Assembly (NCBI RefSeq): GCF_002777855.1
Contig: NZ_MEIK01000040.1
Coordinates: 62,001-126,000 of the forward strand
Length of the DNA: 64,000 nucleotides
Direction: 5' to 3'
Origin: Snodgrassella alvi
GTDB taxonomy: Bacteria; Pseudomonadota; Gammaproteobacteria; Burkholderiales; Neisseriaceae
This document shows positions 1 to 64,000 of this stretch, in pieces. A program made the position numbers and the translations under genes. A model generated the notes under the pieces. The model was not told the origin of the DNA and made no database searches. It worked only from the letters and a program-made list of their open reading frames with translations. Position 1 is the first letter of the stretch; each line of letters starts with the position of its first letter.

Positions 1-1
1 T

Positions 2-430
2 TTACACATGGCTAAAGAATTGGGTGCTACACAGATTATCAATTCTGCCCATGAAGATGCCGTTGCACGTGTACTCGAATATACTGGCGACCGTGGCGTA
101 GATTGTGCCATGGAAGCAGTAGGACTAGGAGCCACATGGGATATTTGCCAGCGCATCGTAAAAGAAGGCGGCCATCTAGCCAATGTTGGAGTTCACGGAC
201 AGTCCGTTAATTTTGAGCTGGAAAAACTATGGATTAAAAACCTCACCATCACCACCGGTCTGGTTAACGCCAATACCACCGGCATGCTGCTGAAAACCTG
301 CTGTTCAGGCAAACTACCGATGCAAAAACTGGCCACCCATCATTTCCAATTCAATGAACTGGAAAAAGCTTATGAAGTATTCAAGCATGCCGCAGATGAG
401 AAAGCCATGAAAGTCATCATTAACTACTGA
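2..430 (+). CDS. Zinc-type alcohol dehydrogenase, C-terminal part (5' end outside window)
   Basis: This is the C-terminal portion of a medium-chain dehydrogenase/reductase. The open frame runs off the left edge, so the apparent ATG at 8 is internal and not the start. The visible ~143 residues cover the second half of the Rossmann domain (KELGAT near the left edge, then GDRGVDCAMEAVG, then a GGHLANVGVHG turn) and the C-terminal catalytic-domain strands, ending KAMKVIINY. The zinc-binding N-terminal half is not visible. The family oxidises alcohols or reduces aldehydes with NAD(P). The substrate cannot be told from this part. A hairpin terminator follows 40 bases downstream, so it ends its transcription unit. 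Confidence 0.85.
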   Translation, partial: LHMAKELGATQIINSAHEDAVARVLEYTGDRGVDCAMEAVGLGATWDICQRIVKEGGHLANVGVHGQSVNFELEKLWIKNLTITTGLVNANTTGMLLKTCCSGKLPMQKLATHHFQFNELEKAYEVFKHAADEKAMKVIINY

Positions 431-469
431 TCAGCCAGCTAAACAACCACTCTAGTGAAATTTTATCGA

Positions 470-493
470 AAAAGCAGCCATATGGCTGCTTTT
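470..493. terminator. Palindromic hairpin after the alcohol dehydrogenase
   Basis: A perfect 24-base palindrome (AAAAGCAGCCAT and its complement) with A-rich and T-rich flanks sits 40 bases past the dehydrogenase stop. It could stop transcription from either side, and purF converges on it from the right. Confidence 0.7.
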
Positions 494-654
494 CACTCAC
501 ATACATCACAGACAAATAACATAAATATTATTTTACGTATCGTGTCACTTAATAGCAGCTATCACCACATTTTGCTGAGTGCTACCGGCAAATACTTAAA
601 CGAGTTTAAATAGCAACACAAATACATACTGAGGAAAAGTACGCTAATGCTGAG

Positions 655-2190
655 CTATTCTTCGTCATCCTCATCTTCCTGTACACTAACACTGTGTTCA
701 ATCACACCAGGCACCACAAAAGAAGTGGCCAGAGTATTTTTACGCGTAGATAGCTGCTGCAGATAAGATTCATCCACATCTCCAGTAATATATCGGCCAT
801 CAAAACACGAGCTGTCAAAACCCTCAATGTGCGGATTCAATTTCAAAACCACCGCTTGCAAATCAGCCAGATCCTGAAATACCACGCCATCGGCGCCAAT
901 CTCAGCCGCCACCTGCTCAGCATTGCGCCGGTAAGAAATTAGCTCTTCTCTCGTCGGCATATCGATACCATAGACATTGGGATACAGCACCGCTGGTGCA
1001 GCAGAAGCAAAGTACACACGAGTAGCGCCAGCTTCCCGCACCATATCTACAATTTCGCGGCTTGTGGTACCGCGTACAATCGAATCATCAACCAGCAAAA
1101 CTCGTTTACCACTGAATTCATAATTCATCGGATTGAGTTTCTGCCGTACCGATTTTTTACGTACCGACTGTCCGGGCATAATAAATGTCCGCCCAATATA
1201 ACGGTTTTTAAATAAGCCTTCGCGATAAGGTTTATTTAGATGTTGAGCCAGCTCCATCGCACTAGGGCGGCTAGTGTCCGGTACCGGCATCACCACATCG
1301 ATATCTTGTAAGTTCAGCGTACGTTTTACTTTTTCTGCTAGGGTGACACCCATATTTAATCGGGCCTGATATACCGATACTCCGTCAATCACCGAATCAG
1401 GACGGGCAAAATACACATATTCAAACAGGCACGGCATCAGATGAGGTGTCAGCGCACACTGCTGCGAAAACAGTTGCCCTTCATTACTGATAAAAATCGC
1501 TTCCCCGGGTGCCACATCCCGCAGCAGCTCAAAATCCAGACTAGGAAACACCACCGATTCCGAAGCCACCACATAATCAGTTTTTCCATCCTGCTCCCGC
1601 TGCCCCAAACACAACGGACGGATGCCGAAAGGATCACGAAAAGCCAGCAAACCATAGCCTGCAATCAAAGCTACCACCCCATAGGCACCATGCACACGTT
1701 TGTGCAGTGCAGCCACTGCAGCAAATATGTCTGAAAGAGCCAAAGTAGTGCGATTACCCACCTGATTTTCCAGCTCCCGCGCCAATACATTCAGCAATAC
1801 TTCCGAATCTGAGCGCGTATTTACATGGCGCAGATCAGTAAAGCAGACATTCTTAAACAGCTCTTCTGTGTTGGTCAGATTACCATTGTGTGCTAGCACA
1901 ATACCAAACGGCGAATTGACATAAAACGGCTGCGCTTCGGCACTACAATTGGCATTACCGGCCGTCGGATAGCGTACATGAGCAATGCCAACATTACCTA
2001 CCAATTCACGCATGTTGCGGGTGCGGAATACATCACGCACCATACCGCGGCCTTTGTGCATATGAAACATCGTACCTTCCGCTGTCACAATCCCAGCCGC
2101 ATCCTGACCACGATGCTGCAACATCTGCAAACCATCGTATAAAAGCTGATTCACCGGCTCATGCGCAACAATACCCAAAACACCACACAT
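655..2190 (-). CDS. purF: Amidophosphoribosyltransferase (PurF)
   Basis: PurF makes phosphoribosylamine from PRPP and glutamine, the first committed step of purine synthesis. The start is placed at the ATG giving MCGVLGIV, because the family needs Cys2 exposed as the N-terminal glutamine-hydrolysing nucleophile. An upstream in-frame ATG at 2202 would bury it, and a GGAGAG ribosome site sits just before the chosen ATG. The protein has 511 residues, normal for the family. The Ntn glutaminase half carries HRGQDAAG and the HNGNLTN loop. The PRTase half carries the PRPP loop VLLVDDSIVRGTTS. It ends in an acidic tail (QEDEDDEE). It is the last gene of the leftward operon after cvpA, as in many proteobacteria. 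Confidence 0.97.
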   Translation of the reverse strand: MCGVLGIVAHEPVNQLLYDGLQMLQHRGQDAAGIVTAEGTMFHMHKGRGMVRDVFRTRNMRELVGNVGIAHVRYPTAGNANCSAEAQPFYVNSPFGIVLAHNGNLTNTEELFKNVCFTDLRHVNTRSDSEVLLNVLARELENQVGNRTTLALSDIFAAVAALHKRVHGAYGVVALIAGYGLLAFRDPFGIRPLCLGQREQDGKTDYVVASESVVFPSLDFELLRDVAPGEAIFISNEGQLFSQQCALTPHLMPCLFEYVYFARPDSVIDGVSVYQARLNMGVTLAEKVKRTLNLQDIDVVMPVPDTSRPSAMELAQHLNKPYREGLFKNRYIGRTFIMPGQSVRKKSVRQKLNPMNYEFSGKRVLLVDDSIVRGTTSREIVDMVREAGATRVYFASAAPAVLYPNVYGIDMPTREELISYRRNAEQVAAEIGADGVVFQDLADLQAVVLKLNPHIEGFDSSCFDGRYITGDVDESYLQQLSTRKNTLATSFVVPGVIEHSVSVQEDEDDEE

Positions 2191-2217
2191 TATTCTCTCC
2201 ATTTAAGACAAATAAAT

Positions 2218-2247
2218 ACGCGCGTTTTTGTATTTAAAAACGCGCGT
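2218..2247. terminator. Hairpin between cvpA and purF
   Basis: A 12-base stem (ACGCGCGTTTTT pairing with AAAAACGCGCGT) with a 6-base loop lies between the cvpA stop and the purF start. The stem arms are themselves A/T tracts, so it may act as a partial terminator or attenuator that sets purF levels, or as an RNA-stability element. That role is inference. Confidence 0.5.
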
Positions 2248-2273
2248 TGTATTTGGTCAGATAACTCATACGT

Positions 2274-2771
2274 TTATACCGATGGCGAATTCAGCTTCTC
2301 AGCCACAAAAGACGGCAGGTACGGCACCGCAAGCATAGCCAACTGCTCAAACATACTTGCTGTTGCCGAATCACGCCATGCCGGTGTTTTGGGTAAATCA
2401 GTAAAAGCACACAGCAGCACCACCACCGTAACAATAATCACACCTTTCACAGCCCCAAAACAGGCACCAAAAATCCGGTTCACACCACCAAGTCCAATTG
2501 ATTGCAAAGCGGAAGTAATCAACGCACGAAACATCCGCTGCACTATCCACATCACCCCAAACACCAGTACAAAAGACAAAGCAACCGCCAGCGCTCGAGG
2601 CTGCATCGTAGGAAAAGCCATATCCGCTACCGGCGCGGCCAACATCTTGGCACCGAGAAAGGCTACCAGCCAGCATAATAAAGCGGCTATCTCCCCCACC
2701 AGACCGCGCATCATCGCTACCAGTGTAGTCAGCAAAATCACGCCCAGAGCCAGAAAATCAAACAGCGTCAT
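2274..2771 (-). CDS. cvpA: CvpA family membrane protein
   Basis: This is a 165-residue inner-membrane protein of the colicin V production family. Four hydrophobic segments are visible (about residues 5-20, 25-50, 65-85 and 105-125). The start FDFLALGVILL and the GxxGEIAALL pattern after the first helix are typical. The family's biochemical role is still poorly defined, but it is widely co-transcribed with purF, as here. It lies 15 bases downstream of the SPOR gene. A long opposite-strand frame over it is a shadow. Confidence 0.93.
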   Translation of the reverse strand: MTLFDFLALGVILLTTLVAMMRGLVGEIAALLCWLVAFLGAKMLAAPVADMAFPTMQPRALAVALSFVLVFGVMWIVQRMFRALITSALQSIGLGGVNRIFGACFGAVKGVIIVTVVVLLCAFTDLPKTPAWRDSATASMFEQLAMLAVPYLPSFVAEKLNSPSV

Positions 2772-2786
2772 GCCCGTATAAATATC

Positions 2787-3980
2787 CTATAAACCGATTA
2801 CCAAACCATCCAGCCCAACAGCATGTACTTTATCCAGATTCTGCATTGCCTGACTGCGGCTATTGTAAACACGGCTGCGTACCCGATACAGCGTACCCTT
2901 ACTGGTCTGGCTAGTCGTAATACTTACTGGCACGCCGGCCACTGCCAAACGCTGCTGAACCAGATTGGCCTGCGCTTCCGTGGTATAAGCACCAATTTGA
3001 ATCACTGTACGCTCCACCGCATCCTTGCTGCTGTTCGTGGCGGCGACAGGCGCTTTATTATTACGGCTCTGCTCTGTTGTACTCTTTCTGCTCACAGCTG
3101 CAGCAGCTTTATTTTCCAATATCTGTTGCGGCGTCAGTCTGCCCGTAGTGTTGCTGTTCTTGCCACTAGCTGCATTACTATTTTGTTTAGGCGTAGCAGC
3201 CGGTTTGACCGGAGCAGGATTTTTCACTGGTGTTTTGGCCACTGTCGAGGTTTTCTTTTCGCTTTCAACAACCGTTTTTGTTGAAGACACAGTGGTATTA
3301 ACTACAGTTTGTTGTTTTCTGTTTTCCGCAGCAGCTGGCGCTTTACTGGCTGGTTTCACAACAGTTTCCGTTGGAGTACGAGGTTTGGTTACAGTTGTCA
3401 CCCTCACTGGCGGATTTTTCTCGGCAGCTTCTACAGGTCTAGTAGCTGCCGGTTTTGTTTTAGGCGTAACAACAGCTTCTTCATGATGCAACCGTTTTTG
3501 TTCCACAGGCTGTGATTTATGTTCAGTAGTGTTTTTGGCTGGTTGCACAACCGGCTTAACTGTAGCTTTCTCTGCCTCTACTTTCTGAGGCGCCGGACGT
3601 ACGGGTTTCACTTGCGGCACAACTGGCACTATCGTTGCAGCCGTTTTAGATACATGGTTTTCAGCTGGCGCTACAGACGCTGCCGATGGAGCTGGTATGC
3701 TTGCTACCTCAGTGGCAGGCACCGTTACCACAGAAGCAGGTGCACTGGCTACTGGTTCCAGCACCACTGCTGAAGCTGATTGTGTATCCATAGCCGCACT
3801 AGCCGGTTTGGCTGCAGAAGCTGCTTTGATATCCAGCTGTGGAGCTGGTACTGGCTGAGGAGTACGACGGCTCAGCATAACAAGCAGCAGAATAGCAGCA
3901 ATCACCACCATAATCAGTGCACCGACCAAACGGCGCCGATTTCGCCGTTTCAGCTGTTCGTAATTTTCCTGCGCATTCAT
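2787..3980 (-). CDS. SPOR-domain membrane protein (FtsN/DedD-like)
   Basis: The 397-residue protein has a short basic cytoplasmic N terminus, one transmembrane helix at about residues 18-38, then a ~270-residue low-complexity periplasmic linker rich in Pro, Ala, Val, Lys and Thr. A C-terminal SPOR domain follows (about 320-397, beginning RTVIQIGAYTTEAQANLV). SPOR domains bind denuded septal glycan, so a role in cell division or wall remodelling is expected. The position between folC and cvpA matches dedD in Enterobacteria. Whether it acts as DedD or FtsN cannot be decided from sequence alone. The linker is likely the fast-evolving part. Confidence 0.88.
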   Translation of the reverse strand: MNAQENYEQLKRRNRRRLVGALIMVVIAAILLLVMLSRRTPQPVPAPQLDIKAASAAKPASAAMDTQSASAVVLEPVASAPASVVTVPATEVASIPAPSAASVAPAENHVSKTAATIVPVVPQVKPVRPAPQKVEAEKATVKPVVQPAKNTTEHKSQPVEQKRLHHEEAVVTPKTKPAATRPVEAAEKNPPVRVTTVTKPRTPTETVVKPASKAPAAAENRKQQTVVNTTVSSTKTVVESEKKTSTVAKTPVKNPAPVKPAATPKQNSNAASGKNSNTTGRLTPQQILENKAAAAVSRKSTTEQSRNNKAPVAATNSSKDAVERTVIQIGAYTTEAQANLVQQRLAVAGVPVSITTSQTSKGTLYRVRSRVYNSRSQAMQNLDKVHAVGLDGLVIGL

Positions 3981-4022
3981 GCGTTACCCACTCCTCTGTC
4001 GTGCTCGTTTCGATTTTAAAAT

Positions 4023-5327
4023 TTACAACGATGGCAAATCCATTATTTCTGCTACGGTATGAAACGAACCAAATACCACAATTCTATCATTCTCACCCGC
4101 TTGTGATAAAGCTGCACGATAAGCCTCTGCTACTGAAGCATAAGTTGTTATCGCCGAAATATGCTGGCGAGCAAATTTCTCTTCCAGCGCTGCTATTGTC
4201 AGACCTCGCGGTAAATGCAGCGGCGCAATATACCAGCTATCAAACTGGTCTTTCACAATTTCCAGTACCCCTTCAATATCCTTATCAGCGAGCATACTAA
4301 AAACAGCCAGACGTTTCTCTGCATACGGTAAAGTAATCAGGCTGTTGCGCAACGCCCGTGCCGCATGAGGATTATGCCCCACATCCAATATCGTCAGTGG
4401 CCGACCGGGTAATACCTGAAACCTGCCCTGATGATGTACTCGCAGCAAACCACGTTTAATCGCACCGATATCCAGCGGCAGACGATCTGACAAGCATTCC
4501 AATACTGTCAACGCACAGGCCGCATTACTCAGCTGAAAGTTCCCTCGCAAAGCCGGTATTGGCAGAGCATGGCGGGCATGTTCTCCAACAAACAATTGAC
4601 TGTTTTGGGGATGAAAACGGTATGACCATTGCTGCATTTCCAACTTATGATAATCAAAATCCCGTCCAAGCAGCAGTAAATCTGCACCCACTGCCTCAGC
4701 ATGTGCCGCTAAACTTTCCGGTACCGGCAGCTGAGCACAAATCACTGGCCGGCCACCACGCATAATACCGGCTTTTTCAAACGCCACTTTTTCTATCGTA
4801 TTGCCAAGATAGGCTTCATGATCCAGATCGACACTGGTAATCACCGCCACATCCGCATCAAATACATTTACCGCATCCAGCCGGCCACCCAGTCCCACTT
4901 CCAGCACCATAATATCTACCTTCTGCTGGTCAAAGACTTCCACTGCAGCCAGTGTATTGAATTCAAAGTAAGTTAGTACAGTATTACCACGTTCAGCCTC
5001 TATACGTTCAAATGCCTGAACTATCAGCTCATCCGCAACCGGCTGCCCATTGATAGCGATTCGCTCATTAAAACGCAGCAAGTGTGGGCTGGTAAGTGTA
5101 CCCACACGATAGCCAGCTTCGCGATAAATCTGCGTTAGATAGGCACAGACAGAACCTTTGCCATTTGTCCCACCTACAATAACCACTGGACAATGCGGCT
5201 GTAGTCCCATGCGTTCCCGCACCGTACCTACACGAGTCAGTCCCATATCAATCTGCCCGCCCGTCACACCCTGTTCCAGGTGCTGTAGCCAGCGTTTTAA
5301 TTCAGTTGCATGAAATTTTTCTGTCAT
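4023..5327 (-). CDS. folC: Bifunctional dihydrofolate/folylpolyglutamate synthase
   Basis: FolC adds glutamate to dihydropteroate and then extends the polyglutamate tail on folates in the cytosol. The 434 residues match the family. The ATP-binding loop GGTNGKGSVCAYL lies near residue 53. TSPHLLRFNERI follows, then the VGLGGRLDAVN motif with the metal ligands, and LDVGHNPHAA in the C-terminal Mur-ligase-type domain. It starts 4 bases after the upstream YgfX-like gene, so translation is probably coupled. The order folC - SPOR - cvpA - purF is the standard proteobacterial cluster. Confidence 0.96.
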   Translation of the reverse strand: MTEKFHATELKRWLQHLEQGVTGGQIDMGLTRVGTVRERMGLQPHCPVVIVGGTNGKGSVCAYLTQIYREAGYRVGTLTSPHLLRFNERIAINGQPVADELIVQAFERIEAERGNTVLTYFEFNTLAAVEVFDQQKVDIMVLEVGLGGRLDAVNVFDADVAVITSVDLDHEAYLGNTIEKVAFEKAGIMRGGRPVICAQLPVPESLAAHAEAVGADLLLLGRDFDYHKLEMQQWSYRFHPQNSQLFVGEHARHALPIPALRGNFQLSNAACALTVLECLSDRLPLDIGAIKRGLLRVHHQGRFQVLPGRPLTILDVGHNPHAARALRNSLITLPYAEKRLAVFSMLADKDIEGVLEIVKDQFDSWYIAPLHLPRGLTIAALEEKFARQHISAITTYASVAEAYRAALSQAGENDRIVVFGSFHTVAEIMDLPSL

Positions 5328-5331
5328 TATT

Positions 5332-5814
5332 CTAATTATTCATCCTTAGCCGCAGCCAATGGATGACCTTATACAAAATTGATTGCGGCTCAGCAACCTG
5401 AGCCGTATGCGGCTGACACCAACGAGCCCATACCTGCAACCGCCGCCATGACGGCGCATCTGTCATATCTGGCAACAATAATTGATACACGCTCCCTTTG
5501 GCGGTCTGCCATCGCAAAGCCATCAGTCTGGCTCTGATAACACTGTCAGCAGACAAGACAGCAGGAACTGCCCCTTTTCTGGATGTCAGTATCAGACTGG
5601 CCTGCTCCTGACCATTGATTTCAATTCGTTTTATTCTGTTATGAAGCAAACCATAAACCGCCCACAAAACGGATACTACCCAGACCAGCAAAAACAACGC
5701 CCGCTGCCAGCCTGTGCTATACAGCACAACAGCAGCCAGTGCTAGCCCATGCATAATCAGAGCCAAGAACTGAGCTATCAAAGACGGGCGCACACGCACA
5801 ACACAGGCTTGCAT
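5332..5814 (-). CDS. Small membrane protein, YgfX/CptA-like
   Basis: The 160-residue protein has two adjacent N-terminal transmembrane segments (about residues 15-32 and 37-56). A soluble part follows with the pattern RARLMALRWQT ... LLLPDMTDAPSWRRLQVWARW. That architecture and the closing WRRLxVWxRW stretch resemble YgfX (also called CptA), an inner-membrane protein linked in E. coli to cytoskeletal inhibition and to the SdhE flavinylation factor. The gene next to it is not an SdhE homologue that I can recognise. It is the second gene of the operon, 12 bases after the first and 4 before folC. Toxicity is not implied. Confidence 0.6.
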   Translation of the reverse strand: MQACVVRVRPSLIAQFLALIMHGLALAAVVLYSTGWQRALFLLVWVVSVLWAVYGLLHNRIKRIEINGQEQASLILTSRKGAVPAVLSADSVIRARLMALRWQTAKGSVYQLLLPDMTDAPSWRRLQVWARWCQPHTAQVAEPQSILYKVIHWLRLRMNN

Positions 5815-5826
5815 CAGTCAGCGCCC

Positions 5827-6180
5827 CTATTCGTCACCATATACGGGCGATATCTCCAACTGTGCATCTACCAGATCCAGAACCATATCATGCACTTCAA
5901 CAGTAAAAAAATTCCAGAACTGGTCAATATCCAGCGCCGGCCACAATTTGCGGTCTACTTCCCAAGCAGAAAGCTCAGCCTCAAAAATTAACTTAAATCG
6001 TTCACCTAAATAACCGATTATTTGCTCAGGCGTTTCAAATTCCGGTACCAGCAGCGTCGTACAATTACTTTGCAATTGCGCCAACGTCAATTCCGGCAAA
6101 TCCTCACTGGTCTGGTGCAGCCAATCAAGAAACGCCTGAGCTGGTTTCAGCACCACCGCACTGCGATCAACAAAATACAT
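5827..6180 (-). CDS. Conserved hypothetical protein, first gene of the folC-purF operon
   Basis: This is a soluble, acidic protein of 117 residues with no signal peptide or membrane segment. I do not recognise the family. Visible features are a hydrophobic helical N-terminal half (KPAQAFLDWLHQ), several aromatic residues in the middle (AELSAWEVDRKLWPALDIDQFWNFF) and an acidic C terminus (SPVYGDE). A good ribosome site (GGAAAAGGT) precedes the ATG. It is separated by 12 bases from the YgfX-like gene and heads a six-gene leftward operon, so it is a real gene. Its partner may be the membrane protein beside it. Confidence 0.75.
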   Translation of the reverse strand: MYFVDRSAVVLKPAQAFLDWLHQTSEDLPELTLAQLQSNCTTLLVPEFETPEQIIGYLGERFKLIFEAELSAWEVDRKLWPALDIDQFWNFFTVEVHDMVLDLVDAQLEISPVYGDE

Positions 6181-6303
6181 ACCTTTTCCTCACTCATATT
6201 ACCAATTCACAATATTGTAACATTGTCTAACAGCGTAGATTTCACCAAACAACCTCAGTATTTGCCGTACAATCTTCTTATTCTTCTCTTAAGGTGAACT
6301 GCC

Positions 6304-7710
6304 ATGCCAACCACCAGCCATCTAGCGCATCTGTCTCAGCTACTCAGTGCCAGAGAAATCATTACCGATTCCAGCCTTATTGAGCCTTACTGTACAGACC
6401 AGCGCGGGCGTTATCATGGACAGGCATTTGCCGTATTACAACCGCATTCAGTATCCGCTGTACAGAGCATTCTGCGTTACTGCCAGCAGCAACAAATACC
6501 GATTACGCCTCAAGGAGGCAATACCGGATTGTGCGGAGCAGCCACCCCTCATAGCTGCACTGCCGGTAAAGGTATCATTCTTTCACTCAGCAAACTCAAC
6601 CGCGTCCGCAAGCTGAGTCTGGCCGATAACACCATTACCGTAGAAGCCGGCATGATACTGGCAGATGTACAGGCCGCAGCCAAACAGGCCAACCGTTATT
6701 TTCCCCTCAGCCTTGCCAGCGAAGGCTCCTGCCAGATAGGTGGTAATATCGCCTGCAATGCTGGTGGACTAAATGTTGTGCGTTACGGCACCATGCGCGA
6801 TCTGGTACTTGGATTAGAATACGTACTGTCCGATGGACAACTAGTGAGCCACCTCAATCCACTGCATAAAAATACCAGCGGCTACGAAATGAGCCAGCAA
6901 ATCATCGGCAGTGAGGGCACACTGGCCATCATTACCGCCGCCACACTTAAACTCTTTGCACCACCGCAAAGCATACTCACCGCATGGGTCGGATTAGAAA
7001 ACATACAGGCAGCCACCGACCTACTCTCGGCCCTTAAAAACCATTTCGCCGAACGCTTGTCCAGCTTTGAATTAATCAGTCAGGCTGCCCTGAGTCTGTC
7101 AGCCAGATACAGTCAGCTGCAAGAACCAGCCAATGCTAAATGGCATATTCTGTTTGAGCTTACCGATAGCTTGCCCACACAGGATCTAACCGAGCCATTA
7201 ATCAACGTACTCGAACAAGGCAACTGGCTCAATACCATCATTGCCGATTCAGAAACCAAACGTCAGCACCTTTGGACATTGCGCGAAAACATATCTGCAG
7301 CTCAGCGCAGTCTGGGCGCCAGTATCAAACACGATATCGTCGTACCGATAGAAAAAGTAGCCGATTTTATCGAAAGCTGTCAGCAGCGTCTTCTCACAGC
7401 CTTTCCACAAACCAAAACCATTCTCTTCGGCCATCTGGGCGACGGCAGCCTGCATTACAACGTTTTCATTGCCGACATCCGCAGCAACGACGTATACCAC
7501 TATGAAAAAGAAATTAACCAAGTGGTCTACGAACAAGTTTTACAACATCAAGGTAGCATCGCCGCCGAGCACGGCATCGGCCAACTGAAAAACCAATGGC
7601 TATCACAGGTACGAACACCAGCAGAAATCAACTGGATGTGGGCGCAGAAACACTATTTTGACCCAAAAAACATTCTCAATCCCGGCAAGGTTCTGCCACC
7701 TCAGCCATGA
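6304..7710 (+). CDS. FAD-binding oxidoreductase, GlcD / D-2-hydroxyglutarate dehydrogenase type
   Basis: This 468-residue flavoprotein belongs to the VAO/PCMH family. The FAD-binding segment includes TPQGGNTGLCGAATPH (about residues 75-90) and IGGNIACNAGG. The GSEGTLAIITAATLKLF motif is near residue 200. The C-terminal catalytic domain carries GHLGDGSLHYN (metal-ligand histidines) and AAEHGIGQLK. These enzymes oxidise D-2-hydroxyacids such as D-2-hydroxyglutarate, D-lactate or glycolate and pass electrons to a quinone or electron-transfer flavoprotein. The substrate is not decided here. D-2-hydroxyglutarate is plausible because serA-type side reactions produce it. It is transcribed away from the folC operon and is followed by rnhA 28 bases later. 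Confidence 0.9.
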   Translation: MPTTSHLAHLSQLLSAREIITDSSLIEPYCTDQRGRYHGQAFAVLQPHSVSAVQSILRYCQQQQIPITPQGGNTGLCGAATPHSCTAGKGIILSLSKLNRVRKLSLADNTITVEAGMILADVQAAAKQANRYFPLSLASEGSCQIGGNIACNAGGLNVVRYGTMRDLVLGLEYVLSDGQLVSHLNPLHKNTSGYEMSQQIIGSEGTLAIITAATLKLFAPPQSILTAWVGLENIQAATDLLSALKNHFAERLSSFELISQAALSLSARYSQLQEPANAKWHILFELTDSLPTQDLTEPLINVLEQGNWLNTIIADSETKRQHLWTLRENISAAQRSLGASIKHDIVVPIEKVADFIESCQQRLLTAFPQTKTILFGHLGDGSLHYNVFIADIRSNDVYHYEKEINQVVYEQVLQHQGSIAAEHGIGQLKNQWLSQVRTPAEINWMWAQKHYFDPKNILNPGKVLPPQP

Positions 7711-7737
7711 TATAGTAAGCCTTTTACCAGACAGTCT

Positions 7738-8178
7738 ATGAACATGAGCGAAGTAACCCTGTATACAGATGGCGCCTGCAAAGGCAATCCCGGCAAAGGT
7801 GGCTGGGGTGCATACCTGCAATCCGGTAGCCATAGCAAAGAACTTTTTGGCGGCGAAGCCAACACCACCAACAACCGCATGGAACTAACCGCTGTCATAC
7901 AAGGACTGGCCGCTCTAAAGCGTCCCTGCATTGTTCATATCTATACTGATTCCCAGTACGTTAAAAAAGGCATGCAGGAATGGATACACAATTGGAAAGC
8001 ACGCGGCTGGAAAACCGCCTCAAAACAGCCAGTAAAAAACGCCGAGTTATGGCAGCTACTTGATACCGAAGTAAACAAACATCAGGTGCACTGGCACTGG
8101 GTCAAAGGCCATAATGGACATCCAGGAAACGAAAAAGCCGATGAATTAGCTAATCGCGGCGTGGAGCTGGCAAAATAA
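7738..8178 (+). CDS. rnhA: Ribonuclease HI
   Basis: RNase HI cuts the RNA strand of RNA-DNA hybrids. All four catalytic acidic residues are visible: the Asp in YTDGAC, the Glu in NRMELTAVI, the Asp in IYTDSQYV and the Asp in [11 protein letters not shown]. The basic protrusion [10 protein letters not shown] that binds the hybrid is also present. The length of 146 residues is typical. A second ATG two codons in (MNMSEV) is an equally possible start. It is likely co-transcribed with the FAD enzyme upstream. Confidence 0.96.
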
Positions 8179-8625
8179 TCGTTATCTTCCCATCAAATTT
8201 TTCGAAACACCGTTTTAAATTTCATTTTTAAAATGAAAATAATCATAAAATCTAACTAATCTACTCAGAAAACAATTTTTTTAATAGGCAACCAATGATT
8301 TAGGCAATTACTTTCTTCATCAGCTAAATGTCACAGCGAAATAAAAATAGCCCATATCATAATTTTTTCTGAAGCTAATCATTAAGATTTCTTCTTATAC
8401 CGCAATTTTTAATTTATCGTTAAATCCACATAACTTATCAATTAGAATCTATAATTCCACATATTCTCTTGAATAAAAATAAAACCAGATATCCAAGATA
8501 TCTGGTTTAAATTTCACTCAATGAGTTTTAAAAAAAGTAATTTTATATCAGTTTTTCATGACTATATGCTCAAATACGTAAATACAGATTTTAATGTATA
8601 TAGCATTTTTCAGCATGTCAAATTA
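8179..8625. other. AT-rich intergenic gap with a shared terminator
   Basis: There is no convincing gene in this 447-base gap between the convergent rnhA and the small Cys protein. Apart from the hairpin at 8482-8508 I see only A/T-rich sequence. A 69-codon open frame from 8521 runs antisense to the small protein and is not supported. Confidence 0.6.
8482..8508. terminator. Strong bidirectional hairpin, 12-base perfect stem
   Basis: AAACCAGATATC, a CAA loop, then the exact complement ending in TTT. It lies between rnhA and the small Cys-protein gene, which face each other, so it can serve both. Confidence 0.8.
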
Positions 8626-8790
8626 CTATTTAGCCTTACATTCATCGCACTGTTCTCTATTGGATGGCTTTTCTTTTACCTTTTCCCAATTATCTTGATC
8701 TTCAAAATAATGGTTCTTAGAACAGCTTGATTCCCAATGATACGTATCGCTAGTTTTTTTAAAATAGTATGGTGATTTAGGGTCAGACAT
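8626..8790 (-). CDS. Small Cys/aromatic-rich protein of unknown function
   Basis: The 54-residue protein starts MSDPKSPYYFKK. I chose this start over one ten codons upstream because AAGAGAG lies at the right distance before it. It has three cysteines: one in ESSCSKN, and a CDEC pair close to the end (EQCDECKAK). The spacing suggests a small metal-binding or redox knot. Tyr, Trp and His residues are clustered in the first half. There is no signal peptide. A clear terminator follows on its own strand. I do not recognise a named family. Confidence 0.65.
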   Translation of the reverse strand: MSDPKSPYYFKKTSDTYHWESSCSKNHYFEDQDNWEKVKEKPSNREQCDECKAK

Positions 8791-9253
8791 AAAATCAACT
8801 CTCTTTCTATAAAATAACAATTTTTGTAAACCATATCAACCGAATTCAAATTTTTATTTTCAGTTAATATGAATACACCTCTAATATATAGACATTACAA
8901 TTATTTTCAATGTTTATATTGATATATTTTTAGTTTAAATTAAATAATAATAATTAATAGAATATAAAATATTAATTATAATAATTTTGGTTGTATAGTT
9001 ATATATTTCAGATTTATATTTTGAATTACTATTAATGGCATACAAATTATCAATTTACCTAGCCCTCTTTAATGGTTTTCCTATGTAGACGACAATCAAA
9101 GATATTAATTCCAATTTTTTAAAAATCTTAAAATATAGATCTCTTTTCAATTTGAATCGACATAAAAAAATGAGCACTAAAGTAATTAGTGCTCATTTTT
9201 AATAGTTAAAATAACAAGCTTAGCGTGTTTACTTACGCGCGGCCTAGGCTACA
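8791..9253. other. AT-rich intergenic region upstream of the small protein
   Basis: This 463-base gap is strongly AT-rich, with runs such as TTAAATTAAATAATAATAATTAATAG. It should contain the leftward promoter of the small Cys protein and ends with the groEL terminator. I see no gene in it. Confidence 0.5.
9166..9200 (-). terminator. groESL terminator
   Basis: A perfect 15-base stem (AAAAATGAGCACTAA pairing with its complement) around a 5-base loop, with T/A tracts on both sides. It lies 54 bases past the groEL stop. Confidence 0.85.
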
Positions 9254-10909
<1,656 letters not shown>

Positions 10910-10967
10910 CTAATCTTTAATAATCAATTACGCAAATACAAATAAAATAGAATTTCTGGATAAACAA

Positions 10968-11255
10968 TTATTCAACAATACCGAAAATATCTTCTTCGCG
11001 CATTACCAGCAATTCTTCACCGTCAACTTTAACAGTTTGACCGCTGTATTTACCGAAAATCACTTTATCGCCAACTTTCACATCCACTTTCAGACGGTCG
11101 CCGTTTTTCAGCAGTTTACCGTTACCAACTGCAATTACTTCACCCATATCAGGTTTTTCAGCAGCAGAACCTGGTAATACAATACCAGAAGCTGTTTTTT
11201 CTTCAGCTTCCAAACGTTTTACCACAACACGGTCATTCAAAGGACGAATAGTCAT
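10968..11255 (-). CDS. groES: Co-chaperonin GroES
   Basis: GroES is the seven-fold lid of the GroEL chamber. The chosen start gives [14 protein letters not shown], the canonical N terminus. An upstream in-frame ATG at 11294 would add an atypical 13-residue extension, while a strong GGAGAAG site sits right before the chosen ATG. The 95 residues are standard and include the mobile-loop region around [14 protein letters not shown]. It is the first gene of the groES-groEL operon. Confidence 0.98.
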
Positions 11256-11755
11256 ATTATCTTCTCCACATCTTTGGTGCGCAAAGCACCTCAAAGTTGG
11301 TTAATACAAACCCGCATATATAGCGGGACGTAAAATTCATTTCGATAAATAAAGTAAGGCTAGGAGGCCACAATTCAAGAGTGAATGGAGTAATTATTTT
11401 CCTAATTCTTACAAATACTTAGTAAAATTGACAGAATATTCCTGCACTTACCAGAGTCAGGCACCCCACTGCAGACAAAATATTACCGGTCGGAATATCA
11501 TAAGATATTCAGAAAATAATTCTGACGTCACAAGATTAAAATTGATTTAGCAGACCCATACCATACGCGCATGCAAGAATTAAGAATGCATTTCTCCATC
11601 CAACAACAACCGTATTTTCTGGTAAATAATCTGCTTGTTGTTTCTATACATTATTAACTCGAGTATCCCCAGCAGAATTTTACCAACCAGTTGATGGATA
11701 CAGGATACTGCAAACAGATTACCTTACACATTGCCACAAATATTCTGTGTCCCTG
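11256..11755. other. Intergenic region between rpoE and groES
   Basis: This 500-base stretch holds the groES leader and possible heat-shock promoter in its left third. A small AT hairpin (GAATATC-ATAA-GATATTC, 11493-11510) may end the sigma-factor transcript, though it lacks a T tract. No open frame here looks like an anti-sigma factor. Confidence 0.5.
11352..11379 (-). promoter_or_regulatory. Possible sigma-32-type heat-shock promoter of groESL
   Basis: On the minus strand a CTTGAA element is followed 14 bases later by CCTTACTT, about 100 bases before the groES start. The -35 part matches the heat-shock sigma consensus well and the -10 part only partly (consensus CCCCAT-T). I do not see a CIRCE inverted repeat. 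Assignment is tentative. Confidence 0.4.
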
Positions 11756-12352
11756 TCAATCATGTTCAAATCTGCTTTCAACTTCAGCAGATAATAGTTC
11801 CCGAGCCCTTGCAATTCGTGAGCGCACAGTACCAATCGGACAGCCCATTATCTGAGCAATTTCTTCATATGACAAATCATTGATTTCGAAAAGAATAATC
11901 GGTTGACGCAAATTAGGTGGCAACTGATCAATTGCTTCGCCCAGCACATCAATCAACTCACGGTTTAATAATTGTTTTTCAGGTGTCTGATAGTCGGACA
12001 AATGTTCGAGAACATCAACTTCTTCCCCATTCTCATCCACTATTTCAGTAATCATTTGCGGTTCGCGTCCATATACAGCAATCATAGACTTAGCCGTATT
12101 CATCCCAATACAGCATAACCAAGTATAAAACTGACTACTAGCCCGAAACTGAGGTAACGCTTTGTAGGCTTTGAGAAAGGTTTCCTGTACCACATCCAAC
12201 GTAATCTGATCGTCATGAGTAAAACGACGCAGAAAATGCTTTAATCGACGCTGATATTTGCTCACCAGCAAACTGAAAATCTGCGCATCACCCTGCTGAG
12301 CCTTACGCACCAACACCTGTTCTTCCACCTGTGGGGTACGGTTTTCATGCAT
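11756..12352 (-). CDS. rpoE: RpoE-type extracytoplasmic-function sigma factor
   Basis: A 198-residue ECF sigma factor directing RNA polymerase to envelope or oxidative-stress promoters. Region 2 is visible at about residues 20-95 (FSLLVSKYQRRL, VVQETFLKAYKAL, FYTWLCCIGMNTAKS). Region 4 is at about 135-190 (LPPNLRQPIILFEINDLSYEEIAQIMGCPIGTVRSRIARARELL). The overall pattern is that of RpoE/AlgU and not of small iron-type ECFs. Such sigma factors are normally held by an anti-sigma protein encoded just downstream, but none is present in the 500 bases that follow. It is read in the same direction as tilS, 77 bases after it. Confidence 0.9.
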   Translation of the reverse strand: MHENRTPQVEEQVLVRKAQQGDAQIFSLLVSKYQRRLKHFLRRFTHDDQITLDVVQETFLKAYKALPQFRASSQFYTWLCCIGMNTAKSMIAVYGREPQMITEIVDENGEEVDVLEHLSDYQTPEKQLLNRELIDVLGEAIDQLPPNLRQPIILFEINDLSYEEIAQIMGCPIGTVRSRIARARELLSAEVESRFEHD

Positions 12353-12429
12353 ATAGTTATCCTCTAATTTTATTGTTATTGCATCAATCGACAGCTGAGT
12401 CTGCGTAGCTGAATTATTATTTTTCCAAC

Positions 12430-13755
12430 TTAAAGCCTAATAGGCAAATCCTGCATCAAAGGCATCCAGCCATTAGCAACACCTACGTTAGCGGCAACAG
12501 CCACATTAATCACAGCAATACAATGATTATCGGCATCACACAATACTGGCCAGACAGCACGCATAAAAGGAGGAATTTTCCGTTCCTGTAATAATTTTTT
12601 AACCTTTTTTCTACCTCCTTTTAAAACAATTGTATCCTGAACATCGACCTGACGAACTGTCCATTCGTCAGCAATTTCCACCAAACCAAAATTATGACAT
12701 CTCCATTCTAAATAACCAGCCTTCATCAGTTGCATGCTGCTTACCGGCAGCAAATCAAACCAAGGCCATTGAGCTGATGCATGCTTTTTATCTATCCACA
12801 ACTTGAAATCATAATAGATTACACAAGCGTATGGTAAAGACCATTGTGCACCATTTTTGCTTTCCATCAACTGTCTTGCAAATTCTGTCAGTGAAGCTGA
12901 AGTAGACATGCCCAGACCATTTTTCTGAGCAAAAAGACGCAATTGCTGCCGGCGCCGTGCTGCGCTGAGTGTTTGCCACAACGAAATATCAAAACCCTGT
13001 TGCTGTGCATGCAACAGTACCCAATCAGCTTCAGCCACCTCATCCAGCAACGCCAGCTCATCCTGCAAACGACTAACAGCAGCTTCAACTTGATTATCCA
13101 TATATGGCAAATGGGCACGCCAGTATGGCAAACCATCCAGACGTAGCCAGTTGCGCAGATAGATGCAGTTGCGGTTACTGTCGTCTTCTATATGCTCAAG
13201 CTGCATCGCTTCAGCATAATTCTTCAGCTGCTCGCGCGAAAAAGGCAACAGTGGCCGCCATAGAATAGTGTGCTCTGTTAATGCCCGCACGTCCGGCATC
13301 GCAGCCAGAGAGCGCAGACCGCCGCCACGCAGTGCACCTAGAAAAAAAGTTTCAATCTGGTCATCACGATGATGTGCCAGCACCACCACTTCCGCTCCAC
13401 TTTCTGCATAAGCCTGATAACGCGCCTTACGAGCCGCAGCTTCCACACCCTCTCCGCTGGCACTGACCGTTACCTTAACCAGCGTTAGTGGAACAGACCA
13501 AGTTGCGCAGACCTTCTGACAAAAAGCAGCCCACTCATCAGCATGGCTACTCAAGCCATGATGCACATGAATGGCAGACAACTGCAATGGCAGCACATTA
13601 CGCAACTGAGTCAGCGCATGCAGCAATACCACAGAATCCAGACCGCCACTAAGGCCAACAGTCAAAATACAACGGTCAGCCACAGAGGCTGACCATTGTT
13701 GTGCAATATTGTCACATAAGCGGACACATAAATTATTTAGCGTTGAACTGACCAT
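12430..13755 (-). CDS. tilS: tRNA(Ile)-lysidine synthase
   Basis: TilS converts the wobble C34 of tRNA-Ile(CAU) to lysidine so that it reads AUA codons, an essential step. The PP-loop motif [13 protein letters not shown] is near residue 34, followed by [14 protein letters not shown] and the [15 protein letters not shown] motif. The C-terminal half carries the TilS substrate-binding domains and [19 protein letters not shown] near residue 380. The length of 441 residues is normal. Its ATG lies 23 bases inside the end of accA, which suggests translational coupling. Confidence 0.95.
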
Positions 13756-14692
13756 AATGCATCAGGCGGTCAAAGCGACGGGTAAGTAAACTCGACAACT
13801 GCTTGCCTTTGGTCTCTTCTAACTGGCTAGTCAGTACCGCTTTCACCCGTTGCATAATTTCCGGATAATTGCGATGCGCCCCACCCAAAGGCTCTTCAAT
13901 CACCTTATCAATCAATTTCAGCTCAAGCAGGCGTTTGGCAGTAATGCCAAGTGCCTGTGCTGCTTCCGGTGCTTTTTCCGCAGTTTTCCACAGAATTGAA
14001 GCACAGCCCTCCGGTGAGATCACAGAATAGGTAGAAAATTGAAGCATATTTACATAATCGCCTACAGCTATAGCCAGCGCACCACCAGAGCCACCCTCGC
14101 CAATAATCGTACAAATTACCGGCACCTTTAGTCGTGCCAGCTCATATAGATTGCGTCCGATTGCTTCAGATTGGCCACGTTCTTCCGCACCTATACCCGG
14201 ATAAGCACCAGGGGTATCGATAAATGTCAGCAAGGGGATCTTGAATTTTTCCGCCAGCTTCATTAACCGCAATGCCTTACGATAACCTTCCGGTTTAGGC
14301 ATGCCGAAATTGCGGCGAATTTTTTCCTTAGTATCACGGCCTTTCTGATGGCCGATTACCATAACACTTTCTCCATTGAAGCGCGCCAGACCGCCCACTA
14401 TTGCAGCATCATCAGCAAAAGCACGGTCACCGTGCAGCTCTTCAAAGTCAGTACACAGCGCCTCAATATAATCTAAAGTATAAGGACGCTGCGCATGGCG
14501 TGATACCTGCGAAATCTGTACCGGCGACAGCTTGGCAAAAAGATTCTTGGTTAAATCATCGCTTTTCTTTTTTAGGCGCGCGATTTCTTCGGAAATATCC
14601 ACAGCCGATTCATCCTGCACAAAGCGAAGCTCATCAATTTTCTGTACCAATTCGGCTATAGGTTGTTCAAAATCCAAAAAAATCTGTTTCAT
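13733..14692 (-). CDS. accA: Acetyl-CoA carboxylase carboxyltransferase, alpha subunit
   Basis: AccA and AccD form the carboxyltransferase that moves CO2 from biotin to acetyl-CoA to give malonyl-CoA. The 319 residues are canonical: [15 protein letters not shown] at the start, [33 protein letters not shown], and the oxyanion-hole loop [13 protein letters not shown]. accB and accC lie about 29 kb away in this window, and accD is not seen. It overlaps tilS by 23 bases. Confidence 0.97.
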
Positions 14693-15098
14693 TGTTAAGA
14701 TATCCGCAAAAACACGTGGCAGCTATGATACGCGAAGAAATGAAGCAATGCAGCCCTAAAAATTAAAAAGCTGTAAACACAGCCACAAAAATCACACATA
14801 AATATATGATTTTATAAATTATTATCAAAAATACAAAACCATATCTCAAGCTTTACCATAGACCACAAACATCGCATTTAGAAAAAATTTAACCATAAAC
14901 AGCAATAGCTTAATCAAATAATACCAATCAGAATGCCAAAAAAATAAATCTCCTGCAATACACAAATCCACAACGGTATATCTACAACAAATATACATTA
15001 ACAGCTTGCCAAGACTGGGTTTTACCTACTAAAATTAGCGATTTTCTGTTGTATTGGCAGAATAAAATTACTTCGATTTTTTCACTAAGGAATACACT
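14693..15098. other. Divergent intergenic region accA / rpsP
   Basis: This 406-base AT-rich gap must hold promoters for the leftward accA-tilS operon and the rightward rpsP operon. A TTGCCA at about 15005 followed 17 bases later by CTAAAAT could be the rpsP promoter, but the match is weak. I see no gene. Confidence 0.4.
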
Positions 15099-15347
15099 AT
15101 GGTAGTTATCCGTTTGGCCCGCGGTGGTTCTAAACACCGTCCTTTCTATAACATCGTCGTAGCTGACTCTCACAACCGTCGTGATGGCCGCTTTATCGAG
15201 CGCGTTGGTTTTTACAACCCTGTTGCCAATGAAAAACAGGAACGTGTACGTCTAAGTACAGACCGTCTGAACCACTGGATTGGTCAAGGCGCGCAGCTGA
15301 GCGAAGCTGTAGCCAAACTGGTTAAAGAACAGAAGGCTGCGGCCTAA
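15099..15347 (+). CDS. rpsP: 30S ribosomal protein bS16
   Basis: Small-subunit protein needed for 30S assembly. Its 82 residues begin [21 protein letters not shown], the family signature, followed by [22 protein letters not shown] precedes the ATG. It is the first gene of the conserved rpsP-rimM-trmD-rplS operon. Confidence 0.98.
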
Positions 15348-15363
15348 TTCAGCAGTAAAGCAA

Positions 15364-15876
15364 ATGAACAGTACACAGCCACAATGGGTAGCAATGGGCT
15401 ATATTAAAGGTGTATTTGGCGTAAAGGGCTGGGTAAAAGTCCATTCCGATACCGAATATACCGACAGCCTGCTTGACTATCCGCAATGGCAGCTGAGCAA
15501 AGATGGCCAAACCAAAACCGTAAGCATTGCCGAAAGCAAAATCAGCAGTGATGAATTACAAGTACGGTTTGACGGTATCAACGATCGTGACAGCGCAGCC
15601 TTACTGCGCGGCTTCACCATTGAAATAGACCGTGCCAGCTTTGCAGAAACCGAAGAAGATGAGTATTACTGGACAGACCTAATAGGCCTAACCGTATTTA
15701 ACCGTACACAGGAAAACCTTGGTACTGTCAGTTCATTAATGCAAACCGGTGCACATGACGTACTGGTAGTAGACGGCGATTTCGGCCGCAAACTGATTCC
15801 TTTTGTCGCACAATACATCGATGAAGTAAACCTGCCACAACAGCAGATTTGCGTAGACTGGGGCAGCGACTACTGA
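15364..15876 (+). CDS. rimM: Ribosome maturation factor RimM
   Basis: RimM binds uS19 and helps mature the 3' domain of 16S rRNA. The 170-residue protein has the N-terminal beta-barrel ([18 protein letters not shown]) and the C-terminal PRC-type barrel ([15 protein letters not shown], then [18 protein letters not shown]). It starts 16 bases after rpsP. Its stop codon shares one base with the trmD start. Confidence 0.96.
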
Positions 15877-16622
15877 TGTACATTCAGGCCATTACCCTGT
15901 TTCCGGAAATGTTTACTGCTCTTACAGACAGCGGCGTTACCGGACGTGCATTACAGCAAGGTATCTGGCAGTTTGCTACAATCAATCCGCGGCAGTTTGC
16001 AGATAATCCACTGGGCTATATTGATGACCGCCCTTACGGCGGTGGCCCGGGCATGATTATGATGGCGCCGCCTTTACAGGCCGCCATTGATATGGCTCGA
16101 AAGACCAGCCCTGAAGGACGGCTGATTTATATGAGCCCACAGGGCAAACCTCTGAGTCACACACAAGCAGCCAGTCTGGCCGATGAATCGGCACTGATTG
16201 TGCTGTGTGGCCGATACGAAGGCATTGATGAACGTATTCTCACCAGCAACGATGTGACCGAAATCAGCATTGGCGACTTTGTGGTATCCGGTGGAGAATT
16301 ACCAGCCATGATGTTAATGGACGCTGTTATCCGACTACTACCGGGCACATTAGGTGATGCACGCTCAGCAGCAGAAGATTCATTTGCCACTGGTTTACTT
16401 GATTGTCCGCACTACACGCGTCCGGTTGAATTTCGTCAACAGACCGTTCCCGACGTATTACGCAGTGGCAATCATGCATTAATCGCCCAATGGCGATTAA
16501 CACAGGCGCTTAGGCGCACTTGGACACGTCGACCAGATTTACTGGCCGGCCGTGTATTAACCCCAGAGGAATCCAGACTCTTGCAAAATATCAGACAAGA
16601 GGAACGGGACATCCCATTATAA
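15876..16622 (+). CDS. trmD: tRNA (guanine-N1)-methyltransferase
   Basis: TrmD methylates G37 of tRNAs with a G at position 36, preventing +1 frameshifts. The start [13 protein letters not shown] is used because it is canonical and its ATG overlaps the rimM TGA (TGATG). An earlier ATG gives a nine-residue non-conserved extension. The knotted SPOUT fold motifs are visible: [39 protein letters not shown] and the [16 protein letters not shown] stretch. It has 248 residues. Confidence 0.97.
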
Positions 16623-16636
16623 TTAGGAAGCTTAAT

Positions 16637-17002
16637 ATGAACTTGATTCAACAATTAGAGCAGGAAGAAATCGCTCGTTTGAATAAAGAAATCCCGGCCT
16701 TCGCGCCAGGTGATACCGTGGTTGTTTCTGTACGCGTTACCGAAGGTAGCCGTACCCGTCTGCAAGCCTATGAAGGCATTGTGATTGCTCGTCGCAACCG
16801 TGGCCTGAACAGCAACTTCATCGTACGTAAAATCTCCAGCGGTGAAGGTGTGGAACGTACATTCCAGTTATACTCTCCAGCCGTTGAAAAAATCGAAGTT
16901 AAACGCCGTGGTGATGTACGCCGTGCCAAACTGTATTACCTGCGTGGCTTAACCGGTAAAGCTGCCCGCATTCGTGAAAAACTGCCGGCTCGCAAAGCCT
17001 AA
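16637..17002 (+). CDS. rplS: 50S ribosomal protein bL19
   Basis: This large-subunit protein at the subunit interface has 121 residues starting [12 protein letters not shown]. The longer upstream in-frame extension runs through the end of trmD and is not coding for bL19. Hallmarks are [31 protein letters not shown] and [15 protein letters not shown]. It is the last gene of the operon and ends at a strong terminator. Confidence 0.97.
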
Positions 17003-17364
17003 GCAGTATACACAACACATTAACTGCTTGAAGCAGTTTAATACTAAGGCCGAATCTGTTGATTCGGCCTTTTTCTTAGCTCATTCAGTACTTCTTCACA
17101 TTTATCATTCCGACCATGGCAAATACATTAAAATCATATACATTTGCCATCAAAAAAACATACTCAGATTTAGCCTATTGCCATCCACCCTACGTCGAAT
17201 TAACACTCAGTAAAAATAAAAAATACCAAACCTTATTGCAGATTCAGTCCATTATTCAGTCGGCTAATTTAAACAGCGGCAAAAGTTGAAAAATGTTAAA
17301 ATTACACGATTTTTGTCTGTTTTCTCTTAATCAGCTTTGTACTTTGCCCTAAGGAAGCGCACTA
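17003..17364. other. Intergenic region between rplS and purM
   Basis: This 362-base gap holds the rplS terminator near its left end and AT-rich leader sequence before purM. A TTGAAA at about 17286 could be a -35 element for purM. No gene is seen. Confidence 0.4.
17046..17075 (+). terminator. rpsP-rplS operon terminator
   Basis: AAGGCCGAATC, a TGTT loop and GATTCGGCCTT, followed by a T run. It is a textbook rho-independent hairpin 44 bases after the rplS stop. Confidence 0.9.
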
Positions 17365-18399
17365 ATGAGCCAGTCCCTGAGTTATCGCGATGCCGGTGTT
17401 GATATTGATGCTGGCGATTCGCTGGTCGAAAAAATTAAACCTTTTGCCAAACGCACCATGCGTCCTGAAGTATTGGGTGATTTGGGCGGCTTTGGCGCTT
17501 TGGTGGAAATCAGCAAGAAATACCGTCAGCCAGTACTGGTTTCTGGAACTGATGGCGTCGGTACCAAGCTAAAACTGGCTTTCGAATGGGATCAGCACGA
17601 CACTGTTGGCATCGATCTGGTTGCAATGAGCGTGAACGATATTTTGGTACAGGGTGCAGAACCTCTGTTTTTTCTGGATTATTTCGCCTGCGGCAAACTG
17701 GATGTAGAACGAGCAGCCGCAGTAATTAAAGGTATTGCTTCTGGTTGTGAACAATCTGGCTGTGCCTTGATTGGTGGAGAAACTGCCGAAATGCCGGGTA
17801 TGTATCCCGATGGTGAGTATGATCTAGCAGGATTTGCTGTAGGAGTGGTGGAAAAAGAACAGGTTATCAATGGACGCAGTATTGCTGCTGGTGATATTGT
17901 GCTGGGGCTGGCCTCCAATGGCATCCATTCTAATGGTTACTCGCTGGTACGCAAAATCATTGAACGCGCTCGTCCAGAGCTGGACGCCCCGTTTGCAGAC
18001 GGCCAAACCCTGAGGCAAGCGATCATTGCACCTACCCGCTTATACGTCAAACCTATTCTTGCAGCGTTGAAACAGTTTACCATCAAAGGTATGGCACACA
18101 TCACCGGCGGTGGCATCAGTGAAAATGTACCGCGCATACTGCCAGATAATACCGTTGCCGCCATCGATGCCCAGTCGTGGCCACTGCCTAAACTATTTCT
18201 ATGGTTGCAACAGGCCGGACAAGTAAACAGCCAGGAAATGTACCGTACATTCAACTGCGGCATCGGCATGGTATTGGTAGTGAATGCTGCTGATGCTGCT
18301 GCGGTACAACAATTTTTACAGCAGCAAGGCGAAACGGTTTACGAGATAGGTGTGATACGTAGTCGTCAGAATGATGAACATCAGACACAGATAAGCTAA
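17365..18399 (+). CDS. purM: Phosphoribosylaminoimidazole (AIR) synthetase
   Basis: PurM closes the imidazole ring of AIR from FGAM with ATP, the fifth step of purine synthesis. The 344 residues include [13 protein letters not shown] at the start, [27 protein letters not shown] and [22 protein letters not shown] ribosome site precedes the ATG. It appears to be transcribed alone, away from purF and purC. Confidence 0.97.
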
Positions 18400-18478
18400 A
18401 AGTTTATATCAAACATATCCTTAAAAAATTAAATTATTTTTAATTGAGCTAAAGCTATTTACTACATAAATGTAGTTG

Positions 18479-19516
18479 ATGGCTTTTATTTTAAGTCTAT
18501 TAAACAGATTCACTATTATGTTTAGAGTAATAGCATTAATCATATTATTGTTACTATCATCTCTGAGCAATGCCAATAATCTAGGATTTAAAACTTTAAC
18601 TTTATCAGATATCGATAAAAGAAGAGAAATAAACATCTTTGTAATCTATCCTACTAATTCTGATTCAAAGCCAATTTTATTTGCTGATAGTTCGGTATTT
18701 TCAGGTTTTTATGCAATAGAAAATGCCAAACCTATAAACAATACATATCCTTTATTAGTGATATCCCATGGATATGGTGGTAATTGGCGCAACTTAAGCT
18801 GGATAGCTTCAAATCTTGCCAAACTAGGATATATTGTTGCTTTGATTGATCATCCAGACATGTCTAAATATAGTAAAACCCCGAAACAAGCTGCACAATT
18901 ATGGCAAAGACCAATCGATTTACAACGTACTATTACCTTTTTGCAAGAAAATCCTGATTTTGCCGGAAAAGTAGACAACAATAATATCTCATTACTGGGA
19001 CACTCTTTAGGTGGTTGGACAGTGATGGTCGCTGGCGGTGCTAATTTTAACGTTGCACAGTTTCTTGAGGACTGTCGTATAACTAAGGCTCAGCACGAAT
19101 GTGAACTAAGTGAAGCGTTAGGGATAAGATCAGATAAGCAATCAGCGTTCAACCATCTGTATGACCTAAGAGTGAAAAAGATTATTACACTAGATACGGG
19201 ATTTGCTCGAGGGCTGACTAAATCAAGTCTGAAGAGTTTAACCATCCCTACATTAATTATCGGTGCTGAAATCAATATTGGTGACCTACCCGTTGAAATG
19301 GAATCAGGTTATCTGGCTGAAAATTTGCCTGTAACCAGATATATTCTGCTTAAAGATGCCATGCATTTCAGTTTCATACAAGAATGTAAAAAAGATGCTT
19401 TCAGTATTTTGCCTGAAAAGAATAAAATTATTTGCAAAGATGGATATGGCGTTAGCAGAAAAAATATTCACACCATTATTCTAAAATATATAAAAGAATT
19501 TTTAGATGTTAACTAA
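18479..19516 (+). CDS. Exported alpha/beta hydrolase, dienelactone-hydrolase / PAF-acetylhydrolase-like
   Basis: The protein has a hydrophobic N-terminal export signal (MFRVIALIILLLLSSLSNA begins 13 codons in, and that ATG at 18518 is an equally good start). An alpha/beta hydrolase domain follows. Visible are the oxyanion region LLVISHGYGGNWRN, the nucleophile elbow GHSLGGWT near residue 175, and a likely catalytic His in DAMHFSF. Two cysteines (ECKK and IICKDG) near the end could form a disulfide. No good ribosome site precedes any candidate start. The gene is clearly more AT-rich than purM upstream, which suggests a recent arrival. Substrate unknown. Confidence 0.78.
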   Translation: MAFILSLLNRFTIMFRVIALIILLLLSSLSNANNLGFKTLTLSDIDKRREINIFVIYPTNSDSKPILFADSSVFSGFYAIENAKPINNTYPLLVISHGYGGNWRNLSWIASNLAKLGYIVALIDHPDMSKYSKTPKQAAQLWQRPIDLQRTITFLQENPDFAGKVDNNNISLLGHSLGGWTVMVAGGANFNVAQFLEDCRITKAQHECELSEALGIRSDKQSAFNHLYDLRVKKIITLDTGFARGLTKSSLKSLTIPTLIIGAEINIGDLPVEMESGYLAENLPVTRYILLKDAMHFSFIQECKKDAFSILPEKNKIICKDGYGVSRKNIHTIILKYIKEFLDVN

Positions 19517-20112
19517 AATGGTTTCTTATTTAATAACATATTTTCATCAATCTGATTCAGAAATTTGCTGATTGGTTTAATCTTTTTTGTACATTTCTCA
19601 ATACTCTAAATAATTAAAGCCAGATATATCCAACATTGAGGCATAAAATACTTTCTATACTATACTATGTGACATTGATTTTATCGTTCTATCCGATAAC
19701 CAAACCACATCATACTAAGCAAAATTAATATTAAAAAGTTTAGATAAATGTTTTATATTATTCTTCAAGTTTGAATATCTCAAATTTCTCAAACTGAACC
19801 CTCTCAATTCTATTTGGCAAATTAACAATTGGCCGTGCAAATTTGCTGAATCTTTTTAATGGTATGTTTAAACAATCATTTATTTATTTTAGATAATTAT
19901 CATTGATGACAAACACTGCTTTATTTATTCTCTTCTACTTTAAGCATGGTTACTTGTACTTCTCTGCTTGAAAGCGGTCAACATATAAAATCTGTGTCGT
20001 ATATACTACTAAAAATTAAATATTTATATCGTTTACTATAAAAATATTGTGTATAGATATTATTTATACATATAATAAATTTACATTTTTACTAATAATG
20101 TAAGGAGAAATA
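19517..20112. other. AT-rich gene-free stretch
   Basis: This gap of about 600 bases sits between the hydrolase and the YdcA-like gene. I see no gene. A short perfect palindrome GATAATTATC at 19892-19901 resembles part of a Fur operator, but only half-sites match. The last 60 bases before the next gene are almost pure A/T and probably hold its promoter. Confidence 0.4.
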
Positions 20113-20295
20113 ATGAAAAAATGGCTAGCTATACTTTCGATTTCTGCATTTATGATAGGTACGTTCAGTAGTGCAGAAGCGGCACGAGGTCGCCAACCCT
20201 GCTCTGGGAAAAAGGGCGGCATCTCGCATTGTTCAAAAGGCAAATTTGTTTGCAAAGATGGCAGTTTAAGTGCTTCTAAAAAGATTTGCAGATAA
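20113..20295 (+). CDS. Small exported Cys-rich protein, YdcA-like
   Basis: The 60-residue protein has a clear signal peptide ([20 protein letters not shown], cut after AEA). A ~37-residue mature domain follows with four cysteines in the order [23 protein letters not shown]. This closely resembles what I recall of E. coli YdcA, a small uncharacterised periplasmic protein, including the GKKGGISHC and the DGSLSASKK stretches. Two disulfides are likely. A strong AAGGAGA ribosome site precedes the ATG and a terminator follows at once, so it is a single-gene unit. Function unknown. Confidence 0.85.
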
Positions 20296-20301
20296 AAGTA
20301 T

Positions 20302-20331
20302 AAAAGGCATAAATTTGATTATGCCTTTTTT
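20302..20331 (+). terminator. Terminator of the YdcA-like gene
   Basis: AAAAGGCATAA, a six-base loop, TTATGCCTTTT and a T run, 6 bases after the stop codon. Confidence 0.85.
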
Positions 20332-20497
20332 ATGCGTACTATCAAAACTGATTAGTTTATATTTTAATTTATTTTAAAAGAAAGCATTATCCGCCTGAGC
20401 TGAATTTATAATTATAAAAAAATTTTATTTCCTATTAACATTGCATAAATTAGGATGTAATAGTATACATTACACTTTTAATAGCAATTAGAAATAA

Positions 20498-21133
20498 TTA
20501 TTCAGCTAAAACGGCTGGAAACAACCGCTCAATCCATTGGCGCAATACAATCAGTTTACCGTGGAAAAAGTGGCCGGAACCGGGTATGACCACTACCGGT
20601 AAATTCTGTGCTTCAGCCCAGTTCATACTATTCTGCAACGGCACCACTTCGTCTTTCTCACCATGAATCAGCAAGGTTGTGGCCGAATTATAGGCATCTG
20701 GTACATCAACTGTATACATCCCGATTGCAGGACCCATCAGCAGTAAGGCATCTGGGCGGGCAGTCAGGGCACTGAATAAGGCCACATAGCCGCCAAAAGA
20801 GAAACCTGATAATACCAGTTTAGTCGCCTCGGGATGCTGTGTACGTGCAAAATCCACTACAGCTAAACAGTCTGCTACTTCGCCACGACCATAATCGTGC
20901 TCGCCATCGCTATTGCCTACGCCGCGCAGATTGGGCAGATAACAATGAAAACCCAGTGTGGTTAGTGCTTTGGCAGCAGTTTGCACAACTTTGTTGGTAT
21001 TTAATCCGCCCTGCAACGGATTGGGATGATTAATTACCGCTACACCCCGTGCTGTACCTTGTGCCGGCAAATAAATGGTTTCCAGTCTGCCAACCGGCCC
21101 ATTAATCCAGATATTGGGTTGTTGCTTCAGCAT
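20498..21133 (-). CDS. Alpha/beta hydrolase (COG2945-like)
   Basis: The 211-residue cytosolic alpha/beta hydrolase has the pattern AVINHPNPLQGGLNTNKVVQ (strand and oxyanion segment), LPNLRGVGNSDGEHDYGRGE, the nucleophile elbow LSGFSFGGYVA near residue 112, LLIHGEKDEVVP with the acid residue, and a catalytic His in IPGSGHFFHGKL. The family is widespread in proteobacteria and its natural substrate is not established. It is third in a leftward unit behind the spermidine-synthase-like gene and the ferredoxin, 5 bases after the latter. Confidence 0.85.
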   Translation of the reverse strand: MLKQQPNIWINGPVGRLETIYLPAQGTARGVAVINHPNPLQGGLNTNKVVQTAAKALTTLGFHCYLPNLRGVGNSDGEHDYGRGEVADCLAVVDFARTQHPEATKLVLSGFSFGGYVALFSALTARPDALLLMGPAIGMYTVDVPDAYNSATTLLIHGEKDEVVPLQNSMNWAEAQNLPVVVIPGSGHFFHGKLIVLRQWIERLFPAVLAE

Positions 21134-21138
21134 CTGCT

Positions 21139-21474
21139 TTACTCACTACTTTCGGGTTTATCTAATAATAAACGGGTAACAACACGGTCGTTGGCCAGTT
21201 CTTCATCCAGAATTTCCTGCAAATCAGTTTCATCCACATAGGTATACCACCGCCCTTGTGGATACAATACCATGACTGGCCCTTCATCACAGCGGCCAAG
21301 ACATCCAGCACTACTGATGCGCAGTTTGCCCACACCCATCAGTCCCATGGCTTTGGCGTGGCCTTTCAGGTAATCTACTGCATCGGCACCAACGTTATCA
21401 TCGCCACAGCTTTGGCGACAAGGATTGTCGCGCCGGTTGGTGCAGACAAACAAATGTTTGGCATAAAAACTCAC
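21139..21474 (-). CDS. Thioredoxin-like [2Fe-2S] ferredoxin
   Basis: A ~111-residue protein with a thioredoxin-like ferredoxin fold. The cluster ligands are probably the Cys in KHLFVCTNRRDNPC together with CLGRCDEGP. The GTG start at 21474 is chosen because AAAGGAAAAGAT precedes it. A second GTG nine codons upstream (21501) is the alternative. Electron-transfer partners are unknown. The family member sits next to the same hydrolase in several betaproteobacteria, to my recollection. It is middle gene of a three-gene leftward unit. Confidence 0.85.
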   Translation of the reverse strand: MSFYAKHLFVCTNRRDNPCRQSCGDDNVGADAVDYLKGHAKAMGLMGVGKLRISSAGCLGRCDEGPVMVLYPQGRWYTYVDETDLQEILDEELANDRVVTRLLLDKPESSE

Positions 21475-21533
21475 ATCTTTTCCTTTAATCTGCCTGTTCA
21501 CGCTGGCTATTTGTATAAGTGTGCCAGTGTGGG

Positions 21534-22349
21534 TTATTCATCATTAAATGTTAGTGGCTGGCTGGGGTTTTCCTGTTGTGCTTTAATCGCTGCCAGCATG
21601 GCGGGTAAGGCAAGATTAAAACGGTCTGCCCGCTGTTGAGCACGTTTTTTTAATTTGCTCCACTCACGCATGGAAGGTGGCTGCTGAAAAGCAAGTACAG
21701 CAATATTGCCATGGGTTTCTGCCGGTACCATTAGCACTCGGTTTTCGAACACTTCACGTAAGCGACGCACGAAAGTATGAAAACGCTTGTCCCCCTGCCA
21801 CCAGTTGGTGACAAATATACCGTTTTCACTCAGTGCCTGCCGACAATCTGCGAAAAATGGTTCGGCAACCAAACTATCGATAATCTGCTCACCATCGAAG
21901 CCATCTACTAGGATAATATCAGTATTGCCGCGCAATACTTTGACGTATTCCGCACCATCATCCTCAATAATCTCAAAATGATTGCCTTCATACGGCAGCT
22001 CAAACATACTGCGTGCAATGCTGATCACTTGTGGATTAATGTCTACTGCTGTCTGTCGAGTTTCAGGCAGATACGCATCTATCCAACGTGCAAACGAACC
22101 CCCACCAAGACCAATCTGAGTAATATGCTGTGGCAATTCATCTACAAACAATAGCCACGCCATCATGGCACGGCTATAAGACAATACGAGCTCAGCAGGA
22201 TAATCCACATTCATTGAACTTTGTATGGTGGGTGTACCTAAATGCAGAGAGCGTATATTACCTGATTCGGATATACCCACTTCCGGTAATTCATGGCGTG
22301 CGGGACGTAAACGGCGATAAGGATGTTGTGGCATAGCGTTTTCCATCAT
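21534..22349 (-). CDS. Spermidine synthase-like methyltransferase-fold protein
   Basis: The 271-residue protein has the Rossmann core of the polyamine aminopropyltransferase family: TQIGLGGGSFARWI (nucleotide-binding loop), TAVDINPQVISIAR, a DDGAEYVKVLRG loop and DIILVDGFDGEQI. The short N-terminal barrel region is reduced compared with classical SpeE. Many such proteins are annotated as spermidine synthases but have not been shown to make spermidine. Three in-frame ATGs lie at the start, and the third (22334) has the best-spaced GGA sequence. polyamine transport genes are far away at 54.6 kb, so no operon link. Confidence 0.8.
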   Translation of the reverse strand: MMENAMPQHPYRRLRPARHELPEVGISESGNIRSLHLGTPTIQSSMNVDYPAELVLSYSRAMMAWLLFVDELPQHITQIGLGGGSFARWIDAYLPETRQTAVDINPQVISIARSMFELPYEGNHFEIIEDDGAEYVKVLRGNTDIILVDGFDGEQIIDSLVAEPFFADCRQALSENGIFVTNWWQGDKRFHTFVRRLREVFENRVLMVPAETHGNIAVLAFQQPPSMREWSKLKKRAQQRADRFNLALPAMLAAIKAQQENPSQPLTFNDE

Positions 22350-22953
22350 CAGATAACAAATAGGAGGCTTGTTGATACAAGATCAGTAATGGTTTGCTGA
22401 AACATAAAAAGATTAAATAGAATAGAACATTATGCTACCCGCTTCATTCTGTGGACGCTGAACTAGCATCAAGCTGACAGCAAAGCTGAATAAATCCATA
22501 ATCACAGCCTCATTAACCAGACTGGAATGCGCAGTGTTATGGTGAGTCCGTTCTAGCAGGTATTATATAGGGATGGCGGATTTTGTGTTTTATAATATGG
22601 TATTTATTTCATGTCGTTGCTTGAGCATTGAATAAGATTTGTTAAAACCCTAATTTATCAATCCTATGCTAGCATATTCAGCGTATCACCCTGGGTTCAA
22701 GGTTAAAGTTTTTTCCGTTGCTACTGTAGTGACTCAAGCAAGAAACGCGTGCATTAGCTTATCAGGGTTTTATCACTTTATTATTTTAAACAGAAATGCT
22801 AATGAATTTTCTGTTGATTTCACCTGCATTTGCTAAATATCAGAGATAATAAACTTCTTCAAACGCTTTCAGCTATTCTCAATCCAAATTAAAACTATAG
22901 AAAAAACCTGCTACATCTAAATTGCAACAGGTTTTTTAATGTTGTTATCGGTT
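22350..22953. other. Gene-free region upstream of the spermidine-synthase-like gene
   Basis: About 600 bases between a leftward gene and the end of the nitroreductase gene. I find no credible open frame. Only the hairpin at 22901-22937 is identifiable. The sequence is less AT-rich than other gaps here, so a decayed gene is possible, but I could not recognise one. Confidence 0.4.
22901..22937 (-). terminator. Nitroreductase terminator
   Basis: AAAAAACCTG paired with CAGGTTTTTT around a 17-base loop that can itself partly pair, 17 bases past the nitroreductase stop. Confidence 0.7.
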
Positions 22954-23703
22954 TTAGTACTGGCAAAAACCCTGTTCATGTATCACAGCCAGAATATCAT
23001 CACGTTTAAAGCGTTTACGTGATATTTTATCGGCTATCTGCTTAGTAAATGAATCAATGCGCTGGTTACTATCGCGTTGGCCATAATAGGTTTCGACAAT
23101 GGCATCATATTCTGCAAAATTCTGAAGATTGAATTCATCCTGATATTGATTTTCAAAAGAACGCAGTGGCAGTGGCATCCGCGGTTTGACCTGTGTCCGT
23201 TTCTCAGGCACACCAACTTGCAGCCCAACTAGAGGAAAAGTCAGCTTCGGCAGCTTCAACATCTGAATAATGGGACGGATATCGTTTTGAATGCTACCCA
23301 AATAGACGCTGCCCAGCCCCATACTTTCAGCAGCAATAACCACGTTCTGAGCCGCAATCAGCGTATCTTCCATGCCCTGAATAAATAGATCAGTACTACT
23401 TAAGCCATCGTCAGCTAGGCCAAGCTGAGCTCGAATGCGATGATTACGATACATATCCACTACGAAAACCAGTAAGTCCCCGTTTGCACCCACATAATCC
23501 AGATGGCAAATAGTACGAATCTGTTCACGCAAATGGCTATCGGTAACCCGGATAATGGAGCATTGCTGTAAAAATTCCGATGTAGGCGCAAAGCGTGCTG
23601 CCTCCATCAGACGGGTATATTGTTCATCAGTCAGTGTTTGATTTTTGAAACTGCGTACAGTATGCCGTTGTAACAATAATTCTTCTGTGGCAGAAATATT
23701 CAT
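22954..23703 (-). CDS. NfsA-type nitroreductase / NADPH-dependent FMN oxidoreductase
   Basis: The 249-residue flavin reductase-like protein belongs to the nitroreductase superfamily. Near the start is RHTVRSFKNQTLTDEQ, whose basic residues bind FMN, then AARFAPTSEFLQQCSIIRV. Residues around 140 (AAESMGLGSVYLGSIQND) form the second FMN loop. The later VGVPEKRTQVKPRMPLPL stretch is typical of the NfsA/Frp branch, which uses NADPH. It likely reduces quinones, nitro-compounds or flavins. It is a single gene with its own terminator. Confidence 0.88.
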   Translation of the reverse strand: MNISATEELLLQRHTVRSFKNQTLTDEQYTRLMEAARFAPTSEFLQQCSIIRVTDSHLREQIRTICHLDYVGANGDLLVFVVDMYRNHRIRAQLGLADDGLSSTDLFIQGMEDTLIAAQNVVIAAESMGLGSVYLGSIQNDIRPIIQMLKLPKLTFPLVGLQVGVPEKRTQVKPRMPLPLRSFENQYQDEFNLQNFAEYDAIVETYYGQRDSNQRIDSFTKQIADKISRKRFKRDDILAVIHEQGFCQY

Positions 23704-24036
23704 TAGTTCCCCTTAGCATGATTGGTAGTTAAGTACAGAATGAAGGACAATCTGTCTGGACTCTGAAAAGAGAAAACCGATACTAAAGTATTACTGGCAC
23801 ACTGTTAATATCAATCCTGTTAAAATATTATTTCCTATTAAGAAACTCAGAACGGTTTTTTACACTTAAAAAGAGAATTTAGTTAACAAAGAGAAGCACT
23901 TTCTGCTTTCTACCAACTTTGTAGTCATATAAGCTGCAATGAAAAATAGGTTTCAGCCAATGTGACAAAAACTAACCTTTACATCCAAACTGGATATTAT
24001 TGCAAAAGGGCAGCTTTTAGCTGCCCTTTAATTTGT
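23704..24036. other. Intergenic region nitroreductase / purC
   Basis: 333 bases that hold the nitroreductase promoter region at the left and the purC terminator at the right. No gene or recognised operator was found. Confidence 0.4.
24005..24029 (-). terminator. purC terminator
   Basis: An 11-base perfect stem AAAGGGCAGCT / AGCTGCCCTTT around a TTT loop, 8 bases after the purC stop. Confidence 0.88.
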
Positions 24037-24900
24037 TTATTGTCCGGCAAGTAAATGCAGTGCTTCCTGATATTTAGCCAATGTTTTAGCGATAATCTCT
24101 GGCGGTATGTGCGGAGCAGGAGGCTGCTTGTTCCACCCAGATGCGACCAGCCAATCACGAATAAACTGTTTATCAAAAGAAGGCGGATTGGTGCCTACCT
24201 GATAATTTTCCACCGACCAGAAACGGCTTGAATCTGGTGTGAGCACTTCATCCATCAAAGTTAAAGTACCATTTTCATCTACACCAAACTCAAATTTAGT
24301 ATCTGCAATGATAATGCCTTTGCTTCTGGCATAAGCTGCAGCTTCAGTATACAGCTCAATCGCTTTAGTGCTGACCTGCTTAGTGAGCTCTTCGCCCAGT
24401 AGTGAAATACATTCTGCCAGAGTGATGTTCTCATCATGGTCTCCAACAGCCGCCTTGCTGGACGGAGTAAAAATCACTTGCGGCAACGCTTCAGCCTCAA
24501 GCAGACCAGCAGGTAGTTTAATACCACATACGGCACCCGTTCGCTGGTAATCACGCCAACCGCTACCAGAGAGATAGCCTCTGACAATCGCTTCAATTTT
24601 CAATGGTGTTAGTTTTTTTACCACCACTGCCCTTTTGGCCAATTTTTCTGCTTCTTGGTGTGGCAATACATCATAAACCGTCTCACCGGTGAAGTGATTG
24701 GGCATGATATGCTTCAGTTTATTAAACCAAAAATTTGAAATCTGAGTAAGAATTTCACCCTTTCCTGTTATAGGTTCAGGTAAAATTACATCAAAAGCAG
24801 ATAAGCGATCTGTCGCCACCATCAGCATACGCTGCGCGTCAATCTCATATAAATCGCGTACTTTACCCGAATATATTTTTTTCAGTCCCAGCTCAGTCAT
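24037..24900 (-). CDS. purC: SAICAR synthetase
   Basis: PurC joins CAIR and aspartate with ATP in purine synthesis. The 287 residues begin LGLKKIYSGKVRDLYEI, followed by VATDRLSAFDVILPEPI, EAIVRGYLSGSGWRDYQRTG and the ADTKFEFGVDENG and LMDEVLTPDSSRFW motifs. The length fits the longer proteobacterial/yeast-type form rather than the ~240-residue E. coli type. Transcribed alone. Confidence 0.96.
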   Translation of the reverse strand: MTELGLKKIYSGKVRDLYEIDAQRMLMVATDRLSAFDVILPEPITGKGEILTQISNFWFNKLKHIMPNHFTGETVYDVLPHQEAEKLAKRAVVVKKLTPLKIEAIVRGYLSGSGWRDYQRTGAVCGIKLPAGLLEAEALPQVIFTPSSKAAVGDHDENITLAECISLLGEELTKQVSTKAIELYTEAAAYARSKGIIIADTKFEFGVDENGTLTLMDEVLTPDSSRFWSVENYQVGTNPPSFDKQFIRDWLVASGWNKQPPAPHIPPEIIAKTLAKYQEALHLLAGQ

Positions 24901-25124
24901 CTTTCATTCCCATGCAGCAGTTTATTGCTAATATATTAATATCTGTGCAAATGCATATCCTTGTGCTAAGGTAGACATTGTGAAACAGATGTTAGCAGCC
25001 AAATTTATTTTAACCGATATTGCCCCCAAGCAGGCACTCTGTATGCAGTAATCGGTCTTTAAAAATTGGCTGCAAATTTTAAACTACCTGATATTTTTTC
25101 ATGCCCACTGGAAGGAGAATGACC

Positions 25125-25439
25125 ATGGCTGATTTTGATGCACAGAAAAAAGATTTAATGAGAGAAGTACGTTCAGTACTGGATGAAGTAGAAGATTTAT
25201 ATGAAAAAGCTGGCGACAACGGTTCAGATCAGGCCAAAGCACTGAAAGACCAGTTGCGCAAAAAACTGGGTAATACAAAATCCAAACTAAGTGAGCTGGA
25301 AAGCACCATTGCCGACAAAGCCCGTGCCACAGCTGAACGCACAGATGAGCTGGTACGTGAACAGCCGTATTATGCAATGGGTATCGCTGCTGCTGCAGGC
25401 TTTATTGCCGGCATTTTGCTCGGACGCTGTCGCGGCTAA
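25125..25439 (+). CDS. yqjD: ElaB/YqjD/DUF883 family membrane-anchored protein
   Basis: The 104-residue protein is a long charged helix (residues ~1-75, with VRSVLDEVEDLYEKAGDN) followed by a single C-terminal transmembrane anchor with a glycine-zipper look (AMGIAAAAGFIAGILLGRCRG). In E. coli, YqjD and ElaB bind ribosomes at the inner membrane in stationary phase. I place the start at the second ATG (25125) because GGAAGGAG lies 7 bases before it. The first ATG at 25119 is too close. It heads a three-gene unit matching yqjD-yqjE-yqjK order. Confidence 0.85.
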   Translation: MADFDAQKKDLMREVRSVLDEVEDLYEKAGDNGSDQAKALKDQLRKKLGNTKSKLSELESTIADKARATAERTDELVREQPYYAMGIAAAAGFIAGILLGRCRG

Positions 25440-25525
25440 TCATTACCAGCATAGTCTCCATTCAGGCAATCCGGTAATTTCACCGCTTGCCTGAATATTA
25501 TTCACTTTTTAACGGATACCATTGC

Positions 25526-25933
25526 ATGAGTATTGGCAATATTGGCCGCGATTTGAGTCAGCTAAAAATCTGGCTTGCTTATGGCAGTGAACTGCTGTGG
25601 ATTCGTCTGCGCATGCTGCGTCTGGATGCCATTGCCCAACTACAAAGCATCATTGTACTGCTGATACTGGCAGTATTGGTTGGGGCAATGTTTTTTCTCG
25701 GCTTTATCAGCCTGTTATTTGGTCTGAATGCAGTATTGGAGCCGGAAACTAAGGTTTGGGTGTTTTTTGGTCTGGCCATATTGTTTTTATTGTTAATCTT
25801 ATTGCTGACTATCGTTATAGTAAAACTTATACGCAAACAAAGTCAGTTTATGACGCAGACCCTGTCAGCTATTACAGAAGACATCAGTTACCTGAGAGGT
25901 GGCAGCCATAGCAGAATTGACGGAGAACAATAA
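25526..25933 (+). CDS. yqjE: YqjE-like phage-holin-superfamily membrane protein
   Basis: The 135-residue protein starts MSIGNIGRDLSQLKIWL. An amphipathic helix leads into two transmembrane segments (about residues 40-65 and 75-100), the second very Leu/Ile-rich, followed by a basic cytosolic tail. This is the layout of the putative actinobacterial holin-X / YqjE family. An ATG 13 codons upstream gives a less likely extension. Its TAA directly abuts the ATG of the next gene. Function is not known; a stress-linked membrane role is inferred from E. coli. Confidence 0.8.
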   Translation: MSIGNIGRDLSQLKIWLAYGSELLWIRLRMLRLDAIAQLQSIIVLLILAVLVGAMFFLGFISLLFGLNAVLEPETKVWVFFGLAILFLLLILLLTIVIVKLIRKQSQFMTQTLSAITEDISYLRGGSHSRIDGEQ

Positions 25934-26227
25934 ATGAGTAAATCCGACAAACTGAATCTTGCCCAGCAGCGTGAACTGCTGAATCTTCAGGCACAGAGTG
26001 CACGGTTGAAATTAATGGCAGAACAATTGAAAAACGGCCACTCCACTAGCAAATCAAACTTGTGGCAGCGCTCACTGAATATAGTAGACAAAATTCCAGC
26101 TGGCAGTCTGGCATTGAAATTGGCCAATAAACCCAGACGCTGGCGAAACAAAATTCTGGTCGGTGCCTTATTAACTACTGCTACCCTTATCGCTAGTAAA
26201 ATCAGTCAGTCTCTTCGTCAGCAATAA
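25934..26227 (+). CDS. YqjK-like small protein
   Basis: The 97-residue basic protein has an N-terminal helix rich in Gln, Leu and Ala (NLAQQRELLNLQAQSARLKL) and a hydrophobic C-terminal stretch (ILVGALLTTATLIASKI). It begins immediately after the yqjE-like stop with no gap, so the two are translationally coupled. Size, position and composition match YqjK of the E. coli yqjDEK operon, although similarity in such short proteins is weak. A hairpin terminator lies 56 bases beyond. Confidence 0.7.
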   Translation: MSKSDKLNLAQQRELLNLQAQSARLKLMAEQLKNGHSTSKSNLWQRSLNIVDKIPAGSLALKLANKPRRWRNKILVGALLTTATLIASKISQSLRQQ

Positions 26228-26282
26228 ATACACAGATTCTCTACGACTGAATTTTGATGGTATGCTCGCTGCCACCATCCAA

Positions 26283-26317
26283 AACAAATCCTCTTACGGT
26301 GCGTAAGAGGATTTGTT
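26283..26317. terminator. Bidirectional terminator between yqjK-like gene and dapD
   Basis: A 15-base perfect stem (AACAAATCCTCTTAC) with a 5-base loop sits between two convergent genes, 17 bases from the dapD stop. Confidence 0.88.
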
Positions 26318-26333
26318 ATTGCAAAAGAAAAAA

Positions 26334-27152
26334 TTAAATTCCGCGTAAAAGTTCATTCACACTGGTTTTAGCACGAGTTTTTGCATCTACTTTTTTCACA
26401 ATCACAGCACAATACAGACTATGGCTGCCATCTTTTGCCGGCAGACTGCCGGACACCACCACCGAACCAGCAGGTACACGGCCATAGGTAATTTCACCGC
26501 TTTCACGGTCGTAGATTTTAGTAGATTGTCCAATGAATACACCCATGGAAATTACACTGCCTTCTTCGACAATCACGCCTTCAACAATCTCACTACGCGC
26601 ACCGATAAAGCAATTATCTTCAATAATAGTAGGTGCCGCTTGCAATGGTTCAAGCACCCCACCGATACCAACACCACCACTTAAATGAACATGCTTACCA
26701 ATCTGAGCACAAGAGCCTACCGTAGCCCAAGTGTCTACCATCGTACCTTCATCAACAAACGCACCGATGTTCACAAATGAAGGCATCAGTACCACATTTT
26801 TACCGATATGGCTGCCGGCACGCACTACCGCACCCGGTACCGCACGAAAACCTGCCTGCTGAAAGTCAGCCTTACCCCACAGAGCAAATTTGGTTGGCAC
26901 TTTATCAAAATAGCGACCCACCCCATCATCGGTAACCACATTGTCACTGATACGGAAAGACAGCAACACAGCCTTTTTAGCCCATTCATTTACCTGCCAC
27001 TGATTCCCCTGCTTCTCAGCCACACGCAGGCGGCCACTATCCAATTGCTGCAAGGTTTCATTTACTGCTTCTTTCACTTCGGCTGATACCGATGCCGGCG
27101 TGATTTCAGCACGATTATCAAACGCTGTTTCTATCACTTGTTGTAAAGACAT
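26334..27152 (-). CDS. dapD: Tetrahydrodipicolinate N-succinyltransferase
   Basis: DapD succinylates tetrahydrodipicolinate in the lysine and meso-diaminopimelate pathway. The 272 residues carry the left-handed beta-helix with hexapeptide repeats ([22 protein letters not shown] is its core, then [22 protein letters not shown]) and the [15 protein letters not shown] segment. It lies near dapB (28.9 kb), which acts one step earlier in the same pathway, but in the opposite direction. Confidence 0.97.
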
Positions 27153-27181
27153 AAAACAATTCCTATCATCAATGATTCAGT

Positions 27182-27946
27182 TCAGGTAATGGGCAACGGA
27201 ACAACACCATTGCCGGCCAGCAAACGCGGTTCAGGCGGCTGTGGCAAAGATTGGGGATTATATTGAAGCAGACAAGCCGAAAAATCGGCAAACGGAATTT
27301 CGCGTCCGCCAAAGCTGGCCAGATAGCTGGTATACACCTGACAATCAATCATGGGTACACCTTGCTGCTGAAGATAGCGCACTGCATGCACAAAGGCAAT
27401 TTTGGAAGCATCAGCTGCATGGGCAAACATGGATTCGCCATAAAAAACACGCCCAATCAAAACACCGTACAATCCACCGGCTAGATAAGGCTGCTCGTCG
27501 GCATGCTGATACCAGCATTCAAATGAACATGCATGTTGCATCTGATACAACGCACGATAAGCATATTGCATTTCGGGTACCAGCCATGTACCGTTCTGTC
27601 CGGGACGCGGTGTCTGTGCACAGTTGCTCAGCACCTGCCGGAAAGCATAATTCATGGTTACAGCATAAGACTTATTGCGCAGATTTTTAGCCAGTGAGCG
27701 GCTAATTTTCAGCTCATCCGGAAACAGTACCATTCGCTGCGCGAAGGACCACCACATGATAGGCTCATCCGAGCCATACCACGGAAAAATACCTTGCCGG
27801 TATGCAGCCAGTATTCTTGCCGGCTGTAAATCGCCGCCAATCGCTACCAGACCATCACGCTCGCGCTGAGCGGTTTCTAAATCGGGAAAATCCAGATTGG
27901 TGCTACTCAGTTGCGGAATAATCGGCCGATAAGCAGTCTGACTCAT
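27182..27946 (-). CDS. aat: Leucyl/phenylalanyl-tRNA-protein transferase
   Basis: Aat adds Leu or Phe to N-terminal Arg or Lys of proteins, marking them for ClpS/ClpAP degradation (N-degron pathway). The 254 residues include GLVAIGGDLQPARILAAYRQ, GIFPWYGSDEPIMWWSF, WLVPEMQYAYRALY and ESMFAHAADASKIAFVH, all characteristic. It ends 29 bases before the dapD start. fur lies 24 bases upstream on the same strand. Confidence 0.96.
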   Translation of the reverse strand: MSQTAYRPIIPQLSSTNLDFPDLETAQRERDGLVAIGGDLQPARILAAYRQGIFPWYGSDEPIMWWSFAQRMVLFPDELKISRSLAKNLRNKSYAVTMNYAFRQVLSNCAQTPRPGQNGTWLVPEMQYAYRALYQMQHACSFECWYQHADEQPYLAGGLYGVLIGRVFYGESMFAHAADASKIAFVHAVRYLQQQGVPMIDCQVYTSYLASFGGREIPFADFSACLLQYNPQSLPQPPEPRLLAGNGVVPLPIT

Positions 27947-27970
27947 ACTAGACAGTCCTGCCAGAATTAT

Positions 27971-28405
27971 TTACAGATATTTAGTGTCAAATTGCTGACA
28001 CTCACTGCATACCCCATACATATATAGGGCATGGTCAACAATACGATAGCCATTATCGTCGGCAATTTTCTTTTGTAGCTTTTCAATTTCTTCACTACAA
28101 AATTCAGTAACTTTGCCACATTTAATACACACCAGATGATCATGGTGGCCGCCACGATTTAGTTCATAAACTGCCTTGCCGGTTTCAAAATGATGGCGCA
28201 GCAGGATATTGGCCTGTTCAAACTGTGTCAGAACACGATAGATAGTAGCCACACCAATTTCCACACCCTCATCCAGCAGACGACGATAGACATCTTCCGC
28301 ACTTAGGTGTTGTTCGGGCTGCGATTCAAATAGCTCCAGAATCTTCAGTCTGGGGCCTGTCACCTTTAAACCGTTATCTTTCAGTTGAGCTACATTGTTA
28401 TTCAT
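27971..28405 (-). CDS. fur: Ferric uptake regulator
   Basis: Fur represses iron-uptake genes when loaded with Fe2+. The 144 residues have the winged helix ([40 protein letters not shown]) and the metal sites: the His-rich [15 protein letters not shown] with one CxxC pair, and a second pair VCSEC near the end. The fur/bamE divergent arrangement is the classic Neisseria/beta order. Two Fur-box-like sites occur in this window (32.7 and 41.2 kb). Confidence 0.96.
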
Positions 28406-28439
28406 GATGCTTATTTCACCACTAGCTGATAATACTCGC

Positions 28440-28445
28440 TATAAT
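28440..28445 (+). promoter_or_regulatory. Consensus -10 box for bamE
   Basis: A perfect TATAAT lies 95 bases before the bamE ATG in the divergent fur/bamE gap. The -35 region is poor. A TATTAT on the other strand nearby may serve fur. Confidence 0.35.
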
Positions 28446-28534
28446 ACGCACTTTTAAGGCAATTGCCCACTCGGTGTCATACAATGTTGCCACCGCCATT
28501 GCTAACTGTTTCGACCCAGCTCCGAGGTATCAGC

Positions 28535-29732
<1,198 letters not shown>

Positions 29733-29744
29733 TCTTTAAATCAT

Positions 29745-29777
29745 AAAGGTTAGTAAGCTTTTGTTACTAACCTTTTT
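29745..29777 (+). terminator. bamE-dapB terminator
   Basis: AAAGGTTAGTAA, a 7-base loop and TTACTAACCTTT plus T run, 12 bases after dapB. It lies before a convergent gene and may serve both directions. Confidence 0.88.
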
Positions 29778-29820
29778 ATCTTGAATTTAAATGTAAATCA
29801 GTTGTATATTTATACACTAC

Positions 29821-30939
29821 TTACTTAATTAGTTTTAGATGATACATAGAATGTGGCTTATTGGAGACCAAGCCAAATGTAAGATCTGCAATATCCTTAA
29901 AATCTATATTCAACTCATTTGCTATATCATCGATAGAAATCTTATCTTCTTCCAAATAATTAAATAATTGTTGCCATACATTGGATTCATCTCTACGCAT
30001 AGGCTGAGGCTCTGTTTTTCTAAATCCAGATATAGCTATTTTTGGACATAATACTCTTGTATATATCCAATCAGAAATTATTTCTAATTTATATAATCTA
30101 TAAGCAATCGCCGCAACTGAAACTCCAAAGACTTTTTTTAATTCAATTAGTTGCTCTATATTAGTAATTGATTGTTTTCGGATAGGTAATAATGCATCTT
30201 TGGGCATAAGAAATGCTGAAGCAAAATCATTTGCTTCTTTTTCAATAGGTCTTTTGTCACTCAACCCTTCCTCTGAAAGAAAATCAGAAACTGTTTCATC
30301 GGTTAAATTTGAATTATGTTTCATATTGTACACATCTCGAACTAAATGCCCTAGTTCATGTGCGCAATCAAACCTACTACGTTCAGCAGATTTCATCGTA
30401 TTTAAAAAAACAAAAGGAGTATGTTCGTTCCAAGTACAGAAAGCATCTACTTCTAATGCATCAATAGCTAATGAAAAAACTCTGACCCCTTTTGATTCAA
30501 GCAATTCGACCATATTAGCTATAGGATGAATACCTAATCCCCATTTTGATCTTAATATTTGAGCTGCATCTTCAGGATTAAATTGAGATAAATCTGGTAA
30601 ATCAGCTTTATTAAGCTCAAATCGCTTTTCAACCCAATCATTGAGCATGAAGGCAATAACGCCAAACGATTTTGCTTGATTTTTCAATCTATTAGATATT
30701 CTAGATTGAGCACGAAAGCTTACTTGGAAATCATTTAATAAAGGTAATTCACCCATGTCTTCAAAAAAAGCTGGAGAGAATTTGAGAATTCTACCTAACT
30801 TTTGTAGTACATCCGGGCTAATTGGCTTTTTTATATAATTATTAATTGTTCTTGGAGTAACCTCTAAAGCTTTTGCTAGCTCGGTACGAGTGAACCCGCG
30901 CCGGTCTAAAGCGAATTTAAGCCGACGGCGATTAATCAT
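29821..30939 (-). CDS. XRE helix-turn-helix protein with ImmA/IrrE metallopeptidase domain
   Basis: The 372-residue protein has an N-terminal HTH (residues ~10-55, FTRTELAKALEVTPRTINNYI) and then an ImmA/IrrE zinc-peptidase domain. The catalytic HELGH lies in RFDCAHELGHLVRDVYN (near residue 193). The third ligand is the Glu in PIEKEANDFASAFLMP, the family signature. A ~100-residue C-terminal extension (from about 275) is not recognised. Proteins of this layout include phage repressor-cleaving proteases, toxin-antitoxin regulators and stress regulators like RosR/IrrE. It sits 26 bases after an unknown gene on the same strand, making a two-gene unit in an AT-rich accessory region. The target protein of the protease could be the upstream gene product, but that is only inferred. 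Confidence 0.9.
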   Translation of the reverse strand: MINRRRLKFALDRRGFTRTELAKALEVTPRTINNYIKKPISPDVLQKLGRILKFSPAFFEDMGELPLLNDFQVSFRAQSRISNRLKNQAKSFGVIAFMLNDWVEKRFELNKADLPDLSQFNPEDAAQILRSKWGLGIHPIANMVELLESKGVRVFSLAIDALEVDAFCTWNEHTPFVFLNTMKSAERSRFDCAHELGHLVRDVYNMKHNSNLTDETVSDFLSEEGLSDKRPIEKEANDFASAFLMPKDALLPIRKQSITNIEQLIELKKVFGVSVAAIAYRLYKLEIISDWIYTRVLCPKIAISGFRKTEPQPMRRDESNVWQQLFNYLEEDKISIDDIANELNIDFKDIADLTFGLVSNKPHSMYHLKLIK

Positions 30940-30965
30940 AATTGCACCTATTTAAAATATTATAA

Positions 30966-31628
30966 TTATAAAGATTTTCGCTTTATTAGACCATTGTCTA
31001 TTTGAGCAGGTTTTGGCAACTGAGCAATGGTGTTACTACTAAACGTATTATAATTAAATGTAGGTAAAATAATTCGTTTTTCCCATTCTTCTACATGGCC
31101 TTTTGAAAAATTTCGGGGTATAGAAAGCTCTATATTTAATTTATCCGAATCGAAATGAAGCAATAGAATATAAATCTTGGTATGTTGATCAAAATAAAAC
31201 TGGGGGTCAGAATGTGCTTTACTTAATTCAGAACCTTTTTTTGCAGAATTTGTAGGATGGCCCTTTTTTTTACCTACATCTTCGTTTCCTAAAGTTACAT
31301 ATATTGCATTAGTTTTATTCGGAGTGATGGTAAATGATATATCACCACGACCTTCATACGATGTCCAGCCATATGGAACTAATTTATTTCTTAAAAAAGT
31401 AACGACAGAAGAAGAAATAATATTTTTAAAAGCAGATTTTGGTGCAGTAGGAGCTCTAAGATTTTGCGTATCTATTAATGCTTCTTGTAAAACATTTTTA
31501 AATAAATCAGGTGTTAACACTGTATTGATAGCTTTTAATTCTTCGCGAACCAGTTGTTCATCATTGATAAAAGTACAATTGGATAACGGATTAAAATTTT
31601 CAAGTTTAAAGAGATTATCAGTAGCCAT
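30966..31628 (-). CDS. Unknown protein paired with the HTH-metallopeptidase
   Basis: A soluble basic protein of about 220 residues with no recognised family, signal peptide or membrane segment. The N-terminal half is helical (DEQLVREELKAINTVLT, FKNVLQEALIDTQNL). A likely beta-rich middle follows (YEGRGDISFTIT, TNAIYVTLGNED). A Lys/Gly segment GKKKGHPTNSAKKG precedes the strand-rich IYILLLHFDSDKLNIELSIP. The scattered Asp and Glu residues in these strands would allow a nuclease-like fold, but no defined catalytic motif is visible. The start is uncertain: ATG at 31628 or, 4 codons upstream, 31640. It is first in the operon, with a perfect palindrome just upstream that may be the operator. Codon and base composition are AT-rich. 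Confidence 0.7.
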   Translation of the reverse strand: MATDNLFKLENFNPLSNCTFINDEQLVREELKAINTVLTPDLFKNVLQEALIDTQNLRAPTAPKSAFKNIISSSVVTFLRNKLVPYGWTSYEGRGDISFTITPNKTNAIYVTLGNEDVGKKKGHPTNSAKKGSELSKAHSDPQFYFDQHTKIYILLLHFDSDKLNIELSIPRNFSKGHVEEWEKRIILPTFNYNTFSSNTIAQLPKPAQIDNGLIKRKSL

Positions 31629-31647
31629 ACTATTTCTCATTTATTGA

Positions 31648-31660
31648 CATCAATTTGATG
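31648..31660. promoter_or_regulatory. Perfect 13-base palindrome at the start of the two-gene module
   Basis: CATCAA-T-TTGATG lies 8 bases upstream of the outermost start codon at 31640, where a repressor would block both promoter and ribosome access. The partner gene encodes an HTH protein, so autoregulation at this site is a reasonable inference. Confidence 0.4.
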
Positions 31661-31746
31661 CATGATAATAGGAAAAATTAACTAAGTCAATATTAATTAA
31701 ACAAAAAATATAAAAAATTGGTGTTCTTTTAAGCTATTTACCAAAC

Positions 31747-31771
31747 AAAAACCATTGTCGGCGACAATGGT
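31747..31771 (-). terminator. Terminator of the copper-protein gene
   Basis: On the minus strand ACCATTGTC-GCC-GACAATGGT followed by TTTTTG, 20 bases after the stop. Confidence 0.85.
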
Positions 31772-31790
31772 AGAATGAATTTTTATATAT

Positions 31791-32120
31791 TCAGGCAGCC
31801 ATAGCCATACATTTGTCGGCACAATTTTTGCAGGCTTCAGCGCAGCGCTGGCAGTGATCCATTTTAAAACGACCACATTCCTGCGCACAGGCGCGGCAAA
31901 CCTCAGCACATAACTGGCATACCTGCACTACGAACGGGCTATTCATACACATGAAATTTACTGCCAATGAACACATGGCCGCACACTGCATATCCAGATG
32001 AATACATTTAGCCATCATTTTTACATCATCTTCTTGCAGACAAGCAGTGGAACAATACTGACACAGAGCAATACAACGGTTGCATGCTTCTACGCATTCT
32101 TTAAACTGGCGGGCATCCAT
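31791..32120 (-). CDS. Cytosolic four-helix copper-storage-like protein (Csp family)
   Basis: The 109-residue protein has an unusually high Cys count, with about 18 cysteines set in helix-like spacing (CVEACNRCIALCQYC, CAAMC, CQLCAEVCRACAQEC, CQRCAEACKNCADKC) plus His and Met. This is the pattern of four-helix-bundle copper-storage proteins, in which Cys point into the bundle core and hold many Cu(I) ions. It lacks a signal peptide, so it is cytosolic like Csp3. The start MDARQFKECVEAC is preceded by AAGGAT. An earlier in-frame ATG at 32141 is less likely. Single gene with a clear terminator. No copper-responsive regulator adjoins it. Confidence 0.9.
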   Translation of the reverse strand: MDARQFKECVEACNRCIALCQYCSTACLQEDDVKMMAKCIHLDMQCAAMCSLAVNFMCMNSPFVVQVCQLCAEVCRACAQECGRFKMDHCQRCAEACKNCADKCMAMAA

Positions 32121-32809
32121 AATTATTATCCTTTTTAACAATTGATTGATTTAACAAGGGAAATCAAAACCAGTCTATAAAATCATCACGCATATTGCAA
32201 TGCGGTTCGATGTAAATAAAATCATGAATTAGCTAGAATAAATTAAGTTTTAACAGCAATTAATCAATCTCTGCCAAATTTTCTTCTCCGCTTCCGTCTC
32301 GCTTAAATAAATATTAAATAAAATTATCGTCTATCTATAAGCCAAGCAAACAATGTTGATTAGCAATTTTTACTGGTTACCATTTCCCTGGCTTTTCATG
32401 GCAGACCCAAACGCCATGAGCATCGAATCCAGAGCGTACTTACCAGAAAAAATTATTATCATGCTGAAAATTTAACGCATTAGAATGTATATTTTTTACA
32501 CTGCTCATCTGGTTTCGCAATTACGTTGCATTTTTAGGTTTGGTGCAGATCATGTATCTAGTTTAAATGAACATTTAATTTAAATACGTTTTCTTATAAC
32601 AAAACCATTTGCAATTAATATTTACTATTGCTTAAAAAATCTGATGGAAACAAGCATTCACATAATTGAGAATGACTGCCAATTTCAACTATGCAACCTG
32701 AAAATGATATTTATCATTATCTTTAAAAAATATCTATATTAATCAGCATTATATTGAAAAACAGATGCATAACCCTATATTTATATCCTGTAATTTATAG
32801 GAGTTTATT
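32121..32809. other. Long AT-rich gap with a Fur-box-like site
   Basis: This stretch of nearly 690 bases lies between divergent genes. I find no credible gene; a 67-codon frame at 32754 is out of phase with the downstream gene and unsupported. The Fur-box-like site at 32703-32721 is the only element I can point to. Confidence 0.45.
32703..32721. promoter_or_regulatory. Fur-box-like operator
   Basis: AATGATATTTATCATTATC matches the 19-base Fur consensus GATAATGATAATCATTATC at 14 positions and contains an inverted AATGATA/TATCATT pair. It is about 90 bases before the TraR/DksA-type gene. Confidence 0.5.
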
Positions 32810-33082
32810 ATGGCAAGTGGCTGGGCTTCAGATGATGCAGTCAATCAGCAAATTGAAAATACGATTGCAGACGCTATCAATCATGTTCGGCAGCAAATGG
32901 ATCAGGCCGCAGAAAGTGCAGAATTTTGTGAAGAATGCGGTGAAGCTATTCCGCTAGCTCGCCGTCAGGTTTTAAAAGGTGTGCGTTTTTGTGTGGAATG
33001 TCAGACAGAACGAGATAAGGAAAAGCAGAAAACGTTTAGTTTGTATAACCGACGTGGTAGTAAAGATAGTCAGTTGCGCTGA
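32810..33082 (+). CDS. TraR/DksA-family C4 zinc-finger protein
   Basis: The 90-residue protein has a helical N-terminal part (DDAVNQQIENTIADAINHVRQQM). A four-Cys zinc finger follows, with ligands Cys40, Cys43, Cys61 and Cys64 (CEECGEAIPLARR and RFCVEC). A basic tail ends it. This resembles YbiI-type short DksA/TraR proteins, some of which bind the RNA polymerase secondary channel. It lacks the long coiled-coil of DksA. A good TAGGAG ribosome site precedes the ATG. The Fur-box-like site upstream suggests iron-dependent expression. Confidence 0.88.
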   Translation: MASGWASDDAVNQQIENTIADAINHVRQQMDQAAESAEFCEECGEAIPLARRQVLKGVRFCVECQTERDKEKQKTFSLYNRRGSKDSQLR

Positions 33083-33651
33083 GGTGCGACGAAGTTAAAT
33101 ACAGCAAATAGATTGTCTTCAATTTGCTTAATTACTCTGAAAGTTAGCAGCGTTTGTTTTGGTAAGCTGAAGCGCTAATAAAAATGTGGAGTAAAAGCTG
33201 TTTTTGTCTCATTTTACAAATGCATTTAGCGTGTTGTAAGTGGTTCAGTAGGTTCCAAGATGGGATTATGGATAACATTTTGCTTCACACAATCAGCAAT
33301 GTGAATGTGCTCATAGCACTTATGCTGACTGTGTGGCTAATTGTCTATGCTTCGAAATATTTGTTTACACGAACAGGATGAATAATGATTTATTTTTCAT
33401 TTTACCTGTCTGAAGAGGTCCATAAACAAAGATGACCGATATTGTTTACCGTCTCTACTACGCTAATTTTTTTATCTATAGCTATCTGTTTCTCTGGCAG
33501 TACAGTATGCAGTAACGACAGCCAGATAATTTCTTGTAGAAAAGAAATACAAAACAAACCTAGCACATTCGCAACGGTTTTCTATCGTATCACCATATTT
33601 ACTGTCGGTACCTGATTGCAGGCAGATATCAGATTGAAGTTACGGCATGGT
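33083..33651. other. Intergenic region, mostly without genes
   Basis: About 570 bases between the zinc-finger gene and the repressor gene. The only possible gene is a tiny membrane peptide frame at 33268. No hairpin terminator is obvious after the zinc-finger gene. Confidence 0.4.
33268..33381 (+). CDS. Possible 37-residue single-span membrane peptide
   Basis: The frame reads MDNILLHTISNVNVLIALML and on through a hydrophobic helix to TRTG. A GGGA precedes the ATG at a workable distance. One transmembrane segment with a basic end (SKYLFTRTG) is visible, a common form for small stress or toxin peptides. There is no homology support, and it may be chance. Confidence 0.25.
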   Translation: MDNILLHTISNVNVLIALMLTVWLIVYASKYLFTRTG

Positions 33652-34407
33652 TTAAATTTTGCGGCCAAACCATTCTACTTTACCAATAATTTCAAAATCC
33701 TGTTCACTATCTGTTAAATCAATATTGAAAGGCTCATAAGCACTGTTTGCTGAGGTAACCAATAATTGGTTGTTTGGTTTGAGCTGGGTACGTTTCACCA
33801 AAATATTTTTGCCTATGCGCAAGACATACAAACCATCGCCACCGGCTTTTTTACTGTGATTAATTAATACATGATCGCCATCATTAAGCACACCAGCCAT
33901 GCTGTCATCTTTAACAATCATCGTGCTAAGCTTTTGAGGATCGATATTCAGGGTGTTTTCCAACCAGCTACGGTTAAAAGCAATAGTACATGCTATTCTG
34001 CTCTCTTTGCTTTCAGCATCATCTGCAGTTTGAATGGAGCAGACAGGTATAAAAGCAAAATCACGAGCATGTACTTCATTAACCGGTAAAACATACTCAC
34101 ATCCAGCTTCGCTGATGGTGGCATTCATAGCCAGCGGATTGGACAGTTTGGCGCAAAAATCAGCTTGTTCACTATAACCATCCAGTTCGATTTTGCTGCC
34201 CTTGCCGGTTGCCAGCCACTCCAGCTTTACTTGTGCAACGCGTGCTATTTTTATCAGATTGGTTGTACTAGGCTCAGCACCTTCTTTCACCCATTTAGAG
34301 GCAGTGGGATAGGCTACCTCTACCCGTCTGGATAACTCTGAAACGCTCCCAAGAATATCCACTACTTCTTGCATTCTTGAGGCAAAGCCGACGTTAAAAT
34401 TTTCCAT
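33652..34407 (-). CDS. Phage-type repressor with HTH and S24 LexA-like peptidase domain
   Basis: The 251-residue protein has an N-terminal HTH (residues ~15-55, SVSELSRRVEVAYPTASKWV) that recognises an operator. The C-terminal S24 self-cleavage domain has the catalytic Ser in IVKDDSMAGVLNDGDHVLI (near residue 170) and the general-base Lys in NILVKRTQLKP. This is a lambda-cI / LexA-like layout and is likely self-cleaved when RecA is activated by DNA damage. No phage structural or integration genes are beside it. The region it faces (34.4-35.6 kb) is gene-free, so it looks like the surviving repressor of a lost prophage or a host-domesticated regulator. Confidence 0.9.
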   Translation of the reverse strand: MENFNVGFASRMQEVVDILGSVSELSRRVEVAYPTASKWVKEGAEPSTTNLIKIARVAQVKLEWLATGKGSKIELDGYSEQADFCAKLSNPLAMNATISEAGCEYVLPVNEVHARDFAFIPVCSIQTADDAESKESRIACTIAFNRSWLENTLNIDPQKLSTMIVKDDSMAGVLNDGDHVLINHSKKAGGDGLYVLRIGKNILVKRTQLKPNNQLLVTSANSAYEPFNIDLTDSEQDFEIIGKVEWFGRKI

Positions 34408-35639
34408 ATTGGAATTACCTTCAAATAAAAATCGTGCAAAGTTAAATTTAAAATATATTGTTAAACAATCGTTTACAATTCAAAGCTTAATCAAATACAA
34501 CAATTATCTACACTAATTTAAATTAAACCTTGCTAAAAATAACTTTTGCTATATAATTTAGCATGCCAGTATATTAGGAGTTGCACCTCAACACATTAAA
34601 TATATTTCAAGCTAACATTAAAAATAAGCTAAAGTTGCTATTTAAGCTTACAGATATAGCATTTAATACTATAAATAGTACGAGTACTGCACAATATTAG
34701 TGTCTTTATCGGGTATGGGCTGATGATACCATGTTGTCATGTGTAAGGAAATGCTCTGACATAAGTAAATTTGCGCCTAACCACAGGTTAAACTGGTAAC
34801 GTATTTATTGCCTAAGTGGTGTTTTCACTATTACAGGGCAATATTCCTAAATTCAAGTGTCTTTTGGCATGTCTCTGCATGTGAATCTATGTTAAATTTA
34901 AAACTAATTTTCTAATTTAATAATATAGCTGCTTTTAATACTCTTTTGGTAATAAACATTGTTTTTTTCCATTTTAATTGAAATTTATATATCTAAAACT
35001 GCTCTTTAGAATATTTTTCTGCCAATCATTTCTGACAAAGTTTACGGTAATTAAAATATAACTTCAATTCTTTAATTAAAAACTTGAAATTATTTTTTAT
35101 TTTTAATTTGTAAATAAAACTATTTTTATCATTAATAATATTATCAATTTTTCATGTTAAATGAATTTATATAGCATATTTCCATCTTCCTCATTAATTT
35201 TAATATTATAAATTTAAGCTTCATTATTTTATGTAAAAATATAAAATATTAAGTTTTATTTAAATATCCAAAAGAATCATGATAGACATATTTTTGCGAT
35301 TGAATTCTAAATTGAATCGGCTATCAGGTGATTAAACTCGTAACTGCACTCAAAATACGGGCTTAGTCCACCTTAGTGTGAATGATAAAGGTAATTAATT
35401 TAAAGTTAAAAACAACTAAAGCTTTAGCAAATGAAAATTGTTAACTTTTCTTACTAGTGAATTCTGCACCTATTTCTTTATATCAGGAGCTCTATACAAA
35501 GTTGTTTTGTGCTAGGCAAATGGTTAACGCAGGGTTTTCTCTGTGACAAAATGAAACAGATTAAGTCGTATTTTTGAGAATACAGCACTGGCTCTGGCAT
35601 ATCGAGCCTAAAAATTTAGAGAATAAATAGATACACGCT
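34408..35639. other. 1.2 kb very AT-rich gene-free region
   Basis: No frame over 60 codons exists on either strand and none of the shorter ones looks coding. Composition is extremely AT-rich in its middle part (34.9-35.3 kb), with a less biased patch at about 34.68-34.87 kb. It follows the phage-type repressor and precedes moaC, whose leftward transcript has no visible terminator here. It may be the eroded remains of a mobile element or hold an unrecognised RNA. Confidence 0.5.
34458..34478. promoter_or_regulatory. Possible operator of the S24 repressor
   Basis: TTGTTAAAC-AATC-GTTTACAA is an inverted repeat with a one-base indel about 55 bases upstream of the repressor start. Position and dyad symmetry suit autorepression, but nothing else supports it. 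Confidence 0.35.
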
Positions 35640-36125
35640 TTAAGATTGGCGCTGCCAAAGTCCGGACTGCCCGCCTTCTTTGTGTTGTAGGCAAATCTGA
35701 CTAAGTACCATACTACGGTCGACAGCCTTAAGCATGTCGTAAATAGTTAACAAACCAACGCTGGCAGCGGTTAAAGCTTCCATTTCCACGCCTGTTTGCC
35801 CTGTATTTTCGGTTTGCACACAGATGGTGATGCTTCGCTCGATGTTATTGAGGGAAAAATCCACGTTAACTTTAGTTAGTGCAATAGGATGGCATAGCGG
35901 AATCAGGCTACTGGTCTGCTTGGCACCCTGTATGGCGGCAATTCGGGCAATACCCAATACATCGCCTTTTTTGCTGTCACCAGCCAATATTTTATTATAT
36001 GCAGTTTCATTCACCGTGATTTTACCGCTGGCAATGGCCATGCGTTTGGTATGAGGTTTGCCACCAACATCGACCATATGCGCTTCACCACGATTATTGA
36101 AATGAGTTAATTCGTCCGAAATCAT
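35640..36125 (-). CDS. moaC: Cyclic pyranopterin monophosphate synthase MoaC
   Basis: MoaC converts the MoaA product to cyclic pyranopterin monophosphate in molybdenum-cofactor synthesis. The 161 residues include THFNNRGEAHMVDVGGKPHTKR, the KGDVLGIARIAAIQGAKQT stretch, SLIPLCHPIALTKV, and TGVEMEALTAASVGLLTIYDM. It is divergent from mogA, with 68 bases between starts. Confidence 0.96.
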   Translation of the reverse strand: MISDELTHFNNRGEAHMVDVGGKPHTKRMAIASGKITVNETAYNKILAGDSKKGDVLGIARIAAIQGAKQTSSLIPLCHPIALTKVNVDFSLNNIERSITICVQTENTGQTGVEMEALTAASVGLLTIYDMLKAVDRSMVLSQICLQHKEGGQSGLWQRQS

Positions 36126-36193
36126 CTTGCTTCACTGACATGCTAAAAGGTCTATATTACAATATTTGCCTTTTGGATGCTGTGGATCTAACT

Positions 36194-36769
36194 ATGGATG
36201 CGTTGCCTTTATTGAAAATTGGATTGGTCTCGATTAGTGACCGTGCTTCCCGTGGTGTGTATGTGGATCAAGGTTTGCCGGAGCTAAAAAAATGGTTGCA
36301 ACGAGCTGTACTGAATCCATTGGAGCTAGTAGAGCATCTGATACCAGATGAGCAGCCTTTGATTGAAGCAAAATTAATTGAGCTAGCCGATAAGGAAGTC
36401 TGCCCACTAATACTTACTACCGGCGGTACCGGCCCGTATTTGCGTGATGTTACGCCGGAAGCTACTCTGGCTGTAGCTGATCGTGTGATCCCGGGTTTTG
36501 GAGAGCTGATGCGGCAGATTAGCCTGCACTTCACACCCACTGCTATTTTATCGCGTCAGGTAGGGGTATTACGTGGTAGCAGTCTTATACTGAATCTTCC
36601 GGGTAAACCTTCTGCCATTGCGGAAACGCTGGGCGGTGTTAAGGATGAAAGTGGTAAAACGCTGATTCCGGGTATTTTTGCTTCAGTACCGATTGCAGTG
36701 GATGCCGTTGGTGGTCCACTGATTCACACCGATGCAGATTTTTGTCCCGTAGTGATGCCTAAGCGCTGA
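36194..36769 (+). CDS. mog: Molybdopterin adenylyltransferase Mog
   Basis: Mog activates molybdopterin by adenylation before molybdenum insertion. The start used is MDALPLLKIGLVSISDRAS, since the family begins near the LKIGLVSISDR strand and the ATG at 36140 gives an extra 18 non-conserved residues. No strong ribosome site is visible for either. Hallmarks are LILTTGGTGPYLRDVTPEAT and GSSLILNLPGKPSAI. 191 residues, near the family's 195. Confidence 0.93.
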   Translation: MDALPLLKIGLVSISDRASRGVYVDQGLPELKKWLQRAVLNPLELVEHLIPDEQPLIEAKLIELADKEVCPLILTTGGTGPYLRDVTPEATLAVADRVIPGFGELMRQISLHFTPTAILSRQVGVLRGSSLILNLPGKPSAIAETLGGVKDESGKTLIPGIFASVPIAVDAVGGPLIHTDADFCPVVMPKR

Positions 36770-36908
36770 TGAGCATACGACGTTCCGTCTGTTTGCATTC
36801 AAGAGAACTAGCTTTATTTAATCCTAAATAAAAAAACAGATATGCACAATAATTTTGGATAGCAATTAATCCGCTACTCCAATTAGTTTAGGCCGTTTTT
36901 ACCTTGTA

Positions 36909-36938
36909 AAAAAAGTCCGGAAACATCCGGACTTTTTT
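36909..36938. terminator. Bidirectional terminator between mog and pntB
   Basis: AAAAAAGTCCGGA, a 4-base loop and TCCGGACTTTTTT, directly before the pntB stop on its strand and after mog on the other. Confidence 0.9.
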
Positions 36939-36945
36939 CTGCTAC

Positions 36946-38325
36946 TCAAATGTTTTTATCAACTTCATCCAGTGTCGCCTTGGCGTCACCAAAGCACATG
37001 CGAACATTTTCTTCATAAAACAGTGGATTATCTACGCCCGCATAGCCTGACTGCATCGAACGCTTAAACACAATTACGTTTTTCGCTTCCCATACGTGCA
37101 ACACCGGCATACCAGCAATCGGGCTGTTAGGGTCGGTGACCGCGGCCGGATTAACAGTATCATTGGCACCAATAACCAATACCACATCGGTATCGCTGAA
37201 ATCATCATTGATTTCATCCATTTCCAGTACGATATCATACGGTACTTTGGCTTCAGCCAGCAGCACATTCATGTGTCCTGGCAGACGACCAGCTACGGGA
37301 TGGATGCCAAAACGAACATTTACCCCCTGCTGGCGCAGTTTAGCTGTAATACTTGCCACAGCATTTTGAGCATGAGCCACCGCCATGCCATAGCCCGGTG
37401 TGATGATAACACTATGAGCGTTTTTAAGAGTTTCAGCTACTTGTTCCGGCCTGACTTCCTGAACTTCACCAGCAGGTGTGTTGTCGGTACCAGCAGCCAC
37501 TGGAGCCGAGCCAAAACCTCCGCCTATTACTGCCAGAAACTTACGGTTCATCGCCTGACACATAATATACGACAGGATGGCACCGGAAGAACCTACCAGA
37601 GCACCGGTTACAATCAGTAAATCATTGTTGAGCATAAAACCAGCTGCAGCTGCAGCCCAACCGGAGTAAGAATTGAGCATGGAAATCACTACCGGCATAT
37701 CGGCACCGCCGATTGAAGCCACGAGATGATAACCAAAAGCAAGCGCAATCAGGGTCATGACAATCAATGCAAACCCAGAACCTCCGGCACCGACAAACCA
37801 CAGCAACAACAGAAACGACAACACCAGTGCCCCCAGATTGAGCAAATGGCGGTGTGGCAGTTGCAAAGGTTTACTTGCCATTTTGCCATTAAGCTTAGCC
37901 CATGCCACTAATGAACCGCTGAAAGTGACAGCACCGATGAATACACCAAGAAACACTTCTACCAAATGGATGGTGAACATATCCGTATCAACATCGTGCG
38001 GGTCGATATAGCTGTTAAAACCAACCAGTACAGCAGCCAAACCCACAAAGCTGTGCAGCATGGCTATCAGCTCCGGCATTTGGGTCATTTCTACTTTTCT
38101 GGCCTGTTGCAGGCCAACTGCTGCGCCAATTACCATGGCAATGATAACCCAAGCCAGTCCGTGCGCATCCTGACTGAATGCAGTAGCCAGCAGGGCAATA
38201 GCCATGCCCGCAATACCCATATAGCAGCCACGTTTAGCACTTTCCTGCTGCGATAATCCAGCCAGACTTAAAATAAACAATACGGCGGCAACGATGTAGG
38301 CAGCAGTTACAATACCTTGAGACAT
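36946..38325 (-). CDS. pntB: NAD(P) transhydrogenase beta subunit
   Basis: PntB is the NADP(H)-binding, membrane-spanning subunit of the proton-translocating transhydrogenase that makes NADPH from NADH using the proton gradient. The 459 residues have about eight or nine transmembrane helices in the N-terminal ~270 residues and the dIII NADP domain after about 290 ([58 protein letters not shown]). It starts 12 bases after pntA. Confidence 0.97.
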
Positions 38326-38337
38326 CCTGTTTCTCCC

Positions 38338-39879
38338 TTACTTACGAAACATATTAAGCATACGACGGGTAACAGCAAAGCCGCCGAAAATATTTACGCT
38401 GACTATTGCCACAGCAATAAAGGCAAGCAGAGATACAAAACCGTGCCCCTGACCGATTTGCAGCAATGCCCCGACCACAATAATGCCGGAGATCGCATTG
38501 GTTACCGACATTAATGGCGTGTGCAAGGCATGATTCACATTCCACACCACGAAGTAGCCCACTACACAGGAAAGGACAAACACCATAAAGTGGTTAAGAA
38601 ACGCTACCGGTGCAACTGCACCAATCCATAACATCAATATCACGGCAATAGCCGCCCAGATAATTTTTTTCTTGCTCTTATCAGGGGCAACACTTGGTGC
38701 AGCCGCAGAAACCGGTGCAGCGTTTTTAGCCGCCGCTTTGGGCGCAGCAGATACCTGTATCGGTGGTGGCGGATACATGCTGTTGCCAGCGTGGGTAACC
38801 GTCATGTTGCGAATAATGACATCTTCAAAGTTAAGTGCCAGCTCACCGTCTTTATTAGGGGTGAGCAAACGCGCCAGATTCACTAGATTAGTGCCATACA
38901 GCTGAGAAGACTGGCCGGCCAATCGGTTGGCCATATCGGTATATCCGATTATTTTTACGCCGTTGGCAGTGGTAACAATTTTACCGGGCTCAGTATATTC
39001 ACAGTTGCCACCTGTAGCAGCTGCCAAATCCACGATTACCGAGCCTTCACGCATACTGTCCACCATTTCACGGGTAATCAGCTTAGGCGCTGGCTTGCCC
39101 GGAATGGCTGCTGTAGTAATAATAATATCAACTTGTTTTGCCTGAGCGGCAAACAATTCCATTTCAGCTGCAATGTAGGCAGCACTCATGGTTTTTGCGT
39201 AGCCGTCTCCACTGCTGCTTTCTTCTTCCTGATAATCTAGGCGCAAGAAATTTCCGCCCATAGATTCAATTTGGTCGGCCACTTCGGGGCGGGTATCAAA
39301 TGCATTAACTACAGCTCCAAGCTGGCGAGCAGTACCAATCGCCGCTAGACCAGCCACTCCAGCACCAATCACCAGCACTTCGGCAGGGGGTACTTTACCG
39401 GCTGCTGTAATCTGACCAGTAAAAAAGCGGCCGAAGTTTTCTGCAGCTTCAATAACAGCACGGTAGCCGCTAATATTAGCCATTGAAGACAAAGCATCCA
39501 TAGCCTGTGCACGTGAAATACGCGGCACCATATCCATCGCCAGCACGGTAATTTTTTTCGCCTGTAGCTTTTCTAGCAGCTCAGGCTGCTGAGCCGGCAT
39601 AATAAAGCTAACCAAAATCGTGCCTTCATTCATGGCTGTAATTTCGTCAGCATTAGGCGCATTTACTTTAAATATAAGCGGACACTGCCATACCGTAGCC
39701 GTATCAGTAATGATGGCACCGGCTTCGCTATACAATCCGTCTGACAGACTGGCGGCTTTGCCGGCATCATGCTCAACTACAACTTCATGCCCCAGTTTAA
39801 TCAGTTGGGTAACGGTTTTCGGCGTGGCCGCCACTCTGGTTTCACCGGCAAGTGATTCGCGTGGAATACCTATCTTCAT
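38338..39879 (-). CDS. pntA: NAD(P) transhydrogenase alpha subunit
   Basis: PntA binds NAD(H) and supplies the remaining membrane helices. The 513 residues run from [20 protein letters not shown] through the NAD-binding [20 protein letters not shown] (about 170-190) and [19 protein letters not shown]. An Ala/Pro linker at about 375-400 leads to about four transmembrane helices. Both alpha segments are on one polypeptide, as in E. coli and unlike the split form in Rhodospirillum. A good ribosome site (GGAAAGGAA) precedes it. Confidence 0.97.
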
Positions 39880-40215
39880 TATTATTCCTTTCCGAGGAAG
39901 GTGCCGTTAAATAAACTATTTGTTAACACAGCGTAACAGGCTCATGAATGTTTCAAAGTGGTCTCCAGCTGCTATCTGAAACCCCCACTGGCTATCGACC
40001 AGCTTTGCCTGGTTCGCTACAACAATACAGTCGCTATATTATCGAAAAATACACTGCCACAACTGTAACCTTGTCGTTATTTCCGCTGATTTAAAAAACT
40101 TAACAAAACATTTACTTAGCATATATGTTTAACATAAATCTTCCAGCAGACATGAATACATAAAAAAACCAGCCGCGTGTGTAAAGGCTGATTTTTATGT
40201 ACCACAGACTGAATT
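39880..40215. other. Intergenic region upstream of pntA
   Basis: 336 bases upstream of pntAB and downstream of the siderophore-binding gene. The terminator at 40162-40197 is visible at its left end; the rest probably contains the leftward pntA promoter. No gene. Confidence 0.4.
40162..40197 (-). terminator. Terminator of the siderophore-binding protein gene
   Basis: AAAAACCAGCC and GGCTGATTTTT pair with one mismatch around an 11-base loop, 19 bases past the stop codon. Confidence 0.65.
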
Positions 40216-41157
40216 CTAGTTAATATCATTCAAAGGTTTAACCACTTCGTCAATCTGTTGATTCAAACTTTCCAGCCCATTACCTGACAGATACCATAAA
40301 TCTGCACTCAGATAGACCACTCTGGTACCGGCACGTTGCAACACGCTGCTGTCAAAATAATCATTACGCATAGGTGTATTTCCAATGGCTTTGCTGCGGT
40401 CAACAACGTACACAATATCTGGATGATATTGGGTAATAAAGCTGTTATCGACCATTAAACGTATTGGTTTGCCATCTTTACTGCTTTGCTGTACCGGCAA
40501 TTCATCTACCTTCAGTGCACGTTTAATCTTCAGCTCATCAAAAATTAATGCTGGATAACTACCCTGATTCATCAGCATTACCTTGCCATCATTATGCAGC
40601 ACTATAATGGCTTTCTGCGTGCTGTGCTCAGCCAACTCACGTGCTGCATTCATTTTTAGGGCTAACGCTTGTAATTGCTGCTGCGCCAAAGCTTCCTTAC
40701 CTGCCAACTTACCTAGCAGAAGAATTTGTTTTTGTACATTAGCAAAATAATTGCTATCAGTCTTTACCGAGTAATTCAACGTTGGTGCAATGGATTCTAA
40801 CTCTTTTGCAAAAGCATTTTGCCGCCCACTCATAATAATCAAGTCTGGTTTGGCTGCCCGAATAGCAGCAATGTCCGGTTCTTTCATTTTGCCAGAATCA
40901 TGTAACTGTCGATTCTGATACTGGTGCAAATAGGTAGGCAAATTACTAATTGGTGCAGCGATTATTCGCCTACCAGCACCCAGTGCATCCAGCGTATCCA
41001 TTGCGCCAAAATCCATTACCACAATTTTTTGTGGCGAAGCCGGCAGTTTTGCCTCATTCATAGCCTGAGTAACAGATACTGAAGCACTAGTCTGACAGGC
41101 ACTCAGCCCCAAAGCCAACGCCGACAATACCACCACAGCCAAGAATTTTTTCATCAT
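40216..41157 (-). CDS. Siderophore/iron ABC transporter substrate-binding lipoprotein (FetB/CeuE-like)
   Basis: The 313-residue protein has a lipoprotein signal with lipobox LSAC and acylated Cys21. A class III periplasmic-binding fold follows: QKIVVMDFGAMDTLDALGAG, the DIAAIRAAKPDLIIMSGRQ helix-strand unit, and HPDIVYVVDRSKAIG later. The family binds ferric siderophores (enterobactin-type in Neisseria FetB). It is alone: no permease or ATPase genes adjoin, so it must work with a transporter elsewhere. A strong Fur box stands just before it. The partner transporter may have been lost or moved. Confidence 0.9.
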   Translation of the reverse strand: MMKKFLAVVVLSALALGLSACQTSASVSVTQAMNEAKLPASPQKIVVMDFGAMDTLDALGAGRRIIAAPISNLPTYLHQYQNRQLHDSGKMKEPDIAAIRAAKPDLIIMSGRQNAFAKELESIAPTLNYSVKTDSNYFANVQKQILLLGKLAGKEALAQQQLQALALKMNAARELAEHSTQKAIIVLHNDGKVMLMNQGSYPALIFDELKIKRALKVDELPVQQSSKDGKPIRLMVDNSFITQYHPDIVYVVDRSKAIGNTPMRNDYFDSSVLQRAGTRVVYLSADLWYLSGNGLESLNQQIDEVVKPLNDIN

Positions 41158-41176
41158 TACATCCCCTTAAATACAA

Positions 41177-41195
41177 AATAATGATAATTATTATC
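41177..41195. promoter_or_regulatory. Fur box
   Basis: AATAATGATAATTATTATC matches the 19-base Fur consensus at 17 positions. It lies 19 bases upstream of the siderophore-binding gene start, where bound Fur would block its promoter. Confidence 0.85.
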
Positions 41196-41282
41196 ATTTA
41201 TATACAAACAAAAGTCTAGTCTGCAATGGTTACAAATACGAAATCTTAACTATAGGAGTCCGACAAAGATGGCGAAGCTTGT

Positions 41283-41660
41283 TCAAGTATCCAAATGTAC
41301 GCAGTTTAAAGCCAATAAAGCCGCAATAATCAGACCAAGGAAAACACTCACAATCTGCCAGTCTGTTCTTTCATTCAAAGATGCAAACAATATTGGCACT
41401 ACACCCTCCGCAACCGGCACAAACAACGTAAACTAATCAGCAAAATACACATCAACTCTTACCAGCAGCAGAAAACTACCTGCTAAGACCAGCAGTATCA
41501 AAATACACGAACTATTTTATTGAAATTAAGCGAATATTTCAGAACAATGGCTCACATTCCTTCTAGTAGTGCCAGCCAATATCAGAGACAGCCACACCTT
41601 CACTATTCCTATAAAAACTTTGCAGGCTGCGGTGTTTAAGAATGTATTTCAGTGTAGATG
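41283..41660 (-). pseudogene. Remnant of a multi-span membrane transporter, possibly EamA/DMT-type
   Basis: Reading the minus strand in one frame gives hydrophobic, protein-like pieces: FIGIVKVWLSLILAG, then ILILLVLAGSFLLLV, then VPVAEGVVPILFASLNERTD and IVSVFLGLIIAALLALN. They are separated by in-frame stops (TAA, TAA, TAG) and end at TGA (41283). Successive helices with a Pro-rich turn and an Asn-Glu-Arg loop look like the C-terminal half of a small-molecule exporter of the EamA family. The assignment is tentative. The 5' limit is not defined. It precedes the siderophore-binding gene on the same strand and may once have been its operon partner or neighbour. Confidence 0.45.
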
Positions 41661-41772
41661 CCTAAGCAGATGAATTAAAAACTAAAGTAAACCGGCAAAC
41701 ACAGCATTCAACACCCGTTTAATCTATAAGAATGTACGCTATCCATTTGCCAGAGAAAAAGTATCAGTATAA

Positions 41773-41793
41773 AAAAGCTTAAAACCAGCTTTT
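41773..41793 (-). terminator. Probable gloA terminator
   Basis: AAAAGCT, an 7-base loop and AGCTTTT, 14 bases beyond the gloA stop on the minus strand. Short stem, so only moderate support. Confidence 0.5.
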
Positions 41794-41806
41794 ACCAGAA
41801 AGAAAG

Positions 41807-42193
41807 TTAGTTCTTTTTCTGAATAAATTCTATTTTATATCCATCCGGATCTTCTACAAACGCGATCACTGTGGTGCCGTGCTGCATCGGGCCGGCCTCA
41901 CGAGTCACCTTACAGCCTTTAGCACGTACGGCATCACAGGCAGCATAGGCATCGTCTACTTCAATAGCAATATGGCCGTAACCAGTTCCTAAATCATATG
42001 CGTGCGTATCCCAGTTATAGGTCAGTTCCAACACCGTGGTGTCAGATTCCTCGCCATAACCTACAAATGCCAGCGTAAAACGGCCACCAGGAAAATCTTC
42101 ACGGCGCAACAGCTTCATACCCAGCACATCCTGATAAAACGCTAATGATTTATCTAAATCACCCACACGCAGCATAGTATGTAACATTCTCAT
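41807..42193 (-). CDS. gloA: Lactoylglutathione lyase (glyoxalase I)
   Basis: GloA isomerises the hemithioacetal of methylglyoxal and glutathione. The 128-residue protein starts [20 protein letters not shown] with the first metal His, followed by [39 protein letters not shown] with the second His, and the C-terminal Glu in GYKIEFIQ. These four ligands suit the nickel/cobalt-type bacterial enzyme. A GGAAC ribosome site precedes the ATG. It follows queA by 18 bases on the same strand. Confidence 0.95.
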
Positions 42194-42211
42194 AATTGTT
42201 CCTTTTCTATT

Positions 42212-43255
42212 TTAATTATTCTGTCCGATTCGGCTTAGATTACCGAGCAGCATAGCATCGCCATAACTGAAAAAACGATATTGTTCAGCAATCGCATGCT
42301 GGTATACAGCACGGATTTCATCATAACCGCTAAACGCGCTAACTAACATTAACAGCGTGGATTTAGGCAGGTGAAAATTAGTAATCATACGGTCAATCAC
42401 CTTAAACTGGTATCCGGGCGTAATAAAAATATTGGTATCACCCTGACCAGCCTGCAACTTGCCACTGCGTGCGGCAGATTCCAATGCCCGCACCGCTGTG
42501 GTACCCACTGCCCAAACTTTATTGCCCCGTGCATGGGCTGCCTCAATTTCAGCTACCACAGTTTCACTTACGTCATACCATTCACTGTGCATGTGATGCT
42601 CTGCAATATTTTCCACCCGTACTGGCTGGAAAGTACCGGCACCAACATGCAAGGTGACTTCCGTCAGATGCACCCCTTTATCCCGCAGCTGTTGCAAAAT
42701 AGTATCGGTGAAATGTAGACCAGCAGTGGGCGCAGCCACTGCCCCCTCATATTTGGCATACACAGTCTGATAACGCTCATCATCGTCATCATCCGCTGAG
42801 CGGGTAATGTAAGGTGGCAATGGCAAATGGCCGTGAGCAGCCAGCAATTCCCATACTGTCTGCGTACCGGCAAAATGCAGTACAAACAGTTCACCTTGCC
42901 GTGCCTGCATCTGTGCATGCAAGCCACCTTCGAAAATCAGCTCTGTACCGGGCTTTGGCGATTTAGAGGAACGCACATGCGCCAGCGCCGTATGTGCGTC
43001 CAGCACTCGTTCAATCAGCGCCTCAATCTGGCCGCCGCTGGCCTTATGGCCAAACAGACGCGCCTTCATCACCCGCGTATTATTAAACACCAGCACATCA
43101 CCGGCAGCCACATAATCAGCCAAACAGGTAAACTTACTGTCAACAGGTGACTGCCCCGGCAAAGCCACCAATAAACGGCTACTGCCACGTACAGCCGGCG
43201 GATGCTGTGCAATCAGGTGAGGCGGTAAATCAAAATCAAAATCATTTATATGCAT
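42212..43255 (-). CDS. queA: S-adenosylmethionine:tRNA ribosyltransferase-isomerase
   Basis: QueA transfers and rearranges the ribosyl part of SAM onto preQ1 in tRNA to give epoxyqueuosine. The 347-residue protein begins [19 protein letters not shown], and carries [19 protein letters not shown], the [14 protein letters not shown] motif, [16 protein letters not shown] and [19 protein letters not shown]. Standard length. Operon with gloA. Confidence 0.97.
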
Positions 43256-43506
43256 GTATACGTGCTAGAACAAGGCAAAAGTCGTATTATATGCCTACCG
43301 GCTCATACTGAAAAACAGCCAACCGTATAACAAGACCGCTACAGAGTCCGCACCAGCGGGTGCCGGCAGGAGCAAGCAAAATAAGGCTGCCAGCACACCA
43401 CGGTAGACAAAACCATGGTTTAAATAATCAAAAAAATACAAAAATACTGGACATTTGCGCTCATTTTCGGCAAAAATGGCGCAATTTTGCAAAAACCAAA
43501 CATTTT

Positions 43507-43965
43507 ATGAGTGCCTCAATTCTGGTTTTAAACGGCCCCAATCTCAATCTATTGGGAGTGCGCGAACCGCATATATATGGTCAGACCACACTGGCAGACA
43601 TTAATCAGAAGCTGCAACAACAGGCACAGGCAGCCGGTATGACATTGGAAACATTACAAAGCAATGCCGAACACATCCTGATTGAGCGGATTCAGGCGGC
43701 TTTATCCGACGATACCCGCTTCATAATCATCAATCCGGGCGCGTTCACACATACCAGTGTAGCCATCCGCGACGCTTTTGCCGCTGCCGGCAAACCATTT
43801 ATCGAAGTACATATATCCAATGTACATGCACGCGAAGCATTTCGACGCCATTCTTATCTCTCTGATATTGCCCTAGGGGTAATTTGCGGTCTGGGCGTGT
43901 ACGGCTATGAAGCAGCATTACATCGGGCAATTGAATACATTCAAGAGACCGGCCGCCAACACTAA
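43507..43965 (+). CDS. aroQ: 3-Dehydroquinate dehydratase, type II
   Basis: AroQ dehydrates 3-dehydroquinate in the shikimate pathway. The start ATG at 43507 gives [20 protein letters not shown], the canonical N terminus with the catalytic loop Arg following. [16 protein letters not shown] and [18 protein letters not shown] with the active-site His are visible. The open frame 49 codons upstream is non-conserved. 152 residues. The aroQ-accB-accC order is found in many proteobacteria. No strong ribosome site precedes the ATG. Confidence 0.95.
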
Positions 43966-44007
43966 TACCTATTGCGGCCAGCTCCAATCACACAAGGGTT
44001 CATCATT

Positions 44008-44472
44008 ATGGATTTACGTAAACTTAAAAAACTCATTGATTTGGTAGAAGAGTCCGGCATTGCCGAAATCGAAGTAACCGAAGGTGAGGAAAAAGTACGC
44101 ATTACCCGTACCACTGCCGCCAACCAGCAGCAGATGTATGCTGCACCAATGCAGCAGCCTGCCATCATGGCCGCACCAGCAGCTGCACCCACAGACAATG
44201 CAGCCGCTGCTGCGCCTGAAACAACCGGCCCCGACTTAAGCAAGGCCGTTAAATCTCCTATGGTCGGCACTTTTTACCGTGCCGCCAGTCCCACCTCTGC
44301 CCCGTTTGTAGAGGTAGGTCAGACCGTTAATGCTGGCGATACCCTATGTATCATCGAAGCAATGAAACTAATGAATGAAATCGAAGCTGACCACAGCGGC
44401 GTAGTAAAAGAAATTCTTGTATCTAATGCGCAGCCTGTAGAGTTCGGTGAACCACTGTTTATTATTGAGTAA
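44008..44472 (+). CDS. accB: Biotin carboxyl carrier protein of acetyl-CoA carboxylase
   Basis: AccB carries the biotin that moves CO2 between AccC and AccA/AccD. The start [20 protein letters not shown] is preceded by AAGGG at 10 bases. An earlier ATG at 43972 adds 12 unconserved residues. After an Ala/Pro/Gln-rich linker (about residues 45-75), the lipoyl-like domain begins [14 protein letters not shown]. The biotin Lys lies in [14 protein letters not shown] near residue 120. 154 residues. Confidence 0.97.
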
Positions 44473-44517
44473 TCCTCAATTCAGTAATCTTTCCCGTTTC
44501 TTACAAGGTACTGCCTT

Positions 44518-45876
44518 ATGTTAAAAAAAGTTCTTATTGCCAATCGTGGCGAAATTGCGCTGCGCATTCTGCGCGCCTGCCATGAAATGGGCATTGCAAC
44601 AGTGGCTGTACATTCAGAAGCCGACCGTGATGCCCTGCATGTAAAATTGGCCGATGAATCCGTATGTATCGGCCCTGCCAGCTCTGCCCAAAGTTATCTA
44701 AACATTCCTGCCCTGATTTCTGCAGCTGAGGTAACCGATGCCGATGCCATCCATCCGGGCTATGGATTTCTGGCGGAAAACGACGGTTTTGCCGAACAGG
44801 TAGAACAATCCGGGTTTGTATTTATTGGCCCGCGGCCGGAAACCATTCGCCAGATGGGTGACAAAGTTTCCGCAAAAAAAGCCATGCAGGCTGCTGGCGT
44901 GCCATGCGTACCCGGTTCCGATGGTGCCCTACCGGAAGACCCGCATGAAATTGAAAAAATTGGTGCCGAAGTCGGCTATCCGGTAATAATCAAAGCTTCT
45001 GGCGGCGGCGGTGGCCGTGGCATGCGCGTAGTAGAAAAAGCCGAAGACCTTCTTTCTTCGGTAGAAATGACACGTACCGAAGCCGGTGCTGCCTTCGGCA
45101 ATCCGGCCGTGTATATGGAGCGCTATTTACAAAAACCGCGCCATATTGAAATTCAGGTATTATGCGACGAACATGGCCATGCCATTTATCTAGGCGAGCG
45201 AGACTGCTCCATGCAACGGCGCCACCAAAAAGTTATTGAAGAAGCGCCAGCACCATTTATTACCCCTGAAGAACGGGAGCGTATCGGCAATGCCTGTGTA
45301 GCAGCCTGCCAGCGCATCGGTTATCGTGGTGCCGGTACATTTGAATTTCTGTATGAAGATGGCGAATTTTTCTTCATTGAAATGAATACACGTGTACAAG
45401 TTGAGCATGCTATTACTGAGCTGATTACTGGCGTGGATATTGTACAGGAGCAAATCCGCGTAGCTTCCGGCCTGCCGTTATCCTATACACAGGATGATAT
45501 TTGTTTGCGGGGACATGCGTTCGAATGCCGCATCAACGCCGAAGATCCCTACACCTTTGTACCCAGTCCCGGCCTAATTACCAGTTGTCACCAACCTGGT
45601 GGCAATGGTGTACGCATCGATAGCCACATTTATCAGGGCTATACTGTACCACCCTACTATGACAGTATGATCGGGAAGGTATGTACCCATGGTCGTGACC
45701 GCGACGAAGCTATTGCCAAAATGAGCGTTGCATTACAGGAACTAGCAATTACCGGTATCAAAACCAATACCAACCTGCACCGCGACATTTTTGCCGATCC
45801 CGGCTTCATTCAAGGTGGTGAAAGTATCCACTATCTTGAACAATGGTTACAAAAACACAAAGAAGCACAAAAATAA
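44518..45876 (+). CDS. accC: Biotin carboxylase
   Basis: AccC carboxylates biotin on AccB with ATP and bicarbonate. The 452-residue ATP-grasp protein begins [20 protein letters not shown]. The glycine-rich ATP loop [13 protein letters not shown] is near residue 160. [25 protein letters not shown] follows, as does the [17 protein letters not shown] motif. It is 45 bases after accB and ends at a hairpin. Confidence 0.98.
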
Positions 45877-45908
45877 TTTACAATACGCATACATTGCGCT
45901 TTTGTTTG

Positions 45909-45940
45909 CAGGCAGCCGCAGTGGCTGCCTGAAGTTTTAT
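45909..45940 (+). terminator. accBC terminator with uptake-sequence-like arms
   Basis: CAGGCAGCC, a GCAGT loop and GGCTGCCTG followed by AAGTTTT. One arm reads GGCTGCCTGAA, close to the Simonsiella-type dialect of the neisserial DNA uptake sequence, arranged as an inverted pair in the way uptake sequences form terminators in Neisseria. Confidence 0.8.
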
Positions 45941-45969
45941 AAAACATCCAATTACGGTAATAAAAAGCC

Positions 45970-46866
45970 ATGCACTACCAACAAGTTGTCATCACAGTTT
46001 CTCAGGAGCAGGTAGACAGACTCTCCGACGCGCTGATAGAAAACGGTGCCCTAAGTACAGCCATTGAAGACGCCAATGCCGGCAACGAGAATGAGCAGCC
46101 AATTTTTGGCGAGCCGAATATGCCTGCCGAACAAGTGTGGCAACAAAGCAATATCGTGGCACTGTTTGATGAAAATGCCGATATCGAAGCGATTGTTTCT
46201 GCTGCTGCACGCGATTGTGCCTTTCCAATGCCCCAGTATTATCTAGAAACTATTCCGGAGCAGGACTGGGTAAGGCTGACACAGTCGCAGTTTGACCCTA
46301 TTCAGATTTCATCTCGCCTGTGGATTACGCCATCGTGGCACCAGCAGCCGGCCGATACAGACATAATTAATCTGCAACTCGACCCCGGTTTGGCCTTTGG
46401 TACCGGTAGCCACCCGACAACTCATTTGTGTCTGCAATGGCTGGATAAAAATATACGTGGGGGCGAAACCCTGCTTGATTATGGCTGCGGCTCCGGCATT
46501 CTCACCATAGCGGCTCTAAAACTGGGTTGTGGCCGTGCTTGTGGCGTTGACATTGACTCGCAGGCGCTTCGTGCCAGCGAAGACAATGCTCTCCAGAACC
46601 ATGTCCATGCCGAGTTTTACCTGCCGGACGACCTTCCGCCCGAACAGCAGTTTGATATTGTCGTTGCCAATATTCTGGCCAATCCGTTGCGGTTATTGGC
46701 GCAGATGCTGGCTGAACGCACCCGTACGGGCGGCCAGATCGTACTTTCGGGTATTCTGGCTGAACAGACAGAAGAGCTCAGTGAAATCTATCAGCAATGG
46801 TTTGATCTGAATTCGCCCAGAACACTAGAAGGTTGGGTATGCATTACTGGCCGCAAAAGAGCATAA
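45970..46866 (+). CDS. prmA: Ribosomal protein L11 methyltransferase
   Basis: PrmA trimethylates several amino groups of uL11 using SAM. The 298 residues include the substrate domain (PEQDWVRLTQSQFDPI) and the methyltransferase core: DPGLAFGTGSHPTTHLCLQWL, LLDYGCGSGILTIAALKLG, VDIDSQALRASEDNA and the FDIVVANILANPL motif. It starts 30 bases after the accC terminator hairpin. Confidence 0.96.
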   Translation: MHYQQVVITVSQEQVDRLSDALIENGALSTAIEDANAGNENEQPIFGEPNMPAEQVWQQSNIVALFDENADIEAIVSAAARDCAFPMPQYYLETIPEQDWVRLTQSQFDPIQISSRLWITPSWHQQPADTDIINLQLDPGLAFGTGSHPTTHLCLQWLDKNIRGGETLLDYGCGSGILTIAALKLGCGRACGVDIDSQALRASEDNALQNHVHAEFYLPDDLPPEQQFDIVVANILANPLRLLAQMLAERTRTGGQIVLSGILAEQTEELSEIYQQWFDLNSPRTLEGWVCITGRKRA

Positions 46867-46987
46867 TAAAACTGCTTAGTCATTTGCCTTATGGCACTGG
46901 TATGGCATACTGACACAGAATAATGGCTCCATACGTTTGACAGAACAGAATTACTCCTTTTAATTATATTGGTTTGCTGAAATAATC

Positions 46988-47785
46988 ATGTCTAAAACAA
47001 TTACTGTTATTTGTCCCAAATGCCATACAGAAAATACCGTTGCAACACCACCGCGCGACGGGGGACGTGTTGTGTGTCAGCAGTGTCAGCATCAATTTAC
47101 GGTGGTCTCAAAAATCCGCGCCAATAAAAACGTCACCCCGTCAGCGGCTGCAGGTAAAAAACAGAACCCAGCTGCCGAGAAACAAGTACCGAATGCTGAT
47201 GAGGTCATGGATATGCTTTCCAGCGCACTGAATCTCAATCAGCCCAGTAGCAGACGGGCACAGATATTTACCAGTGCACCTACCCCTAAAAACACGGCTG
47301 TCATCGACAAACGGCCGAATCTGAATACCCTGCTGAATCAGGTATCCAACAAAATAGAAATCCGTTTGCCTACTGTAACCGAACCGGAACCAGAGCAGCT
47401 GCATAAGCCTCAGCCACAGCTAGCCAGCAGCGAACTGCTGCTCAATCCGGCACCGCAGCCACAACCGGAAAAAGAAACACCGGCTACCAGCAACACTCCG
47501 ATACCGGTTGCCGAAGAAAACACTACTAACATTTCCATGAACAGCAATGTGAATAACCTGAATAATCTTGTTTTTACCTTATTGCCTAATGACAATCCAA
47601 ATCAGGCGGATGTACCATTGTTGCTCAATGATGCCATCGAAAAAACCGATGCCATCCACGCCAAAACCGAATTCTTGCATCACCAGCAGGACAAATTATC
47701 CAAAGAATTTAACTGGACACTGGCCACCATTGTTGCACTTACTGTGCTAATGATGCAGTTATTTTATTTAATGGCAGTAAAATGA
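46988..47785 (+). CDS. Zinc-ribbon membrane protein of unknown function
   Basis: The 265-residue protein has an N-terminal MJ0042-type zinc ribbon with ligands Cys9, Cys12, Cys30 and Cys33 (CPKCHTENT and CQQCQHQF). A long Pro/Gln/Thr/Ala-rich disordered linker follows (about 40-220). It ends in one C-terminal transmembrane segment (WTLATIVALTVLMMQLFYLM). This layout matches zinc-ribbon proteins next to prmA in other betaproteobacteria, whose role is unclear. Its stop codon overlaps the argA start (ATGA), so the two are coupled. Confidence 0.85.
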   Translation: MSKTITVICPKCHTENTVATPPRDGGRVVCQQCQHQFTVVSKIRANKNVTPSAAAGKKQNPAAEKQVPNADEVMDMLSSALNLNQPSSRRAQIFTSAPTPKNTAVIDKRPNLNTLLNQVSNKIEIRLPTVTEPEPEQLHKPQPQLASSELLLNPAPQPQPEKETPATSNTPIPVAEENTTNISMNSNVNNLNNLVFTLLPNDNPNQADVPLLLNDAIEKTDAIHAKTEFLHHQQDKLSKEFNWTLATIVALTVLMMQLFYLMAVK

Positions 47786-49119
47786 GCACCTCAACAGGTA
47801 ATCAGGACAATTTTCACAATCACCGTTTTGTTCACGATTTTCGTCAAGCCTCACCGTATATTCATCATTTAAACGGTAAAACAGTGGTACTGGCCATCAG
47901 CAGCCACGTACTGGTCAGCAACAAACTACCTGCACTAGCCGCCGATATCCTGCTACTGACCAGTTTGGGTATGCGCTTGGTTATCATTCACGGGTGCAGC
48001 CAGTTTATACAGGCTATAGCCGGTCAGAACACAGCCAACAGCATCGACGAAAATCCCATTACCGATGAACGCGCTCTGGAATTAGTCAAACAAGCCAGCG
48101 GCATTGCCCGTTTTAATCTGGAAGCTGCCTTGTCGATGATACCGACACAAGTTATGGAGCACAGTGCACCCAATGTACGTCTTGCTGGCGGAAATTTTCT
48201 GCGCGCCAAACCATTAGGTGTGATTAACGGTGTCGATATGAGTTACAGCGGCTGTGTGCGTAAAGTTGATGCAGCCGCCATTGAAGAACGGCTGGCTCAT
48301 AATCAGCTAGTATTAATCAGCCCGATAGGCCACTCACTTAGTGGCCAGTGCTACCGTTTGCAGGTCAATGAAGTTGCTCAGGCAGTGGCAGAAGCCATTC
48401 ATGCAGAAAAACTAATTTTTTTGGGTACACAGCCGGGTTTGATCGATGAACATCAGCAAACCATTAGTGAACTCAATTGCATTGAAATCAGCCAATTGCT
48501 GGCCAAGAGCGTAATGAATAAACGCCAGACTGAGCTCTTGCAGACAGCAGCACACGTACTGGAGCATGGCGTACAACGAGTCCATGTAGTATCCGGTCTA
48601 CAGGACGGCAGCTTGCTACAGGAGCTTTTCACGCGTGAAGGTAGCGGTACAGCAATGGCTAAAGCGCCGTTTATGCGTGTGCGGCCGGCTGAAAACAAAG
48701 ACATCGGTGATATCCTGCAACTCATTGCCCCGCTGGAGGCCAGCGGTATACTGTTGCCGCGCGACAGTGAATATATGGAAAACCACATTCAAGAGTTTTT
48801 CGTGCTCGAGCAAGATTGCTACGTATACGGTTGTGTGGCACTGCATGTTTACCCTGAGGCACAAGCCGGCGAGCTGGCATGCCTGATTGTTTCTCCGTCT
48901 GCTCGTGCACGCGGATACGGTGAACTGTTACTGGCACATGTTATTAAACAGGCACGGCAATTGCAGCTTCAGACATTGTTTGCGTTAAGTACCCACACCG
49001 GTGACTGGTTCGTTGAGCGAGGCTTTACCTCAGCCACATTGACGCAATTACCTCTGGAGCGGCAGCAGCAATACACCAGCAATAAACGCCAGTCTAAAAT
49101 ATTTAGCCGTCAGCTTTAA
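47782..49119 (+). CDS. argA: N-acetylglutamate synthase
   Basis: ArgA acetylates glutamate at the start of arginine synthesis. The 445-residue protein has an amino-acid-kinase-like domain (residues ~15-285, with ADILLLTSLGMRLVIIHGC and VRLAGGNFLRAKPLGVINGVD) used for arginine feedback. The GNAT domain at about 295-445 carries VRPAENKDIGDILQLIAPLE, ACLIVSPSARARGYGELLLAH and FALSTHTGDWFVERGF. This is the classic ArgA form. Starts in the stop of the zinc-ribbon gene. Confidence 0.95.
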   Translation: MSTSTGNQDNFHNHRFVHDFRQASPYIHHLNGKTVVLAISSHVLVSNKLPALAADILLLTSLGMRLVIIHGCSQFIQAIAGQNTANSIDENPITDERALELVKQASGIARFNLEAALSMIPTQVMEHSAPNVRLAGGNFLRAKPLGVINGVDMSYSGCVRKVDAAAIEERLAHNQLVLISPIGHSLSGQCYRLQVNEVAQAVAEAIHAEKLIFLGTQPGLIDEHQQTISELNCIEISQLLAKSVMNKRQTELLQTAAHVLEHGVQRVHVVSGLQDGSLLQELFTREGSGTAMAKAPFMRVRPAENKDIGDILQLIAPLEASGILLPRDSEYMENHIQEFFVLEQDCYVYGCVALHVYPEAQAGELACLIVSPSARARGYGELLLAHVIKQARQLQLQTLFALSTHTGDWFVERGFTSATLTQLPLERQQQYTSNKRQSKIFSRQL

Positions 49120-49182
49120 ACGCAACCAGCCCAAAATCTTTTACAATCTACCTTTTTCCCCGATTGCCATAAAGGAAGACAC

Positions 49183-49455
49183 ATGAGTCATATGGTGCAT
49201 TGCGTCAAACTGGGCAAAGAAGCACCCGGATTGAAATTTCCGCCCTTCCCCAATGAACTAGGTAAACGCATTTACGATAATGTATCGCAGGAAGCCTGGG
49301 ACGGCTGGTTACGTTATCAAACCATGATTATTAACGAAAACCGGCTTAGTCTGGCGGATCCACGTGCGCGTCAATACATCACCCAGCAAATGGAAAATTA
49401 CTTCTTCGGAGACGGCGCCGACCACATCAGTGGTTACACTCCACCAGAAGAATAA
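49183..49455 (+). CDS. yggX: YggX: iron-trafficking / oxidative damage protection protein
   Basis: The 90-residue cytosolic protein protects Fe-S enzymes from oxidants and is proposed to traffic Fe2+. Family marks are [20 protein letters not shown] with the conserved Cys, [22 protein letters not shown], and ENYFFGD near the end. AAGGAAG precedes the first ATG. A start three codons in (MVHCVK) is also possible. A strong hairpin follows. Confidence 0.96.
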
Positions 49456-49457
49456 TC

Positions 49458-49503
49458 GGAAAAGGCTGTAACCCTGCTTAGCAGGAACACAGCCTTTTCC
49501 TTT
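49458..49503 (+). terminator. yggX terminator, nested hairpin
   Basis: The outer stem GGAAAAGGCTGT / ACAGCCTTTTCC encloses a second hairpin CCTGC-TTA-GCAGG. The outer stem begins 3 bases after the stop codon. Confidence 0.85.
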
Positions 49504-49528
49504 GCCAGAATAAGGTAAGACAGTTTTT

Positions 49529-50080
49529 ATGGTGATACAGCTCATTAAAAGTGATTTATATCGTTACAGTGGCCGAACAGATTGGCGTGCTTTCCTACGT
49601 CATTATCTATGTAATCGTGGCTTTCGATTTACCTTCTGGCTGCGTCTGGCTTCAGCCACAAGCACATGGCGCAAATTGGCTTACCCGATGTATGTCTGGC
49701 AGAAGCACCGCAGCGGTATCATCATTAGCCCGCGTACGCCCATCGGCTATGGACTTTATATCGGCCATGGTGGCCCATTAATCATAAATAGCAGCGCACA
49801 GCTGGGTGAGAATGTCAACTTGTCCCCCTATACTGTTATCGGTGCCAACAACGGACCGGCAGCCAGAATCGGCAACAATGTCTATATTGGTCCCAACTGT
49901 AACCTAATTGAAAATGTTCACATCGGCGACAACGCCACTATTGGCGCTGGCAGTGTCGTTACCAAAAACATACCAGCCAACGCCACCGCTGCCGGAAATT
50001 ATGCCAAAGTTCTGAATTATCATCAGCCTGCACAGTTTATCCACAACCGCTGGCCACCAATGGCAGCAGACAAAACTTGA
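49529..50080 (+). CDS. Hexapeptide-repeat acyltransferase, serine acetyltransferase-like
   Basis: The 183-residue protein has an N-terminal helical part (YRYSGRTDWRAFLRHYLC). A left-handed beta-helix of hexapeptide repeats follows (ISPRTPIGYGLYIGHGGPLI, INSSAQLGENVNLSPYTVIG, NNVYIGPNCNLIENVHIGDN) and the closing AGSVVTKNIPANATAAGNYAK. The arrangement resembles serine acetyltransferase-type and capsule/LPS O-acetyltransferases. The catalytic His is probably in IGHGGPLI. Substrate cannot be named. It sits alone between yggX and ppk. Confidence 0.85.
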   Translation: MVIQLIKSDLYRYSGRTDWRAFLRHYLCNRGFRFTFWLRLASATSTWRKLAYPMYVWQKHRSGIIISPRTPIGYGLYIGHGGPLIINSSAQLGENVNLSPYTVIGANNGPAARIGNNVYIGPNCNLIENVHIGDNATIGAGSVVTKNIPANATAAGNYAKVLNYHQPAQFIHNRWPPMAADKT

Positions 50081-50165
50081 CCTGCAGCCAAAACAGTGCG
50101 AATGTTAACTAATTAACACCAAACTGACACTCTCTTACTCTAAATGACAGTAACAGGTATGCTCC

Positions 50166-52229
50166 ATGTCCGAAACTAAGCCGCATCTACTCTGTCGTGA
50201 ACTCAGCCTGCTCGCATTCAACCGTCGCGTTCTGGCACAGGCACAGGATACACAGGTTCCATTGCTCGAACGTTTACGTTTTTTGTGCATCGTTTCCTCC
50301 AATCTGGATGAATTTTTCGAAGTACGCATGGCTTGGCTGCGCCGTACCCGTGCTCTGTCACCACATACCCCTCTGGCCAACGGCGAACTGCCGGACACCG
50401 TTATTGCCCATGTCACCAAAGAAGCACATGCCATCATTGCTGAGCAATATCGCCTATTCAACGACGAGTTGATTCCAGCTTTACGTAATGAAGGCATATC
50501 TTTTTATCCACGCAGTGCATGGAGCGAAGCTCAGCGGCAGTGGGTAGCCGATTACTTCCGCCATGAGCTGTTGCCCATTCTGACACCTATTGGACTGGAT
50601 CCGTCGCATCCATTTCCGCGCTTACTCAATAAATCACTGAATTTCGCCGTCGAGCTGGAAGGAAAAGATGCTTTCGGACGCACAGGCGGAATGGCCATCG
50701 TACAGGCACCGCGCATTCTGCCTCGGGTACTGAAAATGCCTAGAGAATTATGCAACGGCCACGATGGTTTCGTATTCCTGTCTTCTATTTTGCATGCTCA
50801 TGTACATACACTCTTTACCGGCATGACCGTAAAAGGCTGCTACCAATTTCGCATCACCCGCGATAGCGACTTAAGCGTGGACGAAGAAGATTTGGAAAAT
50901 TTGCGTACTGCGATAGCCGGTGAACTACAGGGACGCCAGTACGGTGAGGGCGTGCGGCTTGAAGTAGCCGACAACTGTCCGGCACATGTATACGATTTTT
51001 TACTCAGCCACTTTCATCTCGGACGAGATGAACTGTATCGAGTGAATGGACCGGTGAATCTGGTACGTCTGATGGCGGTACCCGATATGGTAGAACGTAA
51101 CGATTTAAAATTTACTCCCTTTATCCCTGGCACACCAACCTTACTGAGTAAAAACCGCGATCTATTCAGCATCATTAGCCAGCGGGATGTTCTGCTGTAT
51201 CACCCTTATCAGTCTTTTGAGCCAACGGTGCGTCTGATTCAAGAAGCAGCGGATGACCCACAGGTTGTCGCCATTAAAATGACCATCTACCGTACCGGCA
51301 GTAACTCCGATTTAGTCAAAGCACTGATGAAAGCAGCAGTAAGTGGCAAACAAGTTACTGTCGTTGTCGAACTGATGGCACGATTTGATGAAGAAACCAA
51401 CCTAAACTGGGCTGGTCAGCTGGAAGCAGCCGGCGCCCACGTTGTCTATGGCGTCTTCGGCTACAAAGTGCATGCCAAAATGGCACTGATTGTACGCCGT
51501 GAAGAAGGTATCCTGAAACGTTATGCTCATGTCAGCACTGGCAATTACCATCAAGGAACCAGCCGCATTTATACAGATCTAGGACTGATGACCTGCAACC
51601 GCGATATCAGTGTCGATGTCAACACCGTATTCATGGAAATCACCGGACTGGGGCAGCCGAATCATCTGAATAAAATCGCCCAGAGCCCGTTTACGCTGCA
51701 CAAAATGCTGCTTGACAGCATCAACGGCGAAATTGAACAAGCAAAAGCCGGCAAAACCGCACGCATCATAGCCAAAATGAATGCACTGGTCGAACCAACC
51801 ATAGTCGAAGCATTATATGCAGCCAGTCAGGCTGGGGTGCAGATTGAATTGATTGTGCGTGGGATGTGTGTGCTGCGCCCCGGCGTAAAAGGGCTGTCGG
51901 AAAATATTCGCGTGCGGTCCATTGTCGGCCGGCTGCTCGAACATGCACGGGTATTCTATTTTGAAAATGGTGGTGATACCAAAGTCTGGATATCCAGCGC
52001 CGACTGGATGGGAAGAAATCTCTTTCGCCGCGTGGAAATCTGCACACCAATCGAAACACCAGAGCTGAAACAACGTATAATTAAGGAAACACTGATGCTC
52101 GCTCTGGCCGATAATCAGTGTGCGTGGCAAATGCAGCCGGATGGTCAGTATCAGCGTATTAAACCAGCCACCAACGAACAGCCAACCAATATGCAGAATT
52201 TGCTGATTGAACGCTATCGGCAGCAATAA
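50166..52229 (+). CDS. ppk1: Polyphosphate kinase 1
   Basis: PPK1 reversibly makes long-chain polyphosphate from ATP. The 687 residues show the N-terminal domain (LCRELSLLAFNRRVLAQAQ, SNLDEFFEVRMAWL), the head domain, and the two phospholipase-D-like catalytic halves. VFGYKVHAKMALIVRRE has the autophosphorylated-His region, and STGNYHQGTSRIYTDLGLMT and RVRSIVGRLLEHARVFYFEN the second. Length and order are normal. Confidence 0.96.
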   Translation: MSETKPHLLCRELSLLAFNRRVLAQAQDTQVPLLERLRFLCIVSSNLDEFFEVRMAWLRRTRALSPHTPLANGELPDTVIAHVTKEAHAIIAEQYRLFNDELIPALRNEGISFYPRSAWSEAQRQWVADYFRHELLPILTPIGLDPSHPFPRLLNKSLNFAVELEGKDAFGRTGGMAIVQAPRILPRVLKMPRELCNGHDGFVFLSSILHAHVHTLFTGMTVKGCYQFRITRDSDLSVDEEDLENLRTAIAGELQGRQYGEGVRLEVADNCPAHVYDFLLSHFHLGRDELYRVNGPVNLVRLMAVPDMVERNDLKFTPFIPGTPTLLSKNRDLFSIISQRDVLLYHPYQSFEPTVRLIQEAADDPQVVAIKMTIYRTGSNSDLVKALMKAAVSGKQVTVVVELMARFDEETNLNWAGQLEAAGAHVVYGVFGYKVHAKMALIVRREEGILKRYAHVSTGNYHQGTSRIYTDLGLMTCNRDISVDVNTVFMEITGLGQPNHLNKIAQSPFTLHKMLLDSINGEIEQAKAGKTARIIAKMNALVEPTIVEALYAASQAGVQIELIVRGMCVLRPGVKGLSENIRVRSIVGRLLEHARVFYFENGGDTKVWISSADWMGRNLFRRVEICTPIETPELKQRIIKETLMLALADNQCAWQMQPDGQYQRIKPATNEQPTNMQNLLIERYRQQ

Positions 52230-52302
52230 AGCTGTTAAACAATCTAAGAGCCATAGAGCTGAAATAATATTGCAGCAAGCAGTTTAGCCAGTGCCATGGC
52301 AA

Positions 52303-52342
52303 AAAAGCAAGGTTATCCGTTTGGATACCTTGCTTTTCTTTT
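52303..52342. terminator. ppk1 / dut bidirectional terminator
   Basis: AAAAGCAAGGT(T)ATCC, a GTTT loop and GGATACCTTGCTTTT, one bulged T, then a T-rich tail. It lies between convergent ppk1 and dut. Confidence 0.85.
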
Positions 52343-52354
52343 ACTTAATCTTAA

Positions 52355-52816
52355 TTATTGATGACCGGTACTGCCAAAACCGCCTTCGCCTCGATTGCTG
52401 CGAGCAAATTCATCAACCACAGTGAACGCGGCCTGCATCACCGGCACAATCATCATCTGTGCAATTCGTGCCAAAGGCTCAATTACGTAAGCCTCCTGAC
52501 TGCGATTCCACAACGATACTTTCAGTTCACCCTGATAATCTGAATCTATCAGCCCCACCAAATTACCAAGCACAATACCATGCTTATGTCCCAAACCAGA
52601 GCGCGGTAGTATTAGGGCTGCGTAGCACGGATCAGCCAGATAAATTGCCAGACCAGTAGGCAACAGACAACTTTCTCCCGGTTGTAAAGTAAGCGGAGCA
52701 TCAATACAGGCACGTAAATCCAGACCTGCTGAACCAATAGTAGCATATTGGGGTAACTGCTCCGCCATTAGCGGATTCAATATCTTAACTTGTACAGATA
52801 ACTCAGAAGCACTCAT
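52355..52816 (-). CDS. dut: dUTP diphosphatase
   Basis: Dut hydrolyses dUTP to dUMP, keeping uracil out of DNA and feeding dTMP synthesis. The 153-residue trimeric enzyme has all five motifs: [58 protein letters not shown] and [10 protein letters not shown]. It reads in the same direction as coaBC, whose stop lies 55 bases upstream of its start. Confidence 0.97.
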
Positions 52817-52870
52817 AATTCGTCTTTAATTTAATCAAAATAAGCTTATGTAACTACTACCAAAATTCAA

Positions 52871-54058
52871 TTAGCGCTGAACCAAAAGCTGAGCAAGCCG
52901 CTCAATAATAGCAATTGCCGTATCGTCTTTACTCATTTGCGGCAAAACGGTTTCCTGTTCATCATCCAATAATATCACCTGATTTGTGGCTTTACCCATG
53001 GCCTGACTAACCTCATTCGCAACCAACAGAGGCACACCTTTCTTCAATCGCTTAGCACGTGCATGTTCCAGCACATGCTCACTTTCAGCAGCAAATCCAA
53101 CACAGAAAGGTGCATCCGGCCGGCCAGCTACCGTAGCGAGAATGTCAGGATTTTCCGTAAGTTCAATTACCGGCACCTTTTGTCCAGCCTGTTTTTTTAG
53201 TTTATGTTCACTACGGTTCCTAACCTTGTAATCGGCTACCGCTGCCACCGCAATAAATACATCCTGATGTGGCAATAATCGTTGTACTGCCGCCAGCATC
53301 TCGTCAGCACTGCTTACCTGTTCAGCAAAAGCCATCCCAGCTGCCAGCGGCGTCTGAATCTGTCCGTACACCAGAGAAACACTTGCACCAGCAGCGCGGC
53401 AAGCCCGCGCTAGAGCCATACCCATCTGTCCGCTAGATATATTGGTAATCCCGCGCACTGGATCAATAGCCTCAAATGTTGCTCCGACTGTAATCAAGAC
53501 ACGCTTTCCAGACAGCAGCGGCACTGTCCATACATCAGCAAGCAATTCAGCCAATTCGACTGCTTCCAGCATACGCCCGCTTCCCACCTCACCACAGGCC
53601 TGCTCTCCATCAGCCGGTCCTAGTATCTGTACCCTATCCTGTCGCAACAAAGCTAAATTGCGTTGATTGGCCGGATTATTCCACATTTGTACATTCATAG
53701 CTGGTGCCACAGCCAGCGGGCAACTACGTGCCGAAGCCAAGGTGGTAAGCAAATTATCCGCCATCCCATGGGCAATTTTAGCCAGAGTATTTGCAGAAGC
53801 CGGCGCAATCAGCATCACATCAGCCTGACGGCTCAGATTAATATGTGCCATACCATTACCGGATAAACCATCATGCGTATCCAGCAACACTGGTTCTCCG
53901 CTCAGAGCCTGAAAAGTAGTCGGGCTGACAAAATCAGTGGCTGCCTGTGTCATCACAACATTCACCTGATGCCCTGCCTTTTTCAGCAGCCGAACCAGCT
54001 CACAGCATTTGTATGCAGCAATCCCACCACAAATACCCAACAATACCTTCTTCTTCAT
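52871..54058 (-). CDS. coaBC: Phosphopantothenoylcysteine decarboxylase / synthetase
   Basis: CoaBC carries two steps of coenzyme A synthesis. The start MKKKVLLGICGGIAAYK is chosen because it is canonical; a 24-codon upstream extension is not. The N-terminal CoaC flavodomain has TQAATDFVSPTTFQAL, the MAHINLSRQADVMLIAPASANT stretch and substrate-clamp Cys in ACGEVGSGRM (about residue 155). The C-terminal CoaB domain begins near 190 with VLITVGATFEAIDPVRGITN and SSGQMG. 396 residues. Confidence 0.96.
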   Translation of the reverse strand: MKKKVLLGICGGIAAYKCCELVRLLKKAGHQVNVVMTQAATDFVSPTTFQALSGEPVLLDTHDGLSGNGMAHINLSRQADVMLIAPASANTLAKIAHGMADNLLTTLASARSCPLAVAPAMNVQMWNNPANQRNLALLRQDRVQILGPADGEQACGEVGSGRMLEAVELAELLADVWTVPLLSGKRVLITVGATFEAIDPVRGITNISSGQMGMALARACRAAGASVSLVYGQIQTPLAAGMAFAEQVSSADEMLAAVQRLLPHQDVFIAVAAVADYKVRNRSEHKLKKQAGQKVPVIELTENPDILATVAGRPDAPFCVGFAAESEHVLEHARAKRLKKGVPLLVANEVSQAMGKATNQVILLDDEQETVLPQMSKDDTAIAIIERLAQLLVQR

Positions 54059-54585
54059 TACCCATACCCTGAACCAGCCTGCAGCAAAAGCAACAGACAA
54101 TTTAGCTGAATAGACAGAAAAATAAAACAAACTATTTGATTAATAGAAAAAATTTTTGCATAATCAATCGACACCGCCCACAAGCTTGACAGCAAACAAC
54201 GACGTACGTTGACTATAGCCCCGCAACAAACTGACCACCCCAGCCTAAACGAAAATATAACAGACAATTATTACATGGTACACTAAGCAGCACAGCGGCT
54301 GCCAGCCACACCGCAGCCAATCATCACAGCTATACCAAATCCTAACAAAAATTAATTCAGGTTAGTAAATTACCACTAAATACCTGATTTCATGCTAAGT
54401 TATACCCTAAGTGGAGAATTTAATTGTATTAACACTTAAATTTCATTGCCCCACACAAAATGCTTGCATACAATGCCTCCCCTAAAGCAGGAGCAGAATC
54501 GTTTTTGCACCGTTCTTTACACTTTACTGTAAACATCCCTATGCCGAGCATTGGCTGGAACGATTTTTCTGGAGTAACACATATC
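54059..54585. other. Divergent control region coaBC / potABC
   Basis: About 530 bases between the coaBC and potA starts. A 42-codon in-frame extension before potA is not conserved. TTGACA near 54186 is a possible -35 element for potA but lacks a well-spaced -10. No other gene or known operator was recognised. Confidence 0.4.
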
Positions 54586-55716
54586 ATGAGCGAAAACGCA
54601 ACCACCAAGCCAGGTGCCGATCCCGCACATTACTTACAGATTAAAGACATTGTCAAAACCTATGGCGACAACTACGCTGTAGACCATGTCAACCTTACCA
54701 TCAAAAAAAATGAAATCTTCGCCTTGCTTGGCAGCTCCGGCAGTGGGAAATCAACGTTATTACGCATGCTGGCTGGCATGGAAACGCCCACACAGGGACA
54801 GATTATCCTAGATGGTGAAGACATCACCAAATTGCAGCCCTACGACCGCCCCATCAACATGATGTTTCAGAGCTATGCACTGTTTCCACACATGAGCGTT
54901 GAACAAAACATCGCATTCGGTTTGAAACAGGATAAGCTACCGAAAGATGAAATCAGTGCACGAGTAGAAGAAATGCTGCGCCTAGTGCAAATGACAAAAT
55001 ACGCCAAACGCAAACCGCATCAGCTTTCCGGCGGCCAGCAGCAGCGTGTTGCACTGGCGCGCAGTCTGGCCAAACGCCCTAAACTACTGCTTCTGGACGA
55101 ACCGCTGGGTGCTCTCGATAAAAAACTACGTCAGCAAACCCAGCTCGAACTAGTAAACACTTTGGAAAAAGTGGGCGCCACCTGCATTATGGTTACCCAT
55201 GATCAGGAAGAAGCCATGACTATGGCCTCACGCATTGCCATCATGTCCGACGGACAATTGCAGCAAGTCGGCACGCCTTCCGATATTTACGACTACCCCA
55301 ACAGCCGTTTTACTGCTGAATTCATGGGTGAAACCAACATCCTCGCCGGCAAAGTGACTGAAGACGGTGCCGACCACACCATTATTCATTGCCCCGACCT
55401 GCAACAACTGGTTTACCTCGGACACGGCATTAGTGGTCCAGAAGATCAAAACATCTGGTTATCCATTCGCCCCGAAGATATCAACATTTATCGCGAACAA
55501 CCGCAGCAGGAATACAACTGGACAGCCGGCATTGTGAAAGAAATTGCCTATCTCGGCAGCTTCGGTATTTTCCATATCCAACTACCATCCGGCAAAATTA
55601 TCAAAAGCCAGGTTTTATCCTCCTACTGGGAACAATACAGCATTCCCATGCCCACATGGGAAGAAAAAGTTTACATTAGCTGGCCGGACAATCAGGCAAG
55701 CCCGCTGACCCACTAA
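54586..55716 (+). CDS. potA: Spermidine/putrescine ABC transporter ATP-binding protein
   Basis: PotA powers polyamine import at the inner membrane. The start ATG at 54586 follows GGAG; the open frame extends 42 unconserved codons upstream. The ABC domain has Walker [15 protein letters not shown], the signature [15 protein letters not shown], Walker [13 protein letters not shown] and the H-loop [17 protein letters not shown] regulatory domain follows at about 280-376. 376 residues. First gene of potABC. Confidence 0.94.
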
Positions 55717-55735
55717 CAGCCGCAGGAGCTTAAAC

Positions 55736-56704
55736 ATGAACTGGTTTAACCGTCTCAAAGGCCTGCGTCCTTCACAGGGTCTCGTTATAGGCATTCCTTA
55801 CATCTGGCTGCTGGTACTATTTCTGGTACCATTTTTCATCGTACTCAAAATCAGCTTTGCCGAACAGGATATTGCCATTCCACCGTATACCCCGCTGTAT
55901 CACATCGACGGCGAACTGGGTCGGGTAAACATATTGGTCAGCTATCAGAATTACGCCGATATCTTCAACGATTTTTGGCATTCACTCGGACAAATGCTGC
56001 TCGGTAATCGCGGCGACAACATCTATCTGCTGACATACTGGTTATCCATTAAAACCGCCCTTACTACCACTGTAATCTGCCTGCTTGCCGGCTATCCGAT
56101 TGCTTACGCCATCGCGCGCGCACCTGAAAAAATCCGCAACGGTCTGTTACTGACTATCATGCTGCCATTCTGGACTTCATTTCTGCTGCGAGTGTATGCG
56201 TGGATGAGTCTGCTCGGCCATAACGGCATCATCAATACCTATTTAATAAAATGGGGACTGATCAGCCATCCGATAGACATGTTTTACAACTCATTTTCCC
56301 TGAATCTCGTCATGGTATACGCTTACCTGCCATTTATGATTCTGCCTTTGTACACCCAGTTGGTAAAACTGGATAACCGCCTGCTCGAAGCAGCCGCAGA
56401 CTTGGGTGCCGGCCCGATTAAAGCATTTGTATCCATCACCTTGCCCTTATCCAAAGCCGGCATCATTTCCGGTTCCATGCTGGTATTTATACCTGCCGTA
56501 GGCGAATTTGTGATTCCTGAGTTGGTAGGCGGTCCTGAAAACCTGATGATTGGTAAAGTTTTATGGCAGGCATTCTTCGACCAGAACAACTGGCCGCTGG
56601 CTTCTGCCGTAGCCGTCATCATGGTAATGCTGCTGGTTATCCCAATTGCTTTATTCCACCGTTACGAAAATCGTGAAATCGAAGAAGGAGCCAACCATGC
56701 ATAA
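55736..56704 (+). CDS. potB: Polyamine ABC transporter permease PotB
   Basis: The 322-residue permease has six predicted membrane segments and the EAA loop with EAAADLGAGPIKAFVSITLPL that docks PotA. It begins near a well-placed AGGAG and follows potA by 19 bases. A periplasmic loop after TM1 (residues ~45-95) is longer than usual. It overlaps potC by 8 bases. Confidence 0.93.
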   Translation: MNWFNRLKGLRPSQGLVIGIPYIWLLVLFLVPFFIVLKISFAEQDIAIPPYTPLYHIDGELGRVNILVSYQNYADIFNDFWHSLGQMLLGNRGDNIYLLTYWLSIKTALTTTVICLLAGYPIAYAIARAPEKIRNGLLLTIMLPFWTSFLLRVYAWMSLLGHNGIINTYLIKWGLISHPIDMFYNSFSLNLVMVYAYLPFMILPLYTQLVKLDNRLLEAAADLGAGPIKAFVSITLPLSKAGIISGSMLVFIPAVGEFVIPELVGGPENLMIGKVLWQAFFDQNNWPLASAVAVIMVMLLVIPIALFHRYENREIEEGANHA

Positions 56705-57581
56705 GCACACATCGTCTTGGTTTCTAAGAGGCATGCTGTTTTTGGGATTGGCTTTTCTGTATATGCCACTGGTTATTCTAATTATCTACTCCTTCAATAA
56801 CTCAAGGCTAGTCACCGTATGGGGTGGCTTTTCTACCCAGTGGTACGGCAAACTATTACAAAATGAGCAGATACTGGATGCCGCATGGTTGTCAGTACGT
56901 ATAGCCCTGTGTTCGGCCGCAGCAGCCGTTATTCTGGGCACACTCGCTGGCTACGCCCTCTCACGCATCAAGCGTTTCCGAGGCAATACCCTGTTTGCAG
57001 GCATGGTATCCGCGCCAATGGTGATGCCAGACATCATTACTGGCCTATCGATGCTATTGCTGATTATTCAGGTACAGATGATGTTACAAAACAGCGCTTT
57101 CAGCTTTCTGTATTTCGAACGCGGCTTTTTTACTATTTGGCTAGGTCACACCACCCTGTGCATGGCTTATGTAACAGTGATTATCCGCTCACGTCTGTCG
57201 GAACTGAACCAGTCACTGGAAGAAGCAGCTAAAGATCTCGGCGCAAGACCATTAAAAGTATTCTTCTTGATTACCTTGCCATCCATCGCACCAGCCATCG
57301 CTTCAGGTTTTCTGTTATCTATCACCCTGTCACTGGACGATTTGGTTATTACTTCCTTCCTTTCCGGCCCCGGCTCCTCCACCTTGCCCATGATAATTTT
57401 CTCCAAAATCAAACTGGGTCTGGATCCACAAATGAACGTACTGGCCACCATCATCATTGCATTGGTCGGCACACTGGTTATCGGCATCAACTACTTCATG
57501 ATGAGGCAAAATACACGTCGCGAACGCGAAATGGCTGAGGCCTATCGCCAGAGTCAACTACTGGAAGCCAGTAAATCATAA
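56697..57581 (+). CDS. potC: Polyamine ABC transporter permease PotC
   Basis: The 294-residue permease starts MHKHTSSWFLRGMLF and carries six membrane segments and the EAA loop LEEAAKDLGARPLKVFFLITLP. Its ATG lies 8 bases inside the potB stop region (AACCATGCATAA), preceded by AAGGAG, so translation is coupled. No potD-type binding-protein gene follows; the next gene is an oxidase. Confidence 0.93.
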   Translation: MHKHTSSWFLRGMLFLGLAFLYMPLVILIIYSFNNSRLVTVWGGFSTQWYGKLLQNEQILDAAWLSVRIALCSAAAAVILGTLAGYALSRIKRFRGNTLFAGMVSAPMVMPDIITGLSMLLLIIQVQMMLQNSAFSFLYFERGFFTIWLGHTTLCMAYVTVIIRSRLSELNQSLEEAAKDLGARPLKVFFLITLPSIAPAIASGFLLSITLSLDDLVITSFLSGPGSSTLPMIIFSKIKLGLDPQMNVLATIIIALVGTLVIGINYFMMRQNTRREREMAEAYRQSQLLEASKS

Positions 57582-57592
57582 TATCCCAGCAC

Positions 57593-57628
57593 AGCAGTTA
57601 TCCAGACAAACGATAACTGCTTTTTTTA
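57593..57628 (+). terminator. potABC terminator
   Basis: AGCAGTTATC, a 9-base loop and GATAACTGCT followed by TTTTTTATT, 12 bases after the potC stop. Confidence 0.9.
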
Positions 57629-57656
57629 TTTCTGCACTCAGAGTCCCACCATACTC

Positions 57657-58970
57657 ATGTCTGACACATTCCTCTCAGCCGAACCAGTACACAGCTATTA
57701 TCAGGCCAGCCAGCACCAACACACACAATATCCGAGCTTACAAGGTCTCTTAGAAGTAGAAACATGCATCATCGGTGGAGGCCTCAGCGGTATCGGCACT
57801 GCCTTACCACTGGCTCAGCAGCATCGCAGCGTTGCCCTTTTAGAAGCAGCACAGATAGGCTACGGAGCTTCCGGTCGCAATGGGGGTCAGGTAATTTATG
57901 GCTATGCAGCTGAAATGAGCAAGATAGCCAGTATGATTGGCCAGCAAAATGCACAGACCTTATGGAAGTGGAGCTGCGAAGCCGTCAATCTAGTAGAACA
58001 GCAAGTACAGGAATACAACATAGATTGCAACTGGCAGCGCGGCTATGCTCATGTTGCCATTCGCCCGCACCATATGCATGCTTTAACAGCATGGGTAAAG
58101 GAAGCAGCCACAAATTACCAGTTTCACGATTATCAAATCTGGAATCAAACTCAGTTGCAACAGCAATTGGCCAGTGAGCGCTACTGTGGGGCTATTTTTG
58201 ACCAGCTGGCTGGGCATCTGCATCCGCTTAATTACACTCTTGGGCTGGCAAATGCTGCCGCCAGTGCAGGCGCATTATTATTCGAACATTCACCTATGCT
58301 CAATCTTGAGCCATGGCATCACGGCTACCGCATCACCACACCAAACGGCTATGTACTAGCCAAAAATGTAGTGTTGGCGGTTAATACCTTTACCCATAGC
58401 CTGCACCACCCTCTTACTCAAACACTGGAAAGCAAAATTCTACCGGTAGGCACCTACATGATTGCCACCGAACCACTAGGTGAACAAGCGCATCAGCTTA
58501 TCCGCAACAACATGGCCGTATGCGATACCCGCTTTGTACTGGATTATTTCCGCCTCAGTGCAGACAACCGATTACTTTTCGGTGGCAAGGTCAATTATTC
58601 TGGCCGAGAACCTGCTCAAAAACAACTTACTCGTAGCATGCGCAGCGATATGCTGAAAGTGTTTCCACAGCTGAATGATGTACGAATAGAATATGCTTGG
58701 GGCGGACAGGTAGACATTAGCATGAATCGAGCTCCTCATTTCGGCCGTCTCAATCCACAACTTTATTTTTTACAAGGATTTTCCGGTCACGGCGTGGCTG
58801 CTGCCGGGCTAGGTGGGCAGATAATTGCCGAAGCCATCAGCGGAGATGACAGCCGCCTGCGCCTGTTTGAAACCATCCCGCATCGAAACTTTCCGGGTGG
58901 TACGCTGCTGCGCCTACCTTCACAATGGCTGGGCGTTGCTTATTACCGTCTAAAAGATTTATTACCTTAA
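57657..58970 (+). CDS. FAD-dependent amine oxidase, gamma-glutamylputrescine oxidase-like
   Basis: The 437-residue DAO-type flavoenzyme has the Rossmann motif CIIGGGLSGIGTALPLAQ at about residue 37. GYGASGRNGGQVIYGY follows, the family's FAD-covering loop. Later motifs are DYFRLSADNRLLFGGK and GFSGHGVAAAGLGGQIIAEA near the end. The layout matches PuuB of putrescine breakdown and related glycine/sarcosine-type oxidases. It lies 75 bases past potC, after its terminator, so it is a separate unit but next to polyamine import, which supports a polyamine-linked substrate. Confidence 0.82.
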   Translation: MSDTFLSAEPVHSYYQASQHQHTQYPSLQGLLEVETCIIGGGLSGIGTALPLAQQHRSVALLEAAQIGYGASGRNGGQVIYGYAAEMSKIASMIGQQNAQTLWKWSCEAVNLVEQQVQEYNIDCNWQRGYAHVAIRPHHMHALTAWVKEAATNYQFHDYQIWNQTQLQQQLASERYCGAIFDQLAGHLHPLNYTLGLANAAASAGALLFEHSPMLNLEPWHHGYRITTPNGYVLAKNVVLAVNTFTHSLHHPLTQTLESKILPVGTYMIATEPLGEQAHQLIRNNMAVCDTRFVLDYFRLSADNRLLFGGKVNYSGREPAQKQLTRSMRSDMLKVFPQLNDVRIEYAWGGQVDISMNRAPHFGRLNPQLYFLQGFSGHGVAAAGLGGQIIAEAISGDDSRLRLFETIPHRNFPGGTLLRLPSQWLGVAYYRLKDLLP

Positions 58971-59037
58971 ATTAAAGAGTAACCAATCCAACTATAGTAC
59001 AATCAATTCCCAGTTTTAAAATTCAGCAGTAAATTAC

Positions 59038-59820
59038 ATGTCCGTTTCCGATACTCATGCCTTTTATCAACACGCTCTAGAACAATGCCTGCGCATACAA
59101 ACCGGTCTGATGCAAAGCCATACACTGGCAAACGGAGAAAAGGTTTGGGTTCGGCAGGCAGGAGCACGCAACAGCATATGGCGCTATCGCTTATTAAAAA
59201 TTGTCCAGAAAATCAGTGGAATAGACATTCTACTACCCGTACCCAATCTGGGGGGTACAACCTCATTGCAAACCGAAGCAACCCGCCTGCAAACACTTAG
59301 CGCAGCTGGTGTACAGGTACCGGCTATTCTGGCTCAGCAGCCTGATGCTTTAATGATTAGCCACATGGGCGAACACAATCTGGAAAAAGAGTGGAAAAAG
59401 CAAAAATCCGAGCCTGAAATCCTGCTGCAACGCTGGCAACTTGGCCTTAACGCGATAGAAGATGTTCACAGGCGCAAACAATATCTAAGTGAAACCTTTG
59501 CCCGCAACATGATTTATATCAACCATAACAGCATTGGCTTTATAGATTTTGAAGATGATCCATTGTCTGTAATGACTTTGCCACACTGCCATGCACGCGA
59601 TTGGTTATGCTATCTGCATTCCGGAGCTCGTTTAATGCAGGATTTTGGCGTTGCCGAACAGGCCAAAGCGTTGTGGGACAGCATTTTGCAACAACAACCG
59701 CAAGAGGTGTTTCAGATAGTAGCCAAAAGCCTGCGCAAGATTCGTTGGATGCGCCATTTCAACGCCAACATTTATGGTAAGGACACAATCAAACTGGCCG
59801 CCATGGCTACTTTTGCCTGA
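59038..59820 (+). CDS. Kinase-like protein of the BUD32 / LPS-kinase type
   Basis: The 260-residue protein appears to have an atypical protein-kinase-like fold. An N-lobe with EKVWVRQAGARNSIWRYR, a segment where LGGTTSLQTEATRLQ could supply the helix Glu, and the C-lobe loop FARNMIYINHNSIGFIDFED that looks like the HRD-x-N and DFG regions (Asp in IGFIDFED). Heptose or small-molecule kinases and BUD32-type proteins share this. Substrate unknown. It is followed by a terminator and is otherwise monocistronic. Confidence 0.65.
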   Translation: MSVSDTHAFYQHALEQCLRIQTGLMQSHTLANGEKVWVRQAGARNSIWRYRLLKIVQKISGIDILLPVPNLGGTTSLQTEATRLQTLSAAGVQVPAILAQQPDALMISHMGEHNLEKEWKKQKSEPEILLQRWQLGLNAIEDVHRRKQYLSETFARNMIYINHNSIGFIDFEDDPLSVMTLPHCHARDWLCYLHSGARLMQDFGVAEQAKALWDSILQQQPQEVFQIVAKSLRKIRWMRHFNANIYGKDTIKLAAMATFA

Positions 59821-59867
59821 GCCTAGATTTTCACTTTCATCCTGCACAGATCAAGCATACAAAGCAA

Positions 59868-59906
59868 AAGGCTGTAGCCATCTACAAAGCTACAGCCTTG
59901 TTTTTT
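59868..59906. terminator. Bidirectional terminator between kinase-like gene and fnr
   Basis: AAGGCTGTAGC, a 10-base loop and GCTACAGCCTT with T run, in a gap between convergent genes. Confidence 0.88.
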
Positions 59907-59920
59907 ACTCAGCTTGAAAT

Positions 59921-60661
59921 TTATCCAACTGCCTTCTGACAATGCATAACCATCTCCTGTAACATCCACGGCTGCAACAGCTGAATATGTTTATGCTCCA
60001 CCTTGATCCAGCCTTCTTGCTGGAATTTCGACAAAGTACGACTTACCGTTTCCAGCTTTAGTCCCAGATAGCTGCCAATTTCTTCACGTGACATCCGCAA
60101 AATAAAATCATTGGCCGCAAATCCACGGAAACTCAAGCGATGCGACAAATTAACCAAAAAGCCGGCCAAACGTTCTTCTGCACGCATATTGCCCAGCATT
60201 AGCATCAGTTCCTGTGTGCGGAGAATTTCCTGACTCATCAAACGATAGAAATGTATCTGCAATGAAGGCAACAAACTACCGGCATCCTCCATATTATTAA
60301 ACGGCAGCTCACACACCTCACTATCTTCCAGCGCCACCGCATCACAGCCATGATTGTTGTTACAAATACCATCCAGACCCAGCAGTTCACCAGACATAAA
60401 AAAACCAGTTACCTGATCCCGCCCATCCTGACTATTGACTATCGTTTTAAAAAAGCCGGTACGCACAGCAAAAATCGCTGTGAATGGTTCACCGGCACGA
60501 AACAGATATTCACCTTTTTTCAGGCGACGGCTCTGGCGGATAATTGCACCCAGATCAGTGAGTTCACGTTCCTTCAGCATCACCGGCATACAAAGAATAT
60601 GCAAAGAACATTTCTCACACAGTTTTTGAACTATTTCGCCCTGTTTATGCAATCTGATCAT
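59921..60661 (-). CDS. fnr: Oxygen-sensing regulator FNR
   Basis: The 246-residue CRP-family regulator has the three N-terminal [4Fe-4S] ligands Cys15, Cys18 and Cys24 (CEKCSLHILC, spaced as in E. coli) and the fourth, Cys117, in DSEVCELPF. The cluster makes it active only without oxygen. The HTH near residue 190 reads MSREEIGSYLGLKLETVSRTL, with the recognition residues Glu, Ser and Arg in ETVSR that contact TTGAT. It is divergent from hemN with a near-consensus FNR site 57 bases upstream of its start. Confidence 0.95.
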   Translation of the reverse strand: MIRLHKQGEIVQKLCEKCSLHILCMPVMLKERELTDLGAIIRQSRRLKKGEYLFRAGEPFTAIFAVRTGFFKTIVNSQDGRDQVTGFFMSGELLGLDGICNNNHGCDAVALEDSEVCELPFNNMEDAGSLLPSLQIHFYRLMSQEILRTQELMLMLGNMRAEERLAGFLVNLSHRLSFRGFAANDFILRMSREEIGSYLGLKLETVSRTLSKFQQEGWIKVEHKHIQLLQPWMLQEMVMHCQKAVG

Positions 60662-60717
60662 AATTAATTTATTAAATACCGGTTATTTTCTGAGAAAGAA
60701 CATCTATAACAAACACA

Positions 60718-60731
60718 TTGACACAAATCAA
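60718..60731. promoter_or_regulatory. FNR box
   Basis: TTGAC-ACAA-ATCAA matches the FNR consensus TTGAT-N4-ATCAA at 9 of 10 positions. It is 57 bases before the fnr start and 196 before hemN, so it could serve autoregulation of fnr, activation of hemN, or both. Confidence 0.75.
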
Positions 60732-60926
60732 AATTATTTAAAACAATCATTCACTATACTGACATAATCAATTGAAATTTGCATCAGACCCTGTTCTAAT
60801 GCAGAATAGACCTGATATGTAGCCAATGCTTTACTTTACTCGCGCATGTGCTTATTCTACCACAAATAATTATCACTCTTATCTATTTCCACCGAGCTTG
60901 CACGCTAGAATAATCACTACCAACAT

Positions 60927-62312
60927 ATGAACACACGACGCTTCAACATCGAATTTGACCGCAACCTCATCGCATCCCTACCATCATCCGGCCCACGCTA
61001 CACATCCTACCCCACAGCAGACCGCTTCAACACCAGCTTTACCGCAGACCAATTAAAGTCTACCTTACAACAAAACATCGGCATACAGCCTGTATCGCTG
61101 TACGTACACGTTCCGTTCTGCAATACCATATGCTATTACTGCGGCTGCAATAAAATCATTACCAAAGACACCAGCCGTGCTGATCTCTATATTCAGTATC
61201 TAGACAAAGAGCTGGCTTTACTGGCTCAGAATTGGCGGGGTAAGCCTTTACTGGCACAACTGCATTTCGGCGGAGGTACGCCCACCTTCCTCAATAACGA
61301 GCAGCTAAGCCACATCTTTGCCAGCATCAGCCGCTACTTCACACTCACAACAGACGGCGAATATTCAATCGAAATAGACCCACGTAAAGTTACCGCAGAT
61401 ACCGTTGCCCATCTGGGCAAACTTGGTTTTAACCGAATGAGCGTCGGTATTCAGGATTTCAATCCAGCCGTACAGCAAGCGGTTAACCGCATTCAGAGCG
61501 AAGCCGAAACTCGGGACGTCATCGAAGCCGCGCGCTGTAATGGCTTTCACTCAGTCAGTGTAGACTTAATCTACGGCCTACCGCATCAGACAGAAGCATC
61601 TATGCACTGCACACTCAAACACGTGCTGGAACTAAAGCCGGATCGTATCGCCATGTATCACTATGCCCACCTGCCACATCTGTTTAAACCACAACGGCGC
61701 ATAGATACCAACGCAGTACCAGACAGCAGAGTCAAACTGGATATTCTGCAAAACACCGTTCAGTACCTGCTGGAACAAGGCTACATTTTTATCGGTATGG
61801 ATCATTTTGCCAGACCAACCGACGAACTGGCCATCGCTCTGTCAGAGGGACGTCTGCAACGCAATTTTCAAGGGTATTCTACGCATGCTGATTGCGATTT
61901 AATTGCTATAGGGGTGTCCAGCATTAGCAAAATTGCCAACATTTATAGCCAGAATGAAAAAGAACTCACAGCCTACTATCAAGCACTAGATGAAGACCGC
62001 CTACCGGTAATGCGTGGATACCAGCTCAACGCTGATGATATTCTGCGCCGGCAAGTCATACAGGATTTAATGTGTCGCTTCCAGCTCAGTTTTCAAGATT
62101 ACCGCGAAGCCATGCAGCAGCCTTTTCAAACCTATTTCGCAGCTGAACAGACTGATTTACAGCAACTTTCGCAATTAGGACTGCTCAACCTCTCGGATGA
62201 GCTACTTCAAGTTACCCCCAAAGGACGTCTGCTGATACGCAACATCGCCATGATATTTGACTACTACCTGCGACAAAAACGCACCGAAGCCCAATATTCG
62301 CGTACATTATAG
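60927..62312 (+). CDS. hemN: Oxygen-independent coproporphyrinogen III oxidase
   Basis: HemN is a radical-SAM enzyme making protoporphyrinogen IX in anaerobic haem synthesis. The 461 residues include the [4Fe-4S]/SAM motif CNTICYYCGC (Cys65, Cys69, Cys72, plus Cys74 typical of HemN), GPRYTSYPTADRF at the N terminus and LHFGGGTPTFLN. The SVGIQDFNPAVQQAVNRIQ and SVDLIYGLPHQT stretches follow. The FNR box upstream explains anaerobic expression. Confidence 0.96.
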   Translation: MNTRRFNIEFDRNLIASLPSSGPRYTSYPTADRFNTSFTADQLKSTLQQNIGIQPVSLYVHVPFCNTICYYCGCNKIITKDTSRADLYIQYLDKELALLAQNWRGKPLLAQLHFGGGTPTFLNNEQLSHIFASISRYFTLTTDGEYSIEIDPRKVTADTVAHLGKLGFNRMSVGIQDFNPAVQQAVNRIQSEAETRDVIEAARCNGFHSVSVDLIYGLPHQTEASMHCTLKHVLELKPDRIAMYHYAHLPHLFKPQRRIDTNAVPDSRVKLDILQNTVQYLLEQGYIFIGMDHFARPTDELAIALSEGRLQRNFQGYSTHADCDLIAIGVSSISKIANIYSQNEKELTAYYQALDEDRLPVMRGYQLNADDILRRQVIQDLMCRFQLSFQDYREAMQQPFQTYFAAEQTDLQQLSQLGLLNLSDELLQVTPKGRLLIRNIAMIFDYYLRQKRTEAQYSRTL

Positions 62313-62446
62313 CGAGTTGAAGACATCAGCAAGCACTCGTTTACCCGTTGCAAAGCTAATGTTGCCAGAATTAATAAAAGCAACTGCAGCTAGGGTTTGC
62401 TTTTACTGAATAATAAATAATTTTAACTGTTAAATTCATTCAGTTC

Positions 62447-62659
62447 CTAGGGCAAATCACGACGTTTGTAAACAGGTTTTAACTTTTTTTCATTGCGCAG
62501 TTCCTGAGCTGCCCAACGTACATCGTACTGCCACGTGTAAAGCAAACTTCCTGATGCTTTTAATTCATGCTCATATTTATCCCATATATATTTACTCACA
62601 TCTTTAGGCCAACCGGTTCCACCAAAACTATTCAGAGCTTCGATCACCCATAATTTCAT
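62447..62659 (-). CDS. Small winged-helix-like hypothetical protein
   Basis: The ~70-residue protein starting MKLWVIEALNSFGGTGWPKD has a helix-turn pattern followed by WQYDVRWAAQELRNEKKLKP. This resembles the N-terminal winged helix of Mrr-type restriction proteins, where the same order of a Gly-rich turn and a WA..L..... stretch is found. It is too short to carry a nuclease domain. The start is one of two ATGs in frame (62686 is the other); AAGAG precedes this one. Its gene sits alone between hemN and the Nudix gene. Function unknown. Confidence 0.6.
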   Translation of the reverse strand: MKLWVIEALNSFGGTGWPKDVSKYIWDKYEHELKASGSLLYTWQYDVRWAAQELRNEKKLKPVYKRRDLP

Positions 62660-62733
62660 TTTTTCTCTTTTAACCATCTCGTACATTCATCGCTTCTGGC
62701 TATTTACACACAAAACATATATATATTATATAA

Positions 62734-63390
62734 ATGCACATATTAGCCAATATCATGTTTCCCACAACAGACAGCCTCAAACGATTCTTGCATTACGCCA
62801 GTAATCATACAACTGCGCATACGCTACTAAACCAATCCCAGCAATCCTTGCGTCAGTTATCAATTACCTATCGACAAGCTGCAGTCCTAATGCCCTTCGA
62901 CTGGAATCAAGGCACGCCACAAATCTGGCTCAGTCAGCGCAGTCAGCAGTTGCGGCTGCATAGCGGACAAATTGCTTTTCCTGGTGGACAACTGGAAGCT
63001 AATGAAACCCCAATCTGCGCCGCACTGCGCGAAAGTAAAGAAGAAATCGGATTGATTTCCAGCCAGTGGCATCTGGCGGGCACACTACCACCTTGTTATC
63101 TACCCAGCGGATTCAAAGTCGTGCCAGTACTGGCCTGGAGTAAAGCTCAATTACAGTGGCAAGCCAATCAGGCTGAAGTTAGTGACATATTTGCTGTGCC
63201 CCTTTCCATTGTTCTGGATAGTAGTCTGTATCAGCAAAGCACTTTTCAATACCACCAACTTTGGCTTCCAGTTTATCATTTACACCATCAGCAACGGCAT
63301 ATATGGGGAGCCACCGCAGCTATGTTACTGCACATGGCGCAATGTTATCAGGCATGGTGCAGCAGCAGGCCAGTGGCATCAGTCAGATAA
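62734..63390 (+). CDS. Nudix hydrolase, CoA pyrophosphatase type (NudL-like)
   Basis: The 218-residue protein carries a Nudix box GGQLEANETPICAALRESKE ending EEIGL, with the metal-binding Glu residues, near residue 85. The preceding RQAAVLMPF and the LRLHSGQIAFPGGQLE stretch are typical of CoA-hydrolysing enzymes. They cleave CoA to phosphopantetheine and 3',5'-ADP. A start at 62755 (MFPTTDS) is also possible. Its last 12 bases overlap the end of the convergent nnrE gene. Confidence 0.85.
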   Translation: MHILANIMFPTTDSLKRFLHYASNHTTAHTLLNQSQQSLRQLSITYRQAAVLMPFDWNQGTPQIWLSQRSQQLRLHSGQIAFPGGQLEANETPICAALRESKEEIGLISSQWHLAGTLPPCYLPSGFKVVPVLAWSKAQLQWQANQAEVSDIFAVPLSIVLDSSLYQQSTFQYHQLWLPVYHLHHQQRHIWGATAAMLLHMAQCYQAWCSSRPVASVR

Positions 63391-63999
63391 GTCAATGCAC
63401 TGTATCTCACCACATAAAGGCACTGCCTGTGCCAAACAGTGTGCCGGTTTTAATGCCTGAAAAGCATAAGTCAGCTGTGCCTGAAAACTGCCAGCAGCTA
63501 CTTTATCCCCATCTCCGGCCACACCACTGGGTATATCCAGTGTCACTCTGAATACACTGGCTTGCGCTACTGTAGCAAAACACTGCCTTACCACCTCAGG
63601 CAGCTCACCTCTGAATCCAGTTCCATACACCGCATCCACTATCAGCTGCATTTCTGGCAACACTTTGTTTAACTGCATAGTCTCGGCATAAACCACCGCT
63701 GCAGGCAATCGAGCCCTATTTACCTCTGCCAGAGGTGACAATTGCTGCCCTTGCAACCACATAATTGTTACCGGCCAGTGGTGTTCGGACAATATACGAG
63801 CCAGCACCAGACCATCACCGGCATTATTACCTCTACCACAAAGTACCAGCGTATGCTGAGGATAAGAAAAACGGTTTATCAAATCAGCAGCGGCGCGACT
63901 GCCAGCATGTTCCATCATTCGGGCATAGCTCAGACCAGTTCGGTTTTGCTCATCTTCCCATGCCTTCATCTTTGCTACAGTCCATATCAGAGCAGACAT
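63379..63999 (-). CDS. nnrE: NAD(P)HX epimerase, single-domain (NnrE / YjeF N-terminal)
   Basis: NnrE epimerises damaged hydrated NAD(P)H (NAD(P)HX) so the dehydratase can repair it. The 206 residues begin MSALIWTVAKMKAWEDEQNR and carry RMMEHAGSRAAADLI, LVLCGRGNNAGDGLVLARIL, LIVDAVYGTGFRGE and LDIPSGVAGDGDKV. The C-terminal dehydratase domain of E. coli YjeF is absent, so this is the epimerase alone. The start codon is at the window's very edge, so a longer protein cannot be ruled out. Confidence 0.88.
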   Translation of the reverse strand: MSALIWTVAKMKAWEDEQNRTGLSYARMMEHAGSRAAADLINRFSYPQHTLVLCGRGNNAGDGLVLARILSEHHWPVTIMWLQGQQLSPLAEVNRARLPAAVVYAETMQLNKVLPEMQLIVDAVYGTGFRGELPEVVRQCFATVAQASVFRVTLDIPSGVAGDGDKVAAGSFQAQLTYAFQALKPAHCLAQAVPLCGEIQCIDLSD

Positions 64000-64000
64000 A

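Follow-up and report, generated by a model that had tools for sequence, protein, structure and literature searches.

A probable RosmerTA toxin–antitoxin operon in Snodgrassella alvi, with a recurrent operator, a candidate clamp-binding motif in its toxin class and solitary relatives of its antitoxin in phages

The window, by which we mean the whole 64,000-nucleotide stretch of Snodgrassella alvi DNA under analysis, carries two adjacent genes on the minus strand, separated by 26 bases from stop to start. The first, rmrT (30966..31628), encodes a putative toxin, and the second, rmrA (29821..30939), encodes a 372-residue protein that would serve as antitoxin, repressor and metallopeptidase. For rmrT, the ATG at 31628, which gives a product of 220 residues, has a better-placed GAG Shine-Dalgarno-like stretch than the ATG at 31640, which would give 224. 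Both genes are AT-rich, with GC fractions of 0.31 for rmrT and 0.33 for rmrA compared to 0.51 for dapB and 0.44 for the window. An earlier note on this DNA had described two genes in the same direction and 26 bases apart, the first at 30966-31628, with a composition unlike that of the dapB side; the open reading frame coordinates, the plausible ribosome-binding stretch and the GC values bear out each of these points. The pair is flanked by dapB on one side and a DUF326 gene on the other, with an inverted-repeat terminator (29745..29775) between dapB and rmrA whose allele is similar to that of a pair-bearing sibling genome. The pair stands alone at this site, and no defence island was seen around it in the window. 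The window also encodes a cI/LexA-like repressor with an S24 peptidase at 33652-34407, which has no link to the pair as far as examined.

Both products match existing models in PADLOC-DB. RmrT residues 27-199 match the RmrT model PDLC03935 (E=3.4e-30), as do all 92 members of its class, and RmrA residues 1-360 match the RmrA model PDLC03949 (E=1.6e-118). The earlier note recognised nothing in the first protein, which stands for the general resources, as the rmrT product has no significant match in Pfam, NCBIfam or PHROGs and none in the PDB by sequence, but fails against the PADLOC model. Three features of a RosmerTA system that can be read from sequence are found here, namely an antitoxin with a helix-turn-helix (HTH) and an ImmA/IrrE (M78) domain, an adjacent partner matching an RmrT model, and pairing across genomes. 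We therefore consider it probable, at about 0.85, that the pair is a RosmerTA operon with rmrT first and rmrA second, acting in the manner proposed below. Membership, gene order, near-obligate pairing, the intact zinc site, the conserved operator and strain-variable presence can each be read from sequence alone. The literature describes RosmerTA as an anti-phage toxin–antitoxin family in which various RmrT toxins accompany an ImmA-domain antitoxin (PMC10440598), and one passage of that paper cites Millman 2022 for it. RosmerTA homologues in S. thermophilus were tested and showed narrow activity (PMC12322248), and RipAB (Spr1630/Spr1629) of S. pneumoniae has been assigned to the Rosmer family (PMC12795458). 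The proposal that the module was undescribed is thus overturned, since both proteins match RosmerTA models and the family is in the literature (PMC10440598, PMC12795458), while the accompanying suggestion that a regulator-protease is paired with an effector, in the manner of toxin–antitoxin or phage-defence systems, was right, as judged by the same matches. This kind of system is already described; the present analysis contributes the operator, the clamp motif and the solitary antitoxins of phages.

The window's pair shares with described RosmerTA systems an HTH and ImmA/IrrE-peptidase antitoxin adjoining an otherwise unnamed toxin, and its toxin-first arrangement is the one more often reported for the ImmA node (PMC10440598). 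It differs in that this RmrT class lacks a membrane segment, and no published mechanism for the class was found in the literature searched. The NCBIfam model for the RipAB antitoxin, NF052239, recognises RmrA with E=6e-35 and 120.9 bits, below its cut-off of 335.

RmrA begins with a cI/XRE-type HTH (residues 1-66, 30742..30939), supported by Pfam HTH_3 (E=2e-8) and by structural alignments to the DNA-binding domains of SinR, ImmR, CapH and P22 c2 (Z about 9-10). The IrrE/ImmA-type peptidase domain follows (residues 118-309, 30013..30588), matching Peptidase_M78 (E=4e-26), CapP (Z 12.3) and PprI/IrrE (Z about 10). Its HELGH zinc site (residues 194-198, 30346..30360) is intact, and a set of 58 diverse RmrAs shows no variation at H194, E195, H198 or E233, the last of which lies further downstream and is probably the third zinc ligand. 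The HTH, the HELGH and the downstream glutamate were thus correctly recognised in the earlier note. The roughly 100 C-terminal residues that it left unassigned can now be divided up: the peptidase domain runs to about residue 309, and it is followed by a small helical domain (residues 320-353, 29881..29982) of three helices predicted with high confidence, which has weak HTH-like Pfam matches only, and then by a low-confidence tail. The AlphaFold2 model as a whole has a pLDDT of 91.2. The same two domains occur in the CapH/CapP and DdrO/PprI (IrrE) pairs, CapP scoring highest among the structural matches to the RmrA peptidase, and PprI and CapP are reported to cleave their repressors in the presence of ssDNA (PMC10904395). 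In contrast to those pairs, RmrA fuses repressor and protease and has a toxin partner. ImmR/ImmA of ICEBs1 follows the same logic of HTH repressor and M78 protease, but there the two are separate proteins that govern excision of the element rather than a toxin (PMC10440598).

Such resemblances raise the possibility that the two genes form an ImmA/ImmR-like switch for an unrelated cellular process and no toxin–antitoxin system at all. RmrA taken alone does look like a repressor/protease switch, and it matches phrog_2439, which is named 'transcriptional regulator'. Against this stands its company. Among 160 loci encoding RmrA relatives, 80 from genomes and 80 from viral contigs, an open reading frame matching the RmrT profile lies directly upstream on the same strand in 151, most frequently with a 4-bp overlap; 22 of these 151 depend on a correction for RmrA starts that the mechanical ORF table had placed too far upstream. 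Three of the nine unpaired loci end at a contig edge (L037, L089 and L090), and the other six have no intact RmrT (L035, L038, L088, L095, L107 and L108). Approached from the toxin side, in plasmids, sibling genomes and samples of the phylum and class, all 12 intact RmrTs had an RmrA downstream. The conservation survey proposed with the earlier note, in which rare adjacency would have spoken against the module, thus came out in its favour. Near-obligate pairing across phyla, sporadic presence and location on plasmids and phages all argue against a regulator of an unrelated process, as does the fact that tested RosmerTA homologues are toxin–antitoxins, some of them anti-phage (PMC10440598, PMC12322248, PMC12795458), and we regard that reading as highly improbable. 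RmrA was the productive query for this survey; single-sequence pattern scans for RmrT in the viral and genome collections and tblastn of RmrT against the phage collection returned no relatives, because RmrT diverges fast while RmrA is conserved. On a Polaromonas plasmid, a second, separate ImmA/IrrE peptidase gene (L002:5958-6722) lies next to the RosmerTA pair.

Upstream of rmrT lies the palindrome CATCAATTTGATG (31648..31660), an exact match over 13 bp with 6-bp arms around one central base, just as the earlier note described at the 5′ end of the pair. On its own this palindrome is unremarkable, as an equally good one arises in 16% of shuffles of the 75-bp upstream sequence. Chance as the sole explanation was nevertheless dropped, and the palindrome is taken as significant, since relatives carry this motif in the corresponding position. 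Of the 91 regions upstream of RmrT, 37 contain the motif C[C/A]TCR-N2–3-TGA[G/T]G, nearly all of them at 32-62 bp from the RmrT start, compared to 0.15 expected in shuffles and a frequency of 0.9% in random pieces from the same loci. This motif was defined once the first examples had been seen, but the excess far exceeds that freedom. It is absent from the 300 bp upstream of solitary RmrAs. Directly upstream of the operator is a sigma-70-like promoter, TTGACT-17-TATCAT (31662..31690, minus strand), whose 10/12 consensus match is weak on its own, promoter-like matches being fewer in the upstream region than in shuffles.

The operator also covaries with RmrA. Among the loci analysed, 11 have A and 24 have C at base 2 of the half-site; RmrA residue 80 is arginine in 11/11 of the A class and lysine in 21/24 of the C class. 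Mapped on the RmrA tree, the A class requires three changes, each of them accompanied by R80, and well-supported branches force at least two. Residue 80 was picked after a scan of about 100 alignment columns. In the window its codon occupies 30700-30702; across relatives, arginine or lysine at this residue tracks A or C at base 2. The motif and its covariation with residue 80 support RmrA as a putative repressor of its own operon, and we infer that residue 80 would help to read base 2 of the half-site.

The AlphaFold2 model of RmrT (pLDDT 89.6, pTM 0.82) is a compact soluble alpha/beta fold, which bears on how the toxin may act. A RosmerTA toxin with tested anti-phage function, RmrT-D5 of Gordonia phage Kita, depolarises membranes (PMC10440598), and the window's RmrT could be imagined to do likewise. 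Its best 19-residue hydropathy is, however, 0.83, with no hydrophobic segment, only 3 of 92 members exceed 1.6, and the model is that of a soluble protein, so that a membrane toxin is extremely improbable here. The model instead resembles PD-(D/E)XK enzymes, with NaeI first (Z 8.7, rmsd 3.3, 135 residues) and EcoRV (Z 6.3) followed by SfiI, HincII and Hjc. The match is modest, with a best Foldseek E of 0.002 and nothing at E<=0.001 against viral models. RmrT could accordingly be an endonuclease of this fold with host or phage DNA as its substrate, brought there perhaps by the clamp and kept in check by RmrA. The dominance of NaeI, EcoRV, SfiI, HincII, DrdV and Hjc among the structural matches favours this idea, as do R84, E171, S173 and R189 (224-residue numbering), which are nearly invariant together with K/R135. 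These residues, part of a conserved set that also includes W92, G136 following K/R135 and P175, are nevertheless not the canonical catalytic set: across 92 sequences, no acidic pair plus lysine of the D...(D/E)xK kind is conserved on the candidate strands, whose equivalence was assigned from topology only. In addition, the Z scores are only slightly above those of unrelated models, Rep15 equalling the EcoRV score. We therefore judge a nuclease unlikely, though worth keeping in mind, and describe the class as having a predicted PD-(D/E)XK-like fold that lacks the canonical catalytic motif.

A different lead comes from the loop that follows the helix beginning at residue 136. It contains Qxx[LMI]F in 51 of 92 RmrT members, in variants such as QLELF, QLSLF, QLDMF, QTDMF and QYDLF, whereas 500 rounds of shuffled loops give a mean of 1.5 and a maximum of 7, and a single instance occurs elsewhere in the proteins. 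We take QxxLF to be the bacterial beta-clamp-binding consensus, and the literature search found no paper reporting it in RmrT. In the window's RmrT the corresponding loop, SDPQFYFD (31188..31211), is shortened and degenerate, reading PQFYF; the sibling reads EFYF, and Psychrobacter has no motif. The Rosmer toxin RipA has DnaN as an interaction partner, and mutations in the hydrophobic pocket used by clamp partners suppress it (PMC12795458). RipA is likened to this RmrT class by its published target, which fits the motif. Given the motif in 51 of 92 loops and the target of RipA, we propose that this RmrT class would act at the sliding clamp. For the window's own toxin, clamp contact may be weak, different or absent, and the subclade of window, sibling and Psychrobacter may have lost clamp docking. 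Alternatively, the motif could serve another contact, for example with RmrA.

Only occasional strains of the genus carry the pair, as an insertion between dapB and the DUF326 gene. RmrT is present in 2 of 101 relatives including this genome, in 6 of 398 phylum genomes and in 3 of 369 class genomes, and the presence of RosmerTA pairs is sporadic, with locations on plasmids and phages. The only sibling with the pair at the same place, G002, is 71% identical in RmrA, 44% in RmrT and 96% in DapB. By comparison, the same-species strain G489 (DapB 99% identical) has an empty site, with about 190 bp from dapB to the DUF326 gene rather than about 2.06 kb, and the site is also empty in 6 further congeners. 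Between the empty and the occupied strain, the entire intergenic region and the final dapB codons differ, and no target-site duplication was evident at the insertion. Because the last dapB codons and the terminator (29700-29780) differ from the empty same-species strain and resemble G002, the comparison suggests that the pair arrived by homologous recombination in its flanks, replacing the resident segment, rather than by transposition.

Apart from the RmrA of G002, the proteins closest to the window's RmrA are solitary antitoxins of prophages, 53-54% identical, found in the congener G006 (L214:5488-6567) and on viral contigs (L088:4001-5080, L089 and L090). They adjoin phage tail-lysozyme, head-decoration and integrase genes, and the G006 genome contains no RmrT match at all. 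Other loci retain traces of the toxin. In the aquatic phages L107 (3914-5186) and L108 and in L035 (3617-4852), the rmrA region is 99% and 89% identical in DNA, respectively, to the paired L101 system; the match begins in the last ~70 bp of rmrT, leaving its last ~20 codons in L107 and L035, and the sequence further upstream is unrelated, a NinB-type phage gene lying there in L107. In a Mycetohabitans prophage (L038/L095, upstream of 3992), rmrT is broken and rmrA intact. The solitary state takes four changes on the RmrA tree. These patterns point to repeated loss of the toxin with the antitoxin kept intact. Retention of the antidote while the toxin is lost suggests that phage RmrAs without a toxin may act in counter-defence, the alternative being a plain regulatory role or decay in progress, G005 carrying a decayed RmrA. 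The combined idea, that this RmrT class poisons the sliding clamp by docking through QxxLF and that temperate phages, including those of this genus, keep or capture the lone antitoxin as an antidote, we put forward tentatively, as somewhat less than an even bet.

Together, these features are consistent with the following working model of the RosmerTA operon. RmrA would bind the palindrome that immediately follows the promoter -10, repress the operon and also restrain RmrT. Infection or a DNA-damage signal, perhaps ssDNA by analogy with PprI/IrrE and CapP, would activate the peptidase, which might then cut RmrA's own HTH part or act on RmrT and so release the toxin; self-cleavage or toxin-directed cleavage is a guess by analogy, made because RmrA fuses repressor and protease. 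RmrT would probably interfere with DNA replication, as suggested by the PD-(D/E)XK-like fold of its class and by the class's QxxLF motif, which would dock on DnaN, a step that is weaker for the window's RmrT, whose motif is degenerate. The infected cell would stop growing, and the phage would not spread.

That the antitoxin controls its own operon is supported by the operator and by what looks like a specificity switch of one residue. The clamp motif is kept while the rest of RmrT diverges to about 20% identity, and with the target of RipA in hand the mechanism of this toxin class becomes tractable. If the proposed antidote role is true, a phage-borne RmrA without its toxin would be a ready-made anti-defence gene.
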